Shown piece by piece: positions 1-61,676 of a stretch of DNA of 61,676 nucleotides; within the stretch, counting starts at the first letter, position 1; every line of letters begins with the position of its first letter. Below the pieces are notes generated by a model. The model was not told the origin of the DNA, searched no databases, and saw only the letters and a program-made list of their open reading frames with translations. The position numbers were made by a program, and so were the translations under genes. The stretch is taken from assembly GCF_002283365.1 (NCBI RefSeq), contig NZ_MQWD01000001.1, positions 3,360,255-3,421,930 of the forward strand. Reading direction: 5' to 3'. The stretch comes from Rubrivirga marina. Lineage in GTDB: Bacteria > Bacteroidota > Rhodothermia > Rhodothermales > Rubricoccaceae.

Positions 1-77
1 GGAAAGGTGCGGCCGAAGCGTCGGCCCTGCCACCCGATCCGCCGAAGGTCGTGTGGAACAGGTCGGTTCGCCCTCCC
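1..77. other. Left edge, no gene seen
   Basis: These bases lie beyond the stop of the small membrane protein gene on the minus strand. I see no convincing reading frame or hairpin. They may hold the end of an intergenic spacer cut by the window. Confidence 0.4.
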
Positions 78-479
78 CTATCCCTCATCCCTCGTCCTCC
101 GCGCCGTCCACACGACCCAGGCGGTGACCGCGACGGCGGCGAGTTGGCGGAACGGCACGAACGCGATCGCGAGCGTCGGGGCGCTCGGACGAGCGTCGGG
201 ACGAAGGGCGACGGCATAGAGGGCGACGCCCAGCCCGAGTGTCAGGAGCGCGCCGAGGAGCGCGGCCCACGACGCCAGCCGGTGGCTCCCAGCCAGGCGG
301 ATGGTCACCCAGGCGAGGCCCAGAGCCGGCAACGCCGCGTACGTGGCACCGTCCAGCACGCCCGTCAAGGTCGGGCCGGCACCGGCGCGCGAAGCGACGA
401 TCGCCGGGAACACCGCCCCCGTGCCCAGCACCAGGCCAGCCGTGACGAGCGCGCCAATCCGGAGTCCGCCCCCGCTCAC
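78..479 (-). CDS. Small integral membrane protein, unknown function
   Basis: A 133-residue protein starting at GTG. About four hydrophobic segments alternate with short loops (roughly residues 6-28, 42-62, 70-90 and 107-125), and the C-terminus is basic (ARRTRDEG). It lies in the inner membrane by prediction; I recognise no family motif. The start is supported by a 4-bp GTGA overlap with the stop of the upstream recX frame, which implies translational coupling. Codon use is like that of its neighbours. A function in recombination is not implied by the coupling alone. Confidence 0.6.
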   Translation of the reverse strand: MSGGGLRIGALVTAGLVLGTGAVFPAIVASRAGAGPTLTGVLDGATYAALPALGLAWVTIRLAGSHRLASWAALLGALLTLGLGVALYAVALRPDARPSAPTLAIAFVPFRQLAAVAVTAWVVWTARRTRDEG

Positions 480-1192
480 CCGACGTCCCAGAGCGCCTCG
501 TCCTCGCCGTCCGCCGCCGCGTCCACCGCGTCACGCGCGACGTCGAACCCGAAGCCGCGGCGGACGAGGTATTCCATCGTCTTCTTCTTCCGCTTGCGGA
601 CGTCCTCCTCGGACGAGAGCAACCGCCACTTTTTCGCGGCCTGCTCGCGGGCCTCGGCGCCGAGGTCCTCCGCCTCGGTGAGCTCCGCGAGCGCCTCGTC
701 GATCACGCGGCGGCCGACGCCCTTTCGCATCAGATCCTGCCGCAACCGTGCCGGGCCATAGCCGCGACCGTTGAACCGGTCGCGCACGAACGCCCGGGCA
801 TACGCCGCGTCGTCGACGAGGCCCAGCCCCTCGAGATGGGCGACGGTATCCTCGACGATGGTCTCCGCGTACCCCTTCCTCAACAGCGACTGGCGGATCT
901 CGTCGGCGGTCCGCGCGCGGTGGTTGACGCTCGCGAGCGCGGACGCCTTCGCCGCGTACGTCTCTTGCCGAATGAGGAGCTCGCGCTGCTCATCGGCCGT
1001 CAGCGTGACGCCCTTGCGGAGGCCGGACTGGATCACGAGGTCGACCGCGAGGCCGAAGGCGAACTGCTCGTCGATGAACACGCTCGCACGCTCGGGGTCC
1101 TTCTTCTGCTGCGCGACGCGGGTGACCGTCCCGTCGCGGAGGTCGAGGTCGGCGGGGTCGGGGCGCTCGCGGCGGGGGGTCAGAAAAGCCAT
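476..1192 (-). CDS. recX: RecX family regulatory protein
   Basis: RecX binds the RecA filament and limits its extension and activity during recombination and SOS induction. The 238-residue product starts at the ATG at 1192 (MAFLTPRRE); an in-frame start 17 codons upstream adds a basic, unlikely leader. Three-helix RecX repeats are visible: residues ~75-110 (RTADEIRQSLLRKGY), ~115-150 (GLVDDAAYARAFVRDR then GPARLRQDLMRKGV) and ~190-230 (KTMEYLVRRGFGFDVARDAV). The charged N-terminal ~70 residues are extended, as in many Bacteroidota RecX proteins. It overlaps the downstream membrane protein gene by 4 bp. recA is not in the window. Confidence 0.88.
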   Translation of the reverse strand: MAFLTPRRERPDPADLDLRDGTVTRVAQQKKDPERASVFIDEQFAFGLAVDLVIQSGLRKGVTLTADEQRELLIRQETYAAKASALASVNHRARTADEIRQSLLRKGYAETIVEDTVAHLEGLGLVDDAAYARAFVRDRFNGRGYGPARLRQDLMRKGVGRRVIDEALAELTEAEDLGAEAREQAAKKWRLLSSEEDVRKRKKKTMEYLVRRGFGFDVARDAVDAAADGEDEALWDVG

Positions 1193-1239
1193 GGCACAGG
1201 GTACGCCCGGGGGGTGACGCCTGGTCCGTCCGTGCCGCA

Positions 1240-3750
1240 TCACCAGCGCGCCGAGACGCTCACGACGGGCCAGCCCGGGAGCCCCCGCGCGTCGGTCGCC
1301 AGCGGGAGCCCGACCTCACCGACCCCACGGCTGATGGATGGGCCGAGTGGACGCGCCGTGGCCTGTGCGAGCGCGGTCCACTGGAGCCCCCCAAACGCCG
1401 TGTGGGCGCCGACGGCCCCGCTCGCCCGGACCTGCACCCCGTCCCGGCTCCCATCGGGACGCGTGAGCCCGGATTCGACGTCGAGGCGGAGCGCGGCGGT
1501 CCACGGACCCGCGGCCCGCTGGGCGATGAGCCCGAGCGCGACCGGCCGGTCGTACGCCGACGCCCGCCACTCCCCTCCCGTCTCGGGCCGAATCTGGGCC
1601 CGACTGAGCGCCCCGCTGAAGCCAAGCGTCCAGTCGGCCACCGCGTATCGCGTGGCGAGTTCGATGCCTGCGGCGCGTCCGGCGTGCGCTGGATGGGTCG
1701 CGAGGAGATCGGCCGGAATCACGCCCGCCTCCTGAATCGAGCTGCCCACCGGCTCCAAGAGGCCGCGCGACCGCCGACCGTACACGTCGAGGCTGAACGC
1801 AAGCGGGTCCGAGGGCGCCCACTCCACGCCCGCGCCCACCTGCCACGCCCGCGCGAGCGCGACGGCGCCATCCGAGAGAAGCCAGCGCGAGGCTGCCAGC
1901 GCGTACCGCCCCGCGACGAGATCGCGGACGCGGTGGACGGCCTGCGTCTGGCGACTCAACCCAGCGCGGACCACGAGGCGATCCTCATCGGGCGACCACC
2001 GCGCGAACAGCCGGGGGCTGAGGTCCAGACCCATCGGCCGCCCGTCGACGACACGGGCCTCGGCGCGGAGGCCCGGCTGGACTTGCCACCCCTCCCCTGG
2101 ACGCCACGTGTCCATCACGTATGCGGCGACCTCCCCGACCCGTTGCCGCGCGTCGTCGGCGCCCTCCGGCCGGACTTGTTTCCCCGTCACCTCGCGCGAC
2201 GCGACCTGGATGCCGCCGCGGAGCTGGTGCGTCAAGGACACGAAGTGGTCGACGTCGAGCGACGCGCCCCGCTCGACGAGCGCTTGGTCGGTACGGGTCT
2301 CCCCCAGCCGGAGCCGTCGGTTCTCGACCGCCGAGTGGCCGGTCTGGTAGCCGAGGGCGGTCACGAGCGTCGTCTGCCCGACCAGCCCCTCGTAGCGGGC
2401 GGACGCCGTGTGCGTCCTCCACCCGTAGTCCATCCCGCCGATTCCGATGGGAAGGTCGATGCGGACGGCATCGGTCCCCAGCGTGCCGCCCACCTCGACG
2501 TGGCCGTGCCGCCCCACCCGCCGGCTGAACTTGAGGGCGGCGTCGCTGAACGTGACGTCGGGCCGGCCGGTACGCCGGAACGGGTCGCCGCCGGTCGGGT
2601 CGAGGACCCACGCACCGCCCTCAGCACGGAGGCCGGGCGTGAGGAGCGCGCCGAGCGCCGAGCGCCGGAAGCCGATGTGCATCCCGGTCTCGCCGCCCAG
2701 CGGCACGTCGGCGACGGCCCGGGCGGCGACGGCGCCGAGGCCGAGCGTGCGGAGCGTGTCGCCGGCGAGCGCATCCGTGGTTTCCACGTCGAGCACGGCC
2801 GCCAGCCCACCCCCGAGCGACGCTGGCAGGGACCCGCGATGGAAGCGGACGCGGGACAGCGCCTCGGGCTGGAACGCCGAGAACAGCCCGAACGCGTGCC
2901 ACGGCTCGTAGAGTGGCACGCCGTCGCGGACGTAGCGCGTCTGCGTCGGGTCGGCACCGCGGACGACGAGCGCGCCGCTCGCGCCGCCGGTCCGCGTGAG
3001 GCCCGGGAGCCACGAGAGCGTCGCCGCGAGGTCGGCCTCGCCGAGGGCGTACGGGATGGCGGCGGCCTGGCGGGCGCCCAGTTCGGTCATGCCCGGCTGT
3101 ACGCCGGGCGGCTCCGGACCGGCGATCACGTCGGCATCCGGGCTCTCGACGGTCTCGGTCTGAAGGCGGATCGTCGGCGGGAGCCGCGGCGAGTCGGGGA
3201 AGACGTCGAGCTCGAGGCGGACCGGCGTGTAGCCGACGTGCGACACGCGGACGACGTAGCGGCCCGTCGGGAGGTCCGCGACCGCGAACGACCCGTCATA
3301 GGCCACCACGTCGCCGAGGCCGAGGTCGACGAGCCAGACGTGCGCCCCCATCAGCGCGGCGCCCGTCTCGGCGTCCACTACACGGCCGTCGAGCGTGCCG
3401 GTGTAGGCCTCGCGCTCGGTCTCGCCGGCCACCGTCACGTTCAGCGGCTCCTTGATCAAGACGTACTGGCCCTCGCGGATCCGCTCGGCGCGGACGCCCG
3501 TCCCGCGGAGCAGGTACCGGAGCGCGCGGTCGGGGTCGTCGGACGCGCGGTAGCGGCCGGTCACGCGGACGTCCTCGACCAGCCGGAGGGCGAACACGAG
3601 CTCGAGACCGGTCGCCTCGGCGAGCTCGTAGAGCGCCTCCGACAGCGGCGCGCCGACCCACACGAACTCGGCCTCGGCCTGTGCCCCGGCCGGGCGCACC
3701 GCTCCCAGGGCGATCGCGGCGGCGAGCACGGGGAGGACGAACGGGCGCAT
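1240..3750 (-). CDS. TonB-dependent outer-membrane receptor with STN signalling domain
   Basis: An 836-residue outer-membrane receptor that would import a ligand (by family usually an iron chelate or oligomer) using TonB energy, and report its presence to FecR. Order of parts: signal peptide 1-24; STN domain ~26-100 (starts EFVWVGAPLSEALYELAEAT); carboxypeptidase-regulatory-like fold ~108-180 (GRVVDAETGAALMGAHVWL); plug ~205-320 (VVRGADPTQTRYVRDGVPLYE); beta-barrel to the end, closing on a terminal aromatic (VSVSARW). The start at 3750 gives a clean signal peptide. It is third in order after the sigma factor and fecR genes, the classic fecI-fecR-fecA arrangement. The substrate cannot be told from sequence. 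Confidence 0.88.
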   Translation of the reverse strand: MRPFVLPVLAAAIALGAVRPAGAQAEAEFVWVGAPLSEALYELAEATGLELVFALRLVEDVRVTGRYRASDDPDRALRYLLRGTGVRAERIREGQYVLIKEPLNVTVAGETEREAYTGTLDGRVVDAETGAALMGAHVWLVDLGLGDVVAYDGSFAVADLPTGRYVVRVSHVGYTPVRLELDVFPDSPRLPPTIRLQTETVESPDADVIAGPEPPGVQPGMTELGARQAAAIPYALGEADLAATLSWLPGLTRTGGASGALVVRGADPTQTRYVRDGVPLYEPWHAFGLFSAFQPEALSRVRFHRGSLPASLGGGLAAVLDVETTDALAGDTLRTLGLGAVAARAVADVPLGGETGMHIGFRRSALGALLTPGLRAEGGAWVLDPTGGDPFRRTGRPDVTFSDAALKFSRRVGRHGHVEVGGTLGTDAVRIDLPIGIGGMDYGWRTHTASARYEGLVGQTTLVTALGYQTGHSAVENRRLRLGETRTDQALVERGASLDVDHFVSLTHQLRGGIQVASREVTGKQVRPEGADDARQRVGEVAAYVMDTWRPGEGWQVQPGLRAEARVVDGRPMGLDLSPRLFARWSPDEDRLVVRAGLSRQTQAVHRVRDLVAGRYALAASRWLLSDGAVALARAWQVGAGVEWAPSDPLAFSLDVYGRRSRGLLEPVGSSIQEAGVIPADLLATHPAHAGRAAGIELATRYAVADWTLGFSGALSRAQIRPETGGEWRASAYDRPVALGLIAQRAAGPWTAALRLDVESGLTRPDGSRDGVQVRASGAVGAHTAFGGLQWTALAQATARPLGPSISRGVGEVGLPLATDARGLPGWPVVSVSARW

Positions 3751-3823
3751 CGGCGGAGGATAGGGACGGGCACAACGGCCGACGCCCCTCCGTCCGCGTC
3801 CGCGCCGCTGGTCGGGCCGTCCC

Positions 3824-5032
3824 CTACTCGACGATCCGGTAGCCCGCCCCGTCAACGAGAACCTCGCCACCGAGCGCGAGCGCGAGCTTGTCGAGCGCGT
3901 CGTCGAGACCGTCGGCGCCCCACTCACTCGCGCCGAGCGGCTCGCCCGCCAGCGTCGAGTCGATCTCGACCTCGGCGTCGAAGCGGTCGGCGAGGCGGCG
4001 GACGATCTCAGCAGCCACGGTACCCTCCGCGACGTAGAGCGTTCGGGTCCAGTCGAGGGACGCGAGGTTGGCGGCCTCAGGCGTCGTCGGCGGGTCGAGG
4101 GCGAGCACGCGGCTCCGCTGCCCCGGCTCGAGGCGGATGGCGGCGTCCGGCGTCGCGCGCGGCGCGAGCGCCACGGCGCCCTCCACCAGCACCACCTCGG
4201 TCTCGACATCGGAGGCGTCGACCGAGAACGTCGTCCCGAGCACGGTCACCTCGGCGTTGGGCGTCGTCACCTCGAACGGATGGTCCGGGTCGCTGACGAT
4301 CTGGAACAAGGCCTCGCCGCCGAGCAGCCGCGCCTTGCGGGCCTCGTCGTCCGAGACTTCGAGCCGCGCGCCGTCCGCCAGTTCGACCGTCGAGCCGTCG
4401 GCGAGGGTGACGGTCTGGGCGCCCGCGACCGTCTCCCACCCGGCGTCGCGCGTGGCGAGGAACGTGAGGACGCCCGCGAAGGCCACGACGGCCACGACGG
4501 CGGCCATCCGCGCGATCCAGCGCGTCGGCCGAGCCGTGCTCCGCGCCGCAGGCCGGTCCGCCGCATGGCTCACCGCACGGTCCGCACGACGCGCCGCCGT
4601 CTGGGTAGGCGCCGCCGTCTGGGTGGGCGCCGCCGTCTCGGTGGACCGCCCCACCGAGGCGGACGCCGTCGCCGGTCCCGTCGCGGCCTCGGACCACGCG
4701 GCCTCGAAGGCGTCCCGGTCGGACCGGATGCGCCGGACGGCGGCGACGAGGCCGGGGTGCTTGGCGAGCGCGGCGTCGAGGGCCGGACGGGCCGCCTCGA
4801 CCTGCTCGCGCTCGGCATCGCTCAGCAGGTCGTCGTCGGCGAGGGCGTAGAGGACCAGGAGCGCGCGGTCCGGGAGGTCGCGGGCGAGTTCACGGCGCAC
4901 GCCGGCTCGGAGGCTCTGCCAGCGGGCAAACGCCTCGGCGAGCGCGGGGTGCTCGCGGAGCGCCGCGTCGAGGGCGGCCCGCTCGTCGGGCGGGAGCGCG
5001 TCGTAGAGGGCGAGGGCGTCGGGGTCGCGCAT
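3824..5032 (-). CDS. FecR-family anti-sigma factor
   Basis: A single-pass inner-membrane regulator that holds the ECF sigma factor and receives the signal from the receptor STN domain. The protein has 402 residues. A cytoplasmic helical region covers ~1-165, one membrane helix ~172-192 (AAVVAVVAFAGVLTFLA), the FecR beta domain ~200-300 (TLADGSTVELADGARLEV; FEVTTPNAEVTVLGTTFSV) and a C-terminal STN-like/DUF4974 domain ~330-402. A Thr/Ala linker, ETAAPTQTAAPTQTAAR, lies just before the membrane helix and comes from an 18-bp triplication. The gene starts 10 bp after the sigma stop, so the two are probably co-transcribed. Confidence 0.88.
   Translation of the reverse strand: MRDPDALALYDALPPDERAALDAALREHPALAEAFARWQSLRAGVRRELARDLPDRALLVLYALADDDLLSDAEREQVEAARPALDAALAKHPGLVAAVRRIRSDRDAFEAAWSEAATGPATASASVGRSTETAAPTQTAAPTQTAARRADRAVSHAADRPAARSTARPTRWIARMAAVVAVVAFAGVLTFLATRDAGWETVAGAQTVTLADGSTVELADGARLEVSDDEARKARLLGGEALFQIVSDPDHPFEVTTPNAEVTVLGTTFSVDASDVETEVVLVEGAVALAPRATPDAAIRLEPGQRSRVLALDPPTTPEAANLASLDWTRTLYVAEGTVAAEIVRRLADRFDAEVEIDSTLAGEPLGASEWGADGLDDALDKLALALGGEVLVDGAGYRIVE
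4591..4644. repeat. Three tandem 18-bp units inside fecR
   Basis: Three consecutive units beginning GCGCCGCCGTCT (4591-4608, 4609-4626, 4627-4644) differ by only one or two bases. On the coding strand they translate as a repeated (E/Q)TAAPT linker between the cytoplasmic and membrane parts of the anti-sigma factor. In-frame units mean copy number could change linker length without breaking the gene. Confidence 0.8.
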
Positions 5033-5042
5033 GGCGATGGAC

Positions 5043-5612
5043 TTAGAGGGCCGCGTGGAGCGCGGCGAGGACGGCGAGGCCCACGGCGACGGCGGATCCG
5101 TCGGCGAGGAGCCCGCGGAGCTTCTCGAAGGCCCGCTTGACCTGCATCTTCACGGCGGCCTCGGTCGTGTCGAGCGTCTCGGCGATCTCGGCGTAGGGGT
5201 AGCCGAGCTCGCGCATCTCGAGGATGGTCCGGGCGTGGTCGGTCAGCGCCGCGAGCGCGCCCTCGAGGTCGAGCTTGAGCCCGACGTCCTCCGCGCCGAC
5301 GGAGCCGGGCGTCGGGAGGTCGGGGTCGAAGAGGGCCTCGCGCGACGAGTAGCGGCCGCGGTAGAAGTCCTGGAGCTCGAAGAGGGCCGCTTTCATGGCG
5401 AAGGCCTTGAACCGGGCCGGGTTGTTGAGCGCGTCGAGGCCGCGGTGGACGCGGACGAGCGCGTTCTGGACGAGGTCGTCGACCTCGGGCGCGGCCCCGA
5501 TCCGGCTGCGGAAGAAGCCCCGGATGGGGCGCTCGACGGCCGAGAGGAGGGCCTCGCGGGCCGCGTCGTCGCCGGACTGGGCTCGGGTGACGGCGTCGGG
5601 GTCGAAGGTCAT
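5043..5612 (-). CDS. ECF sigma-70 factor with hydrophobic C-terminal tail
   Basis: A 189-residue alternative sigma factor expected to direct RNA polymerase to the receptor operon. Region 2 spans ~10-80 (EVDDLVQNALVRVHRGLDAL, the DD-V-N/F region 2.1-2.2 signature). Region 4 spans ~118-170 (ILEMRELGYPYAEIAETLD, then TTEAAVKMQVKRAFEKLR, the helix-turn-helix). The last 16 or so residues (AVAVGLAVLAALHAAL) are strongly hydrophobic, beyond the normal end of the family, and may touch the membrane or FecR. It is first of three genes with fecR and the STN receptor. ATG start. Confidence 0.88.
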   Translation of the reverse strand: MTFDPDAVTRAQSGDDAAREALLSAVERPIRGFFRSRIGAAPEVDDLVQNALVRVHRGLDALNNPARFKAFAMKAALFELQDFYRGRYSSREALFDPDLPTPGSVGAEDVGLKLDLEGALAALTDHARTILEMRELGYPYAEIAETLDTTEAAVKMQVKRAFEKLRGLLADGSAVAVGLAVLAALHAAL

Positions 5613-5685
5613 GGGCGGGGTGCCTCAGGGGGAGGCATCAGGGGAGCCGCCGCTCGACCGTCCGGAGTCACACCGGGGCGGACGG

Positions 5686-6495
5686 CTACTCCGACGCGGT
5701 CTGCTCGCCGCCGGCCGCGCGCCAGCCGGCGTAGGCACGGTCGTAGAGGCCCTGGGCCTCCTCCAGCGTCGGGCTCTGCGGGAAGAGCGTCGTCAGCTGG
5801 TCGTAGAGGTCGAGCGCCGAGCGGTAGCGCGCGAGCTGGCGCGCCGCGATGCTGTTGTCGGCGTACGTGACCTGGGCGCGGAGCGCCCCGAGGAGTGCGT
5901 CATCGGCGTAGACGCTGGCCGGGTACTCGTTCAGCACGTCCCGGTAGGCGATCACGGCGGCCTCGTAGTACTCGCGGCGCTCGTAGAGCCGGCCGGCGTC
6001 GTACATCTTGTGAGCCAGCTTCTCGCGGAGCTCGGCGGCGATGGCCTCGGCCGCGGGCACGTTCGGGCTCTCCGGGTACTGCTGGACGTAGATCCGGATG
6101 TAGCTCAGGGCCTGACGCGTGTCGGTCTGGTCGAGCTCGTAGCGGGGGCTGAGCTCGGCGTACGCCTGGATCCGCTCGAAGGCGGCCTGCTCGACGCGCG
6201 GGTCGGTCCGGTAGAACTCGATGAACCGCGTAAACTCGCTCCCGGCGAGGAGGTACTGCCCGTCGGCGGCGTAGGCCCGCGCGAGCGCGAGTTGGGCGTC
6301 GTCGGCGAGTTCGCTGGTCCGGCCGAAGTCGAGGGCGGCGCGGAGGTGCTCGATGGCGCGACCGTAGTCCCCGTCCGCGGCCTCTTCGACGCCACGATCG
6401 TAGGCCTCCTGGGCCGAGCCAAACGTCGTGGGACCGGCCCCACACCCCGCGGCGGCGAAGACGGCGAGGGCGAGCAGCCCGGAACGGATCGGCAT
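5686..6495 (-). CDS. bamD: Outer-membrane assembly lipoprotein BamD
   Basis: BamD is the essential TPR lipoprotein partner of BamA, acting at the inner face of the outer membrane to insert beta-barrel proteins. The 269-residue product starts at the ATG at 6495 and has a lipobox ending AAAGC, with Cys18 as the lipidated residue. TPR-like helical pairs follow: ~27-60 (AQEAYDRGVEEAADGDYGRA), 64-98, 108-150, 158-195 and 200-255. Length fits the family (about 240-300). bamA is not beside it, but a TPR/periplasmic-binding protein lies just upstream. The spacer between them carries two short repeats. Confidence 0.85.
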   Translation of the reverse strand: MPIRSGLLALAVFAAAGCGAGPTTFGSAQEAYDRGVEEAADGDYGRAIEHLRAALDFGRTSELADDAQLALARAYAADGQYLLAGSEFTRFIEFYRTDPRVEQAAFERIQAYAELSPRYELDQTDTRQALSYIRIYVQQYPESPNVPAAEAIAAELREKLAHKMYDAGRLYERREYYEAAVIAYRDVLNEYPASVYADDALLGALRAQVTYADNSIAARQLARYRSALDLYDQLTTLFPQSPTLEEAQGLYDRAYAGWRAAGGEQTASE

Positions 6496-6595
6496 GGACG
6501 GTCGGGAGGGAGCGAGTCGCAGAGCGGGCACGAACGGAATCGGTGACGCCTTATTGCGACTCAATCTCGTCTGCCCGGGCCTCCTTTCGCAGACG

Positions 6596-6637
6596 AGAAC
6601 CGGCGAAGACGAGGGGAGAACCGGCGAAGACGAGGGG
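6596..6637. repeat. Two 21-bp direct repeats upstream of bamD
   Basis: A perfect tandem pair, unit AGAACCGGCGAAGACGAGGGG (units at 6596-6616 and 6617-6637), sits about 100 bp upstream of the bamD start. Each unit could be a binding site for the same protein or a product of slippage. Confidence 0.85.
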
Positions 6638-6719
6638 TCGCTGCGCACGGGGAGACGGGGATAAAGGGAGTCGGCAGAGGTCTCAGGGTGAGCGTGACCG
6701 TCGCAGGTGCTGCTCCGCA

Positions 6720-6747
6720 GGTTCCCGATTTCCATCTCCCGATTCCC
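6720..6747 (-). repeat. G-rich degenerate heptamer run at a gene end
   Basis: Read on the minus strand the run is four 7-base words, GGGAATC, GGGAGAT, GGAAATC and GGGAACC. It begins at the stop codon of the periplasmic-binding protein gene. A similar run (GGGAACG, AGGAGAT, GGGAACC) follows the trkH stop at 48020-48046. Confidence 0.55.
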
Positions 6748-8186
6748 TACTCGAGCAGCACCGCCTGGCCGTCGCGGAAGCCGAGGACGTAGAGGGCCTC
6801 GTTGACCTGTCCGTCGTTGAAGCGGAACCGGTGGCCGACCCCGTCGAACAGCGGGGCCGAGCGGAGCGCGTCGGCGAGCGTCGTCTCGTCGCCCTCGGTC
6901 TGGGAGAGGAGGAACCGCGTGATGTCGTAGCCGATGATCGCGAGGCGGTCCTGCCCGATCCCGGCCAGCTCGCGGTAGCGACGCCCGAAGGCGTCGGCGG
7001 AGCCGGGGGCGACGAAGAAGTCCTGGGTGAACACGGCTCCGAGACGGCTGGCACGGGCTGTCGACGTCGAGAGGCCTTCCCACTCCGTGTTGCCGAGCGG
7101 GCGCGGCGCGCGGTTCAGGGCGTCGAGCGAGCGGAGCGCGTCGGCGGCGTAGCGAGGAGCGTCGCGGCCCGTGACCGGGAGGTAGACGGCGTCGACGCTC
7201 TGGAGGGCCGCGGCGCCGACCTCGCGGTCGAGGTCCTCCCAGTCGCCCGCGTCGGCCAGCGACTCCTCGAAGGCGACGGCCGCGCCGAGGCGGCGGGCCT
7301 CGGTCGCGAACGCCCCGGCCATGTCGGCCCCGAGCGTGCCGGTCTGAGAGGCCACGCCGAGCCGGTCGAGCCCGAGCCGGCCGACGGCGTAACGGGCCAT
7401 CGCCCGGCCGCGCGCCGGGAACGTCGGGTTGGCCTGGAACACGAACCGGCGCCCGCGCCCGACGGCCTCGTCCGTCGCCAGCGGCGCCACGAGCACGATG
7501 CCGGCCGCCTCGGCGGCCTCGCCGGCCGGGGCGGCCTCGTCGCTGAAGAGCGGGCCCACGATGGCGTCGGCGCCCTCCGCCACGACGCCCTGGACGGCCT
7601 GGCGTGCCCCTTCGCCGTTGCCGCGCGAATCGCGGAACACCATCCGCACCGGCCGCCCCTGACCCGACGCGTTCCGCTCGTCGACCGCGATCCGGATCCC
7701 ATTGAACAGGGCTTGTCCGAGGTAGCCGTCCGGCCCGGCGATGGGCAGCACGATGCCGAGGTCGAACGGCCGGCCGCGCCCGCCGGGGCCGCCCTGCTCG
7801 GCCAGGGACCGGATGCGCTCGGCCTCCGCCGTGTAGCGGCTCGACGGGTACGACTGGATTAGGACCGAGGCGGCCGCGATGGCACGGTCGAAGTCGGCAT
7901 CGGCGTAGGCGGCCTTGGCCGCCATGAGAGTCGCTGCGGTCGAGCGCTCGTTGTAGCCGAACTCGTCGGCGGCACGCGAGAAGAGGCGCTGGGCCTCGGC
8001 GTAGGCGCCCTGCTGGTACGCGGCGAGCCCGTTCTGGAAGGCGGCCTCGGCGGCCGGGACGGCCTCAGCGGTCGCCGGTTGAGCGACGGCGGGGCCGGCG
8101 ACGGCGAGTGCGAAGAGAAGGCAGAGGAGGCGGACCACGGGCGGAGGGGCGACGGACGAGGGCGGTCCCCCAAGATCCGACCGCAC
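6747..8186 (-). CDS. LpoA-like protein: TPR plus periplasmic binding domain
   Basis: A 479-residue exported protein. A signal peptide (LLCLLFALAVAGPAVAQ) precedes a TPR stretch ~45-125 (AAFQNGLAAYQQGAYAEAQR) and a type-I periplasmic-binding fold ~140-475 (LGIVLPIAGPDGYLGQALFN; AIVGPLFSDEAAPAGEAAE; FVFQANPTFPARGRAMA). TPR fused to this fold is the architecture of LpoA, the outer-membrane activator of penicillin-binding proteins. Branched-chain amino-acid binding proteins share only the second half. No lipobox Cys is seen, unlike LpoA, so the role is inferred. A GTG at 8138, right before the hydrophobic core, is an alternative start. Neighbours are bamD and fluC. Confidence 0.75.
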   Translation of the reverse strand: MRSDLGGPPSSVAPPPVVRLLCLLFALAVAGPAVAQPATAEAVPAAEAAFQNGLAAYQQGAYAEAQRLFSRAADEFGYNERSTAATLMAAKAAYADADFDRAIAAASVLIQSYPSSRYTAEAERIRSLAEQGGPGGRGRPFDLGIVLPIAGPDGYLGQALFNGIRIAVDERNASGQGRPVRMVFRDSRGNGEGARQAVQGVVAEGADAIVGPLFSDEAAPAGEAAEAAGIVLVAPLATDEAVGRGRRFVFQANPTFPARGRAMARYAVGRLGLDRLGVASQTGTLGADMAGAFATEARRLGAAVAFEESLADAGDWEDLDREVGAAALQSVDAVYLPVTGRDAPRYAADALRSLDALNRAPRPLGNTEWEGLSTSTARASRLGAVFTQDFFVAPGSADAFGRRYRELAGIGQDRLAIIGYDITRFLLSQTEGDETTLADALRSAPLFDGVGHRFRFNDGQVNEALYVLGFRDGQAVLLE

Positions 8187-8238
8187 GTCCGGCCGGGCAA
8201 GGCGGCGCGTCCGCCAGCCGGTGCCACGTCCGCGAATT

Positions 8239-8604
8239 CTAGCCCCCGAGGTGCCGCCCCGCCCAGAGACCAGCCGCGACGAACAGGAGCCCGACGACGA
8301 CGCTCCCGAGCGCGTTCGCGACCGCCAGCCCCGGCCGCCCGGCTTCCCAGAGGAGGAGCGTGTCGGCCGAGTAGGTCGAGAACGTCGTGAACGCGCCGAG
8401 GCCGCCGACGAGAATCGCGAGGCGGGCGTCGTCGCCTCGGACGACGGGAATCGCGAGGCCGATGAGGAGGCAGCCGATCGCGTTGGCCGCCCAGGTCCCC
8501 CACGGCACCCCCTCTCCGCCCCACCGCAGCCCGACGAGCGTCACGCCGTAGCGAGCGAGGGCGCCGAGCGCACCGCCGAGGCCGACGAGGAGGATGGAAC
8601 GCAC
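8239..8604 (-). CDS. crcB: Fluoride ion channel FluC/CrcB
   Basis: FluC is a small dual-topology dimeric channel that lets toxic fluoride out of the cytoplasm. The 121-residue product has four hydrophobic helices and the family motifs: Gly-rich N-terminus with GALARYG, pore Asn41 in WAANAIGC, and the phenylalanine box/sodium-site segment GGLGAFTTFSTYS (Phe72, Phe75, Ser76). Start is GTG at 8604. No fluoride riboswitch is obvious upstream; instead a three-copy GGGGAYT heptamer array begins 3-4 bp before the start codon. Confidence 0.93.
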   Translation of the reverse strand: MRSILLVGLGGALGALARYGVTLVGLRWGGEGVPWGTWAANAIGCLLIGLAIPVVRGDDARLAILVGGLGAFTTFSTYSADTLLLWEAGRPGLAVANALGSVVVGLLFVAAGLWAGRHLGG

Positions 8605-8607
8605 GCG

Positions 8608-8630
8608 GGGGACTGGGGATTGGGGACTGG
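8608..8630 (+). repeat. STRR-like heptamer array (3 copies) before crcB
   Basis: Three consecutive heptamers GGGGACT, GGGGATT, GGGGACT plus GG lie 4-26 bp upstream of the crcB GTG start (crcB reads the other strand, CCCCAGT/CCCCAAT). The consensus matches the cyanobacterial short tandemly repeated repetitive sequence CCCCART as I remember it. A seven-copy sister array lies before the mmcQ-like gene at 47857. Confidence 0.85.
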
Positions 8631-8664
8631 AAGTTGCGGCGGGAATCCGCCCCCGGTGGGTCGA

Positions 8665-9690
8665 TCAGCCCCCGGTCTCCGCGAGGTACTCGGCGCCTCG
8701 TCCCTTGATCTGCTCGTCCCAGACCTGCATCCACTCCGGGCCCTCTTCGGAGAGCCGGTTCCAGTCGAGGTCCATCGGCGTGAACGTGCCGTCGGCCATC
8801 CAGTCGGGGAGTCGATCCGCCTCGATGTCGGTTCGGGCGGGGATGCGGTGGTAGGCCTCGGCCTGGCGGAGGAGCGCGGCCTCGGTCGTCACGAACTCGA
8901 TGAACTGGCGGGCGAGGTCGGGCTGCGGCGCGCCGGCCGGGATGCCGATGGCGTCGACGAGGACCGGCGTGCCGGAGTCGGGCGCGCGGAAGCCGAACGG
9001 GTAGTCCTGCGCCTGGAGGTACGTGTCGGGGAGGTTCCAGAGCGTGAGGTCGGCCTCGCCGCGGGCGATGCGGAGGTAGAGCTGCGTCGGGTTGGCGGCG
9101 TAGCCGGCCGTGTTCTGGTCGAGCCGCGCGAGCCAGCGGTAGCCCTCCTCGACGCTCGGCTGGCGGAGGATGAGTGCCCCCCAGATCGTCCGCATCGTGC
9201 CCGACTCGAGGGGCGAGCGGATGAGCAGCCGCCCTTCGTACCGGTCGTCGAGGAGGTCGTCCCAATCGGCGGGCACGTCCGCCTCTTCAAGGGCGTCGGT
9301 GTTGAAGAGGACGCCCTCGGGCGTGAGGTAGGTGCCCCACCAGCGGCCGTCGGCGTCGCGGGCGTCGGGCGGGACCGCGCCGGCCCAGGACGGCGTGAAC
9401 GGCTGGAGGAGGCTGTCGGCGGCGGCGCGCATGAAGAGCGTTTGGGGGGCGCCCCACCAGACCGAGGCCTGGGGGTTCGCCCGCTCTCCTGCGATCCGGT
9501 CGTAGACCTCCTGGCTGCCCAGGTCGATCCACTGGACGTCGACCGTCGGGTTCTCGGCCTCAAACGACTCCTCGTACTCGCGAAGCATCTCCTTGCCGTG
9601 GGGCGAGTAGACGAGGAGCGGGGTGCGGCCGTCGCCGCCACAGGCGGAGAGCACGAGGACGGCAATGAGGCAGAGGACCAGTCGGGGCAC
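8665..9690 (-). CDS. Lipoprotein ABC substrate-binding protein (iron type)
   Basis: A 341-residue lipoprotein starting at the GTG at 9690, with a hydrophobic leader and lipobox LSAC (Cys17). The body is a type-II periplasmic-binding fold of the Fe(III)/spermidine/thiamine class: LLVYSPHGKEMLREYEESFE near the N-terminus, VWWGAPQTLF, GTYLTPEGVLFNTDAL and LIRSPLESGTMRTIWGALI. It would capture a solute outside the inner membrane and deliver it to an ABC permease. No permease or ATPase gene is adjacent, so it is an orphan here. Iron is the likely ligand from fold similarity, but the metal-binding tyrosines cannot be assigned with confidence. Confidence 0.8.
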   Translation of the reverse strand: MPRLVLCLIAVLVLSACGGDGRTPLLVYSPHGKEMLREYEESFEAENPTVDVQWIDLGSQEVYDRIAGERANPQASVWWGAPQTLFMRAAADSLLQPFTPSWAGAVPPDARDADGRWWGTYLTPEGVLFNTDALEEADVPADWDDLLDDRYEGRLLIRSPLESGTMRTIWGALILRQPSVEEGYRWLARLDQNTAGYAANPTQLYLRIARGEADLTLWNLPDTYLQAQDYPFGFRAPDSGTPVLVDAIGIPAGAPQPDLARQFIEFVTTEAALLRQAEAYHRIPARTDIEADRLPDWMADGTFTPMDLDWNRLSEEGPEWMQVWDEQIKGRGAEYLAETGG

Positions 9691-9808
9691 GGCGGCGTCG
9701 GGAGGGCGCGCCGGGTATCGCCCTGAGACGAGCGACGTTCCCGGGCGGTGGATGTGGCCTCCCCCATCGGCGCCCGGACTATCATTGGAGGTCTGTCTCC
9801 CCGTCCTC
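9691..9808. promoter_or_regulatory. Divergent intergenic region
   Basis: This 118-bp gap separates the divergent substrate-binding protein gene (minus, starts at 9690) and the M61 peptidase gene (plus, starts at 9809), so it must hold promoters for both. I cannot pick out reliable -33/-7 boxes. Confidence 0.5.
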
Positions 9809-11620
9809 ATGCGCCGCCTCCTTCTCCTCCTCGTCCTCGCCACGCCACTCGCGGCCCAGCCCGTCCACTACGACGTGTCGTGGCCGAACGCGGCCGCCCA
9901 CGAGACGGAGTTCACCGCGACGTTCGCAGGGGTCGGCGAGGCGCCGCTCCACGTCGTCATGAGCCGGACCTCGCCGGGGCGGTACGCGCTCCATGAGTTC
10001 GCCAAGAACGTGTTCGATGTCAGCGCGACCGACGGCGCCGGCCGGCCGGTCGGCGTCCAGCGCGTCACGCCGTACGAGTGGGTCGTGTGGGGCCACGACG
10101 GCACCGTCCGGTTCGATTACACGCTCTACGCGAACCGCGCCGACGGGACCTACGCCGGGGTCGACACGACGCACGCGCATTACAACATGCCGGCGGCCTT
10201 CGTGTGGGCGCGCGGGCTGGAAGGCCGTCCCCACCAGGCCACGTTCCACCCTCTCCCCGGCTGGCGCGTCGCCACCCAGCTCGTCGCGACCGACGAGCCG
10301 AACACGTTTGAGGCGCCCGACCTCGCGTACTTCATGGACTCGCCGACGGAGGTCAGCGCGTTCGATCTCTACGAGTGGGAGCAGGGGGGCCAGACGTACC
10401 GGATGGCGCTCCACCACCTCGGCACGGACGCCGAGGCGGAGGCCTACGTCGAGATGGCTCAGGACGTCATCGCCGAGCAAGCGGCCGTGTTCGGGGCCTA
10501 CCCCGAGTTCGACCACGGCACCTACACCTTCCTCGCCGACTACCTCCCGTGGGTCGCCGGCGACGGGATGGAGCACCGGAACTCGACGATCCTCACGAGC
10601 ACCGGGTCGCTGGCGGAGCCGCTGGGCGTGCTCGGCACGCTCGCCCACGAGCACTTCCACGCCTGGAACATGGAGCGCCTCCGCGACGCGGCGCTCGAGC
10701 CGTTCGACTTCGAGGCCGCCAACATGTCCGAGAACCTGTGGTTCGGCGAGGGCTTCACCAGCTACTACGACGGGCTCACGCGCGTGCGTGCCGGCGCCAT
10801 GACCCTGGAGGAGTACGCGGCCGACATGACGGGCCAGCTCAACTACGTCCTCCTATCGCCCGCCCGCGCAACCCGAGGGCCGGCCGAGATGAGCCGGATG
10901 GCGACGTTCGTCGATGCGGCCTCAGCCATCGACGAGGTCGCCTACAACAACACGTTCGTCTCGTACTACACCTGGGGCGAGATCCTGGGCTTCGGCCTCG
11001 ACCTCGCGCTCCGTCAGCGCTACGACGCCACGCTCGACGACGTGATGCGGACGATGTGGGAAGAGTTCGGCGAGCACCAGCACGCGACGACGCCGGCGCG
11101 ACCGTACACGGCGGCCGACATCGAGCGCGTCCTCGGCGAGGTCTCCGGCGCCCCGGCCTGGGCCGCCGACGTCTTCGACCGCACGATCGAGGCGGGCGGG
11201 GTCCTCGACTACGCGGCGCTGGTCGAGCCGGCCGGCCTCGTGCTCCGCCCAGCCCGACCCGATCACGGATGGTTCGGACCGGTGGCGCTCCAAGCGGGCG
11301 ACGGCGGCAGCCTCGTGATCGCGCCGGTCCGCCCCGGCACGCCGGCCTACGCCGCGGGGCTCTCGTCCGGCGACCGGCTCCTCACCGTCGACGGTGTCGC
11401 GGCGACCTCGACGCAGGCCGTGACCGACGTGCTCGCGGACGCCGCGCCCGGCGACGAGGTGACCGTCACCTACGAGCAGCGGGGCCAGATCAAGACCGCG
11501 CGCGTGGCACTCCTCGCCGACCCGGCGCTCGAGCTCGTGACGTTCGAGGCCGCCGGCCGGCCCGTCACCGATGAGATCCGAGCGTTCCGCGAGGCGTGGC
11601 TCGGCTCGAAGGCCGGCTGA
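9809..11620 (+). CDS. M61-family glycyl aminopeptidase with PDZ domain
   Basis: A 603-residue secreted zinc peptidase. Signal peptide 1-17 (MRRLLLLLVLATPLAAQ); N-terminal beta domain ~18-165; catalytic domain with GDGMEHRNST (~251-260), zinc motif HEHFHAWN (His280, Glu281, His284) and the third ligand Glu314 in WFGEGFTSYY; PDZ domain ~505-590 (PVRPGTPAYAAGLSSGDRLL). These are the diagnostic M61 motifs, a family that removes N-terminal glycine or alanine from peptides. The start at 9809 is chosen for the signal peptide. A palindrome 12 bp past the stop separates it from a convergent small gene. Confidence 0.92.
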   Translation: MRRLLLLLVLATPLAAQPVHYDVSWPNAAAHETEFTATFAGVGEAPLHVVMSRTSPGRYALHEFAKNVFDVSATDGAGRPVGVQRVTPYEWVVWGHDGTVRFDYTLYANRADGTYAGVDTTHAHYNMPAAFVWARGLEGRPHQATFHPLPGWRVATQLVATDEPNTFEAPDLAYFMDSPTEVSAFDLYEWEQGGQTYRMALHHLGTDAEAEAYVEMAQDVIAEQAAVFGAYPEFDHGTYTFLADYLPWVAGDGMEHRNSTILTSTGSLAEPLGVLGTLAHEHFHAWNMERLRDAALEPFDFEAANMSENLWFGEGFTSYYDGLTRVRAGAMTLEEYAADMTGQLNYVLLSPARATRGPAEMSRMATFVDAASAIDEVAYNNTFVSYYTWGEILGFGLDLALRQRYDATLDDVMRTMWEEFGEHQHATTPARPYTAADIERVLGEVSGAPAWAADVFDRTIEAGGVLDYAALVEPAGLVLRPARPDHGWFGPVALQAGDGGSLVIAPVRPGTPAYAAGLSSGDRLLTVDGVAATSTQAVTDVLADAAPGDEVTVTYEQRGQIKTARVALLADPALELVTFEAAGRPVTDEIRAFREAWLGSKAG

Positions 11621-11631
11621 TCCACCGGTTC

Positions 11632-11650
11632 GGCCTCGGCGTCGAGGCGG
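11632..11650. terminator. Palindromic terminator between convergent genes
   Basis: The sequence CGGCCTCGGCGTCGAGGCG (11632-11650) is a diverged copy of the CCGCCTCGG/CCGAGGCGG family seen at five other gene ends. It pairs as GCCTCG/CGAGGC and lies between the M61 peptidase stop (11620) and the convergent gene stop (11662), so it may serve both. Confidence 0.5.
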
Positions 11651-11661
11651 AGGGAGTCGGC

Positions 11662-11865
11662 CTAGGCCTGCCCGTGGGCGACGACGTGCGGTCGCTGGCG
11701 GTCGGCGTAGGCCTCTCGGTAGTCCGCCTCGCGGCGGGCCTCGGCGTCGGCGACTTCGAGGAGCGCCTCCTGCACGAGCTCGCGGAGCCAGTCGCGGTTT
11801 TCGCGGAGCACCTCGGTGAGGGCGTCTTTCAGGGCGTCGCGGTCGGGGGTAGCGAAGTCGGGCAT
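11662..11865 (-). CDS. Small helical protein, antitoxin-like, unknown
   Basis: A 67-residue acidic protein starting at the ATG at 11865 (MPDFATPDRDALKDAL). Almost the whole chain is predicted amphipathic helix (LTEVLRENRDWLRELVQEAL, then LEVADAEARREADYREAYAD). Length and pattern recall the antitoxin partners of some PIN/RelE toxins, but no toxin gene is adjacent, so this is only a resemblance. Codon use with G/C in third positions supports it as coding. It lies alone between two terminators. Confidence 0.5.
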   Translation of the reverse strand: MPDFATPDRDALKDALTEVLRENRDWLRELVQEALLEVADAEARREADYREAYADRQRPHVVAHGQA

Positions 11866-11920
11866 GCGGGCCGGGTGAGAACGATGCAGAAGGTAGGTGC
11901 GCACAGCATGCGCAGGGAGG

Positions 11921-11940
11921 CCGGAGGACGTGCCCTCCGG
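11921..11940 (-). terminator. Hairpin after mltF-like gene
   Basis: CCGGAGG pairs with CCTCCGG across a 6-base loop, 50 bp beyond the stop of the lytic transglycosylase gene on the minus strand. There is no T-run, so this is a GC-hairpin only. Confidence 0.45.
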
Positions 11941-11989
11941 GGTGCTTCTGAACGCCCTACACGCGGAGCCCGTTGGAGATCCGGGGCGC

Positions 11990-13540
11990 TCAGGCGCCCA
12001 GTTCCTGGTCCGGCACGGCATCAGCGCCCTCCTCGCCCTCGACGAACTGGCGGTAGTGCTCGTAGCGCTCAAGGATGATCGAGACGTAGTGGACGGGCTC
12101 CAGGCCGCGGGCGTACCCGTGCCGGACCTCCGGCCGGTTGTAGACGCTCGGGTCCGACTTCTGGAGGAGCCAGTACGCGACGTCCTCCCAGAGCCGGGGG
12201 TCGCCCCCCTCCGCCTCGGTCAGCCGCTGAGCGTCCATCACGTGACCGGCGCCCGCGTTGTAGCTGGCGAGGATGAACTTGACCCGCTCGTCCGGGTCGG
12301 GGATGCGCTCCGCCCAGTAGTTGTCCTCGAGCCACTTGAGGTAGCGCGCAGCGGCCTCGATGTTGGCCTCGGGGTCGTAGGGGTCGCCGAGACCGAGGTC
12401 GCGGGCCGTGCCGGGCATGATCTGGAGGAGGCCCATGGCGCCGGCCCACGACCGGGCTCGCGGCTCGAACCGGCTCTCCTGGTACATCTGGCTGCCGAGG
12501 AGCCGCCAGTCCCACCCGACCGTCGGGGCGTAGCGCTTGAGGTAGTCGTCGTAGCCCGAGAGGTTGCCGGTCCGGCCCGTCAAGAAGCCGGTCTCCACGC
12601 GCTCGCGGTAGCCACGCCGGTCGACGTAGTACTTCCGGTAGAGCTGGTTCCACCGCCGCGTCTCGCGGTTCTCGGAGATCCACGTGTTGAGCGACGACAG
12701 GAGCTCCGGCGCGTTGTCGCGGACGGCCCACGCCACGCCGTGCGGCGCCCCGATCGCAGGGCGGACCGTGAGGTTCGTGTAGTACCCCTCCTCAAGCTGG
12801 GCCACGTTCTCCTGCGCCACGGTCAGCTCGATGTTGCCGACGGCCACGTTCCGGATGAGCGCCTCGCTCGTCGTGTCGACCTCGACGACCTCGATGGGGC
12901 CGCCGATCTCGGTCTCCAGCTCGACGAGGCGGGACACGTAGGGGTCGTCGCTGGGAAGGAAGACGGACTGGCCGGCGAGGTCGGCCGGCCGCTGGACGCG
13001 CCGCGCACGGATGGTAATCGGGTCGGTCGGGACGTCGCCCGTCGTGTCGACCTGCTCGGCCCGCTCGGCGATGGCCGAGGGCACCTCGGGCGTCTCGACC
13101 TCCGTCGTGTCGATCGGCCCCGTCGCCTGGACGACGGCCGGCTGCGTCTCGTACAGGTTGTTCGTGAACCCGAAGTTCGACGTGTCCTCCTCGACCGGCT
13201 GGAGCCGCGACGCCGCGATGTCGCCGAGGCCGGCGTTGAGGTAGTACAGGATGCTGTCGCGCGGGACAACGCGGATCTGGAACACGACGTCCTGGTCCTC
13301 GGCGAAGTCCCGGAGCAGCTCGTACTCAAAGCCGAAGGCCTGGCCCCGGTACAGGAAGTAGCTGGTCGAGGTGTAGGAGGTGAGGGCGACGAGCGTGTCG
13401 CGCTCGAGGATGTCGCCGAGGTCGCGCTCGATGGGCTCCGGGATGACGACCCCCTCGGGGTCGGCCGTGGTGCGAATGGCCGCGGCGACGAGCCCTCCGA
13501 GGATGAGGAGGGCGACGACGGCAAAAGACTTCCGGAGCAT
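11990..13540 (-). CDS. mltF: MltF-type membrane-bound lytic transglycosylase
   Basis: MltF cleaves the glycan strands of peptidoglycan to 1,6-anhydromuropeptides at the outer membrane or periplasm. The 516-residue product has an N-terminal membrane anchor/signal (~5-22), a substrate-binding-like domain ~45-320 (LVALTSYTSTSYFLYRGQAF), and the SLT catalytic domain ~340-480 with Glu355 in MYQESRF, then GAMGLLQIMPGTARDLGL and ILASYNAGAGHV. An acidic Pro/Thr-rich insertion at ~142-187 interrupts the first domain, which is not usual. The start at 13540 (MLRKSF) was chosen over an upstream ATG because it places the basic residues directly before the hydrophobic core. Confidence 0.9.
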   Translation of the reverse strand: MLRKSFAVVALLILGGLVAAAIRTTADPEGVVIPEPIERDLGDILERDTLVALTSYTSTSYFLYRGQAFGFEYELLRDFAEDQDVVFQIRVVPRDSILYYLNAGLGDIAASRLQPVEEDTSNFGFTNNLYETQPAVVQATGPIDTTEVETPEVPSAIAERAEQVDTTGDVPTDPITIRARRVQRPADLAGQSVFLPSDDPYVSRLVELETEIGGPIEVVEVDTTSEALIRNVAVGNIELTVAQENVAQLEEGYYTNLTVRPAIGAPHGVAWAVRDNAPELLSSLNTWISENRETRRWNQLYRKYYVDRRGYRERVETGFLTGRTGNLSGYDDYLKRYAPTVGWDWRLLGSQMYQESRFEPRARSWAGAMGLLQIMPGTARDLGLGDPYDPEANIEAAARYLKWLEDNYWAERIPDPDERVKFILASYNAGAGHVMDAQRLTEAEGGDPRLWEDVAYWLLQKSDPSVYNRPEVRHGYARGLEPVHYVSIILERYEHYRQFVEGEEGADAVPDQELGA

Positions 13541-13570
13541 GAGGGGCGAAGAGAAAGGTGGGTCTCTTAC

Positions 13571-13592
13571 GGTCCCCTCCAAGGAGGGGTCC
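13571..13592 (-). terminator. Hairpin terminator after M14-like gene
   Basis: GGTCCCCTCC pairs with GGAGGGGTCC with one mismatch and a two-base gap, about 39 bp beyond the stop of the M14-like gene on the minus strand and upstream of mltF. Strong GC stem, no T-run. Confidence 0.5.
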
Positions 13593-13630
13593 GCCCCCCC
13601 ACCCGCTCCTCACAGGGAATCAGTCTCCGG

Positions 13631-14530
13631 CTACCGCTGCGCGTCGAGCACGTCGAGGAGCGCGAGGAGCATCGCCGCCTGCTCCTCGCGGTGCCCGTGC
13701 TGGGCCTCGACATTGACGTACGGCACGGCACGCCGCGCGGCCCACACCGACAGCGAGCCGTCGTCGGTCGCCGCGTCGTTGTCCTGGAGCACCGCGTTGA
13801 ACCCGCGCGCCACGAGCGCGTCGTAGATCGCCCGGTCGGTCACGAAGAAGAAGTCGTCGGGGTCTGTCCCGTTGTGAACCGTGACGGCCGCGGCGTCGGA
13901 GGCGTACGGGGCACCGGGCCCGTACGAGGCGGCCGAGTAGTTGGCGTCGGTGTTGTTGTGGAGCGTCAGGACGACGGCCGGCGGCTCGGCCGCGTAGACG
14001 GCGAGGACGGAGTCGGCGAAGGCCGCCAGAGCCGCCTCCGCCCGCTCATCGGCGGTCGAGAGCGAGCCGAGCGTCCGCGTCCGGCCGGCCGGAGTGAACA
14101 TCCGGTTCGGGTCGGCCTCGTAGCGCGCGCCGCCGACGGAGAACCTCACGTTCCGGTCGCCCGAGTGGACGAGCTCGACCACCCGACCTCCTCGCTCACG
14201 GAGCACGTCGAGCGCGGCCTCCACCGACGTGCCCTCGTCGTCGTGGAGGTTGAGCGCGTTGAGCGGGAACGCCTCGAACCCCGGCGACCCGAGCGCGTCC
14301 GGAATCGGCGCCGTATGGACGCGGACGACGGCCTCCCCGCTCCCCATCGGCACCGGGACGTCGACGGTCCGGACCGAGTCGATGTCGACCGGGGCCCCGA
14401 CGTCGTCGGCCCGCGCGATCACCGAGTCCGCCCGCCTCGGGTACGGGTCAGGCACGGCCGCCGGCTTGTCCACCGGCTGGGCGCAGGCGGGCGCGGCAAG
14501 GGCGACGGCGAGGAAGAGGGCGAGGCGCAT
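13631..14530 (-). CDS. Putative M14-like zinc metallohydrolase, exported
   Basis: A 299-residue exported protein with a signal peptide (MRLALFLAVALAAPACAQ; Cys16 could be a lipobox, APAC). I do not recognise a named family. The conserved-looking residues fall in the order expected of M14 carboxypeptidase/deacylase folds: His96-x-x-Glu99 in LNLHDDEGTS, Arg143 in DPNRMF, His191 in LTLHNN, and Glu275 in VNVEAQHGH. In M14 these would be the two zinc ligands, substrate Arg, third zinc His and catalytic Glu. This assignment is inference. The substrate could be a peptide, a peptidoglycan stem peptide or an amidated small molecule. Neighbours mltF and a Na/Pi transporter do not decide it. Confidence 0.6.
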   Translation of the reverse strand: MRLALFLAVALAAPACAQPVDKPAAVPDPYPRRADSVIARADDVGAPVDIDSVRTVDVPVPMGSGEAVVRVHTAPIPDALGSPGFEAFPLNALNLHDDEGTSVEAALDVLRERGGRVVELVHSGDRNVRFSVGGARYEADPNRMFTPAGRTRTLGSLSTADERAEAALAAFADSVLAVYAAEPPAVVLTLHNNTDANYSAASYGPGAPYASDAAAVTVHNGTDPDDFFFVTDRAIYDALVARGFNAVLQDNDAATDDGSLSVWAARRAVPYVNVEAQHGHREEQAAMLLALLDVLDAQR

Positions 14531-14592
14531 GGGGTCCGGGGGGCGTCGGGCGTTCAACGGACGAACGGCCCCGACGCTCCCTCTCCTGCCCG

Positions 14593-15816
14593 CTAGATCA
14601 AGAACTCGAGCGCCAGCGGGAGCAGGTAGAACAGCCCGACGATGTAGGCCACCGCGTAGAGCCGGTTCTTGAACGCCAGCTCGCCGACCCACTCGGCCAT
14701 CCGGATCGGGATGTTGCGGACGACCTTGAGCGGGTAGATCAGCACGATCCCGAACACGTTGAACAGGAAGTGGCAGAACGCGACCGTCAGGCCGGCCACG
14801 GCGGCGGGCTCACCGCTCGTCACGGCCACGAGGGCCGCCAGCATGGCCGTCGCCGTCGTGCCCACGTTGGCGCCGAGCATGTAGGGGAAGACGCGCGGCA
14901 CGGTCAGGATGCCGGCCCCGATGAGCGGCACGACGATCGAGGTCGAGACCGACGACGACTGGACGAGGAACGTCAGGACGAGCCCGAAGGCCATGGCCTT
15001 GAGCGGGTTGCCGAACACGTACTTGTCGAGCACGCCCTCCATCCGCCCCAGCACGAACCCCTTGAGGACCACGACGAGGTAGCGGAGCGCGATGAACAGC
15101 AGGATCAGCCCGACGATCGCCATCAGCCACGGGATCTCGCCGAGGAGCGAGGCGATCAGACCGGACACGATCTCGAACGGCGTGTCGCCGAGGTCGCCGG
15201 AGTCGACGCCCGGGATGGCTTCGGCAAGGACCGTCGCCGGCCGCGAGATCACGCCGAAAAACACCTCGAGCGGCAGCAGGACGAGGACCGACAGCCAGTT
15301 AAAGAAGTCGTGGACGGTCGCGCCGGCCATGGCCCGTCGGAATTCGTCGGGCCGCGTCACGTGGCCCATCGACACGATCGTGTTGGTCACGGTCGTCCCG
15401 ATGTTGGCCCCCATGATCACGGGGACCGCGTTCGCGAGCGGGAGCGAGCCCGTCGCCACGAGCGTCACGACCAACGACGTCGTCGTCGACGACGACTGGA
15501 CGAGGCTCGTCACGAGGATGCCCGTGATGAGCGCCAGGAGCGGGCTGTGCGTCGCCCGCGCGAGGAACCCCTCGAGGTCGAACGTCCCCTGCCCCAGCGC
15601 CTTGATCCCGTCGCCCATGAGCTCGAGCGCGACGACGAACAGGAACAGGATCGCGAACAGGGCGAGCAGGCGGACCCAGATCGGGCCGCGCCCGGAGCCC
15701 GTTGCCGGGTCGCCGTCGAGGTCGAGCTCGTCGACGGGGACCGGGCCGGTCAGCGCGTCGAGGTGCTCGCGGCGCGTGGGCGCGGAGGGTGGCAGGGCGT
15801 CGTCGGGAGTGGGCAT
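14593..15816 (-). CDS. Na/Pi cotransporter family protein (NptA-like)
   Basis: A 407-residue inner-membrane sodium-phosphate symporter. After a hydrophilic N-terminus (~1-45) come two inverted Na/Pi repeats, each with the diagnostic QSSS motif: LVQSSSTTTS (107-110) and LVQSSSVSTS (286-289), plus GANIGTTVTN and GANVGTTATA. The PhoU domain usually fused at the C-terminus of these transporters is instead encoded by the upstream gene. The two frames overlap by 67 bp (15750-15816), and no shorter convincing start exists until the first membrane helix. Phosphate uptake or export is inferred from the family. Confidence 0.9.
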   Translation of the reverse strand: MPTPDDALPPSAPTRREHLDALTGPVPVDELDLDGDPATGSGRGPIWVRLLALFAILFLFVVALELMGDGIKALGQGTFDLEGFLARATHSPLLALITGILVTSLVQSSSTTTSLVVTLVATGSLPLANAVPVIMGANIGTTVTNTIVSMGHVTRPDEFRRAMAGATVHDFFNWLSVLVLLPLEVFFGVISRPATVLAEAIPGVDSGDLGDTPFEIVSGLIASLLGEIPWLMAIVGLILLFIALRYLVVVLKGFVLGRMEGVLDKYVFGNPLKAMAFGLVLTFLVQSSSVSTSIVVPLIGAGILTVPRVFPYMLGANVGTTATAMLAALVAVTSGEPAAVAGLTVAFCHFLFNVFGIVLIYPLKVVRNIPIRMAEWVGELAFKNRLYAVAYIVGLFYLLPLALEFLI

Positions 15817-16502
15817 GAGCCGGGTCGAAGGGGGGACGGGTGGCCCTCGCCCCACGTCGGTGCGCCCCGGACCTGGTCGAAGGGGAGGGCCACGGCCGAG
15901 ATGATGTTCGAGAGGTGCGACGACGTCCGCCCGATCATCCGAGAGCCGACGGCGAGCACGACGGCCTCGTTCGAGGTCACGTCGTCGGCCGTGGCGAGCT
16001 CGCGGAGGTAATCGGCGACGTCCTGCTTGGTCTTGTCGTGCTCCTCCATGATGGCCCTCCCCACGCGGGAGTCGCCGACGATGAATGACCGCCGGACGCG
16101 CGGGAACGTCGACTGGACGCGGTCGCGGATCGGGCGGAGCGAGTCGACGTGCCGGCCCATCCGGGGCGACGTGGCCAACTCGGAGGCCTTCGCGATGCTC
16201 TTGGCGAGATCGCCGCACCGCTCGGCGTCCTGGACGATCGAGATGAGGAGGAGGCTCAGCGAGGTCTCGACCTTCGGGTCGGCGACCATGTGTTCCAAGA
16301 TGGCCCGCCGGATGGCCTGCTCGCGGTCGTTGATCAGGTCGTCCTGCGCGGCGAGGTCGACGTGGAGGTTCTCGTTGTCGAGCAAGCAGTTCGTGGCCGC
16401 GGCGAACATCGAGTCGGCCGTGTCGAGCATGGCGCCGAGGTCGTTCAGGGCACGGTCGACGAGCGGCGGGCGGGAGCCGGTAAGGAAGCTGAAGAGGTTC
16501 AT
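15750..16502 (-). CDS. PhoU-domain protein
   Basis: A 250-residue cytoplasmic protein of the PhoU class, three-helix bundles that bind metal clusters and modulate phosphate transport or signalling. Two PhoU repeats are seen at ~15-105 (DTADSMFAAATNCLLDNE; SLLLISIVQDAERCGDLAKS with the metal-type E-x-x-x-D pattern) and ~120-210 (RSFIVGDSRVGRAIMEEH; GRTSSHLSNIISAV). The last ~35 residues are Pro/Arg-rich, read into the start of the transporter gene and look unlike the family, as if the original stop was lost. Co-transcription with the transporter suggests it regulates it. Confidence 0.85.
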   Translation of the reverse strand: MNLFSFLTGSRPPLVDRALNDLGAMLDTADSMFAAATNCLLDNENLHVDLAAQDDLINDREQAIRRAILEHMVADPKVETSLSLLLISIVQDAERCGDLAKSIAKASELATSPRMGRHVDSLRPIRDRVQSTFPRVRRSFIVGDSRVGRAIMEEHDKTKQDVADYLRELATADDVTSNEAVVLAVGSRMIGRTSSHLSNIISAVALPFDQVRGAPTWGEGHPSPLRPGSCPLPTTPCHPPRPRAASTSTR

Positions 16503-16979
16503 GGGGGACGATGGGGTGGCCGGCCTCGGCCGTCACGCGCGGCGATGCGCGGACGGGCGGGAGGCGAGGACGGCACGTACGACACGGCGGCCACGGCCGA
16601 TCCGGGGGCCCGCCTCGGACCGGTCAGCGGCGCCTGCGTCCGCGCCACCGCTCGATGGGGTGCCGAGGCCGACAGAGACGCGAGAGACGGTGTCGATGAG
16701 GGGACGGGCGAGACGATGGGCGGGGCCCGGCCGGAGGGCGCCGTCATGCGCCCGATCCCGGCCCCGGATGCGTCGCATCGGGCGAAGGTGGGAGGACCGA
16801 CCAGCAGGAGGAGTGCAACCGGACGGCGGCCGCGAAGATGCCCGGGCGTCATTACGAGAGTGTTACCCCCACGCTCGGCGCCGGCCCCTCCCCGCCTGGC
16901 GCGCCCCTGACGCCACTTCAGCACCTCCAATCCACCGTCAATTGATCCCGAGTGCGGGGCCGGTGGGCGGGCGCAACCT
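16503..16979. promoter_or_regulatory. 477-bp region upstream of phoU
   Basis: No convincing gene lies between the phoU start and the stop of the large surface-protein gene. The frames crossing it give Arg/Pro/Ser-rich translations typical of GC-rich non-coding DNA. On the minus strand two 11-bp-spaced words, GTAACACTCTC and GTAATGACGCC (16845-16866), faintly recall phosphate-regulon boxes. The region should contain the phoU promoter. Confidence 0.4.
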
Positions 16980-19900
16980 CTACAGCGTGGCCGACACCTG
17001 CACCCGAACCGTCTGCACGACGCGCCCGTCGGCCGGCGCCCGGCCGTCGTAGACGACCGATCCGCGGAGGCGGTCGGTCAGGCCGATCTGGGCGTCGATC
17101 CCCCACAGCGCAGAGGTGCCCGGCCCGCGCCCGTCCGTGAGTTCGAACAGAGACAGCCCGCCCGTCCCCTCCCCGCGGAGCGAGACGGACGACACCTCGC
17201 CTCGGGCCGCCGCCGAGAACCGGCCCGAGCGCGTCCATCGGACCTCCGCCGGCAGACGGGCCACGAGCGCGCCCGTCGGACGGCCCGGTCCCGCGAGTGC
17301 GTCGGTGCGGTTCGCCACCGTGGGCGCGAGCGAGAGCGTGACGCGGTCCGAGGGCGTCCACCGGAGCGAGCCCTCGACGCCGAGGCTCCGCAGGTCGTAG
17401 GTCCGGCTGGCGAACGCCTCGCTGACGGTCCGGCGGCGGGAGGCGAGCACGGCGAGGCGCCCGTCGAGGCCGCCACCGATCGGGGCGAACGCCTCTGCCC
17501 GAGCACTCTGAACGAGGCGCGTCTCGAGCCCGGCCGCGAGGCGGCTGGTCGACCTCGCGTGGTCGGCCACCAGCCGGGCGCCGCGGTCCGGGAGGTCCGG
17601 GAAGAAGCGGACCTCCTGTTCGACGCGGAGCCGCCCGTCGACCGTGCCCGCCTCGGCCCCGCCCTCGGTGTCCTGGAGGACCGACGGGTCGAGGAGGAGC
17701 ACGCGGAGCACGTCCCGTTCCCGCGTCCGCTCTCGAAGGTCGAGGACGGTGCGGAATGCGACGGCACGGAGGACCTGGGCGAGCGCCCCCTCCCCCGCCG
17801 CGAGCCGGCCCGGACGCGCGTCGAGGCGGAGGCCCACGCCCACGCCGACGGTCGGGATCAGCTCCGTGCTGGGGACGAACGTGCGGAGGTACGTCCCTTC
17901 GAGCGGCGTCGTCTCGGGGAAGAACTCGTCGAGCTGAGCCACCCCGTCGGGCTCGCCGGCGCGGGGCTCGCCCTGGCCGTCGCGCCAGACGAACTCGCCG
18001 AGGTCTTGGCCCACGAGGACGTAGGTCTCCTGGAGGATCGGCGCCCGCTCCGTCAGCGCGTCGTAGACGAGCCGCCCGTCGAGCGCACCGCCCCACAGCG
18101 AGGCCCGGGTCGACGACTTCAGCGCGACCGACTCGGCGTCCTGCCGGCCGATCAGGCGGAAGTCCTCGCCGTACCGCTTGCGGCGGTACGCGACGCGCCC
18201 CTCCGTCTGGACCGCCCCGCCTCGGAGGCGGCCCGACGCCTCGAGGGTGACCGCCTCGGCGGCGTCGGCGAGGTCCTCGTTTCCGATCGGGCCGATCGGC
18301 TCGGCCTCGCGACGGTACTCGATGGTCGCCTCGCCCTCGGCTCGCCCCACGGCGACGCCGAGGCCGGGACGGACGGCCCAGAATCCGTACGAGTTCGTCA
18401 GCAGCGAGTCTTGGCGGAGCCCGCCGTCCTGCGTCCGTCGCTCGTGCTCGAGGGCGAGGCTCGGCCGCGTGGCGCCCCAGCGCGTCGCGGCGACCGTCTG
18501 GGCGCGGATGAACTGTCCCCGACCGAGCTGATCGATCAGGAAGCCCGTCCCGCCCGACTCCGCGAGCGCGCCCTCTACCGTCAGCACCGTCCCGTCGACC
18601 GTGCCCAGGGTCGCGTCGAGCGCGCCGCGCGTCGCCTCGAACCCGGCGAGGGCGAGGTGGCCGCCGCCGACCTCGACCACCGCGAGTCCCTCCCGAGCCC
18701 ACCGGAGCGAGCCCTCCGTCACGGCCTCGCCCAGCGTGTCGAGCCGGCTCCCGAACGGCGTCCCGCCTCGGGCCAGGTTCCACCGCCGGTTGAAGTCGAC
18801 GTCGCGGATCCGGTCGAGCGGGCGGAACGCGTCGGACCGGTCGCGGCGGACGACCTCACCGGAGAGCGCACCGCCCGCGAGATCGACCGCCGCCAGCCGG
18901 AGCCCGACCTCCGTCGCCCCCGCCCCGTCGTCGCCGTCGCCGAGGGTGGAGAGCGTGTTGCCGTCGTCGACCGACCGCGCCCACTCGCCGAACAGTTCGA
19001 CGCCCGGGAGCACGTCGACGCCGCCGCGGACGTCGAGGAGGGTCCGGCTAACCGGACGGGGGAGGATTCGGAACGGGATCGCGTCGCCTCGGCCGGGGCC
19101 GACGTACTCGTAGAATATGCCGTTCCGCGCGGCGCCGGCCCGGCGGTAGTCGCCCTGCCCCGTCGGGACTCGTGAGAATCGGACGCGGAAGACCTCCGCG
19201 TCGCTCGGCGTGGCGGGGACGAAGACGGAGACCGTGTCGCCGGCCACCACGGAGTCGCGCCGTGTGTAGAGGACGAACGGGCTCTCCGGATCGAACGGGA
19301 CGCGCTGCTCGCCGGGCACGAGCACGTCGTCGTCGCCAGCCGCGCGAATGAGGTCGAGGTCGTCCTCGCTGAGGCCGAGGTCGGCGACGCTGCCGAGGGC
19401 GTCGGCCTCGCGGTAGACGCGGAGGCCGAGGCGGCCGCGCGGCTCGCCGCCAGAGCCGAGGTCGAGGTCGGCGCCCCCCGCGAGGAGGGTCCGCGTGAAG
19501 CCGCCCGAGGTGTACTCGAAGTCGACCGTGATCCGCCGCTCGGCCGTGATGAGGCGAGTCGGAGTGAAGGTGATCTCGCCCGTCGCGTAGTCGATGGTGT
19601 AGTCGGCGCCGGCGCCGCGCTCCATCAGCCGGCCGTCGAGGAACACGCGCTCGCTGCCCGGGACGACCACGACGAACGCCTCGCCGGCCTCGCCCTCCAG
19701 CCGGTACGGCCCCTGCACCCCCTCCAGCGCCGGGACGTCCTGGCTCCGGAACCGCCCGCGCGTCGCCGATCCGGACGCCAGCACTCGTCCGCCACGGACC
19801 AAGCCGACCGCCGGCACCCGCACCTCGGCGACGGCGCCCTGCACCTGACGAGCGAGCGGCGCGAACCGCGTGCCGGGAAGGGCCAAATCAACATCTCCGA

Positions 19901-20528
19901 GGCGGGCGCGGACGGCCGCGCTCTGGACCTCCACGAACACGCGGTCGAGGTCGCTCAGTTGGCGGGTCGTGCCCTCCGGCAGGATCGGCGTGTCCTCGTC
20001 GGTGAGCGCGGCCCGGAGCGCGACGCCCGGCGACACCTCCCCTTCGAGCGACAACCGGAGCGCCGAGGTCACCGACACGTCGCGGTTCGAGCCGGCGACG
20101 ACGCCCCGGGTGATCGACCCGCGCGTCTGGATCGCGGGCGGCGGCCGTGTCGAAGCCGGAGGGCGCCGCCGCTCCCCGGTCGTGTCCGGAGCGTAGAGCG
20201 CGCGGAGCGAGTCGACCGACGGGACGCGGGCGCGGACGGGGCCGACGACCGGCGCCGTGCGGTAGGCGACCGCGACGTAGCGGAGGGTGTCCGCCTCGGC
20301 CGCCAGCTCGAGGCGGCCGGTCCCGTCGAGCGTGTATTCGCCAACGGCGAGCGCGACGAAGACCGAGTCGCGGAACACCTCGACCGTCTCGGTCCCAGGG
20401 ATCGGCCGCGCGTCGAGCCGGGCGACCGTCTGGCCGGCCGCGAGCGCGAACGTGTCGCGCCGCACGGTCTGCGCCGCCGCCGACGCCCCGAGGGCGCCCA
20501 GGAGCAGGACGACGAACCAGACCCTCAT
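16980..20528 (-). CDS. Large SprA-like surface / outer-membrane protein
   Basis: An 1182-residue exported protein with signal peptide 1-19 (MRVWFVVLLLGALGASAAA). An N-terminal region ~130-260 carries GSITRGVVAGSNRDVSV, LSLEGEVSPGVALRAALTDE and PEGTTRQLSDLDRVFVEVQ, a block I associate with large Bacteroidota cell-surface proteins. It is followed by ADYTIDYATGEITFT (~325-345), a phrase also typical of SprA-type proteins. The rest (~550-1182) alternates short charged/hydrophobic strands like a long outer-membrane barrel, ending VQVSATL. True SprA, the type IX secretion translocon, is about twice this length, so it is a relative at best. It stands alone, upstream of the phoU spacer. Confidence 0.7.
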   Translation of the reverse strand: MRVWFVVLLLGALGASAAAQTVRRDTFALAAGQTVARLDARPIPGTETVEVFRDSVFVALAVGEYTLDGTGRLELAAEADTLRYVAVAYRTAPVVGPVRARVPSVDSLRALYAPDTTGERRRPPASTRPPPAIQTRGSITRGVVAGSNRDVSVTSALRLSLEGEVSPGVALRAALTDEDTPILPEGTTRQLSDLDRVFVEVQSAAVRARLGDVDLALPGTRFAPLARQVQGAVAEVRVPAVGLVRGGRVLASGSATRGRFRSQDVPALEGVQGPYRLEGEAGEAFVVVVPGSERVFLDGRLMERGAGADYTIDYATGEITFTPTRLITAERRITVDFEYTSGGFTRTLLAGGADLDLGSGGEPRGRLGLRVYREADALGSVADLGLSEDDLDLIRAAGDDDVLVPGEQRVPFDPESPFVLYTRRDSVVAGDTVSVFVPATPSDAEVFRVRFSRVPTGQGDYRRAGAARNGIFYEYVGPGRGDAIPFRILPRPVSRTLLDVRGGVDVLPGVELFGEWARSVDDGNTLSTLGDGDDGAGATEVGLRLAAVDLAGGALSGEVVRRDRSDAFRPLDRIRDVDFNRRWNLARGGTPFGSRLDTLGEAVTEGSLRWAREGLAVVEVGGGHLALAGFEATRGALDATLGTVDGTVLTVEGALAESGGTGFLIDQLGRGQFIRAQTVAATRWGATRPSLALEHERRTQDGGLRQDSLLTNSYGFWAVRPGLGVAVGRAEGEATIEYRREAEPIGPIGNEDLADAAEAVTLEASGRLRGGAVQTEGRVAYRRKRYGEDFRLIGRQDAESVALKSSTRASLWGGALDGRLVYDALTERAPILQETYVLVGQDLGEFVWRDGQGEPRAGEPDGVAQLDEFFPETTPLEGTYLRTFVPSTELIPTVGVGVGLRLDARPGRLAAGEGALAQVLRAVAFRTVLDLRERTRERDVLRVLLLDPSVLQDTEGGAEAGTVDGRLRVEQEVRFFPDLPDRGARLVADHARSTSRLAAGLETRLVQSARAEAFAPIGGGLDGRLAVLASRRRTVSEAFASRTYDLRSLGVEGSLRWTPSDRVTLSLAPTVANRTDALAGPGRPTGALVARLPAEVRWTRSGRFSAAARGEVSSVSLRGEGTGGLSLFELTDGRGPGTSALWGIDAQIGLTDRLRGSVVYDGRAPADGRVVQTVRVQVSATL

Positions 20529-20608
20529 CGGGCAGCGCAGGGCGAAGAAAACGCGGCGGACGAGGTAGCGGAGAGCGGGCGCGGTGCGGGTGAGGAGCCG
20601 AGCAACGT

Positions 20609-20624
20609 ACCGGCGGGCGCCGGT
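20609..20624 (-). terminator. Hairpin after NHL gene
   Basis: ACCGGC pairs with GCCGGT around a 4-base loop, 5 bp beyond the stop of the NHL lipoprotein gene on the minus strand. No T-run. Confidence 0.5.
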
Positions 20625-20628
20625 CGCA

Positions 20629-21477
20629 TCAATCCACCCCGACGCCCCCCCACTCCACGATGCCGGGCGCCGTGACCCCCACGATCGAGTCCCCGAGGCG
20701 GACCACCCCGCGCAGCGGCAGGTCTCCGATGGGGAGAGGGATGACCTCCACGAGGCCGTCCCGGATCTCGGCGACGCCCTCGACTCCTCCGACCATCAGG
20801 CCGGTCGCGCTCGCGTCGACGCTCACCAGACGCCCGACATCGCTGGGAATTGCAATAACGGGCCCGGGCGATCCGAACGGATCGAACGCCCGCACCTCGG
20901 CCCGGCCCGCATCCGCGACCCAGAGCGCACCGGCATCGTCCACCGCGACGTCGACCGGATCGGACAGCACCCCGGCACCGAGCACGCGCTCGACGGCCCC
21001 CTCGGCGTCGAGCCGGAGGACGTGCCGACGGCCGGCGTCGAGAACGTAGAGCGATCCATCGGGCCCGGCGGCGACCGCGATGGGCTGCGCGCGCATCCGC
21101 TCGCGGGCCCCGCCGGGCTGGCGGAGTGGCTGCGTCGGGTCGACGTCGTAGACCGGGAAGGTCGCGGCGACCCGGGCCTCGCCGGTGAACTGGAGCACGG
21201 CCCCCGCCCCACGGTCCACGACGAAGATCGCCTGCCCGTTCGTCGGGTCCACGTCGACCGGGTCGAGGAACGCCTCGGCTCCCGTCCCGACCCCACCGAG
21301 GCGGACGGGGAGGCCACCGCGGAGCACGACGACGCCCGCGGCGTCGACCACCCACAGGCGACCGTCCGGCGTCGTGGCGATCGCGCGAGCGTCGTCGAAC
21401 CCGCCTGCTCCGACGCCGGGGCCGGAGCAGGCGCTCGCGGCGAGTCCGAGCGCACAGACCAGGGCGTGGATCCTCAC
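20629..21477 (-). CDS. NHL-repeat lipoprotein
   Basis: A 282-residue lipoprotein: GTG start at 21477, leader with lipobox ASAC (Cys17). The body is built of NHL/beta-propeller strands of the form x-P-D-G-x-L-W/Y-V-x-[17 protein letters not shown] (~36-50), [33 protein letters not shown] and [17 protein letters not shown]. Six blades or so are likely. NHL propellers bind proteins, RNA or carbohydrates; here it would sit in the periplasm. Its start overlaps the purD stop by 4 bp (GTGA), so it is translationally coupled to a purine gene with no obvious functional link. Confidence 0.75.
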
Positions 21478-22763
21478 GAGTCCGCCAGACGCCGGAGCCC
21501 CTTCTGTCCAATGTCGCGCCGCAGCGTCTTGCCCTCGAACGTGACCTCGTCGGCCCCCGCGTACGCGGCGTCGAGCGCGTCCTGGAGCGTGGCGCCGCGG
21601 CCGGTGATGCCGAGGACGCGTCCGCCGTTCGTCACGACGTTGCCCTCGGCCGTCCGGGCCGTGCCGGCGTGGTAGACCGTCGCGTGCGGGGCCGCCCGGT
21701 CGATCCCACGGATCAGCCTCCCCTTGTCGTACGAGCCCGGGTACCCCTCCGACGCCAGCACGACGCAGGCCGCGGCGTCGCCCGACACCTCGACCGCGAG
21801 GTCGGCGACGCCGCCCGACGCGACGGCCTCGAACAGGTCGAGCGGGTCCGAGTCGAGGAGGGGGAGGAGCACCTGCGCCTCGGGGTCGCCGAACCGGCAG
21901 TTGAACTCGACCACGGACGGCGCGCCGCTGGGGTCGATCATCAGCCCGACGTAGAGGACGCCGCGGTAGGGCGTCCCGTCGGCCCGCATCCCGTCGAGGA
22001 TCGGGCGGACCACCTCCGCCTCGGCGCGCTGGCGGACCGCCTCGGTGACGACAGGGGCCGGCGCGTAGGCGCCCATGCCGCCCGTGTTGGGGCCGGTGTC
22101 GCCCTCCCCGATCCGCTTGTGGTCCTGGGCCGCCTGGAGGAGCACGTACCCCTCCCCGTCCGTGAGGACGAACAGGCTCGCCTCCTCGCCGTGCAGGAAG
22201 TCTTCGATCACGACCGTCGAGCCGGCCGCGCCGAACGCCCCGCCGTCGAGCATGTCGGCGAGCGCGTCACGGGCGGCCTCGCGCGTCTCCGCGACGACGA
22301 CGCCCTTGCCCGCGGCCAGCCCGTCGGCCTTGAGGACGATCGGGAGCGGCTGGTCCTCGACGTAGCTCCGGGCCTCCTCGAGTTCGCCGAGGCCGAAGGT
22401 GCGGGACGCGGCCGTCGGGACGCCGTGGCGCGCCATGACGTCTTTCGCGAACGCCTTCGACCCCTCCAACCTCGCGGCAGCCCTCGACGGGCCCACGACG
22501 GCGATGCCCGCCTCGACGAGCCGGTCGGCGAGGCCGGCCACGAGCGGGACCTCGGGACCGACGACGACGAGACCGACCTCGCGCTCGCGGGCGAGGTCGA
22601 CGAGTCCGTCGACGTCATCGGCCGCGACGGCGACGTTCTCGGCGTGGGCGGCCGTGCCCGGGTTTCCGGGGGCGCAGAGGAGGTCGGGACGGCGGGGGCT
22701 CCGGGCGAGCGCGTGGACGAGCGCGTGCTCGCGCCCACCGCTGCCGACGACGAGGACGGTCAC
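21474..22763 (-). CDS. purD: Phosphoribosylamine-glycine ligase (GAR synthetase)
   Basis: PurD joins glycine to 5-phosphoribosylamine using ATP in the second step of de novo purine synthesis, in the cytoplasm. The 429-residue product (usual length ~425) starts with GTG. N-domain: [21 protein letters not shown]-grasp: [37 protein letters not shown], and the metal-binding [21 protein letters not shown]-domain: [16 protein letters not shown] and [10 protein letters not shown]. Other pur genes are absent. Its start faces a divergent outer-membrane protein gene across 68 bp. Confidence 0.96.
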
Positions 22764-22831
22764 GGGGTCAGGGGGAATGGAGCGAAAAGATACCGGGCGC
22801 GTACACCCGCCCGATCCCCCCTCTCTCGCCC
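22764..22831. promoter_or_regulatory. Divergent promoter region purD / barrel gene
   Basis: A 68-bp gap between two divergent GTG starts must contain both promoters and leaders. The least GC-rich part is AGCGAAAAGATACC near its left third; I cannot assign boxes with confidence. Confidence 0.45.
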
Positions 22832-24157
22832 GTGCCCGCGCTCCTCCTCGTCCTCGCCGCGCTCTTCCAGCAGACGCCCCCTCCGGCCCCCCCCGACACG
22901 ACGGAGACCCCGACCGAGCAGGCTGCCGACGTTCTCGACCAAGCCAGCGACGTCGTCTCCGAGGGGGGCACCTACGACGAGAACGCCGAGGAGTCCGGCC
23001 CGGGCATCACGTTCCGGCCACGGATCGCGCCGTCGGCACTGTACTCGAGCGGGCGCGGGTTCGGGATCGGGGGCGGCGTCGGGATCCGAAACCTCGTCCG
23101 GCCCGGGACCGACCTCGTGCTCGACGTCCGCCTCCAGCAGCGCTTTCAGAGCGCCGACGCGACGTTCTTCACGGCGGACCCGTACGACACTCGGCTCCAC
23201 GCGCTGTTCAACGTCGGCGGGGCGACGACGCAGCGGCGGCGCTACTACGGGCTCGGGCCCAACACGGTCGCCGACAGCGAGTTGAACCTGTACCACGACG
23301 CAGCGCAGGCGGAGGTTCGCCTGGGCTACTATCCGCTGGGCACGACCGCCATCTACGTCCAGCCCGGCGTCCGTTTCCTGTACGACTACTCGGGCGGAGT
23401 GAACGAGGACGCGAGCGAGAACCGGATCGACGACCTCTTCCCGGTGGGCTCGGCCTCGAACCAGGCCGTCCGCGTGGCCGAGGACGAGGCGCGATACGGG
23501 GCCTCGATCGGGGTCGAGATCGCGACGGACCTGAGGGACTGGCCGGCCTACGCGCGGCGCGGCTTCTTCGGGACCGCCGAGCACCGGCGGTTCTACGCCT
23601 TCGACGAGTCGAAGCTGACGCTCGCCCGGTACACGGCCTCTGGCCTCGCCTACCTCCCGATCCGCGGGCGGACGACGCTCATTACGCGCGGCGTCCTCGC
23701 CGTCACGCGCAGCGGCGATGCCGACGGGGACGGCGAGGACGACGACATCCCCTTCTACTACCTCCCGACGCTCGACGACCGGGTGGCGACCGCCTTCCAG
23801 CAGGACCGCCTGTCCGGCCGCGACCTGCTGGCCTTGGGGGTCGGCGTTCGCGCGCCCATCGTCGACCTCCTCGGCATCTACGGCATCGACATGCTCGTGA
23901 TGGGCTACCTCGGCAACGCCTACGACAACGTGTTCGAGCAGTTCATCCCGAAGGTCTCGTTCGAGGAGGGATCGTTCCGCGACGAGGCGGGGAGGGCCTA
24001 CCTCCGACCGGCGCTCGGCCTCGGCCTCGGGATCGTCAACCTCGACAAGGAGCGGGTGGTCGTGGGGGGCCTCGTGGGGATCGGGCCCGGCGGTCTGTCG
24101 CTGGCGACGCTCCGGATCGCCTACGACCTCCGCGACGCCCGCCCGCTGTTCCGCTGA
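22832..24157 (+). CDS. Outer-membrane beta-barrel protein, bacterial surface-antigen (BamA/TamA barrel) type
   Basis: A 441-residue protein starting at GTG with a short signal peptide ([14 protein letters not shown]). A Pro/Thr-rich segment and a short acidic linker precede the barrel, which runs from ~60 to the terminal FR. Typical Omp85-barrel phrases are [15 protein letters not shown] near the N-terminus, [40 protein letters not shown] and [19 protein letters not shown]. No POTRA domains are present, so it is not BamA itself; it resembles patatin-type or stand-alone Omp85 barrels. A metal-like [10 protein letters not shown] loop is exposed near residue 295. Confidence 0.75.
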
Positions 24158-24192
24158 CCTGCCCCGAAGGCCTCCCGAGGCGGCCTCACCCG

Positions 24193-24224
24193 ACCCTCAC
24201 CGCTTCCTCGGCTCTTCGGTGGGT
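24193..24224 (+). terminator. Possible terminator after barrel gene
   Basis: ACCCTCACCG pairs imperfectly with CGGTGGGT over a 14-base loop, 35 bp beyond the barrel-protein stop and before the glycosyltransferase operon. It has no T-run and one bulge, so it is weak. Confidence 0.3.
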
Positions 24225-24275
24225 AGGGCTCCAGGGTGCGGCTACCTTCACGCGCCCCCTCCCCGGACGCCCCTC

Positions 24276-25253
24276 GTGCCCCTGCCCCGAGCCCCTCGCT
24301 GGCTGTTCGCGCTGAAAGGCGTGCTGGCCGTCGTCGCCGTCGTCGCGCTCGTCCACCTCGCCGATCCCGCCGAAGTCGCGACGGCCGTCTCCCACGCCGA
24401 CCCTCGCTGGGCGCTCCTCGCGCTTGCGCTCGTGCCGGTCAACATCGGGCTGGAGGCGTACCGGTGGGGCCGGCTCGTCCGACGGATTGCGCCGCAGGTC
24501 CGGTACCGCGACGCCGTCCGCGCCGTGGTCGGGTCGTATCCGCTGGGGCTCCTGACGCCGGGCCGCGTGGGCGACTACGTGGGCCGGGCCGTCTACCTCC
24601 GCGAGATCCCGGCCGGCACCTCCGCCGCGCTCACGTTCGGGGAGCGGATGGCGACCCTGGCGGCGTGCCTCGTCGCCGGGCTGGCGGCGCTCGGGCCGTA
24701 CCTCCAGACTGTCGCCGATCCGTCGCCGCTGTGGCCGGCCGTGCTGGCGATCGGGCTGATGGGGACGGGCGGTCTGCTCGCGCTGATCCTCTTCCCCGCC
24801 CTCGCCCAGACGGTTGTGACGACGCTCTTGCCGTTCGCGCCGGTCCGCCGGGCCGTCGGGGCGTTCGGGCAGATTCCGGGTGACGAGGCCGTGCTGCTCC
24901 TCGCGCTGTCGGGCATCCGCTACGTCGTGTTCTCGGCCCAGTTCGTGTGTCTCGTCCACGCCGTCGCGCCGGCCGCGCCGGTGGGCGGACTGATGATGGG
25001 CGTCGCGCTGGTGTTCTTCGCCAAGAGCGCCATCCCGCAGGTCACCCTCGGCGACCTCGGCGTGCGCGAGGGCGCGGCCGTGTTCTTTCTCGGGGCCTAC
25101 GGCGTGGCTCCGGCCGCGGCGCTCGACGCCTCGCTGGCGCTGTTCGGGCTGAACCTCCTGCTGCCGGCCCTCGTGGGCGTCCCGTTCCTGCTCCAGCTCC
25201 AGCTCCGACGGAAGGCCGCCCGCCGTCCGTCGCCCGTCGAGGTCCCGGCGTGA
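24276..25253 (+). CDS. Lysylphosphatidylglycerol-synthase-TM-type flippase (UPF0104)
   Basis: A 325-residue inner-membrane protein with about eight hydrophobic helices, starting at the GTG at 24276. Signature segments of the LPG_synthase_TM/AglD family are EAYRWGRLVRRIAPQVRYRD (~58-77), GSYPLGLLTPGRVGDYVGRA (~85-105), TFGERMATLAACLVAG and KSAIPQVTLGDLGVREGAAV (~255-275). Members move or modify lipid-linked molecules such as aminoacyl-lipids and glycolipids. Its stop overlaps the next gene's GTG by 4 bp, so it is coupled to a glycosyltransferase. This suggests that it handles the glycolipid made by the operon. It is first of four genes. Confidence 0.82.
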   Translation: MPLPRAPRWLFALKGVLAVVAVVALVHLADPAEVATAVSHADPRWALLALALVPVNIGLEAYRWGRLVRRIAPQVRYRDAVRAVVGSYPLGLLTPGRVGDYVGRAVYLREIPAGTSAALTFGERMATLAACLVAGLAALGPYLQTVADPSPLWPAVLAIGLMGTGGLLALILFPALAQTVVTTLLPFAPVRRAVGAFGQIPGDEAVLLLALSGIRYVVFSAQFVCLVHAVAPAAPVGGLMMGVALVFFAKSAIPQVTLGDLGVREGAAVFFLGAYGVAPAAALDASLALFGLNLLLPALVGVPFLLQLQLRRKAARRPSPVEVPA

Positions 25254-26470
25254 CGACGGTCTGGGGCCTCATTCTGATCGCCCTCGCCGCCTACCACGGC
25301 GCGTGGCTGCTGGCGTGGGCCGTCGGCCTCCGCCGCGAGGCTCGGCGCACGGACGCCACGCCCCGCCTCGCCGACGCCGACCTCCCGACGATCACGGTCG
25401 TCGTCCCCGCCCGCGACGAGGAGGACACGATCGGACCGTGCGTCGACTCGATCCTCGCGACCGACTACCCGCGCGAGAAGCTCGAGGTGATCGTCGTCGA
25501 CGACGACTCGTCCGACACAACGCCCGCGGTCGTCCGCCAGCGGATGACGGCGACGGCGGCGCTCGTTCCGGCTGGCGACGAGTTGCCCGAGGCCGAGTGG
25601 GACGAGTCGGAGGGCGGCGGGCGGCTCCGCCTCGTCCAGATCCCCGAGAACCGCCGCCGCGCCCGGGCTCACAAGAAGCGGGCGATCGAGAAGGCGGTCG
25701 CCCACGCCCGTGGCGAGCTCATCCTCACCACCGACGCCGACTGCGTCGTGCCGCGGGGCTGGCCGCGCGCCCTCGCGGCCCAGTTCGAGGGCGACGAGAT
25801 CGCGTTCGTGTCCGGCCCCGTGGCCTACGTCGTCCGGCCCGAGGACGGCCTGTTCGTGCGTTTCCAGGCCCTCGACTTTTTCGGCGTGATGGCGTGTGGC
25901 GCGGGCGGGATCGGGATCGGCCAGCCGCACCTCGCGAACGGCGCCAACGTGGGCTACCGTCGCGAGACGTTCGAGGCCCTCGGTGGCTTTTCCGGCATCG
26001 ACCACGTGACGAGCGGCGACGACGAGCTGCTCATGCAAAAGATCGCGTACACCACCCCGCTGGACATCCGCTTCTGCGCCGACCCCAGCGCGACGGTCCT
26101 TACGACGCCGGTCTACACGGCCTCCGAGTTCTTGCACCAGCGGAAGCGGTGGGCGTCGAAGAGCCTGAACTACCCGCTCCGGCTGAAGGTCATGCTGGGT
26201 GGACTCGTCGCGTTCTATTTCGCGCTCACGGCCACGCTCATCGCGGCCCCGTTCGTGCCGGCGCTGTGGCCGTGGCTCCTGGGCGCGCTCGCGATCAAGG
26301 CGGCGACGGAATTGCCCGTGCTGGTCCCGGCCGCGCGGCGGTTCGGGCAGACGCACCTCATCCCGGTCTTCCCGCTCCACCTGTTGCTCCACGGCCCGCA
26401 GTCGCTCCTCGTCGGCGTCCTCGGCCCGCTCGGCGGGTTCCAGTGGAAGGGGCGAACGCTGGATCAGTAG
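25250..26470 (+). CDS. Membrane glycosyltransferase, GT2 family (first)
   Basis: A 406-residue inverting processive-type glycosyltransferase. One N-terminal helix (~3-22), catalytic domain with VVVPARDEEDTIGPCVDSIL (~45-64), nucleotide-binding VVDDDSSD, metal-binding DxD in TTDADC, catalytic SGDDE, and the Q/RxxRW motif HQRKRWASKS. Three hydrophobic helices follow (~315-335, 340-360, 375-395). The donor sugar is not predictable. It is coupled by a GTGA overlap to the flippase, and the deacetylase follows after 25 bp. An amino-sugar polymer or glycolipid is a reasonable product given the deacetylase. Confidence 0.88.
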   Translation: MTTVWGLILIALAAYHGAWLLAWAVGLRREARRTDATPRLADADLPTITVVVPARDEEDTIGPCVDSILATDYPREKLEVIVVDDDSSDTTPAVVRQRMTATAALVPAGDELPEAEWDESEGGGRLRLVQIPENRRRARAHKKRAIEKAVAHARGELILTTDADCVVPRGWPRALAAQFEGDEIAFVSGPVAYVVRPEDGLFVRFQALDFFGVMACGAGGIGIGQPHLANGANVGYRRETFEALGGFSGIDHVTSGDDELLMQKIAYTTPLDIRFCADPSATVLTTPVYTASEFLHQRKRWASKSLNYPLRLKVMLGGLVAFYFALTATLIAAPFVPALWPWLLGALAIKAATELPVLVPAARRFGQTHLIPVFPLHLLLHGPQSLLVGVLGPLGGFQWKGRTLDQ

Positions 26471-26495
26471 ACCTCATCCCCGCCTCGGTCGCATC

Positions 26496-27215
26496 GTGGA
26501 CACGCCGGTGGTCCGTCGCGGACGGTGGCATCTTGCGGCGCACTTCCCTCCCGCTCCCCTGCCGTTCCAGCGATTCCGCGACTCGCTGCTCCCCCGCGCG
26601 CTCGGCCCCCTCGTGCCCGGCGCGATCGTCCGGGGGCCGACGCACGTCGAAGGCCGGCCCTGCCTCTACGTCACGGTCGATGACGGGCCCGACGCGGAGG
26701 GCTCGCCGCGCTGGCTCGACGTGCTCGCACGCCACGATGCGCGAGCCGTCTTCTTTCTGTCCGCGGGCCGGGCCAAAGATCACCCCGACCTCGTCCGCCA
26801 GTTCGCCGAGGCGGGGCACCGCGTGGGGAGCCACGGCGACGACCACGTGAGCGGGTGGAGATCGCCTCGCGCCGTCCGGGCCTCGTTCGAACGGGCCGAG
26901 CGGGTCCTCGAGTCGCTGGTACGCGCCCCCGTCCGGGACGTCCGGCCGCCGTACGGCCGGGTCACGCCCGGACTCGTCCGGTGGGCACGGGAGGGGCGTC
27001 GGCGGATCGTGCTCTGGGACCTCATGCCGGGCGACTTTTTACCTTCCCGGTCGCCGTCAGCGCTCGCGGACGAGATCGTTCGGCTCGTGCGGCCCGGCTC
27101 GATCCTCGCCCTCCACGACGGCCCCCCTGCGCGCCGGGCCGTCGCCGCGCTCGACCTCGCCTTGCCTCGGCTCGCCGCTGCGGGGTGGACCGTCCCCCTC
27201 CTCCCCGCCCCATGA
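26496..27215 (+). CDS. Polysaccharide deacetylase (NodB homology domain, CE4)
   Basis: A 239-residue metal-dependent deacetylase that removes N-acetyl groups from amino-sugar chains. All NodB motifs are present: motif 1 VTVDDGPD (Asp62, Asp63), motif 2 HRVGSHGDDH (metal His113 and His117), motif 3 RPPYG (Arg150), and motif 5 LALHDG (His207). GTG start at 26496. No signal peptide is evident, so it probably acts on a membrane-bound precursor in the cytoplasm or is anchored by partners. Its TGA overlaps the next gene's ATG (ATGA), coupling it to the second glycosyltransferase. Confidence 0.9.
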   Translation: MDTPVVRRGRWHLAAHFPPAPLPFQRFRDSLLPRALGPLVPGAIVRGPTHVEGRPCLYVTVDDGPDAEGSPRWLDVLARHDARAVFFLSAGRAKDHPDLVRQFAEAGHRVGSHGDDHVSGWRSPRAVRASFERAERVLESLVRAPVRDVRPPYGRVTPGLVRWAREGRRRIVLWDLMPGDFLPSRSPSALADEIVRLVRPGSILALHDGPPARRAVAALDLALPRLAAAGWTVPLLPAP

Positions 27216-28318
27216 CCGTAGCTCTCGCCCTCGTGTTCGGGGGCTACGTCGCGTTCCTGCTCGGCGTCGCCTGGCGAATCCGAACCCATCCTCCCATCGA
27301 GCCTCTCCCCGACGCGAAGCTCCCGACGGTCGCCGTCGTGGTCGCCGCGCGGGACGAGGAGGACTGCATCGGCCGCTGCCTCGACGCGCTCCAGGCCCAG
27401 GACTACCCGGCCGGCCGCCTCACGCTCGTCGTCGCCGACGACCACTCGACCGACGGGACCGCTGACGTCGTCCGTCAGCGTGCCGAGGCGGGCGGGCCGC
27501 ACACCGTCCGCTACCTCCGCGTGCCGGACCCCGTGGGTCACCTCCGTGGCAAGGCCCAGGCGCTCCACACCGCGTTCGAGGCGGTCGACGCCGACGTCGT
27601 CCTCATCACCGACGCCGACTGCGCGCCCGTCGCGACGTGGGCGCGGACGCTCGCGTCGGCGTTCGCGGACGAGACGGTCGGCATCGCGTGCGGCCTCGCG
27701 CGGCTGGTCGAACGGGACGGCCATCCGTTCGACCGGGTCCAGGCGCTTGATTGGGAGCTCCTGATCGGGACCGTCAGCTCGGCGGCGGAGTCGGGACGGC
27801 CAGCGACGGGGATGGGCAACAACATGGGCGTTCGGCGAGAGGCGTACCTCAGAGTCGGGGGCTACCCGGCGCTGCCTTTTTCGGTCACGGAGGACTTTAC
27901 GATCGTGCAGGCCGTCGCCAAGGCCGGCTGGCGCGTCCGCTTTCCCCTCGACGCGGCGGCCGTGGTGTGGTCGCTTCCGGCCGACAGCCTGCCCCAGGCC
28001 TACCGGCAGCGTCGGCGGTGGGCCCGAGGCGGGCTCAGCGGCGACCCGTGGGTGTTCCCGTTGTACGTCCTCCTGTTTGTCGTCCACGCGCTCCCCCTCG
28101 TCGGGCTGGCCGTCGCTCCGGGGGCGGCCATCGCCGCCCTCGCTGCAAAGGCCGTGGGCGACGGGGCCGCGCTGACCGCCCTCCGGCGTCGGGCAGGCGG
28201 GCGCGTCCACCTCGGGGCCTTGCTCGGGACGGTCGTATTCGTGACCGGCTACCTCGTCACGCTCCCCGCGGCCCTGGTCCTCAAACCCCAGATCGGCTGG
28301 AAGGGCCGGCGGCACTAA
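27212..28318 (+). CDS. Membrane glycosyltransferase, GT2 family (second)
   Basis: A 368-residue GT2 enzyme, paralogous to the first in the operon. N-terminal helix ~3-20, then VAVVVAARDEEDCIGRCLDA, VVADDHSTDGTADVV, DxD in LITDADC, catalytic TEDF, and the QRRRW acceptor motif (QRRRWARGGL). Three to four C-terminal helices follow. Glycosyltransferases with this layout transfer sugars to lipid or growing glycan at the inner membrane face. It begins in an ATGA overlap with the deacetylase. Two different GTs around one deacetylase suggest a product with at least two linkages. It is the last coupled gene. Confidence 0.88.
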   Translation: MTVALALVFGGYVAFLLGVAWRIRTHPPIEPLPDAKLPTVAVVVAARDEEDCIGRCLDALQAQDYPAGRLTLVVADDHSTDGTADVVRQRAEAGGPHTVRYLRVPDPVGHLRGKAQALHTAFEAVDADVVLITDADCAPVATWARTLASAFADETVGIACGLARLVERDGHPFDRVQALDWELLIGTVSSAAESGRPATGMGNNMGVRREAYLRVGGYPALPFSVTEDFTIVQAVAKAGWRVRFPLDAAAVVWSLPADSLPQAYRQRRRWARGGLSGDPWVFPLYVLLFVVHALPLVGLAVAPGAAIAALAAKAVGDGAALTALRRRAGGRVHLGALLGTVVFVTGYLVTLPAALVLKPQIGWKGRRH

Positions 28319-28369
28319 GGATCCCGCGGGGTGGGCGGCCCGTCTGTAGCTCCCCTTCTCCCCTGCCCC

Positions 28370-29188
28370 ATGTCGACCGCCACCTCGTCCGCCCGCCACG
28401 CCAAACGCCACCCCCTCGAAACGCTCGGCCGCGTCGGGTACGGGGTCAAAGGTGTGCTCTACGCTCTGCTCGGCGTCATCGCCCTCGACGCTGCGATCGG
28501 CCCCGAGGACCCCGAGGGCCAGGAGGGGGCGTTCGCGACGCTCGCCCAACAATCCTATGGCGAGGTCCTCCTGTGGGTCCTGGTCGTCGGCCTCGCGGCG
28601 TACGCGCTGTGGCGCGTCGTCCTCGCGATCACCGACCCCGAGGGCGAAGGCGACGACGTCGAGGGCGCCGGGAAACGGTTCTTCTACGTCGTGAGTGCCG
28701 TCGCGTACGGGAGCCTTGCCTACTCGGCCTACCGGGTCGTGTCAGGTGCCGGGCAGAGCAGCGGCGGGGGGGCTGAGGACCGCGCGCAGACTCTCCTTGG
28801 CCTGCCGGCCGGCCGGTGGATCGTCGGGCTCCTCGCGCTGGGCCTCCTCGGCTACGGCCTCTATCAATTTGTCCGGGCCTACCGAGCCTCGTTTATGAGC
28901 AACTTCCACCTCGACCAGCGCGCAGTCCAGCACCGCGACCTCATCAAGCGGGCCGGCCAGTGGGGGCTGAGCGCCCGGGGGGTGGTCTACGTCCTGACGG
29001 GCACGTTCATGGCCCAGGCCGCTCTCCGTGCCGACGCCGACGAGGCCGGCGGGCTCGACCAGGCGCTCGGGGCGCTCCAACGGCAGAGCTACGGCCCGTG
29101 GCTGCTGGGCCTGGTAGCGATCGGGTTCATCCTCTACGGTGCCTATTGCTGGGTAAACGCGAGGTACCGACGTTACGAGGGGCAGTAA
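28370..29188 (+). CDS. DUF1206 membrane protein
   Basis: A 272-residue inner-membrane protein made of three similar two-helix units, as in DUF1206: RVGYGVKGVLYALLGVIALD (~22-41), FYVVSAVAYGSLAYSAYRVV (~104-123) and WGLSARGVVYVLTGTFMAQA (~197-216), each followed by a second helix. The Gly-x-Gly-x-Lys/Arg-G-x-x-Y pattern marks each unit. No function is known for the family. It starts 51 bp after the second glycosyltransferase and may be the last gene of that operon. Confidence 0.85.
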   Translation: MSTATSSARHAKRHPLETLGRVGYGVKGVLYALLGVIALDAAIGPEDPEGQEGAFATLAQQSYGEVLLWVLVVGLAAYALWRVVLAITDPEGEGDDVEGAGKRFFYVVSAVAYGSLAYSAYRVVSGAGQSSGGGAEDRAQTLLGLPAGRWIVGLLALGLLGYGLYQFVRAYRASFMSNFHLDQRAVQHRDLIKRAGQWGLSARGVVYVLTGTFMAQAALRADADEAGGLDQALGALQRQSYGPWLLGLVAIGFILYGAYCWVNARYRRYEGQ

Positions 29189-29269
29189 CGGTCTAGCACT
29201 TATTCTCAAACCCCATTGAAACAATGCCATACGCCCCATAGCTTAAGCCACGTGTCCCCCTCCGTTCTC
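29189..29269 (+). promoter_or_regulatory. AT-richer leader before AP2 gene
   Basis: These 81 bp are markedly richer in A/T than the surroundings (ACTTATTCTCAAACC; ATAGCTTAAGCC), which is how promoters look in this genome. The region ends in a C-rich stretch and the ATG at 29270. Confidence 0.4.
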
Positions 29270-29800
29270 ATGCCCCGCGCGAAAGGTGTCATCCGGATCG
29301 ACTCCGACTCGACCCACGGGTGGCAGGTCCGGGTGTACCGGGACGGAAAAACGTTCTCGCGCCTGTTTTCCGACAAGAAGTGGGGCGGGCGCGACGAGGC
29401 CTTCGAAGCCGCAGCGACGTACCGGAAGGAGCTCATCGACGAGGTCTCGCAGCTCCCCGCGAAGCCGCGGCGACGTCGCCTGATCCGGTCCAACAAGAGC
29501 AACACGAGCGGCGTCGTCGGCGTCTCGCGGACCTACAAGCGCGACCGACGCGGCATCCGGCACGAGGTCTACGCGGTCTCCTGGAACCCGGAGCCCGGCG
29601 TCGCCCGCGGGACCTCGTTCTCGATCAAGCGCTACGGAGAGGACACGGCGTTCCGCCTCGCCTGCCAGCTCCGCTGGAAGAAGATGAAGGAGATCTACGG
29701 CGACCGCTACGATGTCGAGAGCTACCTCGACCTGTACCGCCAGAAGGCGGCGGTCGACGAGCGCGCGGAGAGGCGCCGCCGCGACAAGGGCGACGATTAG
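29270..29800 (+). CDS. Protein with two AP2/ERF-like DNA-binding domains
   Basis: A 176-residue basic protein. Residues ~5-53 (GVIRIDSDSTHGWQVRVYRD, then KKWGGRDEAFEAAATYRKEL) and ~77-139 (SNTSGVVGVSRTYKRDRRGI ... YAVSWNPEPG ... GEDTAFRLACQLR) both follow the AP2 plan of a three-strand sheet and one helix; the S-G-V-x-G-V-S start of the second is classic. Bacterial AP2 domains mostly occur in homing endonucleases or phages, but no HNH or other nuclease motif is present here. It may therefore be a DNA-binding protein. The C-terminus is rich in Arg/Lys/Asp. It ends in a 4-bp overlap with the convergent gntK. Confidence 0.75.
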   Translation: MPRAKGVIRIDSDSTHGWQVRVYRDGKTFSRLFSDKKWGGRDEAFEAAATYRKELIDEVSQLPAKPRRRRLIRSNKSNTSGVVGVSRTYKRDRRGIRHEVYAVSWNPEPGVARGTSFSIKRYGEDTAFRLACQLRWKKMKEIYGDRYDVESYLDLYRQKAAVDERAERRRRDKGDD

Positions 29801-30297
29801 GCCTCGACTCGGCGGCGGACCGTCTCGACGACTGCGTCCACCGGCTCGGTCCCGTCGAGGCGGAGCACGTCGGCCGGCGGTTCGAGCGCCGCGAACTGGC
29901 TCGAGGCCAGGCCCACCCCTGCGTAGTGCCCGCGCCGCCCGGCCAGCCGCGCCTCGATGACACCGCGGGGCACGTCGAGCCACGCCACGAACACCCGCGG
30001 CTGGCCAGCGGTGAGGCGCTCCCGATAGGACGCCTTGAGCGCCGAACACGCGAGGACGGTCGGCGGCCCCTCCTGCACGCGGTGGCGGATGAGCGCCGCG
30101 AGCCGGTCGAGCCACGGCGCGCGGTCCGCGTCGGTGAGACCCTCACCCCGGCTCATCTTGGTGCGCGCCGCGACGCTGTGGTGGTCGTCCGCGTCCTCGA
30201 ACGCCCAGCCGAGCGCGTCGGCCAGCCGTCGGCCGACCGTCGTCTTGCCGCTGCCCGCGACGCCGATGAGGAGGACGACGCGGGGGGTCGGGGTCAC
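29797..30297 (-). CDS. gntK: Gluconokinase
   Basis: GntK phosphorylates gluconate to 6-phosphogluconate with ATP, feeding the pentose-phosphate or Entner-Doudoroff routes. The 166-residue product (usual 160-175) starts with GTG and shows Walker A GVAGSGKTT (12-20), the DADDHHS segment near 35, LTDADRAPWLDRLAALI, CSALKASYRERL and the lid GRRGHYAGVGLASSQFAAL. It stands alone, convergent with the AP2 gene (4-bp overlap). Confidence 0.93.
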   Translation of the reverse strand: MTPTPRVVLLIGVAGSGKTTVGRRLADALGWAFEDADDHHSVAARTKMSRGEGLTDADRAPWLDRLAALIRHRVQEGPPTVLACSALKASYRERLTAGQPRVFVAWLDVPRGVIEARLAGRRGHYAGVGLASSQFAALEPPADVLRLDGTEPVDAVVETVRRRVEA

Positions 30298-30363
30298 GGA
30301 GGGTTCGCGGGCGATGGATCGGAGCGTGCGTACTCTCTCGGCGTCTCATCGGTCCCGCGCCTC

Positions 30364-30630
30364 GTGTCCAACCGCCGCCTCATCCGCCTCGCCCTGTTCG
30401 CCGTCCTTGCCGTCGTCGTCGTCTTCGCGCTGAGCGACGTGCTCGGGCTCCGGGCGTCGGACACGAGCGTGGTCTCGCCGAAGGGCTACGTGGGGATCTC
30501 GCACGGGAGCCATACCCATTACGTCCCGAACGGTTGGGACGGGAGCACGAGCATCTCGGACTTCCCCACGAGCCCGCCGCCCGAAGGCATGACGGTGGCC
30601 GAGGACGGACGGATCGTGCCGGTGGAGTAG
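30364..30630 (+). CDS. Small single-pass membrane protein, unknown
   Basis: An 88-residue protein starting at the GTG at 30364: a basic N-terminus (SNRRLIRLA), one hydrophobic helix (~9-27, LFAVLAVVVVFALSDVLGL), then a short exposed tail rich in His/Ser/Pro (GISHGSHTHYVPNGWDGS). The clear topology and codon use argue that it is real. I recognise no family. Its 3' end overlaps the opposite-strand lipoprotein gene by 112 bp, so one of the two ends may be shorter than drawn. Confidence 0.55.
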   Translation: MSNRRLIRLALFAVLAVVVVFALSDVLGLRASDTSVVSPKGYVGISHGSHTHYVPNGWDGSTSISDFPTSPPPEGMTVAEDGRIVPVE

Positions 30631-30998
30631 GCAGCGTACAGACCGTAGGGCGCTATCCGGATGCGGGTGGACACGACAGCCGCCGAGTCGCCATCGATGC
30701 GGAAATGGGCGTACCCGCGGTACGCTGGCTCGATGTAGCAACAGGCGACGAGCGTCCGCCCTCCACTCTCGACGGCGACAGCAGACTCGCCACGCGGCTC
30801 GACGGCGACCTCGGTCGTGCCCCCCGGCGGGATCGGCGGAAGCGCGTATCTCTCGCCGGTCACGGTCACGACGAGGTCTGATCGCTCGACAGGCCCGGCG
30901 TTTTCGACACGGACGAGCAGACCGGGCTCGCACCCGACGAGGATCAGCATCGCGCTGGCGGCGGTGGCTCGCCAGCACGACGCGATCGAATTACGCAC
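30519..30998 (-). CDS. Putative lipoprotein downstream of flotillin gene
   Basis: A 159-residue product starting at the GTG at 30998, with a leader and lipobox LVGC (MLILVGCEPG). Residues ~28-135 read like a small beta-sandwich (VRVENAGPVERSDLVVTVTG; GGTTEVAVEPRGESAVAVES; YAHFRIDGDSAAVVSTRIRI). The last ~25 residues lie antisense to the small membrane-protein gene and look less protein-like, so the true end may have shifted. The start overlaps the flotillin stop by 8 bp, which supports a three-gene operon NfeD-flotillin-lipoprotein. Function unknown. Confidence 0.5.
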   Translation of the reverse strand: MRNSIASCWRATAASAMLILVGCEPGLLVRVENAGPVERSDLVVTVTGERYALPPIPPGGTTEVAVEPRGESAVAVESGGRTLVACCYIEPAYRGYAHFRIDGDSAAVVSTRIRIAPYGLYAAYSTGTIRPSSATVMPSGGGLVGKSEMLVLPSQPFGT

Positions 30999-32523
30999 CC
31001 TCTTGGTCGCCGGGGGTCGGATCGACGAGCGAGGGAGGAGCGGCGCCGGAGGCCAGCGGGGTCGACCCGTCGCCCGAGGCGGACGTGGCCGGCGCCTGGC
31101 GGTCGGCCGTGAGACGCTGCGCGAGGGCAGCGAGGTCGACGCCCGCGATGCTCTTGACGAGCTCCGGCGTCGTCGCCATGAGCCCGGCGACCGTGTCGGT
31201 GATCCGGCGGACGCCCTGGCCCGAGCCCGTGTCCACAACGGTCAGGGAGCCGATCGACGCGAGCGGCTTGGCGACCTCTCGGGCCAGCTCCGGCATCATC
31301 TTGGCCAGGAGGTCGAGCACGGCGGCCTCGCCGAACTTCTCGAATGCCTCGGCCAGCTTCTCCTTGGCCTCGGCCTCGGCGAGCCCGCGCTGGCGGATCA
31401 CGTCGGCCTCGGCGAGACCCTCGGCGCGCGTCCCCTCCGCCCGGGCCTTGGCCTCGGCCTCGATCTCGAACTGCCGCGCCTCGGCCCGCCGCACCTGGCG
31501 GAGCTTGTCGGCCTCGGCGGCCTGCTCGACGGCGTAGCGGTCGGCGTCGGCCTTCTTCTTGACCTCCGAGTCGTACTGCTTCTCGCGGCGTTCGATCTCG
31601 AGCTTCTCGAGGTCCACCTCGCGCTGCTTCCGCACGAGCTCGACCTGCATCTGCTCTTCGACGACCGTCCGCTGGGACGTCGCCTCCTGGACGGAGTAGG
31701 CGAGGTCGGCTGCGGCCTTGGCCGTGTCCTGCTCCTGCTTGAACGCGGCGACCTTCAGCTCCTTCTCCTTGGTCGCCTCGGCCACGTTGGTGTCCCGGAC
31801 GAGCTCGGCCTTCTGGCCCTCCTCGTCGGCGTTGGCCTTCTTGATGCGGCTGTCCCGGAGCGCCTCCGCCTCGGCGATGTCGGCGTCGCGCTTGATCGCG
31901 GCGATGCGCGGCCGGCCGAGCGCCTCGAGGTACCCGTTCTTGTCGCGGACGTCCTTGATCGTGAAGCTCACGATCTGGAGGCCCATCTTCTTGAGGTCGC
32001 GCGCGGCGACCGACTGGACCTCCTGGGCGAACTTGTCTCGGTTCCGATAGACCTCCTCGACGGTGAGCGTGCCGAGGATGGCGCGGAGGTGACCCTCCAA
32101 CACCTCACGCGCTTCCGCACGGAGCTCCTCGTCGGGCTTGCCGAGGAACTGCTCGGCCGCCGTCGCGACGTCTTCGACCGACGAGCCCACCTTGATGACG
32201 GCCACTCCGTCGGTCATGACGGGCACGCCCTCGGCCGTGTAGACCTCCGGCGTCATGACGTCGAGCTTGTGGGAGAGCAGCGAGAGCTGCTCTCGCTGCT
32301 GGACGATCGGAACGATGAACGCGCCGCCCCCTCGGACGATCTTGACCTTCCGGGCCGACTCGTCGGTAAGGACGTTCTTTCCCCCCAACGCGGCGCCCGT
32401 GATGATCATGGCCTCGTCGGGCGAGACCGTTTTGTAGCGGCTCGCGACGAGCACGACGATCACGACGATCGTCGCGATCAGCACGACGGCGACGAGTCCA
32501 GTGGTTCCGAGGAGCTCTAACAT
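30991..32523 (-). CDS. Flotillin-family SPFH scaffold protein
   Basis: A 510-residue membrane scaffold organising lipid microdomains. N-terminal membrane helix ~7-27 (LVAVVLIATIVVIVVLVAS), SPFH/Band-7 domain ~45-215 (SPDEAMIITGAALGGKNVLT; VVSF-like IVSFTIKDVRDKNGYLEALG), a long Ala/Glu/Lys coiled coil ~215-405 with repeated AEA motifs, and a C-terminal region that ends in a Ser/Pro tail. This is the YuaG/FloT plan and length. The upstream NfeD gene is its usual partner (YuaF), 26 bp away, and a lipoprotein gene follows with an 8-bp overlap. Confidence 0.92.
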   Translation of the reverse strand: MLELLGTTGLVAVVLIATIVVIVVLVASRYKTVSPDEAMIITGAALGGKNVLTDESARKVKIVRGGGAFIVPIVQQREQLSLLSHKLDVMTPEVYTAEGVPVMTDGVAVIKVGSSVEDVATAAEQFLGKPDEELRAEAREVLEGHLRAILGTLTVEEVYRNRDKFAQEVQSVAARDLKKMGLQIVSFTIKDVRDKNGYLEALGRPRIAAIKRDADIAEAEALRDSRIKKANADEEGQKAELVRDTNVAEATKEKELKVAAFKQEQDTAKAAADLAYSVQEATSQRTVVEEQMQVELVRKQREVDLEKLEIERREKQYDSEVKKKADADRYAVEQAAEADKLRQVRRAEARQFEIEAEAKARAEGTRAEGLAEADVIRQRGLAEAEAKEKLAEAFEKFGEAAVLDLLAKMMPELAREVAKPLASIGSLTVVDTGSGQGVRRITDTVAGLMATTPELVKSIAGVDLAALAQRLTADRQAPATSASGDGSTPLASGAAPPSLVDPTPGDQEGA

Positions 32524-32549
32524 GGGGATGGGGGGCTGAGTGGGTGTGT

Positions 32550-33143
32550 CTAGGCGCGCGTCTGGAGCCGGGGCGGCAGGCCCACCTGCTCCGGCGACTC
32601 CGCGAAGTCGTCGGTGTCGAGCGGCGCGACGCGGAGGACGCCGTCGGCGTCGACTTCCACGACGACGACGCGCGTGCCCGTGGGGATGGCGTGGCCCGAG
32701 AAGGACGCCGCCGTCTGGAACGTGGTGCTGGCGCCCATGCGGACCACGACCTCGCCGAACCCGCCCTCTGGGACGCCGGTCGCCAGCTCGCCGGTCTTGC
32801 CGGCGTACTCGCGCACCGAGAACCCCGTCGAGTTCTCGCTCTGCTGCATCGGCTTGACGTAGACCACGTGGAGCACCACCGCCCCCACGACGCCGACGAG
32901 AACGGCGACCGCGACCTCAGGGGCCGTCGCCAGCCCGGCGTACGTATCGAGCAAGACGCCGGCCCCGCCGAAGAGCGTCACCCCGGCGACGGACGAGAGC
33001 GGGTCGAACGCGTCCCCGAGGTCGAGGGCCTCGAGCGCGCCGTCGAGCGCGTCCAGGGCCGCCTCCAACACCTCGCCCACCACGAGGAGCACGAGGGTAA
33101 CGGCGAAGCCGCCGATGAGGCAGAACCAGTAGAGGGGCGGCAT
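32550..33143 (-). CDS. NfeD/YuaF-like membrane protein with OB-fold domain
   Basis: A 197-residue inner-membrane partner of flotillin. Helices at ~4-26 (YWFCLIGGFAVTLVLLVVGE), ~52-67 and ~75-95 are followed by a cytoplasmic-side OB-fold ~110-180 (GKTGELATGVPEGGFGEVVV; GTRVVVVEVDADGVLRVAPL). YuaF works with YuaG in membrane fluidity and stress adaptation. The serine-protease half seen in long NfeD proteins is missing, as in short members. First gene of the flotillin operon; ATG start at 33143. Confidence 0.85.
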   Translation of the reverse strand: MPPLYWFCLIGGFAVTLVLLVVGEVLEAALDALDGALEALDLGDAFDPLSSVAGVTLFGGAGVLLDTYAGLATAPEVAVAVLVGVVGAVVLHVVYVKPMQQSENSTGFSVREYAGKTGELATGVPEGGFGEVVVRMGASTTFQTAASFSGHAIPTGTRVVVVEVDADGVLRVAPLDTDDFAESPEQVGLPPRLQTRA

Positions 33144-33296
33144 CGGTGCGCGGGGAGGATGACCCGGCTACGGCCCCAGCGGCCAGGGGTTACGGAGCCA
33201 TTCCCGGCCAATCTAGCGGCGAGACTCCGAACGCACGCGCCCCTGACGCCGCCCGTGAGGACGGCATCGGGGACGGTCGGGTTGGAGCCGGACGAC

Positions 33297-33419
33297 TTAG
33301 ATGTAGAGTGAGTCGAGGATCGCGTGCCGGGGCGTCGGGTGAGCCTTCGCGAGGAAGACCGACGACGCGAGACACGCCAAGCCGATCACGGCCATCAGGC
33401 TGAGGCGAGCGGGCGTCAT
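33297..33419 (-). CDS. Possible 40-residue membrane or exported peptide
   Basis: A short reading frame from ATG at 33419 to TAA at 33297. It encodes MTPARLSLMAVIGLACLASS, then VFLAKAHPTPRHAILDSLYI. The basic start followed by a hydrophobic core resembles a signal peptide or single helix. It lies in an otherwise empty gap upstream of the NfeD gene. Codons favour G/C in third positions, but the length gives little statistical support. Confidence 0.4.
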   Translation of the reverse strand: MTPARLSLMAVIGLACLASSVFLAKAHPTPRHAILDSLYI

Positions 33420-33719
33420 AGCAGGAGGGGTGTGACGATGGAAGCGCTTTTCTCAAAGATCGAGCCTGATTGCTCCCTCCCCTTGCAGCCGGTTGCGAAT
33501 CGACGAAATGAGCCGCTGAGCGGACGAACTCCGTGACTGAACGCTCGCGATCTCTGCCGGTGACCCGCCTAGGCTTTGACTTCGGGCGTCAATTCTTCCC
33601 CTCTACTCTTTCGAGGTCGCCCCACAAGGGATCCAACCGACTCTGCGTCTCTATAACGTCTCGCTTGGCAGATTGCCCTGCCGAACCTTCTCACCACCTC
33701 CCATCGACCTCCTATCTCT
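33420..33719. promoter_or_regulatory. 300-bp gap with lower GC, likely promoters
   Basis: No convincing gene. Base composition drops here (for example AAGCGCTTTTCTCAAAGATC; CTTTGACTTCGGGCGTCAAT), and the stretch ends in a C/T-rich leader before the ATG at 33720. A TTTG at about 33575 followed by TACTCTTTC near 33606 loosely resembles the TTTG/TAnnTTTG promoter of Bacteroidota. It probably drives the plus-strand gene at 33720 and perhaps the minus-strand peptide. Confidence 0.4.
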
Positions 33720-34061
33720 ATGGCCAAATCCACAAGCGCTCCGAAGTTTGACATGGACGTCGTAAACAAAAAGGAAGCGGCGAACATCCTCAAGACGTCC
33801 CGCCAGCGTGGGTCCCGTACGTCCAAGTACACGCCGGTCTACGAGAGCATCTCCGACCTGAAGAGCGGCGACTTCCTCGTCCTTCGCTCACTCGAGAAGA
33901 GCTCGAAGCTGGGCATCTACCAGGGCGTCAAGCGGAACTTCGGCGACGACATCAAGATGGCGTCGGCCCGGGATCAGGACGCCGACGGAGAGCACTACAC
34001 CGTCGTGATCGGGAAGGCGACCGATCATGACGAGATGCGCGAGATGGCGAAGCGCGGCTGA
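33720..34061 (+). CDS. Conserved-looking basic protein, unknown function
   Basis: A 113-residue soluble protein, ATG start, rich in Lys/Arg/Asp. The N-terminal ~45 residues (DMDVVNKKEAANILKTSRQR, then GSRTSKYTPVYESI) look partly disordered; the middle has a compact beta-rich segment (SGDFLVLRSLEKSSKLGIYQ). The C-terminus, EHYTVVIGKATDHDEMREMA, gives a strand and a helix. I recognise no family. Unlike its neighbours it has many Lys/Ser/Ile codons, in keeping with the AT-richer leader before it. It ends 4 bp from the convergent carbonic-anhydrase gene. Confidence 0.6.
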   Translation: MAKSTSAPKFDMDVVNKKEAANILKTSRQRGSRTSKYTPVYESISDLKSGDFLVLRSLEKSSKLGIYQGVKRNFGDDIKMASARDQDADGEHYTVVIGKATDHDEMREMAKRG

Positions 34062-34065
34062 GCGC

Positions 34066-34641
34066 CTAGGGCGCGCCCGGGTCTCCACCCCGACCCGGGT
34101 GCGTCTCGTAGAAGGGGTTCTCCGATGGCCGGTCGACGCCCCGATACATGCGGGCCATTCGGACGTAGTGTGCCGCGTTGGCCCGGTTCCGGCCCACCTC
34201 CGCCTCGGTCAGCCCGCGAACGACTCGGGCCGGTGATCCGAGAACGAGCGACCCGGGAGGAACCTCCGTGCCTCCGGTGACGAGGGCACCGGCACCGACG
34301 AGGGACCCGGCACCGATGACGGACCCATCGAGGAGGATCGCGCCCATCCCGATCAGGACGTCGTCCTCAACAGTGCAGCCGTGGACGACGGCGTTGTGGC
34401 CGATGGTCACGCCGGCGCCGACGTCGCACGGGTGCGTCCCCCGAGAGACGTGGACGGTCGCGTTGTCCTGGACGTTCGATCCGGAGCCGATCCGGATCCA
34501 GTGGACGTCGCCGCGGAGCGAGGCGCCGAACCAGACGCTGGCGCCGTCGCCGAGCGTCACGTCGCCGACGACGGCGGCGGTGTCGGAGATGTAGACGCCG
34601 TCACCGAGGCGGGGCGAACGGCCGAGGAAGGAGTCGGTCAT
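34066..34641 (-). CDS. Gamma-class carbonic anhydrase-like hexapeptide protein
   Basis: A 191-residue left-handed beta-helix protein of the YrdA/CaiE/gamma-carbonic-anhydrase group. Hexapeptide turns run from ~10 to 150 (VVGDVTLGDGASVWFGASLR; DDVLIGMGAILLDGSVIGAG). The metal-site histidines are in place: His64 (ATVHVS), His82 and His87 (GHNAVVHG). The family hydrates CO2 reversibly, but many YrdA-like members show little activity, so the catalysis is uncertain. ATG start at 34641; it faces the plus-strand PHA/EcsC cluster. Confidence 0.88.
   Translation of the reverse strand: MTDSFLGRSPRLGDGVYISDTAAVVGDVTLGDGASVWFGASLRGDVHWIRIGSGSNVQDNATVHVSRGTHPCDVGAGVTIGHNAVVHGCTVEDDVLIGMGAILLDGSVIGAGSLVGAGALVTGGTEVPPGSLVLGSPARVVRGLTEAEVGRNRANAAHYVRMARMYRGVDRPSENPFYETHPGRGGDPGAP
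34076..34099. terminator. Hairpin between convergent genes
   Basis: CCCGGGT and ACCCGGG form a 7-bp stem with a 10-base loop just past the stop of the plus-strand gene ending at 34061. It overlaps the 3' end of the carbonic-anhydrase coding region, so it can end the plus transcript. Confidence 0.45.
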
Positions 34642-34777
34642 CGGGACAAGGACGGGAGGAATGGAAGCTCTGACGAGCGGGGCCGGGCTGCCATGGATCC
34701 GGAGACTCAGGGGTTCCCCCGGGGCCAATGACGAACCGCTGCGGCCCGCGTCGCGTACGCCGCTCACCCCCGTCGCC

Positions 34778-35059
34778 ATGCCTGACATCGTCCTCTCACG
34801 CCCCCACGCCCTCGGACTCGACGCCGCTCGCCGCGCCGTGGACGAGGTGGCCGGCCGGCTCCGAGAGGAGTTCGGCGTGTCGACTCGCCGCGAGGGCGAA
34901 ACGGTCTTCGTCGAGGGGCGCGGCGTGACGGGTCATCTCGAGGCGGGCCCGCACGACCTCCGCGTCGTGGCCACGCTCGGTCTTCGAGCGCGACCGTTCA
35001 AGCGGCTGCTGAAGCGCGAGATCGAGGCCGAACTCGACCGCCTCGCCCCCCTCTCCTGA
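34778..35059 (+). CDS. Polyhydroxyalkanoic-acid-system family protein
   Basis: A 93-residue protein starting at the ATG at 34778. It matches the small PHA_gran_rgn family: an N-terminal helix (HALGLDAARRAVDEVAGRLR), a strand pair (GRGVTGHLEAGPHDLRVVAT) and a basic C-terminal helix (LGLRARPFKRLLKREIEAEL). The family is named for genes near polyhydroxyalkanoate granule loci, but no PHA synthase or phasin is present here, so the role is open. It is first of five plus-strand genes. Confidence 0.75.
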   Translation: MPDIVLSRPHALGLDAARRAVDEVAGRLREEFGVSTRREGETVFVEGRGVTGHLEAGPHDLRVVATLGLRARPFKRLLKREIEAELDRLAPLS

Positions 35060-35070
35060 CCCCTGCTCCC

Positions 35071-35775
35071 ATGTCTACCACCGTCCGCCGGTTCGTCCTC
35101 GACCGCCTGTACCCCTCCGTCCTCGACGGCGTGCCCGGGCTCGGAACGCCCGAGGCGCGCGCGGCCGACGCCCGACTCGGAGGGGGCTCCCTCGACGAGC
35201 AGGTCGACCGTCTCGTCCGCCGTCACGTCGCGCTGTCGGCCTCGGCCGGGTTCGTGAGCGGCCTCGGCGGGTGGCTGACATTGCCCGTCGTGCTCCCGGC
35301 CAACCTCGCCGCGGTCGCGTCGGTCCAGCTCCACATGGCCGCGTCGATCGCGGCCCTCGCCGGACACGACCCGCGTCTCCCAGCGACTCGGGAACGGGTT
35401 CTGTCCTGCCTCGTGGGGTCCGGCCCCGCGGATCCGGCCCGCGACCCCGAGCAGGAGACGATCGACCGCGTCGGCCTCAAGCTGGCCGAGCGTGGGCTCA
35501 ACCTCGTCGTCTCGAGCACCGTCGGGGCGGCGAAGTGGGGCGCGAAGAAGGTCGTCAGCGGCCAGGTCAAGCGGAAGTTCCTCCGCGGCATCCCGCTCGT
35601 CGGCGGCTTCATCGGCGCCGCGTCCGACGGCTACGTCACGCTGAAGGTGGCCGAGGCCGCCCGCGGCGAGTTCTTTGGCGGCATCGAGGAGCCCGACGCA
35701 CCCGGCTTCCCGCCGTCGTCCGGCGACGGCCTCCCCTCCGGCATCGTCCCTTCGCCCACCGGCGAGGAGGCGTAG
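35071..35775 (+). CDS. EcsC family protein
   Basis: A 234-residue protein with EcsC-type segments: VRRHVALSASAGFVSGLGGW (~50-69), LPANLAAVASVQLHMAASIA (~74-93), LVVSSTVGAAKWGAKKVVSG (~145-164) and FLRGIPLVGGFIGAASDGYV (~170-189). Two of these are long hydrophobic helices, so it is probably membrane associated. EcsC was first seen beside the EcsAB ABC transporter of Bacillus, but its biochemical role is unknown and no ABC genes are here. It starts 11 bp after the PHA-type gene, indicating an operon. Confidence 0.82.
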   Translation: MSTTVRRFVLDRLYPSVLDGVPGLGTPEARAADARLGGGSLDEQVDRLVRRHVALSASAGFVSGLGGWLTLPVVLPANLAAVASVQLHMAASIAALAGHDPRLPATRERVLSCLVGSGPADPARDPEQETIDRVGLKLAERGLNLVVSSTVGAAKWGAKKVVSGQVKRKFLRGIPLVGGFIGAASDGYVTLKVAEAARGEFFGGIEEPDAPGFPPSSGDGLPSGIVPSPTGEEA

Positions 35776-35809
35776 CCCCTCCCCTCTCTCTTAGCCACTC
35801 CCCTCTTCC

Positions 35810-36220
35810 ATGGACAACATCCCCAACGAGACTGAGGCCGCCGAGGTGGCCGCGACGGTCGACGACCTCGAGCGTGGGCTCGCACAGATCCCACTCTCCA
35901 AGGCCATCAACAAGATCGACGACTGGAAACGCAAGATCGAGCAGACCGAGCGGGAGGACCTTCGCCCCATCGCGGCGGGCCTCGGCGAACTCCACCAGTC
36001 GCTCGTCGGCGAGGCCATCAACGGCGCCCGAATCGGGGCCATCCTCGTCCGCCTCGGCGAGCAGACCGAGGCGGCCGAGGTGTCCGAGGCGACGACGGGG
36101 GACACGACGGAGGACCTCGAGCGGTCGCTGAAGCGGCTCGGCTCGCTCCTCCGCCACGCCGGCGGCGCCATCGGCGGCGCCACGGCCGACGCCACCACCG
36201 ACGAAACCGCAGAGGCATGA
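35810..36220 (+). CDS. Helical protein A of a paralogous pair, unknown
   Basis: A 136-residue acidic, all-helical protein. The core (~28-88) reads PLSKAINKIDDWKRKIEQTE, DLRPIAAGLGELHQSLVGEA and GARIGAILVRLGEQTEAAEV, followed by an amphipathic C-terminal helix (LERSLKRLGSLLRHAGGAIG) and a Thr/Asp/Ala tail. The core aligns with the next gene's product, so the pair arose by duplication. Its TGA overlaps the next ATG (ATGA). No family recognised. Amphipathic helices beside EcsC and a PHA-region gene could suggest a phasin-like surface role, which is only a hypothesis. Confidence 0.6.
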   Translation: MDNIPNETEAAEVAATVDDLERGLAQIPLSKAINKIDDWKRKIEQTEREDLRPIAAGLGELHQSLVGEAINGARIGAILVRLGEQTEAAEVSEATTGDTTEDLERSLKRLGSLLRHAGGAIGGATADATTDETAEA

Positions 36221-36573
36221 GAGGCTCCACCCCCGACACCGGCCGCGTCACGCTGGAGCAGACCGAGGCGGCGCTCGACGGCCCGATCACGGCGCTCACG
36301 CCCTCCGCTGCGCTCGGCATCCTCGACCACTGGCGTACCGCCTGTCTCGACGAGGACCAGCTCGACCTGAGCGGCGTCGCCGCCGGCCTCGACGATCTCC
36401 GCGGGCTCCTCGCGGGCGACCGCCTCGACGGCCGCGCCATCGCCGACGCGATCGCGGGCCTCGCCGAGGCCACGCGGGAAGCCGCCGCTGCGGCCCCCGA
36501 CGAGCGCGTCCAGCCCCGCCTCGAGCGGATCGCGACGAACCTCGACCGGGCCGCGACCGCGCTCGGCGCCTAG
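36217..36573 (+). CDS. Helical protein B of a paralogous pair, unknown
   Basis: A 118-residue acidic helical protein, paralogue of the preceding one: ALTPSAALGILDHWRTACLD matches PLSKAINKIDDWKRKIEQTE; SGVAAGLDDLRGLLAGDRLD matches RPIAAGLGELHQSLVGEAIN; and the C-terminal helix PRLERIATNLDRAATALGA matches LERSLKRLGSLLRHAGGAI. The start is fixed by the ATGA overlap. It lacks the Thr/Asp tail of protein A. Function unknown; the coupling suggests equal expression, perhaps as a heteromer. Confidence 0.6.
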   Translation: MRGSTPDTGRVTLEQTEAALDGPITALTPSAALGILDHWRTACLDEDQLDLSGVAAGLDDLRGLLAGDRLDGRAIADAIAGLAEATREAAAAAPDERVQPRLERIATNLDRAATALGA

Positions 36574-36611
36574 CCGCCGTCCTTTCCTTCCCCATCTCTT
36601 TCCTTCCAGCT

Positions 36612-36815
36612 ATGGCCTCCGACGACACCCGCCCCGACCAGATCGAGGGCATCTCCACCGAGACCGGCGACACGCCCGGCGACCCCGAACTCCGCACGGT
36701 CAACGCGGCCCCCGACCTCTCGGACGACTCCCCTGACAGCGACGCCGAGGTGGCGGACGACGTCAACGACGTCCCGGGGGATGAGACGCCGGGCACCGCG
36801 CTCAACCCGCACTAG
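36612..36815 (+). CDS. Small acidic disordered protein, unknown
   Basis: A 67-residue protein, ATG start, with about one residue in three Asp or Glu and few hydrophobics (DLSDDSPDSDAEVADDVNDV). It is predicted disordered and soluble. It starts 38 bp after the second helical protein and precedes a strong bidirectional terminator, so it is the last gene of the cluster. No family recognised. Confidence 0.5.
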   Translation: MASDDTRPDQIEGISTETGDTPGDPELRTVNAAPDLSDDSPDSDAEVADDVNDVPGDETPGTALNPH

Positions 36816-36843
36816 ACAGGTCACCTGAACGCCTCTCGTCCAG

Positions 36844-36873
36844 AACGGCTGGCGGCCTCGGTCGCCGGCCGTT
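36844..36873. terminator. Strong hairpin between convergent genes
   Basis: AACGGCTGGCG pairs with CGCCGGCCGTT (one mismatch) over an 8-base loop, midway between the plus-strand acidic-protein stop (36815) and the minus-strand Gre-factor stop (36881). It can serve both directions. Confidence 0.7.
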
Positions 36874-36880
36874 CGTGCGT

Positions 36881-37381
36881 TTAGGCGCCGTAGCGGATGG
36901 AGACGACCGTGAGTGGGGTCTCGCCGGCCGGCGTCTTCAGCGTGACCGTGTCCCCCGCCTTCGCGCCCGTCAACGCTCGGGCATATGGGGACGTGAACGC
37001 GACCGCGTCCTCGGCCGTCCCAGCCTCGTCGACGCCGACGATCCGGACCGTCCGCTCCTCGCCGTCTGCGTCGCGGACGACCACGGTCGCCCCGAACCGG
37101 ATGTCGGACCGGCCGATCTTGGCGGGGTCCACCACTTGACTCCGTGCGATCCGCTCCACGAGTTGGCCGAGGAGGCCCGTCAGAAGTTCGCGCTCGCGGG
37201 ACGCGTCCGGGTCTTCCGCATCGATCTCGGCACGGCTGCGTTCGAGGGCGGCCTTCTCCGCCCGGAGCGCCGCCAGCCCTGCGGGCGTGACGTAGTTCGG
37301 GACGCCGGCCGGGAGCGGCGGGCGCGGAGGGATAACGATGGGGACCTCAGGGGCTCCTTCCTTGACAAAGGCTCGGCTCAA
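36881..37381 (-). CDS. GreA/GreB-family transcription elongation factor
   Basis: A 166-residue factor of the GreA/GreB type, which enters the RNA polymerase secondary channel and stimulates cleavage of backtracked RNA. The start is a TTG at 37381, supported by the GreB-like opening MSRAFVKEG; no ATG is suitably placed. N-terminal coiled coil ~28-80 (YVTPAGLAALRAEKAALERS; LLTGLLGQLVERIA) and C-terminal FKBP-like domain ~85-166 (FGATVVVRDADGEERTVRIV; SPYARALTGAKAGDTVTLKT). The tip acidic pair expected in Gre factors is not clear, so it might be a Gre-like regulator rather than a cleavage factor. Confidence 0.82.
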   Translation of the reverse strand: MSRAFVKEGAPEVPIVIPPRPPLPAGVPNYVTPAGLAALRAEKAALERSRAEIDAEDPDASRERELLTGLLGQLVERIARSQVVDPAKIGRSDIRFGATVVVRDADGEERTVRIVGVDEAGTAEDAVAFTSPYARALTGAKAGDTVTLKTPAGETPLTVVSIRYGA

Positions 37382-37401
37382 AACGGGGTGGGATAGGAGA
37401 C

Positions 37402-37435
37402 AAAAAAGGCGCCCCCCGGAAACCCGGAGGACGCC
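37402..37435 (-). terminator. Rho-independent terminator, hairpin plus T-run
   Basis: On the minus strand GGCGTCCTCCGGG, a short T-rich loop and CCGGGGGGCGCC are followed by TTTTTTG. It lies 22 bp after the stop of the small acidic lipoprotein gene and is one of the few classical terminators in the window. Confidence 0.85.
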
Positions 37436-37456
37436 TCGTACGAGAAGACCGTCGGC

Positions 37457-37735
37457 CTACATCTCGGGCTCGCCGGGCTCGTCGATGACCTCGCCGTCGC
37501 CGATGACGTCCTCCTGGTCGCCGACCGGAGCGCCGTCCTCGATGGCCTCGTCAACCTCTTCGGCAGCCTCGTCGTACTGCTCCTCGATGGCGTCGCCGGT
37601 GTCGTCCATACCGGCGTCCTCGTAGGCCTCGTCGATGGCCTCGCCCTGGTCCTCGATCGCGTCAGCCTCTTCGGACTGGCAACCAACGAGGGCGAGAGGG
37701 GCCGCGAGGGCGAGCGTAAGAATGAATGCGCGCAT
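37457..37735 (-). CDS. Small acidic lipoprotein
   Basis: A 92-residue lipoprotein: leader MRAFILTLALAAPLALVGC with lipidated Cys19, then a strongly acidic helical middle (DQGEAIDEAYEDAGMDDTGD; EEQYDEAAEEVDEAIEDGAP) and the terminal phrase GAPVGDQEDVIGDGEVIDEP. The same phrase and the same first six residues occur in the EF-hand lipoprotein upstream, so the two are diverged copies. It may bind cations through the carboxylates. Function unknown. It has its own T-run terminator. Confidence 0.7.
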   Translation of the reverse strand: MRAFILTLALAAPLALVGCQSEEADAIEDQGEAIDEAYEDAGMDDTGDAIEEQYDEAAEEVDEAIEDGAPVGDQEDVIGDGEVIDEPGEPEM

Positions 37736-37903
37736 GACTCTGGGTGTGGGTGAGTGGGTGAGGGCTGGCCGCGCGAGCGATAGCGCGGACCAACCTGGGT
37801 CGGCGAGGGTGCTCGCCGACGCGAGGCCCGAGGGCCTCGAAGGGTTTGGACAGGAGAATCCCCATGCGGTTCCAAGGAGCCGCCCCACATGTCCGACAAA
37901 CAA

Positions 37904-37931
37904 GCGGGGCGCCCCGAATGGGACGCCCCGC
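37904..37931 (-). terminator. Rho-independent terminator after EF-hand gene
   Basis: On the minus strand GCGGGGCGTCCC, loop ATTC and GGGGCGCCCCGC form a near-perfect 12-bp stem followed by TTGTTTG, 24 bp after the stop of the EF-hand lipoprotein gene. Confidence 0.85.
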
Positions 37932-37954
37932 AAGACGGGTCGGGAGACCTTGAC

Positions 37955-38290
37955 TTACATCGTCGTGCTTTCGTAGGCGCCGTACTCGTCCTCGGTGAGG
38001 TAGCCGTCACCGTCGGTATCGTAGGTCCCGAAATCGGTGTCGCCGATGCCAGTGTCGTACTCGGCTTCCGAGAGCCGACCGTCGGCGTCGGTGTCGTAGG
38101 AGGTGAAGCCGTCGCCGAGAACGTCAGCGTCGGGCTCCCCGGGCTCGTCGATGATCTCGCCGTCGCCGATCACGTCTTCGCGGTCACCGACGGGGGCGCC
38201 CTCTTCGTAGGCCTCCTCCTGTGGGCTGTCGGCGCAGGCGGCGAGACCGAGTGGGAGGGAGAGAGCGAGAGCAAGAATGAATGCGCGCAT
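37955..38290 (-). CDS. EF-hand calcium-binding lipoprotein
   Basis: A 111-residue lipoprotein: leader with Cys19 (LPLGLAAC), the acidic phrase GAPVGDREDVIGDGEIIDEP at ~31-50, then two canonical EF-hand loops, DTDADGRLSEAE (66-77) and DTDGDGYLTEDE (91-102), each with Asp at 1, 3, 5 and Glu at 12. A pair of EF-hands usually folds together and binds two Ca2+. It would sit at the periplasmic or surface side of a membrane and may sense or buffer calcium in sea water. The upstream leader sequence (AATGAATGCGCGC) is shared with the paralogous gene. Confidence 0.85.
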   Translation of the reverse strand: MRAFILALALSLPLGLAACADSPQEEAYEEGAPVGDREDVIGDGEIIDEPGEPDADVLGDGFTSYDTDADGRLSEAEYDTGIGDTDFGTYDTDGDGYLTEDEYGAYESTTM

Positions 38291-38397
38291 GGGAGTGCGG
38301 GGCGGGTGGGTGAGCGCCCTTGGACGACCGCCCGGTCCGCCCGTTCGGACGTCGCGCGCGACTGGGAGGGGCCCCGGCGATCGTCTAAGGGCGATCC

Positions 38398-41157
38398 CTA
38401 TCCCTCCGCTGACCTTTTGAGGTCGGCCAAGGCCATCAAGGCCTCGATCGGCGTCATCCGCTCGGGCTCCAGCGCATGGAGCCGGTCCAAAACCTCCGTC
38501 GCGATGGGGTCGGGAGCGGCGAGTGCGACGGGGACCGCCTCGGCGTCCGGAAGCGCGGAGACCCGTGGGCGTGCGGTCGCCGGCATCCCGTCGCCGGATG
38601 CGTCTGTCGGCTCGCCGTGGACACCGACCTCGGCCGCCACGTCGTGCGCCTCGAGGTGACGGAGGACGCTCTTCGCCCGCGCCACCACCGAGGTGGGCAG
38701 GCCCGCCATCCGGGCGACCTCGATGCCATAGCTGTGGTCGGCGCCGCCTGGCACGAGCGTCCGCAGGAACACGACCTTCCCCTCGTGCTCGCGCACCCGG
38801 ACCGAGTAGCTCTTGACGCGCGGGAGCCGCTCGCTGAGCGCGTCGAGCTCGTGGTAGTGGGTCGCGAACAGCGTCCGCGCCGCGCGGCCAGGCGTCTCGT
38901 GGAGGTGCTCCACGATGGCCCATGCGAGGCTGAGACCATCGAACGTGCTCGTGCCCCGTCCCACCTCGTCGAGCAGGATGAGCGACCGGGCCGTCGCGTT
39001 GTTGAGGATGTTCGCCGTCTCGTTCATTTCGACGAGGAACGTCGACTCGCCCGCGGCCAGGTTGTCGCTCGCCCCGACGCGGGTGAACAGCGCGTCGACC
39101 ACGCCGACGCGCGCGCGCCGCGCCGGCACGAACGCGCCGACCTGCGCCAGGAGCACGATGAGCGCCGTCTGCCGGAGCACGACGCTCTTGCCGGCCATGT
39201 TCGGCCCGGTGATGAGCAGGATCTGACCGGCCTCGTCGGCCGCCTCCGCCTCATCGCCAATGGGCGCCGCGAGGCGGACCGAGTTGGGAATGAACGCCTC
39301 CCCCGCCGGCAACATTCGCTCGACGACCGGGTGCCGGCCCTCCTCGACGTCCAGCACCGCCGAGTCGTCGACTTCGGGCCGGACGTAGCCGTTCCGCTCG
39401 GCAACCTCGGCGAACCCGCAGACCACGTCGAGCGCCGCGAGCGCGCGGGCGTTCGTCTGGATTGGCTCGACCGCCTCGGCCACCCGCTGGCGGAGCCCAT
39501 CGACCAGCCGCGTCTCGATCTCGACGATCTTCTCCTGCGCCGTGAGGATCGTCTCCTCGTACTCCTTCAGCTCGGGCGTGATGTAGCGCTCGGCGTTGAC
39601 GAGCGTCTGCTTGCGAATCCACTCGTCCGGCGCCTTCTCCTTGTGGGCGTTCGTGACCTCGAGGTAGTACCCGAACACCTTGTTGTAGCCGACCTTGAGG
39701 CTCGGGATGCCGGTCCGCTTCGACTCGCGTGCCTGGAGCTCCGTCAGATACTCCTTGCCGGAGCCGGCGACGTCGCGGAGCCGGTCGAGTTCGTCGTCGT
39801 GGCCGGGGCGGATGGTGCCGCCGGCCGAGATCTGGGCCGGCGGCTCGTCCACGAGCGCCTCGGCGATGTCGCGGGCCGTGTCGTCGCAGGGCGCGAGGCG
39901 GCCGTGGAGCCGGTCGAGCAGGCCGGCCTCTTCCCCGTCGAGGAGATCCTGGATGGGCGGGACACGACGGAGCGTCTGTCCCAGCGCCACGAGGTCGCGC
40001 GGCGTGGCCCGGCCGGTGCAGACCTTCCCCGCCAGCCGTTCGAGATCGCCGACGTGGCGGAGCTCTTCGCGCAGCGACCGCCGGAGCCGCGGTGAGGTGA
40101 ACAGGGCGTCGACGGCGTCGAGCCGCTGGCGGATACGGCCGACGTCGCGGAGCGGGCGGACGAGCCACTGGCGCAGGAGCCTCCCCCCCATCGGCGTCAG
40201 CGTCGCGTCGAGGACGCCGACGAGCGAGCCGTCGCGCCGGCCGTCCTGCATCGAGGCGACCAGTTCGAGGTTCCGCTTCGTGGCCGGGTCGAGCGCGATG
40301 TGGTCCTCGGCACGGTACCGCTGGAGCCGGCGGACGTGCGGGATCCGCCCTTTTTGGGTTTCTCCCAGGTAGTAGAGCGCGGCGCCCGCCGCCGTCACGC
40401 CGACCGTCATCCCGTCGACGCCGAAGCCCTTGAGGCTGTGCGTCTGGAAGTGGCGGAGGAGCGTTTCCGTGGCGAAGTCGAGTCCGAAGACCCAGTCCTC
40501 CTCCTTGGTGATGGCGAACGGCGGCTCGCCGCCCTGGACGGCACGCATCGCCTCCCGCAGCCGGTCCACGTGCCGCTTGTCGACGACGACCTCCGACGGC
40601 GCAATGGTCTGCAACAGCCCCCCGAGGCGGCCGGCCTCGGCCTCCGTGAGGAAGAACTCGCCCGTCGAGGCGTCGGCGAACGCCACGCCGACCGTCCCCG
40701 TGTCGCGCCCCTCCCCCCACGCCACGGCCGCGAGGTACGTCGACCGCTTCGCGTCGAGGAGCGGGTCGCGGAAGGTGACCCCGGGCGTGACGACCTCGAC
40801 CACCCCGCGCTTCACGATCTTGCGCGCGTACTTCGGGTCTTCGAGCTGCTCGCAGACGGCGACGCGGTGGCCGGCCTGGACGAGCTTCGGGAGGTGCTGG
40901 TCGAGGGCGTGGTGCGGGAAGCCGGCCAGGGGCGTGTCCTCGGCGGCCCCGTTGCCGCGCTTGGTCAGTGTGATGCCGAGCACGTCGGCGACGAGGACCG
41001 CGTCGTCCTCGAACGTCTCGTAGAAGTCGCCCATCCGGAAGAGGAGGATCGCGCCGGGGTGGCGGTCCTTGATCTTCCAGTACTGCCGCATGAGCGGCGT
41101 CTGGTTCTGGCGTTTCCGCTCGCTGTCGCTCAAGAAGAGGTCGTTCTGTTCAGCCAC
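38398..41157 (-). CDS. mutS: DNA mismatch repair protein MutS
   Basis: MutS recognises mismatches and small loops and recruits MutL using ATP. The 919-residue product starts at GTG. Mismatch-binding domain I has the Phe-x-Glu motif in LLFRMGDFYETFEDDA, with TPLAGFPHHALDQHLPKLV after it. Domain III-IV includes LVRPLRDVGRIRQRLDAVDA and VGYNKVFGYYLEVTNAHK. The ATPase has Walker A GPNMAGKSV, GASDNLAAGESTFLVEMNE, Walker B LILLDEVGRGTSTFDG and ATHYHEL. It ends with a tail and a short helical end (TPIEALMALADLKR) as in the family. mutL is not here. Confidence 0.96.
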   Translation of the reverse strand: MAEQNDLFLSDSERKRQNQTPLMRQYWKIKDRHPGAILLFRMGDFYETFEDDAVLVADVLGITLTKRGNGAAEDTPLAGFPHHALDQHLPKLVQAGHRVAVCEQLEDPKYARKIVKRGVVEVVTPGVTFRDPLLDAKRSTYLAAVAWGEGRDTGTVGVAFADASTGEFFLTEAEAGRLGGLLQTIAPSEVVVDKRHVDRLREAMRAVQGGEPPFAITKEEDWVFGLDFATETLLRHFQTHSLKGFGVDGMTVGVTAAGAALYYLGETQKGRIPHVRRLQRYRAEDHIALDPATKRNLELVASMQDGRRDGSLVGVLDATLTPMGGRLLRQWLVRPLRDVGRIRQRLDAVDALFTSPRLRRSLREELRHVGDLERLAGKVCTGRATPRDLVALGQTLRRVPPIQDLLDGEEAGLLDRLHGRLAPCDDTARDIAEALVDEPPAQISAGGTIRPGHDDELDRLRDVAGSGKEYLTELQARESKRTGIPSLKVGYNKVFGYYLEVTNAHKEKAPDEWIRKQTLVNAERYITPELKEYEETILTAQEKIVEIETRLVDGLRQRVAEAVEPIQTNARALAALDVVCGFAEVAERNGYVRPEVDDSAVLDVEEGRHPVVERMLPAGEAFIPNSVRLAAPIGDEAEAADEAGQILLITGPNMAGKSVVLRQTALIVLLAQVGAFVPARRARVGVVDALFTRVGASDNLAAGESTFLVEMNETANILNNATARSLILLDEVGRGTSTFDGLSLAWAIVEHLHETPGRAARTLFATHYHELDALSERLPRVKSYSVRVREHEGKVVFLRTLVPGGADHSYGIEVARMAGLPTSVVARAKSVLRHLEAHDVAAEVGVHGEPTDASGDGMPATARPRVSALPDAEAVPVALAAPDPIATEVLDRLHALEPERMTPIEALMALADLKRSAEG

Positions 41158-41246
41158 GGTGCCCGGGTGCCCTCGGATCGGAAAGTCGTCGGCCCGCAAA
41201 ATAGCGGCGCCCGCCGCCACCCTCGTGACAGCGGGCGCCGAGGGCT

Positions 41247-41268
41247 CCCGCCTCGGACCCGAGGCGGG
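41247..41268 (-). terminator. Palindromic terminator of the susCD operon
   Basis: CCCGCCTCGG and CCGAGGCGGG pair perfectly over a 2-base loop. It lies beyond susD and beyond the possible small frame on the minus strand, and belongs to the palindrome family also found at 47969, 51290, 53156 and 60382. Confidence 0.65.
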
Positions 41269-41278
41269 CGAGGCCGGA

Positions 41279-41458
41279 TCAGTCGCCGTCCGGGTCGGTC
41301 GCCCACGCTGGAGCGCCGTGGCCCATCGTGGCGACGAGCGCGACGGCTCCGGGCGCCGCCCCCGTCGCTGTCGTGGTCGTCCAGGCCGCAGGTGCCGACC
41401 CCACCGGGACCCCGTGGGCGCTGGTGAGGACAAGGCCCGTTGACCTGGACGACTCCAC
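41279..41458 (-). CDS. Possible 59-residue peptide after susD
   Basis: A GTG 14 bp past the susD stop opens a 59-codon frame that ends at TGA just before the palindrome. The translation is Thr/Ala/Gly-rich with a hydrophobic middle (APAAWTTTTATGAAPGAVAL) and an acidic end (WATDPDGD). Position as last gene of the susCD operon is suggestive, but composition alone could produce it by chance. Confidence 0.25.
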   Translation of the reverse strand: MESSRSTGLVLTSAHGVPVGSAPAAWTTTTATGAAPGAVALVATMGHGAPAWATDPDGD

Positions 41459-41471
41459 GGCGGGACTCTCC

Positions 41472-42806
41472 CTAGGTGGTCGGGTTGTCGCTCTCGGGGA
41501 TCGGGAAGCGGTCGAAGACGTCGTCGTTGGCGCGGTCGATGGGGAGCGTCCCGAGGCGGCCGTACCGGCGGAGATCGATCCAGCGGTGGCCCTCCGCGAA
41601 CAACTCGTAGCGCCGCTGGCGGAGCACCTCGTCGACGAGCGCGTCCGTGCCCGTGCCCCCGCTGTAGGGAGCGAGGCCGGCCGCAGTGCGGATCACGTCG
41701 AGGGCCGCGACGGCCGGTCCCGTGTTGCCCAGCTGCGCGTTCGCCTCGGCCCGCAGCAGGAGGAGCTCCGCATTCCGGACGATCGGGATGGGCGTCGTCG
41801 GCGAGTCGTACACGTCCACGTCGTAGCTCGACGTCAAGCCGTCGAACGTCCGCGACGCCGTCCGCTCCGCCACCTTCGCGATCCGGTCGTCGCCGTCGGC
41901 GATGTCGGTCACGAATGTCGGGTGCGCGAGGACGCCGTCGCCGCCCCCGTCGAGCGGGAAGAAGAACGGGTTCGTGATGTCGCCCGCGCTCGTCGAGAAC
42001 GTGTGGTACGCCCCGATCGTGAGCGGCCGAGACGCGTCGACGAACGAGTCGTCGAGGGCGTCGAGCACGCCGCCCCAGTCCTCCCGGTAGGCGTCGACGC
42101 GGGCCGCGAGGGCCCGGTTCACCTGGAGGTAGCCGTCCACCGAGTTCGGGATGCCCTGCCCGATCGACACGTCGAAGAAGAACGACGATCCCGCCTCGAG
42201 GTCGTCCGCGGCGTCGTCGAAGAGGGCCGCGATCCGGTCGAGCGACTCGTCGTAGCCCACGATGGGGCCGGCCTCGTCGGCGCCGGGCTCGATAAAGCGG
42301 ATCCCGTTCTCGTAGGTCAGGTTGAGGTTGAGGAGGTACTGGTACGCGATCCACGTCTTGGCGAACCCGCGGGCCGCCGACTTCTCGGCGGCCGACAGCG
42401 TCTCGTTCGCCTCGAGCGCGACGAGCATCGTGTTGGCGTTTCGGATCACGGTGTACCGCGAGGCCCACGGCGTCGTGATGTAGAACGTGTTGTTGTCGAG
42501 CGTCGACTGCGCGAAGCCGAGGAGGTCCTGCGTGAACCGGGGGTCCGACGGGCTGACCCGCCAGTACTCGCGGCCGAGCACGCCGACGTCGACGAGGTAC
42601 GTCCCGAGGCCGAGCCGGGACGACGCCTCGACGCCGACGGCCACGTTCGCCAGGGCCGCCTCGGTCGGGTTATCGATGATGTCGTCGAGCGCGGGCCCGT
42701 TCGGGTTCGGCCGGTCGTCGAGGCCGACGAGGTCGCACCCGGCGAGGCTCGGCGCCAGGAGCCCGAGGGCGACGGCCAGGGCCGCCGTACGAAGAGAGAG
42801 AGTCAT
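41472..42806 (-). CDS. SusD/RagB-family outer-membrane lipoprotein
   Basis: A 444-residue surface lipoprotein that caps a SusC transporter and binds the incoming nutrient. Lipobox SLAGC (Cys24) after the leader. Typical SusD pieces are the TPR-like helices (VIRNANTMLVALEANETLSA; ARGFAKTWIAYQYLLNLNLT), NRALAARVDAYREDWGGVLD, and the C-terminal PIPIVRNAELLLLRAEANAQ and QRRYELFAEGHRWIDLRRYG. The start at 42806 is preferred over one 11 codons upstream because it gives a shorter leader. It follows susC by 38 bp. Substrate unknown; no glycoside hydrolase is nearby. Confidence 0.93.
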   Translation of the reverse strand: MTLSLRTAALAVALGLLAPSLAGCDLVGLDDRPNPNGPALDDIIDNPTEAALANVAVGVEASSRLGLGTYLVDVGVLGREYWRVSPSDPRFTQDLLGFAQSTLDNNTFYITTPWASRYTVIRNANTMLVALEANETLSAAEKSAARGFAKTWIAYQYLLNLNLTYENGIRFIEPGADEAGPIVGYDESLDRIAALFDDAADDLEAGSSFFFDVSIGQGIPNSVDGYLQVNRALAARVDAYREDWGGVLDALDDSFVDASRPLTIGAYHTFSTSAGDITNPFFFPLDGGGDGVLAHPTFVTDIADGDDRIAKVAERTASRTFDGLTSSYDVDVYDSPTTPIPIVRNAELLLLRAEANAQLGNTGPAVAALDVIRTAAGLAPYSGGTGTDALVDEVLRQRRYELFAEGHRWIDLRRYGRLGTLPIDRANDDVFDRFPIPESDNPTT

Positions 42807-42844
42807 CGGAGGGAAGGGCGTTCGGAGAGAGGGCAGCATGGGGG

Positions 42845-45800
42845 CTAGAGGCCGAGGTTGACGTGGAAGTACACGTTCCGCGACGACGGGAACGGCGCCA
42901 CCTCGACCCCCGACGCGACCGGCTGGTTGCCGAAGTTGCTGACCTCCGGGTCGTAGCTCTTGTAGGGCGTGATCGTGAACAGATTCGTGGCCGAGATGCC
43001 CAGCCGGAGGCTCTGGAGCGCGCCGCCCAGCGGGCCGAAGAACTGGGGCGCCACGTCGTAGTCGAGCCGGACCTCGCGGAGACGGAAGTACGAGGCGTCC
43101 TGAACGAACGGCCGCGCGCTCGACCCGAACTGGAGCAGCCGCTGCAGGCCGTCCGGCGTTCCGTCGCCATCGGCGTCGTCGTCGTAGTCCGGGCTCGTGC
43201 CCGACAGGTCGCCGAGCAACTCGCTCAGGTTGATGATGTCGCCGCCCTGCTTCCAGTGGGCGAACGCGGTGAAGCGAAGGCGCCGCGCGATCGTGACGTC
43301 GTTGAAGAACGACATCTGGAAGTCCGGCGAGACGTCGCCGAGTTGGACGACCTCGCCGCCGTCGATGCCGACGATCTGGGTCGGGCTCTCGCCCTCCTCG
43401 ATCCGGATGGAGCCGAGCCCGGTCCCGAACCCGCCGCCGGCCGCCTGGAACGGCGGGACGTTGAGCTCGGTGACCTCGGCCTGGTTGGCCCAGAAGCTGG
43501 TCCGCGAGATCCACCGGACGCTCGGGCCGTCGACGGGGATCAGGCTCAGGCCGAGCTCGATCCCGTTGTTCTGAAGCTGGCCGCCGTTGAACGTCTCGAC
43601 CGTGAACCCGGATGAGAGCGGGACCTGCCGCGTGAGGAGGAGGTCGTCGACCGTCTTGGCGTAGACCGTCCCCTCGAAGTTGACGCGCCCGTCGAGGAGC
43701 GTGAGGTCGAGGCCGGCCTCGATCTCGCTCGCCCGCTCGGGCACGACGTCGGCCAGGCCGCGCTGGCCGCCGATCGACAGGCCGATGTTGCCGCCGACGG
43801 CGAGCGTCCCGTAGGTCGTGAACTTGGCCCCGAACGGCGCCGTGTTGCCCGTCTGGCCGAACGCCGCGCGGAGTTTGAAGAGGTCCACGGGTCCGCCCTC
43901 GAACAGCCCGAGGTTGGTCAGGTTGACGGCGAGGCCCGCCTTCGGGTAGGCGTAGAACGTGTCCACGTCCCCGTTGGCCGACGACTGCTCGGCCCGGACG
44001 CCGAGCGTGCCGATGATCGCGTCGTTCCAGTTGACCTCCTCCTGCGCGAACACGGCCCGGTCGTTCTGGAACAGGCGGCCCTGGTTCGTCTGGAGCGCCG
44101 CGGCTTGGTCGAGGTTCTGCTGGTTCGGGATCAGCCCCTGCGCCACGCTCGACACGTTGTTGAAGTCCTGGTCGAACGCCGTGAACCCGAGCTGCGTCGT
44201 GAACGACAGGCTCCGCCCCTCCGGCGCGTAGCCGTGGACCGCGAGGGCCTGGAGGTTCGTGTTGAGGTTCGTCGTCCGGCCCAGGATCGACGTCCCGGGG
44301 AGCCCGTCGTCGTCCTCGAACTGGAGCTCGACCGGGAACAGGTTGACCTGGTCGAGCGCGTAGTAGTCCACGCCGCCGGTCCCGACGAGCTGGAGCGACT
44401 GGGTGTTCGTCGTGAAGAGGTTGACCGTGAGCTGGCCGGAGCCGAGGAACCGGTTGTTCTCCTCCTCGATCGTTGAGAGGTCGCGGGTCTGGAGGAAGTT
44501 GGACGAGTTGAACGGGTTGTCCGGGTACACCCCGTTCGCGTCCGGGAAGAGGTTGACGAAGTTGGGCGTGGCCAGGAGCCCGATCCCGTAGGTGGTACCC
44601 GAGTTGTCGTTGCCGGTGATGCCGCGGCGGGCGACCGACCGGATGTAGTTGGCGTTGGCGTCGACCGAGAACACGTTGCTCAGCCGGTGCGTCAGGTTCA
44701 CGCGGCCGGACTGCTTCTCGTAGCCGGTCTGCTCGATGATCCCCTCGTCGTCCTTGACGATGCCCGAGACGAAGAACTGCGTCCGGTCGTTGCCGCCGGA
44801 GACCGAGAGGTCGGACGTGAGGAGCAGCCCCTCGTTGCCGTAGAGCGCCTCTTCGTAGTCGTAGAACCCGGCGGCCTCGCCGGCCCGGTAGAGCTGGCGG
44901 ATCTGCTCGACGCTCGCGTTGTACTGCGCGATCTCCTCCGGCGTCGCGTCGTCGTCCGGGGCGGTCGTGAACTGGTCGATCGCCGTGGCCTCCGTGAACT
45001 GCCGCGTCCCTAGCCGGCGGCCGATGCTCGTCATGCCGACCGACTGCGAGAACGACACGTCGGTCCGGCCCGAAGAGCCCCGCTTCGTGCGGATCACGAC
45101 GACCCCGTTGGCCGCGCGGGCGCCATAGATGGCCGCCGCGGACGGCCCCTTCAGGATCTCGATCGACTCGATGTCCTCGGGCGCGAGGTCCGCGATGCGG
45201 TTGGCCGGGTTGTCCTGGTTCGAGGCGTTCCCGCCGCCGGCCGCGGCCGTCACCGCGTTGATCCCGTTGGAGACGGCGTCGTTCGAGATGATCACGCCGT
45301 CGACCACGTAGAGCGGCTGGCTGTTGCCGTTGATCGTCGTGATCCCCCGCAGGCGGATGTTGATGCCGCCGCCCGGCGCACCGGAGTTCGAGTTGATCAC
45401 GGCGCCCGTGACCTTGCCGTTGAGCGCGCCGTCGAGCGTCTGCGGCGTCGAGACTTCGGCGAGTTCGCGGGCCGAGATCGTCTCGACCGAGTTGGCCGAG
45501 TTCGCGCGGCGGATCGTCGTGCCGAGCCCGGTCACGACCACTTCCTCCAGCCCGAGCAGGTCCGGTTCGAGCGCGATGTTGAGCGTCGTCTGCCCCTCGG
45601 GCACCTCGAGCTCTTGTGACCGATACCCGACGAACGAAACCGTCAGCGTGCGCTGGCCGGGCGGGAGCGCCAACTCGTACGCGCCGTCGGCGTCGGTTGT
45701 GGTCCCGATGTTGGAGGCCGCGACAAACACGGTCGCGCCGGGGATGCTGGCCCCCGTCTCCGCATCGGTCACGGTTCCACGGACGGTGCCCTGAGCGGCG

Positions 45801-45862
45801 GCGAGGGCCGGCAGAACGAACAAGGCGGCCAGCGTGGCGCGCCGAAGGGTAGAGAGGAGCAT
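42845..45862 (-). CDS. SusC/RagA-family TonB-linked outer-membrane protein
   Basis: A 1005-residue TonB-dependent transporter paired with SusD. Signal peptide 1-23 (MLLSTLRRATLAALFVLPAL); carboxypeptidase-regulatory-like domain ~25-105 (GTVTDAETGASIPGATVFVA); TonB box-like EEVVVTGLGT (~106-115); plug ~120-235 with the SusC signature QPLYVVDGVIISND and IESIEILKGPSAAAIYGARA; barrel to the C-terminus ending YFHVNLGL. No STN domain, so no sigma/FecR signalling. It is the first gene of the pair. A short DADGDGTPDG acidic loop lies near residue 905. Confidence 0.95.
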   Translation of the reverse strand: MLLSTLRRATLAALFVLPALAAAQGTVRGTVTDAETGASIPGATVFVAASNIGTTTDADGAYELALPPGQRTLTVSFVGYRSQELEVPEGQTTLNIALEPDLLGLEEVVVTGLGTTIRRANSANSVETISARELAEVSTPQTLDGALNGKVTGAVINSNSGAPGGGINIRLRGITTINGNSQPLYVVDGVIISNDAVSNGINAVTAAAGGGNASNQDNPANRIADLAPEDIESIEILKGPSAAAIYGARAANGVVVIRTKRGSSGRTDVSFSQSVGMTSIGRRLGTRQFTEATAIDQFTTAPDDDATPEEIAQYNASVEQIRQLYRAGEAAGFYDYEEALYGNEGLLLTSDLSVSGGNDRTQFFVSGIVKDDEGIIEQTGYEKQSGRVNLTHRLSNVFSVDANANYIRSVARRGITGNDNSGTTYGIGLLATPNFVNLFPDANGVYPDNPFNSSNFLQTRDLSTIEEENNRFLGSGQLTVNLFTTNTQSLQLVGTGGVDYYALDQVNLFPVELQFEDDDGLPGTSILGRTTNLNTNLQALAVHGYAPEGRSLSFTTQLGFTAFDQDFNNVSSVAQGLIPNQQNLDQAAALQTNQGRLFQNDRAVFAQEEVNWNDAIIGTLGVRAEQSSANGDVDTFYAYPKAGLAVNLTNLGLFEGGPVDLFKLRAAFGQTGNTAPFGAKFTTYGTLAVGGNIGLSIGGQRGLADVVPERASEIEAGLDLTLLDGRVNFEGTVYAKTVDDLLLTRQVPLSSGFTVETFNGGQLQNNGIELGLSLIPVDGPSVRWISRTSFWANQAEVTELNVPPFQAAGGGFGTGLGSIRIEEGESPTQIVGIDGGEVVQLGDVSPDFQMSFFNDVTIARRLRFTAFAHWKQGGDIINLSELLGDLSGTSPDYDDDADGDGTPDGLQRLLQFGSSARPFVQDASYFRLREVRLDYDVAPQFFGPLGGALQSLRLGISATNLFTITPYKSYDPEVSNFGNQPVASGVEVAPFPSSRNVYFHVNLGL

Positions 45863-46002
45863 GGAGGGGAGGCGGAGGGACGTCAGCGCCTGAACGTACT
45901 CCTCCCCTTCACATCTGGTCGGCTCGAACGACGATCGGTCCGGGTGCGCTTCCGAACCGTCGGAATCGTCCCCCAAACTGTTCGGCCATGGAGACGCGGA
46001 CC

Positions 46003-46019
46003 CCGGCGGGACTTGCCGG
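46003..46019 (-). terminator. Hairpin after first sodC gene
   Basis: CCGGC and GCCGG pair over a 7-base loop, about 22 bp past the first superoxide dismutase stop on the minus strand and upstream of susC. Short and without a T-run. Confidence 0.35.
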
Positions 46020-46040
46020 AGCCCCTGGAAACGCAATCCG

Positions 46041-46718
46041 TTACGGCATCCGCCCCTCGATCACGCCACAGCCGACCCGCGCGCCCGCGTCCCCGGCCGG
46101 GTCCGTCTCCAGATCATCGCGGCCCTGGTGGATCACGACCGCGTGGTCGGCCACGCTGTACTCCTCCGTCGGGAACGGCGACACGGCGACGACGATGTCC
46201 GCCGTGCCGTCGGGTTCGACCTCGAAGTTGCCGAAGTCGCCGAGGTGCTTGCTGTCGAGGTCTTCGGTCGGCGCGCCGTGGTCCATCGACCCGGCCGGGT
46301 CCCAGTGACCACCGGCCGCGCCTCCGGGCGTGCCGTCCTCGCCTGGCCCGCACGCTGCGTTCTCGTGCACGTGGACGGCGTGCGTCCCCGGCCGGAGACC
46401 GCTCAGGCTGAGCGCGAGAACGATGCCGCCATCGGATTCGCGGAACGAGACGGTGCCCTGGGCACTGGCGCCAGGAGCGGATGTCGGGCGGACGACGGCG
46501 GCGGCGTAGGCGCTGTCATCACTGTCGAAGATGTCCGTGACGGCGCCGTACGCAGCACCGGCCGCGTCCTCGACGGCGTCGGCGGCGCCTCGGGCCACGT
46601 CGACCGTCGCATCGGCGGCGTCTTCAGCGCCTTCGGCGGCCCGGTCGGTCGCGCGTTCAGTGGACTGGCACGCCGTCAGCCCGAGGAGGAAAACGGCGAC
46701 GAGGGAGAGGGTTCGCAT
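46041..46718 (-). CDS. sodC: Cu/Zn superoxide dismutase lipoprotein (copy 1)
   Basis: A periplasmic Cu/Zn enzyme that converts superoxide to hydrogen peroxide and oxygen. The 225-residue product has a lipobox LTAC (Cys17) and an unusual Ala/Asp-rich helical linker at ~20-60. The SOD fold follows with metal ligands His116 and His118 (HAVHVHENAAC), His138 (GGHWDP), His158 and Asp161 (KHLGD) and His197 (VVIHQGRDD), plus the disulphide Cys123 and the Cys of GARVGCGVI. It sits 72 bp after the second sodC gene on the same strand. Confidence 0.92.
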   Translation of the reverse strand: MRTLSLVAVFLLGLTACQSTERATDRAAEGAEDAADATVDVARGAADAVEDAAGAAYGAVTDIFDSDDSAYAAAVVRPTSAPGASAQGTVSFRESDGGIVLALSLSGLRPGTHAVHVHENAACGPGEDGTPGGAAGGHWDPAGSMDHGAPTEDLDSKHLGDFGNFEVEPDGTADIVVAVSPFPTEEYSVADHAVVIHQGRDDLETDPAGDAGARVGCGVIEGRMP

Positions 46719-46790
46719 GGGAGGTGGGGTGGGGTGAGAGGATGACTCTCACGCTCCATCTCCGCTCACAGATCGGCCCTTATACCCCGT

Positions 46791-47426
46791 TCAGGGTTCT
46801 ACCGACCCCGTGGGGACCGCCAGCGAATCGGGCAACGAGCCGACGGCCGCGGCCTCCTCGATCACGCCGCACCCGACGCGCGGGCCAGCGTCGCCGCTCG
46901 GCTGGCTCGTCAGGTCGTCCTCTCCGCCGTGGAGCAGCAGGGCCTTGCCGAGGATCGAGGTCGGCCCGTCGAAGGACAACACCGAATCGACGCGGACGCC
47001 GATGGCCCGGCCGCTCGCATCGGGCTCGACGTTGCCGAGATCGCCGGCGTGGCGTTGGGCCGGCGCGGCACTTGGGGCGCCGTGGGGACTGGCGAGCGGG
47101 TTGAAGTGTTCGCCCGCAGCACCGGCGGGGGTCCCGGTCGAGTCAGGTCCGCAGTCGCCGGTCTGGTGAACGTGGAAGCCGTGCAGGCCGGCCGAGAGCC
47201 CAGACAGGTTGTATCGGACCTCGACGGCGTCGCCGAGGTCGACGAACTCGACGGCGCCGACGACCCCAGACCCGTCCACCTCGGCGATCCGGGCGACGGC
47301 ACGGTCCGGGCCCGACGGCGACGGCGCCAGGGTCGTGTCGGCTCCAGCGCCGGACGTGTCGATGGGCTCCGGGGCGTCGGCACACGCCGCGAGGAGAATG
47401 GGGAGAGACAGGAGGAGAACGCGCAT
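46791..47426 (-). CDS. sodC: Cu/Zn superoxide dismutase lipoprotein (copy 2)
   Basis: A second 211-residue Cu/Zn superoxide dismutase. Lipobox LLAAC (Cys15), a Ser/Pro linker, then metal ligands His85 and His87 (HGFHVHQTGDC), His107 (GEHFNP), His115, His126 and Asp129 (RHAGDL) and His166 (LLLHGGEDDL), with the disulphide pair Cys92 and Cys186 (PRVGCGVI). It shares fold and ligands with copy 1 but little beyond, so the duplication is old or the genes came together. ATG start at 47426. It is the upstream member of the tandem pair. Confidence 0.92.
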   Translation of the reverse strand: MRVLLLSLPILLAACADAPEPIDTSGAGADTTLAPSPSGPDRAVARIAEVDGSGVVGAVEFVDLGDAVEVRYNLSGLSAGLHGFHVHQTGDCGPDSTGTPAGAAGEHFNPLASPHGAPSAAPAQRHAGDLGNVEPDASGRAIGVRVDSVLSFDGPTSILGKALLLHGGEDDLTSQPSGDAGPRVGCGVIEEAAAVGSLPDSLAVPTGSVEP

Positions 47427-47496
47427 GGATGAAGCGGGGGGGCCGGCGATCAACGCCACGCGGCGCCCCCAGTTCAGCCGGCCCTCGGATTCGAGC

Positions 47497-47853
47497 TCAA
47501 TCCAGCCCACGCTCCGCCCGCACCCTCCGGGTCAGCCCGGCCACCACGAGGTCGTACGAGTGGTCCACCAGCTCGCGCACGACGTCGCCCGGCACGTCCC
47601 CTCGCAGGCCGACCCCGTTCCAGTGCGTCTTGCTCATGTGGTACGCCGGCCCGACGGCCTCGTACAACTCGCGGAGCTCGAGCGCCCGCTCCGGGTCGCA
47701 CTTCAGCGCCACCGTCGGCGGCACGCGCTCGAGGCCGACGAGCGCGAACATCTTCCCCGCCACCTTGAACACGAGCGTGTCCTCGTCGAACGGGAAGCTC
47801 TCCGTCACGGCGGGCTTGGCGAGGCAGTGGTCGCGGAGCTGGTCGAGGTGCAT
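47497..47853 (-). CDS. MmcQ/YjbR family protein
   Basis: A 118-residue protein of the MmcQ/YjbR superfamily, a CyaY-like double-wing fold of uncertain function that may bind DNA. Signature pieces are LAKPAVTESFPFDEDTLVFK (~11-30), VAGKMFALVGLERVPPTVAL, KCDPERALELRELY and PAYHMSKTHWNGVGLRGDVP (~69-88), VRELVDHSYDLVVAGLTR. ATG start at 47853. A seven-copy GGGGACT array begins 4 bp upstream of the start, where a ribosome site would normally lie. Confidence 0.9.
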   Translation of the reverse strand: MHLDQLRDHCLAKPAVTESFPFDEDTLVFKVAGKMFALVGLERVPPTVALKCDPERALELRELYEAVGPAYHMSKTHWNGVGLRGDVPGDVVRELVDHSYDLVVAGLTRRVRAERGLD

Positions 47854-47856
47854 GGC

Positions 47857-47906
47857 GGGACTGGGGACTGGGGACTGGGGACTGGGGACTGGGGACTGGG
47901 GACTGG
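47857..47906 (+). repeat. STRR-like heptamer array (7 copies)
   Basis: GGGACT followed by six perfect GGGGACT units and GG, ending at GGAAGG. The opposite strand, which is the mRNA sense of the gene it precedes, reads CCCCAGT. Seven runs of three or four G separated by ACT meet the usual G-quadruplex pattern. The three-copy array at 8608 has the same unit, orientation and distance to a start codon. Confidence 0.95.
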
Positions 47907-47968
47907 AAGGTGCTCCGCGCCGCTGTCAGCCGCCAGTCAGTGCCCGGCCGATCGTCTGCCGGCCCCCT

Positions 47969-47988
47969 CCGCCTCGGCGCCGAGGCGG
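47969..47988. terminator. Perfect 20-bp palindrome downstream of trkH
   Basis: CCGCCTCGGC followed by its exact reverse complement. It lies 74 bp past the trkH stop on the minus strand, and is the best-preserved copy of the palindrome family. Confidence 0.65.
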
Positions 47989-48019
47989 GCGGGGTCAGTG
48001 GGGAGCGCAGCCTCTGCCC

Positions 48020-48046
48020 GGTTCCCATCTCCTCGTTCCCGATACC
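48020..48046 (-). repeat. G-rich degenerate heptamers after trkH
   Basis: Minus-strand words GGGAACG, AGGAGAT and GGGAACC, 7 bases apart, begin 16 bp past the trkH stop. They resemble the run at 6720-6747, which also follows a stop codon. Confidence 0.5.
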
Positions 48047-48061
48047 ACGAGTGCAGGCCCC

Positions 48062-49753
48062 CTATCGCTTCCAGAAGCCCGGCGTGAACAGGAGGAGCAC
48101 CGTGAAAATCTCCAGCCGGCCGGCCATCATCAGGACCGACAGGATCCACTTCCCGGCCGTCGGGACGTGCGTATAGTTCTCCGTCGGCCCCATCGCCCCG
48201 AACGCCGGGCCCACGTTGCCGACGCACGAGAACGTGGCCGAGAACGCGCTCCAGATGTCGAGCCCGAGGATGCCCATCAGGAGCGTCCCCAGCCCGATGA
48301 GCCCGACGTAGAAGACGATGAACGAGAGGACGTTGCGGAGGATGCCCTCCGGCACCACGCGGTGATCGAGCCGGATCGGGAGGATCGCCTGCGGGTGGAC
48401 GAGCTGGCGGAGTTCGCGGAACGAGTTCTTCAGGATGAGGAGCACGCGGACGACCTTCACGCCGCCGCCCGTCGAGCCCGCCATCCCGCCCACGAAGAAC
48501 AGGGCGAACAGGACGACGAGCGCGAGCGGCGGCCACACCTCGTAGTCGGCCGTCCCGAAGCCCGTCGTCGTGATGATGGCGGCGGCCTGGAAGGCCGCGT
48601 AGCGGAGCGAGTCCCAGAACGAGTCGTAGCGGACGACCGTCCGGCCGCGCTCCTCGCGCGACGCCAGCTCCGCGGCTTCCTGCGCCCCGCCCCCAATGTT
48701 CTCGCCGCCCACGCGGTCGGCCGACTCGGTCTCGACCTCCTCGAGGTCCGCGCCCTCGGCCGCCGCGTCCGCTTCCGCTTGGGCGGCCCCGACGGTCTGG
48801 TCGACGACGTCCTGCGTGACGACCTCGCCGTCGAGCGTGACCGGCGCCGGGAGCACGTCGCCCGTCGGCGTCCAGAGGACGAGGGTCAGGAGGAGGGTCG
48901 CGCCACCGAGGAACGCGAAGTAGACCTTCAGTTCCTCGTTGTTCGTGGCCGACCAGTCCTTGTGAAGGAGCCGGTAGTGGAGGACGAAGTTCATCCCGGC
49001 CAGCACCATGAACACGGTCACGACCCAGTCCACGTAGGCGCTCCCGTATTGCCCGACGCTCCCGTTCTCGGTCGAGAACCCGCCCGTCGCGAGCGTCGCC
49101 ATCGCGTGGTTGACGGCGTCGAAGAACGACATCGCCGGGAGCAGAAGGATCACCTGGATGGCCGTCAGCGCCACGTAGATGGCCCAGAGCCGCTTGGCCG
49201 TCTCCGAGACCCGCGGCGTGAGCTTGTCAGCCGACGGACCGGGGACCTCGGCCTTGAACAGCTGCATCCCCCCCACGCCGAGGAGCGGGAGCACGGCGAT
49301 CGTGAGCACGATGATGCCCATCCCGCCGAGCCAGTGCGTGAGGCTCCGCCAGAAGAGGAACGCGTTGGGGACGGCCTCGATCTGAGGCGTCGTCGCGCCG
49401 CCGAGGATCGTCGCCCCCGTCGTCGTGAAGCCGCTCATGACCTCGAAGAAGGCGTCGGCGTAGCTGTCGAGCACGCCGGTCATCGTCCACGGCAGCGCGC
49501 CCACGAGCGAGAGCACGAACCATGCGAGGGCCACGATCGCGAACCCCTCGCGCACACGGAGCTCCTCCTTCGGTCGGAACGCGAGCCACAGCCCGCCGCC
49601 CACGATCCCCGAGCCCGCGGCCGTCGCCGCGAACGCCCACCATTCGGGCTCGCCGTAGAGCAACCCGACCAGGGCCGGGACCACAAGCGCCACCCCGAGC
49701 GCCCCGAGCAGGACGCCCATGATGCCGGCAATGGCCTTCCAGTCGATGATCAC
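48062..49753 (-). CDS. trkH: TrkH-family potassium uptake channel subunit
   Basis: A 563-residue inner-membrane K+ translocator gated by TrkA. Four pore-loop repeats are visible with selectivity glycines: FFEVMSGFTTTGATILGG (~103-120), NHAMATLATGGFSTENGS (~217-234), AAAIITTTGFGTADYEVW (~385-402) and FSATFSCVGNVGPAFGAM (~512-529). TM helices alternate with these. An acidic insertion of about 75 residues (~307-380, e.g. GAAQAEADAAAEGADLEEVE) lies before the third pore loop and is not usual. GTG start at 49753. A long inverted repeat separates it from the upstream trkA. Confidence 0.94.
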   Translation of the reverse strand: MIIDWKAIAGIMGVLLGALGVALVVPALVGLLYGEPEWWAFAATAAGSGIVGGGLWLAFRPKEELRVREGFAIVALAWFVLSLVGALPWTMTGVLDSYADAFFEVMSGFTTTGATILGGATTPQIEAVPNAFLFWRSLTHWLGGMGIIVLTIAVLPLLGVGGMQLFKAEVPGPSADKLTPRVSETAKRLWAIYVALTAIQVILLLPAMSFFDAVNHAMATLATGGFSTENGSVGQYGSAYVDWVVTVFMVLAGMNFVLHYRLLHKDWSATNNEELKVYFAFLGGATLLLTLVLWTPTGDVLPAPVTLDGEVVTQDVVDQTVGAAQAEADAAAEGADLEEVETESADRVGGENIGGGAQEAAELASREERGRTVVRYDSFWDSLRYAAFQAAAIITTTGFGTADYEVWPPLALVVLFALFFVGGMAGSTGGGVKVVRVLLILKNSFRELRQLVHPQAILPIRLDHRVVPEGILRNVLSFIVFYVGLIGLGTLLMGILGLDIWSAFSATFSCVGNVGPAFGAMGPTENYTHVPTAGKWILSVLMMAGRLEIFTVLLLFTPGFWKR

Positions 49754-49754
49754 G

Positions 49755-49813
49755 AGGTCAGAGCTCGGGTTCGGAGTTCAGAGGACACGGAGGCAGAGCC
49801 CGAACTCTGACCT
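49755..49813 (-). repeat. Long inverted repeat in the trkA-trkH spacer
   Basis: AGGTCAGAGCTCGGG and CCCGAACTCTGACCT pair over 15 bp (one mismatch) around a 29-base loop, which itself contains TTCGGAGTTCAG. The repeat almost fills the spacer; its inner end is 2 bp from the trkH GTG. On the mRNA the stem would occlude the trkH start. It could attenuate transcription or set the TrkH:TrkA ratio. Confidence 0.7.
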
Positions 49814-49818
49814 CCGAA

Positions 49819-51186
49819 TTAGGAACTGAAGAGGGGTTCGACGTCGCCGGCGCGCTCGGGCGTGGCGAACACGACGGCCCGCTGGCCCGGCTCGACGTGC
49901 GTCGTGCCGGTCGCGATCTCGACGCGGTCGCCGACGACGGCGCCGAGGAGGATCCCCTTCGGCAGGCGCAGTCGGGCGAGCGGGACGCGCGTGATCGGCG
50001 CGCCCTCGTCGGCCACGAGCTCCATGATCTCGGCGTCGAGGCCGTGGACCGTCGCGACCGAGCGGACGTGGGCGCCGCGGAGGAACCGGAGGACCTCGCG
50101 GGAGACGGCCAGCTTCTGGCTCACGGCCGCGTCGAGGCCGATGGACTGAGAGATCGGGATGTAGGCGCTCTTCGAGAGGAGCGCGACGGTCTTCTTGACC
50201 TCGAGGTGCTTGGCCATGAGGCAGCTCACGAGGTTCGACTCCTCGTCCTCGGTCACGGCCACGACGGCGTCCGTCTCGGCCAGGCCCTCCCGGGCGAGGA
50301 GGTCGATGTCGGCCGGGTCGCCGTGGATGACGAGGACGCCCTCCAGCGTCTCGGCGAGGTACTCGGCCCGCTTCCGGTCCTTCTCGACTAGCTTGACCTC
50401 CATCCCCCCGTCTCGCCGCGACCGCCCCGCCAGCCCCGCTGCGACGCGCGCACCGACGCTCGTCCCGCCCAGGATCATGACGTGGCGGAGCCGCCCGGCC
50501 TCCTTGCCGAGCACGCGCGCGACCTCGGCCACGCGGCCCGTCTCGACGAGCACGAACACCTGGTCGCCGCCCTGGATGGTCGCGTCGCCGGAGGGGACGA
50601 TCGTCCGGACGCCCCGCGAGATGCCCATGACGCGGAACGGGAGCGGGCTCGACTGGGCCAGTTCGATGAGGCTCATCCCGACGACCTCCGCATCGCGCTC
50701 GACCCGGATGCCGACGAGCTGAACGCGCTCCTGGCAAAAATCGACGATGTCGGTCGCCGCGGCCCGTCGCAGCAGCGAGATGACCTCGTTGGCCGTCGAC
50801 TGCTCCGGGTGGATGATGTGGTCGATCCCGAAGTCGGCCAGTGTGAGGACAGCGTGCGGGCCCGTGAACTCGTCGCTCCGGACGCGGGCGATGGTCGTCG
50901 TCTCGTGGGCCGACTTGCCGACGCGCTCGGCGAGCATCGACGCGATCACGTTCACCTCGTCGACGTCGGTGACTGCCACGACGAGGTCGGCGTCTTCGAT
51001 CTGGGCCTTGCGGAGCGTGGCCGCGCTCGTGCCGGAGCCGAGGACGGCGAGCACGTCGAGGGTGTCGCGGACGTGGTCGACCTTGGCGGGGTCGGCGTCG
51101 ACGACGGTGACGTCGTGGCGTTGGAGGGAGAGGAGCCGCGCGACGTCGTACCCGACGTCTCCGGCCCCGACGACGATGGCTCGCAT
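49819..51186 (-). CDS. trkA: Trk system potassium regulator TrkA
   Basis: A 455-residue cytoplasmic gate of TrkH that binds NAD(H) and ATP. Two RCK modules: first Rossmann MRAIVVGAGDVGYDVARLLS (1-20) with VLGSGTSAATLRKAQIEDAD and TrkA_C ~140-220; second Rossmann ~231-350 (VMILGGTSVGARVAAGLAGR; GVLVIHGDPADIDLLAREGL) with TrkA_C ~370-450. Length matches the family (~450). It starts at the ATG at 51186 and precedes trkH in the same operon. Confidence 0.95.
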   Translation of the reverse strand: MRAIVVGAGDVGYDVARLLSLQRHDVTVVDADPAKVDHVRDTLDVLAVLGSGTSAATLRKAQIEDADLVVAVTDVDEVNVIASMLAERVGKSAHETTTIARVRSDEFTGPHAVLTLADFGIDHIIHPEQSTANEVISLLRRAAATDIVDFCQERVQLVGIRVERDAEVVGMSLIELAQSSPLPFRVMGISRGVRTIVPSGDATIQGGDQVFVLVETGRVAEVARVLGKEAGRLRHVMILGGTSVGARVAAGLAGRSRRDGGMEVKLVEKDRKRAEYLAETLEGVLVIHGDPADIDLLAREGLAETDAVVAVTEDEESNLVSCLMAKHLEVKKTVALLSKSAYIPISQSIGLDAAVSQKLAVSREVLRFLRGAHVRSVATVHGLDAEIMELVADEGAPITRVPLARLRLPKGILLGAVVGDRVEIATGTTHVEPGQRAVVFATPERAGDVEPLFSS

Positions 51187-51289
51187 GAACCGCCCGGGGG
51201 CGCGATGGGGACGGCCCGCAAGGTAGCCCGATCCGGCCAGCACACGAGGTCGGCCGCGGTTCTCGTCCAGCCTCCACACGCGGCCCGGC

Positions 51290-51309
51290 CCGCCTCGACG
51301 CCGAGGCGG
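51290..51309 (-). terminator. Palindromic terminator after the M6-like protease gene
   Basis: CCGCCTCG and CGAGGCGG pair over a 4-base loop, ending 2 bp beyond the protease stop codon on the minus strand. Member of the dispersed palindrome family. Confidence 0.65.
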
Positions 51310-51311
51310 AG

Positions 51312-53099
51312 CTACTCAGCGCCCACGCAGGTCGCCCCCGGGAGGCAGAGGACCCGAGCGCCCTCGTCCACGACCAGCCCACCGGCGAACGTCACGGTCG
51401 TCCCGGGCTCCACGCGGAGCGTCGCGCCGTCGGTGACGCGGACCGGCCCGTCGAACACGAGCCCGTCGGACTCCGCGCCCATCCACGAGTCGGCCGTGAT
51501 CACGATCGCGTCCCACTCCCGCACGTCGGCGACGACGTCGAACGCCATCGTCCCGTCATCGCCGTCATGGCGGACGTTCGTGACGGCGAACCAGTTCGGC
51601 TCGAAGCCCTCCGGATAGTGGGTGTAGCCGCTCACGTTGGGCCGCGTCCACGGCGTCATCTGCGTCGCCGACGGCCCGGGGCGGAGCATGTCTCGGGCCC
51701 ACCACACGTACGGATCGACGCAGCCGTCGGAGGTCCCGTCGCAGCGCGACCGAGGCCGGCGGAACCGGTTCGACGGAGGGGCGATGTCGTAGAGCGCGCC
51801 GCCGGGGCCGGCCGGGTCGCCATAGGACAGCGTCGCCAGCAGGCCCGTCGAGGGCAGGTCGCGGTTGACGAGACCGTAGTACGGGTCCTCGAGATCCCAC
51901 GACGGGAAGCGGTCGAAGTAGCCATTCCGTTGGCGGTTCTCCAGGCTCAGCGTGTCGGCGCCGGAGCCGTCGCGGAGCGGGATCAGGGCGACCTCGCCGG
52001 AGCCGTAGAGCGTGCGGAGACGGACCCCGGTCGTGTCTCGGCTCGGGTCGAGGACCGTCCGCCGCGCCCACCCCATCCGGCGGAGCTCCAGTCCGGAGAG
52101 CGTGAGCGTGACGTCGTACCCGGACGACTCGTACGGCCTGTCGCCGCGAGCGCCACCCCCGCACATCCGGTTGTAGGCGCAGGCGTAGGCGCCCGTCCCC
52201 TCGGGCACCCAGTACGGCACGTCGTTGCTCACGGCCGTCCGGACGGCGGCGCCCTCCGGCGTGATCATCCGCGTGTGCCCCATGCTGAACAGGACGTGCC
52301 CGTACTCGTGGATGAGCGTCGCGGCCGAGTACTCGCCGCCGACCCAGTTGATAGCGCCCGAGCCGTTCATGTCGACGGTCACGGTCCGGTCGCGGCGGCC
52401 GACGGTCAGCGCCGCCGCCGGCCGCCCGAACGTCCGCGCGGCCGGGCTGTTGACGCCCGACAGCCCCGCGACGCCGCCCGTCACGCGCACGTCCGGGTCG
52501 CGGCGGACGACCAGCATGAGGTGGTCGAGCTCGCCGTCGCGGTTGGCGTCGAACCGCGTCGGGTCGAACCGCGGATCGGCGTCGAGCGCGTCGAACAGCT
52601 CGGCGACGAGGTAGCCGTAGCCGGACTCGCGCCCCGCCTGATAGCCGGCCGACGGCTTCGAGGGCGTGAACACGTGCGGCCTGCCGCCGCGGTCACGGGG
52701 CCAGACCTCGCCCGTGAGGACGTGCGGCCCCTCCGGCCCGCTCTGGGACTGCCAGAAGAAATAGGCCGAAAGCGTCGGATCGTCGAGACCCATCGCCCCG
52801 GTGACGTCGGCGGGGTTCTCTTTCAACAGCGTCCCGCCCCAGTCCGGGATGGGCTCCACGCCCGGCTCGCCGCGGATCGGCCACTCGGGTGCGCGGTCGG
52901 TGTCGTTCTCGAAGCGGACGAACACGACGAGCGCGTGGACCGAGTCCTCGAACGCGATCGAGCCCGGCGTCCCATCGACCACCGCTCGCGTCCCGGTGCC
53001 CGGAAGCCCTCCCCCCTGCCCCGTGCCTGGCGTCAGGCACACGTGCTGCGCTTCAACGGCCGGTGCCAACAGGAGGACGGCGAGTGGGAAGAAGCGCAT
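51312..53099 (-). CDS. Secreted M6-like zinc metalloprotease
   Basis: A 595-residue secreted protein with signal peptide 1-17 (MRFFPLAVLLLAPAVEA). The catalytic motif HEYGHVLFSMGH gives zinc ligands His264 and His268 with Glu265; His275 may be the third, one residue further than in metzincins. Upstream blocks (HALVVFVRFENDTDRAPEWP; FDANRDGELDHLMLVVRRDP, a calcium-type loop) and the downstream WVPEGTGAYACAYNRMCGGG recall M6 immune-inhibitor-type proteases. The C-terminal ~60 residues (DGATLRVEPGTTVTFAGGLV) form a short beta-repeat like those of surface proteins. No type IX sorting domain is evident. ATG at 53099. Confidence 0.7.
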   Translation of the reverse strand: MRFFPLAVLLLAPAVEAQHVCLTPGTGQGGGLPGTGTRAVVDGTPGSIAFEDSVHALVVFVRFENDTDRAPEWPIRGEPGVEPIPDWGGTLLKENPADVTGAMGLDDPTLSAYFFWQSQSGPEGPHVLTGEVWPRDRGGRPHVFTPSKPSAGYQAGRESGYGYLVAELFDALDADPRFDPTRFDANRDGELDHLMLVVRRDPDVRVTGGVAGLSGVNSPAARTFGRPAAALTVGRRDRTVTVDMNGSGAINWVGGEYSAATLIHEYGHVLFSMGHTRMITPEGAAVRTAVSNDVPYWVPEGTGAYACAYNRMCGGGARGDRPYESSGYDVTLTLSGLELRRMGWARRTVLDPSRDTTGVRLRTLYGSGEVALIPLRDGSGADTLSLENRQRNGYFDRFPSWDLEDPYYGLVNRDLPSTGLLATLSYGDPAGPGGALYDIAPPSNRFRRPRSRCDGTSDGCVDPYVWWARDMLRPGPSATQMTPWTRPNVSGYTHYPEGFEPNWFAVTNVRHDGDDGTMAFDVVADVREWDAIVITADSWMGAESDGLVFDGPVRVTDGATLRVEPGTTVTFAGGLVVDEGARVLCLPGATCVGAE

Positions 53100-53155
53100 G
53101 GGCTCGGGGCGATCGGGCACACCAACGTCGCACCAAACTGTTCTCGCGCCCTCCC

Positions 53156-53175
53156 CCGCCTCGGCGCCGAGGCGG
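53156..53175 (-). terminator. Palindromic terminator after histidine kinase gene
   Basis: A perfect copy of the 20-bp palindrome (CCGCCTCGGC plus its complement), 2 bp beyond the histidine-kinase stop on the minus strand and upstream of the protease gene. Confidence 0.7.
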
Positions 53176-53177
53176 AC

Positions 53178-56100
53178 CTAGCTGATAGCCCCGTCTCCGC
53201 CCGGCGCCAGCGGGAGGCGGACGGTGAACGTGGTCCCGTCCTCCCCCGTCTCAAACGCGATCGCCCCGCCCGCAGCCTCGACGGCGCGCTTCGAGATGGC
53301 CAGCCCGAGACCCATCCCGCTCGTCTTGGTGGAAAAACTGGGCTGGAACACGCGTTCCTGGATCTCCTCCGGAATGCCCGTCCCGTCGTCGGCCACGCGC
53401 GCCTCGGCGCGGCCGTCGTGGTGGACGGTCGAGAGCGTCACACGGCCCGGCTCCTTGCGATCCGGGATGGCCTGGAGCGCGTTCGTCAACAGGTTCACGA
53501 GCACGCGGCGGAGCTCCTCGCGGTCGGCCAGGACCGGGAGCGGCGTCTCGGTGAGGTCGACCTCAAACGTGGCCCGGCCGCTTTCGGCGAGCGGCCCCTC
53601 GAACAGCGCCGCCGCCTCGCGCGCCACAGCGCTGAGGTCGACCGTCTCGGGGTTCCGCATGGGCATCCGGGCAAAGCGCGAGAAGTCCGACGCGATCCGG
53701 TCGAGCGTCTCGATCTGGTCGATGAGCATCCCGGTCGTCCGCTCGAACTGGCCGGCGAAGCGGACGTCCTCGGGCGGGGCCTCGTCGCCGGGCCGGTGGA
53801 ACGTCCGCTGGAGGTGCTGGACCGACAGCTTCATCGGCATCAGCGGGTTCTTGATCTCATGGGCCACCTGACGGGCCATCGTGCTCCACGCCAGCTCGCG
53901 CTCCTGCTCGGCGAGCTTCTTCCGGCTCTCGGCGAGCGCGGCCTGCATCGCGTTGAACGTCTCGACCAGCTCGCCGACCTCATCGCGCGTCTCGACGGGG
54001 ATCGGCTCCTCCGCCTCGCCCGCACCGACGGCCCGAAGCCCTTCGCGGAGCCGCCCGAACGGCCGCGTGAGCTGGCCCGCCAGGAGCACGGCGATGCCGA
54101 GGATGGCCGTCATGAGCGCCAGCAGCCCGCCGAAGAGGTACGCCACATAGCGCGACCGCCCCGCCTCGATCCCCGCCTGCTCCGAGAGCGTCGGGATGGC
54201 GAGCGCCTCGGCGGGCCGGCCCGTGGAGTCGGGCAAGGCGAGGTAGCCCGTGGTGTATGAGAACGTCCCGATCCGGTCGTCGGAGAAGGCGTAGGGCTGG
54301 TCGTCGAGGTACAGCGCGCGGTACACGACGCCGGGCAGGCGGGGCTCGATGAGCCGCTGGCGGACGAGCTGCCGCCGGCTGGAGGCCTCCAGCGTCGCCC
54401 CCCGGTACAGGTGGACGTCGACGCCGAGAGCGGCCGAGACGGCGTCGAGGCGGGTGCCGTCGGGGACGTCGGGCTCGGACGCGAAGACGGCGGCGGCCCG
54501 GCTGAGGCGCTGGCGGAGCCCGTCACGCACGGCCTCCCGGTTCTGCTCCACGATCACCCGCTGCCCCACCACGCCCGTCAGCGCCACGCTCGCGAGGCCG
54601 ACGACGAGGAACCGGTTGAGCACCTTGTCGCGAAACCGCGTCCGCGCGACAGGCAGCAGCCCTGCCCGCCGCCGGACCCACAACCCGACGACGAACACGA
54701 CCGCGCCGAGCCCGAGGCCGGACAGGCTGAGCCGGAGCAGCACGAAGAGCGCGTCCAGCCGGTCGGGTGCGGGCGCGCGGACGGCCACGACGTCCTGCGC
54801 GTCGTCGCCCTGCCGCTCGTAATACGCGAGCGTCGGCCGGCCGTCAAGGACCTCGGGGCGGCGATACGCGCGGGCGCGGTCCGAGAGCGCGGCGTAGACG
54901 GTCGAGTCGATCCGCAGCGGCGCCGGGCCGCGCTGGCGGACGAGGACGCCGTCGTCGTACTCGGCGTAGCCGAGGGCCTCGTCGTCGAGGCCAAACAGGC
55001 CGGTCGGAGCGAGGACGCGGGGGAACGGGGTCTCGGTGGGGAAGCGGGCCGTCCGCGGCGTCACGCGGAGGTAGAGCCACGCGGCCGTCTCGTCGCCGTC
55101 GCGGATCGGGCCGATGGCGGCGGTCCGCCGGAGGCCCCGGCGGTCGGGGACGACGGCGCGGAGTCGGAGGGACCGGGGCGCGTCCTCCCGCTCGTCGAAG
55201 GCCGTGCGGATCGCGGCGTAGCCCAGCGCGTCGTTCCCGCCCGTCGCGCCGCGCTCGACGTAGCTCCCGAGCGTGTCGCCCGACGGCGCGACGATCCGGA
55301 GCTCGGTCGCGATGTCGGCGAGGGAGCCGAGGAGCGAGCTCGACACGAGGCCCGACGCGATGGCGTCGACGGCCCGGCGGGACGAGTCGGCGGCGGCCCG
55401 GGTCGTTCCGCGGGCCGAGTCGGCGAGCGCGACCGCGTCGAGGAGCACGGGACCGAGGGCGTCGTCGGCCTGGGCCTCATCGAACACCTGGTCGATGGCG
55501 GCCGTGACGCGGTCGTCCCGGTTGTCGGAGAACGCGAACGCGGCGTCGGCGAGGAGCAGGCCGGTCCGCTCCCGCAGCGGCTCCTGCATGATCCCGTAAA
55601 GGATCGGAGCCAGCACGAGGACGCCCGCGAGGACGCCGCGGAACGAGAGGACGCCGGACCACCGCTCGAGACGCCCGCCCAGATACGCCCCGAGGGCCGC
55701 TCCGAGGAGGGCGACCCCGAGCGCGGGCACGAGCGGGATCCACCCGGCAAGGCCGGCCGCGCCCCCGGCCGCGACCGCTACCGCTCCGGCCGTCCACCGC
55801 CGCTGTCCTCCGCCGACCTCCGCCATCCTGACCGTCGCGGCAATCAGCAGCACGGCGGCGCCGAGCACGCCGATCAGGCCGGCCAGGACAGCGGCCATCG
55901 GCCCGCTCAGGAGCGGTCCCGCCTGGTCGGCGTAGGCGATCGTCGCGTCGAGGACGGCCTGCCGGACCCACAGCGCCGCGACCCGGAGCACGGCGGGCGT
56001 GACGACGGCGACGGCGAGGAGGCCCAGGCCCATCCCCCACCCCGGCCACGGCCGCTCGCGAGACGCCGTGTAGCGAACGACGAGCGCCAGCACCGCCCCG

Positions 56101-57146
56101 CCGAGGGCGAGCACGAGCAAGGCCGACAGCGCGAGGTCGCCGGGCGACCGGAGGGCGCCCCAGAGGAAATCTGACGCGAGGAGCGCGGGGTCGAACAGGA
56201 GCGCGGGGCGACGCGTCCCATCGAGCCAGCGGACCGGGACGTCCACGTAGAGGAGCGCGTAGCGAGACGCGACGGCCGCGGCGACGAACACGACCAGGGC
56301 CCCGGCCGCCCACCGCCACGACCGGCCGACGGCTTCGGCCGCCCGCATCGCCCGAACGTACACGGCGCCGAGACCGGCGAGGAGCCACGCCAGCAGCACG
56401 ACGCCCCAGACGGCGGCCACGTTGCCCGCCTGGCGCCGACGTTCGGCCGCCAGGGCTTCGACGTCGGGGACGCCCACCTCGACGAGACCGAGCGGACTCC
56501 CATCCGGCCCCACCAGAGGGACGCCGCCTTGTCCGTCCGAGAACCGGACCAGGAACGGGACGGGCGCTCCTGGCCGCCACGAGTCCGCGATATCGTAGTC
56601 CTGGAGGTACCGGTTCCGTACGGGCACGGCCGCCTGGACGACCTGCGAGACGCGCACGGCCCCCAGCGCCTCCCCGCCGACCGTGACCGGTGACCACACC
56701 ACGAGCGCGCTCCGGTTGTCGTCGCGGACGACGCGCGTGCGAAGCGTGTCGGGCGGTGGCCCGGCGAGGCGCGGCACGTCGGGCCCGTCCCACGCCACGA
56801 CCGTCCCGTCGGCGGAGATGACCTCGATCGACGACCGTTCGGGCAGCGGCCTGCGTGCGAGCGCGTCCAGCGCGGCCCGATCGACTCCGTCTCCGCGGAG
56901 CCCGGCGACGACCTCGGGCACGGCAGCGACGGCCTCGGCCTCGTCGCGCATCCCGTCGATCAGGTCCGCCAGCTTGGCCTGGACGTACGACGCCGTCTCG
57001 GACCTCGCGCGCTCGACATCGGAGGAGCCGACCGCATCCGCCCCGAGCGTCCCCATAAGGAGGGTCCCAGCCAATAGCAGTGCCAGTGCGACGGCGCCGC
57101 CCACGAAGACGGTGCGACGACGAGACAGGACGCGCGAGCGGGTCAC
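53178..57146 (-). CDS. Very large NtrY-like sensor histidine kinase
   Basis: A 1322-residue membrane sensor kinase. N-terminal helix ~13-35, an extracytoplasmic sensor ~36-240, a block of about nine membrane helices ~240-525, a second extracytoplasmic domain ~525-850, two more helices (~855-875, ~890-910), a further sensor loop ~915-1010 and a helix ~1010-1030. HAMP ~1030-1085 (RPFGRLREGLRAVGAGEAEE) leads to HisKA with phospho-acceptor His1096 (RQVAHEIKNPLMPMKL), N-box Asn1222 (VNLLTNALQAI), G1 DDGTGIP and G2 GMGLGLAISK. NtrY-type kinases are usually 700-800 residues. No response regulator is adjacent. GTG start. Confidence 0.88.
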   Translation of the reverse strand: MTRSRVLSRRRTVFVGGAVALALLLAGTLLMGTLGADAVGSSDVERARSETASYVQAKLADLIDGMRDEAEAVAAVPEVVAGLRGDGVDRAALDALARRPLPERSSIEVISADGTVVAWDGPDVPRLAGPPPDTLRTRVVRDDNRSALVVWSPVTVGGEALGAVRVSQVVQAAVPVRNRYLQDYDIADSWRPGAPVPFLVRFSDGQGGVPLVGPDGSPLGLVEVGVPDVEALAAERRRQAGNVAAVWGVVLLAWLLAGLGAVYVRAMRAAEAVGRSWRWAAGALVVFVAAAVASRYALLYVDVPVRWLDGTRRPALLFDPALLASDFLWGALRSPGDLALSALLVLALGGAVLALVVRYTASRERPWPGWGMGLGLLAVAVVTPAVLRVAALWVRQAVLDATIAYADQAGPLLSGPMAAVLAGLIGVLGAAVLLIAATVRMAEVGGGQRRWTAGAVAVAAGGAAGLAGWIPLVPALGVALLGAALGAYLGGRLERWSGVLSFRGVLAGVLVLAPILYGIMQEPLRERTGLLLADAAFAFSDNRDDRVTAAIDQVFDEAQADDALGPVLLDAVALADSARGTTRAAADSSRRAVDAIASGLVSSSLLGSLADIATELRIVAPSGDTLGSYVERGATGGNDALGYAAIRTAFDEREDAPRSLRLRAVVPDRRGLRRTAAIGPIRDGDETAAWLYLRVTPRTARFPTETPFPRVLAPTGLFGLDDEALGYAEYDDGVLVRQRGPAPLRIDSTVYAALSDRARAYRRPEVLDGRPTLAYYERQGDDAQDVVAVRAPAPDRLDALFVLLRLSLSGLGLGAVVFVVGLWVRRRAGLLPVARTRFRDKVLNRFLVVGLASVALTGVVGQRVIVEQNREAVRDGLRQRLSRAAAVFASEPDVPDGTRLDAVSAALGVDVHLYRGATLEASSRRQLVRQRLIEPRLPGVVYRALYLDDQPYAFSDDRIGTFSYTTGYLALPDSTGRPAEALAIPTLSEQAGIEAGRSRYVAYLFGGLLALMTAILGIAVLLAGQLTRPFGRLREGLRAVGAGEAEEPIPVETRDEVGELVETFNAMQAALAESRKKLAEQERELAWSTMARQVAHEIKNPLMPMKLSVQHLQRTFHRPGDEAPPEDVRFAGQFERTTGMLIDQIETLDRIASDFSRFARMPMRNPETVDLSAVAREAAALFEGPLAESGRATFEVDLTETPLPVLADREELRRVLVNLLTNALQAIPDRKEPGRVTLSTVHHDGRAEARVADDGTGIPEEIQERVFQPSFSTKTSGMGLGLAISKRAVEAAGGAIAFETGEDGTTFTVRLPLAPGGDGAIS

Positions 57147-57246
57147 CGAGGCGGAGCGAGAGCGGCCCGAAAGCTAGGCCGAGTCCTCGCGCGTGTTGCG
57201 CCCCGGGGCGTCGACGGACAACACGGGGCCGGCCGGCTGCAGACGC

Positions 57247-57687
57247 CTAGCGTCCGCCCGTCCGGACGACGGAGCGCTGATCGATCCGGATCGAGGACAG
57301 CTCCCACTCCTCGTCGACGACGCGGTGGAGGACGCGGACGCTGAGGGGCGCGCCGCCCGACTGGGGCCAGTAGCGGCCCGTCGCGCTCTGCCCGTCGTCG
57401 CTCGACGAGGGCTCGGAGAAGGCGACGCGCGACGGCGGGTAGCGGCGGAAAAAGTCGCGGAGCACGTGCTCGGCCTGGGCCCGGCGGAACATGCCGCCCT
57501 GCCCGAACAGGACGATCTCGACACGCCCCGTGGCGTCGGTCAGGACCGCGTCGGGGTCCGCGCTCTCGAGCCCGTCGGCCACCCGTTGCAACACGTCGTC
57601 TTGCGGGACGGCGGGGGCACCGCCGACCAGGAACGTGGCGAGCAGGAGGAGCGCGGCGGCGCGTGAGGCCAGCGTGGCAGGTCGCAT
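57247..57687 (-). CDS. DUF4783 exported protein
   Basis: A 146-residue exported protein with a signal peptide (LASRAAALLLLATFLVGGAP). The mature part matches DUF4783, an NTF2/SnoaL-like cone fold common in Bacteroidota: LQRVADGLESADPDAVLTDA, VEIVLFGQGGMFRRAQAEHV, LRDFFRRYPPSRVAFSEPSS and LHRVVDEEWELSSIRIDQR. Function unknown. The start at 57687 is chosen for the signal peptide; an ATG six codons upstream is possible. It stands between mutS2 and the kinase gene. Confidence 0.82.
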   Translation of the reverse strand: MRPATLASRAAALLLLATFLVGGAPAVPQDDVLQRVADGLESADPDAVLTDATGRVEIVLFGQGGMFRRAQAEHVLRDFFRRYPPSRVAFSEPSSSDDGQSATGRYWPQSGGAPLSVRVLHRVVDEEWELSSIRIDQRSVVRTGGR

Positions 57688-57814
57688 GTAGGCGGGCGGA
57701 GTCATCCCGAGGTCCGACCGAGCAAAAGGTAGGCCGGACGGCGGGTCCTTCACAACGGGGGGCTTCCCGCCCGGAAGATGCGGTCGTGGTCGGACACCCT
57801 GTCCGGTCGCGTGG

Positions 57815-60310
57815 TCACGCGAGGTCCACGACGGTGACGCCGTCCCCGCCGCGGTCGGGCGGGGCGACGGCGAACGAGGCGATGTCGGGCCGGGCCCGGA
57901 GCTGCTCGTGGATGGCTTGGCGGAGCGCGCCGGTCCCCTTGCCGTGGAGGATCTCGACCGACGGGACGCCCCCGACCAGGGCCTCGTCGACGAACCGCTG
58001 CACCTCAGAAAGGGCTTCCTCCACGCGCTGGCCGCGGAGGTCGATCCGGACGCGGGCCGTCGAGACGGCCGCCGAGCGCGTCTCGCCGCGCCGCGACTTC
58101 CCGGGCGTCCGCGCCGCGAGCCGGGCCGCCGTCCTGCCGAGCTTTGGCGGTCCGCCCACCTTCGTCAGCCGCGTCGCGTCGACCCGGCTCTGGAGCGCGC
58201 CGAGGGCGAGCAGCGCCTCGCCATCGTCGAGCGCCAGCACCTCCCCCACCGGCCCGTCGGTGTCGAGGCGGACGTGGTCGCCGACGGCGATCGGGCCGGC
58301 CGGGCCGGCCTCGGCGCCGTTCTGGGCCGGGCGTCGGGAGCGCTGGCGACGGTCCACCTTCGACTTGCGCTTCGAGATGCGGGCGCGGGCCTCGTCCAGC
58401 CTCTCGCGCGCTTCCTTCGTCGCCTCCTTCTCTGCCGCGGCCTCCTTGATCTCCCGGACCGTGTTCTCGACGGCCGCGTTCGCCTCGGCGACGATCCGCT
58501 CCGCCTCGGCGAGCGCCTGCTGGCGGCGGTTGTCGGCATCGGCACGGAGGCGGTCGAGGCGCTGCTCGTAGTCCTTCTGGGTGCGTTCCGCCTCGGCCAA
58601 CCGCGTCTCGGCCTCGTCCTGCCGTCGACGCGCCTCGGTCGTGCGCGCCTCGAACTCGGCGATGAGGTCTTCGAGCTTCGCCTTGCCCTCGCCGAGCAGC
58701 CGGCGCGCGTCCTTGACCACGGGCCGGTCGAGGCCGACGCGGTCGGCGATCTCGAAGGCGTACGACGAGCCCGGCACGCCGGCGCGGAACCGGTACGTCG
58801 GCTGGAGCTCGGCGCGGTCGAACTCCATCGATCCGTTCAAGACGCCGTCGGTGTCGTGGGCGAACGCCTTCAGCGCGCCGATGTGGGTCGTGACGACGGT
58901 CATCGCCTTCCGCTTCGTGAGGCGCGACAGCACAGCCTCGGCCAGCGCTCCGCCCTCCGCCGGGTCGGTCCCCGTGCCGGCCTCGTCGATGAGGCACAGC
59001 GACCGGTCGTCGGCCGCCTCGAGCATCGTCCGGACGTTGGTCAGGTGCGACGTGAAGGTCGAGAGGTCGTCCTGGATCGACTGCTGGTCGCCGAGGTCGA
59101 CGAACACGGCGGTCACGAGGGGGAGCCGCGTGCCGGGGCCGGCCGGGACGGGCAGGCCGTGGGCCGCCATCAGGGTGAGGAGGCCGACCGTCTTCATCGC
59201 GACCGACTTGCCGCCCGCGTTCGGACCGGTGATGACGAGCGTGTAGGCCGCCTCGCCCTCCGCGTCGTCGCCCAGCGAGAGGTCGAGCGGGACGACGGTC
59301 TCGGGGACGCTCGGCGAGCGCTCTCCGTCGGGCAGCCGGTTCGCCTCGGCGACGCGGAGTTGGAGGACCGGGTGCCGCGCCTTGCGCAGGCGGAGCGCCC
59401 CGCCCACGCCCACCTCGGGCACGAGCGCGTCGAGGTCGGCGGCGAGCCGGCCGGCGGCGGCCAGCGCGTCGAGGTGGCCGACGGCGTCGAGCGTCCGCTC
59501 GATGTCGCGGCGGTGGTGGCGGACGTGCCCGCTCAGGCCCTGGAGGATCCGCTTGATCTCGCGGCCCCGTTCGAGCTCGATCTCGCGGATCTCGTTGTTG
59601 AGGTCGAGGACCGACGCCGGCTCGATGTAGACCGTCTGGCCCGACGCCGAGACGTCGTGGACGAAGCCCTCGACCTTCCGCTTGGCCTCGGCGCGGACCG
59701 GGATGACGGCCCGCCCGCCTCGGATCGTCGGCTGGTCCTCGGTCGCGTAACCCTTCGACGCCGCGTCGCGGAGCGCGGCCTGGACCGTCGAACGAAGTCG
59801 CCCCTGCTGCGCGGCCAACTCCCGCGAAATCCGCAGGAGCTCCGGGCTCGCATCGTCGCGGACGCGGCCATCGTCGCCAATGGCCCGTCCGATCCGGTCC
59901 TCCAGCGCCTTGAGCACGGCGATCCGCGCCGCGATCTCCCACAGTGCGGGCGCCGCCTCGCGCCGGCGGTGGTGGTAGTCGTGGAGCCTGCGGCCCGTCT
60001 CCAGCACGCGGGCGACCGCGAGGAGCGCCTCGCCATCGACCGCTGCGTCCTTGGGCTGGACGCGCCGGAGCACGCCCTCCAGCCGGTCGATCTCGCGGAC
60101 CGACGGCGGCTCGCCCGTCCGCACCAGCTCCGCCATCTCGCCTGCCCGCGTGAGGCGGCCGCGGACGACCTCGGGGTCGGAGGAGGGCGCGAGCGACTCG
60201 AGACGGTCGCGGCCGTAGGGCGTCCGCGCGAGGCCGATGAGGCGGGCGCGGACGGTGTCGAAGCCCAGCCGGCGGTCGGCGTCAGGCGGGTAGAGGGAGA
60301 CGTCGGACAT
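57815..60310 (-). CDS. mutS2: MutS2 with Smr endonuclease domain
   Basis: MutS2 is a MutS paralogue acting on branched DNA or on collided ribosomes rather than mismatches. The 831-residue product (start ATG at 60310, with a G-rich leader; an ATG at 60364 adds 18 residues) lacks the mismatch domain. It has core helices ~20-320 (FVHDVSASGQTVYIEPASVL), ATPase Walker A GPNAGGKSVAMKT, Walker B LCLIDEAGTGTDPAEGGAL, THIGALKAFA, a long coiled coil ~520-640, a KOW-like segment and a C-terminal Smr domain ~750-831 with LRG (RIDLRGQRVEEAL) and the LHGKGTG nuclease motif. All parts expected of full-length MutS2 are present. Confidence 0.94.
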   Translation of the reverse strand: MSDVSLYPPDADRRLGFDTVRARLIGLARTPYGRDRLESLAPSSDPEVVRGRLTRAGEMAELVRTGEPPSVREIDRLEGVLRRVQPKDAAVDGEALLAVARVLETGRRLHDYHHRRREAAPALWEIAARIAVLKALEDRIGRAIGDDGRVRDDASPELLRISRELAAQQGRLRSTVQAALRDAASKGYATEDQPTIRGGRAVIPVRAEAKRKVEGFVHDVSASGQTVYIEPASVLDLNNEIREIELERGREIKRILQGLSGHVRHHRRDIERTLDAVGHLDALAAAGRLAADLDALVPEVGVGGALRLRKARHPVLQLRVAEANRLPDGERSPSVPETVVPLDLSLGDDAEGEAAYTLVITGPNAGGKSVAMKTVGLLTLMAAHGLPVPAGPGTRLPLVTAVFVDLGDQQSIQDDLSTFTSHLTNVRTMLEAADDRSLCLIDEAGTGTDPAEGGALAEAVLSRLTKRKAMTVVTTHIGALKAFAHDTDGVLNGSMEFDRAELQPTYRFRAGVPGSSYAFEIADRVGLDRPVVKDARRLLGEGKAKLEDLIAEFEARTTEARRRQDEAETRLAEAERTQKDYEQRLDRLRADADNRRQQALAEAERIVAEANAAVENTVREIKEAAAEKEATKEARERLDEARARISKRKSKVDRRQRSRRPAQNGAEAGPAGPIAVGDHVRLDTDGPVGEVLALDDGEALLALGALQSRVDATRLTKVGGPPKLGRTAARLAARTPGKSRRGETRSAAVSTARVRIDLRGQRVEEALSEVQRFVDEALVGGVPSVEILHGKGTGALRQAIHEQLRARPDIASFAVAPPDRGGDGVTVVDLA

Positions 60311-60381
60311 CTCGCCAAGAACGGCCGACAGGGGCCGGAGTGCCGCCGAGGCGGACGAAGTCATTCGGAAACCGGCCGCGC

Positions 60382-60401
60382 CCGCCTCGGCACCGAGGCG
60401 G
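60382..60401 (-). terminator. Palindromic terminator after nucleotidyltransferase gene
   Basis: CCGCCTCGG and CCGAGGCGG pair over a 2-base centre (one centre substitution from the perfect copy), 12 bp beyond the nucleotidyltransferase stop on the minus strand and just before mutS2. Confidence 0.65.
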
Positions 60402-60413
60402 AGCGCCTCGCGC

Positions 60414-61415
60414 TTACGCCTCCGGCCCGACCGTCGCGTGGTCGCCGATGTTGAGCGTGCCCGCGAAGCCGCGGACGTCGGCGTGGTGGCCGACCATCGA
60501 CCCGTCGAGCGCGGAGCCCTCGATCCGGGCCTCGCCGAACACGATCGTGTGGCGGACGGCCGACTCCGTGATGGTCGCACCGCCGTGGATGGCCGCGTAC
60601 GGCCCGACGACGGAGTCCTTCACGACCGCGCCCTCGCCGATGAAGACGGGCTCGATGATTTGGCTGTTCTCGACGGTCCCCTCCGTTCGTGACTCGCCGT
60701 CGTGGTCGAGGACGATCTCGGACGTGCTCTTGATGGCCGGGATCGTGCCGCAGTCGAGCCACTCCGTCACGCGCGCCGTCTTGAACGTGGCGCCGTCCTT
60801 GAGCATCCTGTCGAGCGCGTCGGTCAGCTGGTACTCGTCGCCCTTGCCTCGAACACCGTTGTCCATGAGGTACTGGATCTCGCCCGCCAGCCGCGCGCCG
60901 TCCTTGACGTAGTAGATCCCGACGATGGCCTCGTTCGAGATCGGCGTGTCCGGCTTCTCGACGAAGTCCGTGATCCGATCGCCGTCTTTGACCACGACGC
61001 CGAACCGCGATGGGTCCTCGACCTCCATGACCCAGACGACCGCGTCGGCGTCGAGGTCGGGGGCCTGGTCCATGGTGAAGAGCGTGTCGGCGAAGACGAG
61101 GACGCACTCGCCGTCGAGCTTGTCGCCGGCCTGGGCGATGGCGTGGGCCGTGCCGAGCGCCTTCTCCTGCACGCCGAAGGACGCCTCGATCCCGAACCGT
61201 TGGCAGATCTCGGTGAGCTGGCGGCGGACGTCGTCGCCGAAGTCGGGGCCGAGCACGAACACGGCCTCCTCAAAGTCGCCGATGGCCTCGGCGAACGTCT
61301 CGACGATCCGCTCGACCATCGTCCGCCCGACGACGGGGAGCAGCGGCTTCGGGGTGACGTGGGTGTGGGGGCGGAGCCGCGTGCCGCGGCCGGCCATGGG
61401 GACGATGAGCTTCAT
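60414..61415 (-). CDS. Sugar-phosphate nucleotidyltransferase
   Basis: A 333-residue enzyme that activates a sugar-1-phosphate with an NTP to an NDP-sugar for surface glycan synthesis. Rossmann-type nucleotidyltransferase ~1-235: GRGTRLRPHTHVTPKPLLPV (signature Gly-x-Gly-x-Arg and Lys23), ALGTAHAIAQAG, DTLF metal site near 110 (VLVFADTLF), DFVEKPDTP and VGIYYVKDGARLA. A left-handed hexapeptide region ~245-330 ends the protein (EPVFIGEGAVVKDSVVGPYA). Glucose-1-phosphate thymidylyl- or uridylyltransferase activity is the likeliest; the exact base and sugar are not decidable. ATG start. Confidence 0.88.
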   Translation of the reverse strand: MKLIVPMAGRGTRLRPHTHVTPKPLLPVVGRTMVERIVETFAEAIGDFEEAVFVLGPDFGDDVRRQLTEICQRFGIEASFGVQEKALGTAHAIAQAGDKLDGECVLVFADTLFTMDQAPDLDADAVVWVMEVEDPSRFGVVVKDGDRITDFVEKPDTPISNEAIVGIYYVKDGARLAGEIQYLMDNGVRGKGDEYQLTDALDRMLKDGATFKTARVTEWLDCGTIPAIKSTSEIVLDHDGESRTEGTVENSQIIEPVFIGEGAVVKDSVVGPYAAIHGGATITESAVRHTIVFGEARIEGSALDGSMVGHHADVRGFAGTLNIGDHATVGPEA

Positions 61416-61676
61416 CGGGGAGCGAGGGGAGGGTCAGAGGGGGCCGGAACCTACGGAGGTCGACCGCGGCAGATCCGACCTCGGCACGGCTTCGGGGGAT
61501 CTCATCGCACGGGGTGTGACCCCTCGGGCCGTCGCGGCGGCTCATGGATCGTGCACCGCGGGCGACGCTCCGTCCACCGCGCGAGCCGCCCCACCGCCCC
61601 ATATGGCCCGTTTTCGGCCTCCCAGCACAGCTGGAATGGAACTTGACGGCGCCGATGGTGCTTGAAGGGGCCACGT
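61416..61676. other. Right edge, upstream of nucleotidyltransferase gene
   Basis: No convincing gene in the last 261 bp. The region should hold the promoter of the minus-strand nucleotidyltransferase gene; I see no clear boxes. Confidence 0.4.

Follow-up and report, generated by a model that had tools for sequence, protein, structure and literature searches.

The 61,676-nt stretch of the Rubrivirga marina genome analysed here (the window) carries a compact plus-strand gene unit that is best explained as a lineage-specific operon: a two-gene core, encoding a PHA_gran_rgn protein and a short EcsC-like protein, is followed by one to three paralogues of an uncatalogued helical domain, hereafter the h domain (Table 1). 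A membrane-associated role is possible for this unit. Our main reading, to which we give a probability of about 30%, is that it constitutes a lipid or scaffold module at the membrane surface near a flotillin locus and does not serve PHA storage. We list it first because it is the only reading that covers the whole unit.

Table 1. Genes of the unit and features of its flanks (window coordinates)
Feature	Position	Strand	Evidence
Gene 1, PHA_gran_rgn family protein, 93 aa	34778..35059	+	PF09650, TIGR02610, predicted fold
Gene 2, short EcsC-like protein, 234 aa	35071..35775	+	PF12787, hydrophobic stretch
Gene 3 (h1), uncatalogued helical-bundle domain protein, 136 aa	35810..36220	+	Orthologues; predicted helices
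Gene 4 (h2), paralogue of gene 3, 118 aa	36217..36573	+	ATGA overlap with gene 3
Gene 5, domain-less h3 (acidic disordered C-terminal tail), 67 aa	36612..36815	+	Tail matches
Hairpin with 14-bp stem, possible terminator without T-run	36843..36874		Fold z -5.15
GreA/GreB C-terminal domain gene, convergent, downstream boundary of the unit	36881..37381	-	PF01272 E 3.2e-20
Hexapeptide-repeat gene, presumably gamma-carbonic-anhydrase-like, divergent, flanking	34066..34641	-	PF00132 E 8.2e-19; synteny
Flotillin/SPFH gene, nearby	30991..32523	-	PF01145 E 6e-29, PF15975 E 1.7e-9
Flotillin-adjacent membrane protein, which we take to be NfeD-like	32550..33143	-	Pfam: no match

All five open reading frames that the initial annotation grouped into one plus-strand unit are present, separated in order by 11, 34, -4 and 38 bp. 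Pairwise dN/dS ranges from 0.17 to 0.57 across the five genes (0.21-0.36 for the tail of gene 5) and they therefore look protein-coding and constrained.

Gene 1 is, as first annotated, a member of the PHA_gran_rgn family by both curated cut-offs, scoring 70.8 bits against PF09650 (cut-off 26.6, E 1.2e-19) and 47.7 bits against TIGR02610 (cut-off 40.25, E 1.2e-12). The family owes its name to the genes found beside its members in other bacteria, being described as encoded alongside PHA synthesis or granule genes. Gene 1 differs in this respect: its partner gene is EcsC-like and the genome has no PhaC_N match. Members of the family are mostly uncharacterized according to the relevant passage of PMC4117528, and no functional study of PHA_gran_rgn or of the "polyhydroxyalkanoic acid system protein" was found in the literature searched (subscription papers lay outside it).

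The AlphaFold2 model of gene 1 (mean pLDDT 87.7, 4 sequences) is arranged as beta-alpha-beta4-alpha, which is predicted to be a helix-grip-like alpha/beta fold and not a helical phasin. It aligns along its whole length with the SRPBCC/Bet v1-type protein Rv2186c (8jmy_A; VIA Z 9.9, rmsd 3.1, 93/93 residues; 8jmy_B in Foldseek, E 0.011), but gene 1 is smaller and the identity is only about 9%. The C-terminal domain of phosphoglucomutase and the N-terminal domain of spermine synthase tie with Rv2186c in Z; VIA gives Z 10.0 for 3c6k_B (rmsd 2.5, 87 aligned). Further helix-grip proteins also align, including the myristate-bound 3w9k (Z 7.8, rmsd 3.0, 92 aligned), a Z of little meaning by itself. 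The best Foldseek row was 2jpi (PA4090; E 9.7e-4, TM 0.56), with spermine synthase also among the best. We did not retain 2jpi as a relative, as there is no sequence match; PA4090 was not mentioned in the literature searched. No convincing hit among solved structures came from sequence searches with genes 1 and 2 or with the PHA_gran_rgn profile. As modelled, the topology of gene 1 is a common one that gives no function, and helix-grip-like folds have many non-lipid roles.

The initial annotation had guessed at a coat on a lipid inclusion or membrane. Two observations could favour a coat or organiser of PHA or lipid granules: the name of the gene 1 family (TIGR02610/PF09650), and high hydrophobic moments in two of the five modelled helices of h1 (0.63 and 0.68, the other three being at 0.40-0.42, against a 95th percentile of 0.45 for 18-mers of the window). 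Genes 3 and 4 also resemble phasins in being small and helical with some amphipathic helices, but they differ from them by the absence of any match to the phasin models PF05597, PF09361 and PF09602 at E up to 10, by their tandem paralogy and by their lipoprotein relatives. No phasin model appears either among the 25 of 50 Pfam families listed for 34 h-domain members. Moreover, h1 and h2 are acidic, with net charges of -13 and -9, in a window whose proteins are generally acidic (median pI 5.13).

The absence of a PHA synthase, already noted from the window, extends to the whole genome for the PhaC_N synthase domain (E 0.001), and PhaC_N has no match in any genome of family f1 nor in G029, the cluster-bearing genome of another family. 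Within the order, PHA_gran_rgn is found in 35 of 114 genomes, PhaC_N in 5/114 and both in 4/114; PhaC_N is thus missing from 31 of the 35 genomes that carry PHA_gran_rgn. Of the five PhaC_N matches, three have low significance (E 3e-7 to 1e-4); some synthases may therefore escape this model, and the absence of a PHA synthase, as judged by PhaC_N only, is strong but not complete. Pfam detected no PHA gene in the unit itself or in the ten flanking genes scanned. The neighbours of PHA_gran_rgn scanned in two f13 loci are carboxypeptidase, DinB_2, DUF2459 and Uma2 genes, with no PHA gene. A search for Rubrivirga together with polyhydroxy terms returned nothing from the literature searched. With no PhaC_N, no phasin match and an alpha/beta model for gene 1, the coat was abandoned as the leading reading: a PHA-granule coat is unlikely, and a coat or organiser of PHA or lipid granules is very improbable, the least likely of the readings considered here.

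Gene 2 is an EcsC protein, in agreement with its first annotation, since it scores above the gathering threshold of PF12787 (44.5 bits, cut-off 30.4, E 2e-11), but it is shorter and divergent, being aligned only to profile positions 83-233 of 240. A second EcsC encoded elsewhere in the genome covers positions 3-236. Two of the six cluster EcsC proteins scanned miss the PF12787 cut-off, and EcsC is present in 108/114 genomes of the order. Gene 2 is the only one of the five proteins with a stretch above a 19-residue mean of 1.4. This hydrophobic stretch lies near residues 57-98 and its best mean, 1.7, is borderline for a membrane segment. In Bacillus subtilis, where older work on EcsC exists, this protein is a partner of the EcsA/EcsB ABC transporter. 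Pfam showed no ABC transporter in the unit or in its ten scanned flanking genes. Among the papers listed in the literature searched (subscription papers lay outside it), there was no functional study of EcsC.

Genes 3 and 4 had been annotated as paralogues coupled by an ATGA overlap, and both points hold: searching the own genome with gene 3 as single sequence retrieves gene 4 (E 2.4e-5; with phmmer and a limited number of called genes, E 1.1e-7). They are true paralogues sharing a helical domain of about 110 residues that is absent from the catalogues: neither reaches the cut-off of any Pfam or NCBIfam family, nor does gene 5. The same search finds two other copies in this genome (E 9.6e-8 and 3e-3), at about C1:4692353-4693395, which have a signal-peptide-like start and a LAAC or VSAC motif that we take to be lipobox-like. 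Across genomes, gene 3 alone finds matches in 8/80, its own included. A profile of 26 rows matches in 11/114 genomes of the order and in 7/395 of a phylum sample, and a profile of 34 rows in 8/395 of that sample; about ten candidates were scored per genome in both phylum runs and copy numbers from these are therefore lower bounds. All 22 distant members match the 26-row profile by construction, having been found with it, whereas none of 440 shuffled and none of 22 reversed versions of them did. Hence, the similarity is not a matter of composition. Among the 52 called genes of the window, this profile matches only genes 3 and 4, which are both part of it.

In the 34-row alignment, W39 and L61 are invariant and T16, L58, L82 and L114 nearly so (numbering of gene 3 of the window). 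No more than 2 of the 34 members match any one Pfam model among the 25 of 50 families listed, and no more than 3 any one NCBIfam model among the 25 of 37 listed, the top one being a short lipoprotein-type model. The h1 model has five helices (mean pLDDT 71.4, 8 sequences). We assigned no fold to it: the best Foldseek E is 0.27, and the VIA Z of 8.6 to a designed helical barrel is uninformative for helical bundles. Where the h profile matched designed bundles (8qae best, at E 2.8e-6) and apolipoprotein A-IV, the matches were likewise read as shared helix composition, and that of gene 4 to pentalenene synthase (E 0.003) was dismissed at 16.7 bits against a cut-off of 675. A plasmid search with two h members gave zero matches, and a PHROGs search with the five proteins gave nothing below E 0.03.

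The gene order is not confined to close strains, for it recurs in a second family of the order. The comparison covers 30 loci: that of the window, plus 29 from the order's 34 other occurrences of PHA_gran_rgn, five of which came without a locus. PHA_gran_rgn is followed by the EcsC-like gene in 11 of them (the window and 10 of the 29 others), eight in family f1 (G000, G001, G003-G008) and three in f10 (G017, G029, G039). In the other 19 of these 29, no EcsC-like gene was recognised beside PHA_gran_rgn with a profile made from the EcsC proteins of the cluster itself and flanks of at most 1.5 kb, a test by which a divergent or more distant EcsC would be missed. The h genes come next after the core in seven of the 11 loci (G000, G001, G003, G004, G006, G007 and G029). 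In G017 and G039 other genes follow, while in G005 and G008 the contig breaks off within EcsC; the h domain was not found in these four genomes. The unit of G002 is split by a contig end, and its h3 gene adjoins GreA-like and MutS genes. Neither h2 nor h3 was found in G001 and G006 with the h profile. In the phylogenetic tree, the h1 proteins of f1 and that of G029 form one group (support 96/96). The grouping of h2 with a second G029 copy is weak (83/68), and a third G029 copy that we had considered as h3 is placed with h2 (89/81) and not with h3. Only h1 is therefore securely shared with f10. The h genes are an optional extension of the PHA_gran_rgn-EcsC pair.

Joint action with the core is not required of the h proteins, because the h domain occurs in other Bacteroidota without PHA_gran_rgn and was not found in four of the 11 core genomes. 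They could instead form a self-standing family, for example of stress-protective or regulatory bundles that act in the cytosol and, in lipoprotein form, at the envelope, the locus then reflecting shared expression only. Among distant Bacteroidota, in family f48, 28/81 genomes carry the domain, with up to 10 copies each, and in family f39 31/80, with 2 to 7 copies each. Tandem runs reach six copies at locus L091 (seven with a wider profile) and five at L094. Three genomes of genus g46 of the order (56-62% complete) also have h copies, with a lipoprotein-like start in two of these genomes (L086 and L087). Predicted lipoproteins with this domain lie at unrelated loci, including the two in the genome of the window. 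Furthermore, PHA_gran_rgn was detected in none of the 12 h-bearing genomes tested beyond the cluster-bearing ones, three of them being only 56-62% complete. However, a stand-alone role leaves the conserved unit unexplained: the h genes stand in the same order directly behind EcsC in two families, and h2 overlaps or nearly abuts h1. Since the h family thrives elsewhere without the core pair, we consider such a role about as likely as the membrane-surface module.

The unit does not consist of five independent components, as had been supposed, since gene 5 originated as a third paralogue beside genes 3 and 4. It is indeed acidic and disordered, but it is not a separate peptide family. Its matches are C-terminal tails preceded by an h domain, in proteins of G003 (196 aa, E 2.1e-23), G002 (177 aa, E 9.1e-21; truncated where the contig begins) and G004 (167 aa, E 2.4e-10). 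Gene 5 is what is left of a third paralogue, h3, namely its disordered acidic tail. The h3 domain is gone, leaving a short form, in the window and in G007. In G003, the h3 gene contains CGCCCCACCGAG near its start and CGCCCCGACGAG at the junction between domain and tail, a direct repeat identical at 10 of 12 bases; the short forms look as though the stretch between the repeats had been removed. Long forms exist in sister species of both short-form genera; therefore, two separate losses of the domain would be the simplest count. The tail of gene 5 ends in TPGTALNPH. A degenerate DNA pattern of this tail, written from the tail sequences themselves, occurs exactly once in five of ten genomes, in every case where the array's last gene ends, and this includes the third copy of G029, from another family; the backward control gave 0. 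The h3 protein of G004 lacks the tail end.

Downstream of gene 5, the initial annotation placed a strong shared terminator at 36844-36873. The hairpin is real (70-nt fold of -41.1 kcal/mol, z -5.15), but it has no T-run and is not among the calls of a terminator scan; its function as a terminator is plausible. Because the genes on its two sides converge, the GreA/GreB-like one ending at 36881, it could serve either strand. On the other side, the carbonic-anhydrase-like gene is found upstream of PHA_gran_rgn in nine of the 11 core loci (all except G003 and G004). Beyond it, flotillin and its membrane partner are nearby in five of the 11, from two families; the other six have no flotillin in the stretch examined, some of them being on short contigs. 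SPFH proteins have been proposed to organise membrane microdomains, for instance in PMC2636767 and PMC11222466. The unit could accordingly be viewed as an envelope-stress or quality-control accessory of this flotillin/NfeD-like neighbourhood. This is rather doubtful: the flotillin genes are on the opposite strand with the carbonic-anhydrase-like gene in between, and G003, G004, G007 and G017 have the core with no flotillin in the stretch examined.

For the membrane-surface module, we infer location, ligand, complex formation and tail docking as follows. The EcsC-like protein would lie on or in the inner membrane via its hydrophobic central region, and the helix-grip-like PHA_gran_rgn protein may hold a hydrophobic ligand or lipid for it. 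At the cytosolic face, h1 and h2, and h3 where it is intact, would pack together as soluble adaptors, with the conserved C-terminal tail TPGTxx[LF][ND]P as a putative docking peptide. The module would then act in the upkeep of membrane or lipids near the flotillin locus. A bolder proposal, which we regard as improbable, is that the h domain represents a new class of modular helical adaptor that Bacteroidota use at either face of the inner membrane, in the form of cytosolic tandem arrays and of lipoproteins. In this order it would have been recruited to a PHA_gran_rgn-EcsC membrane-lipid module, in which domain-less tails left by repeat-mediated deletion would serve as functional docking peptides.

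These data define a helical domain family that is absent from Pfam and NCBIfam, exists in multiple copies and has both cytosolic and lipoprotein forms. They also show that most genomes of this order with PHA_gran_rgn, a family whose name refers to PHA granules, have no PhaC_N match (31/35 genomes). Gene 5 is a clear example of a small "orphan" peptide gene that arose by domain loss from a paralogue and whose tail is still constrained. Moreover, the unit provides a compact gene set with which the roles of EcsC-like and PHA_gran_rgn proteins may be probed.

Around the five-gene unit, a 113-residue protein (window 33720-34061) matched no family in a Pfam scan and is kept at the same position in G001, a genome of the same order. 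Downstream, the first of two consecutive lipoproteins (Table) has a sequence that appears repetitive and highly acidic. In two family f10 genomes that lack the h genes, G017 and G039, a large gene that by eye resembles a GAF sensor kinase (L186:6761-8689 and L185), adjoined by a response-regulator-like gene, lies 3' of the PHA_gran_rgn-EcsC pair.

The h domain of genes 3 and 4 is also found as two consecutive copies within a single protein (L103:4594-5355, from a compared genome) and in tandem gene arrays (Table), whose surroundings appear, by eye, to differ. Furthermore, two neighbouring predicted lipoproteins encoded elsewhere in the R. marina genome (G000:C1:4692353-4693395, equivalent to L026:4354-5396) carry this domain; orthologue-like copies, two in G002 (same order) and one in G001, seem by eye to have similar surrounding genes.

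Table. Lipoprotein genes near the unit and h-domain arrays
Feature	Coordinates	Location	Match
Small acidic predicted lipoprotein, first of two consecutive	window 37457-37735	downstream of unit	
Small acidic predicted lipoprotein, second of two consecutive	window 37955-38290	downstream of unit	EF-hand
Tandem h-domain array, six genes	L091:4178-6854	distant Bacteroidota	
Tandem h-domain array, five genes	L094:4306-6804	distant Bacteroidota
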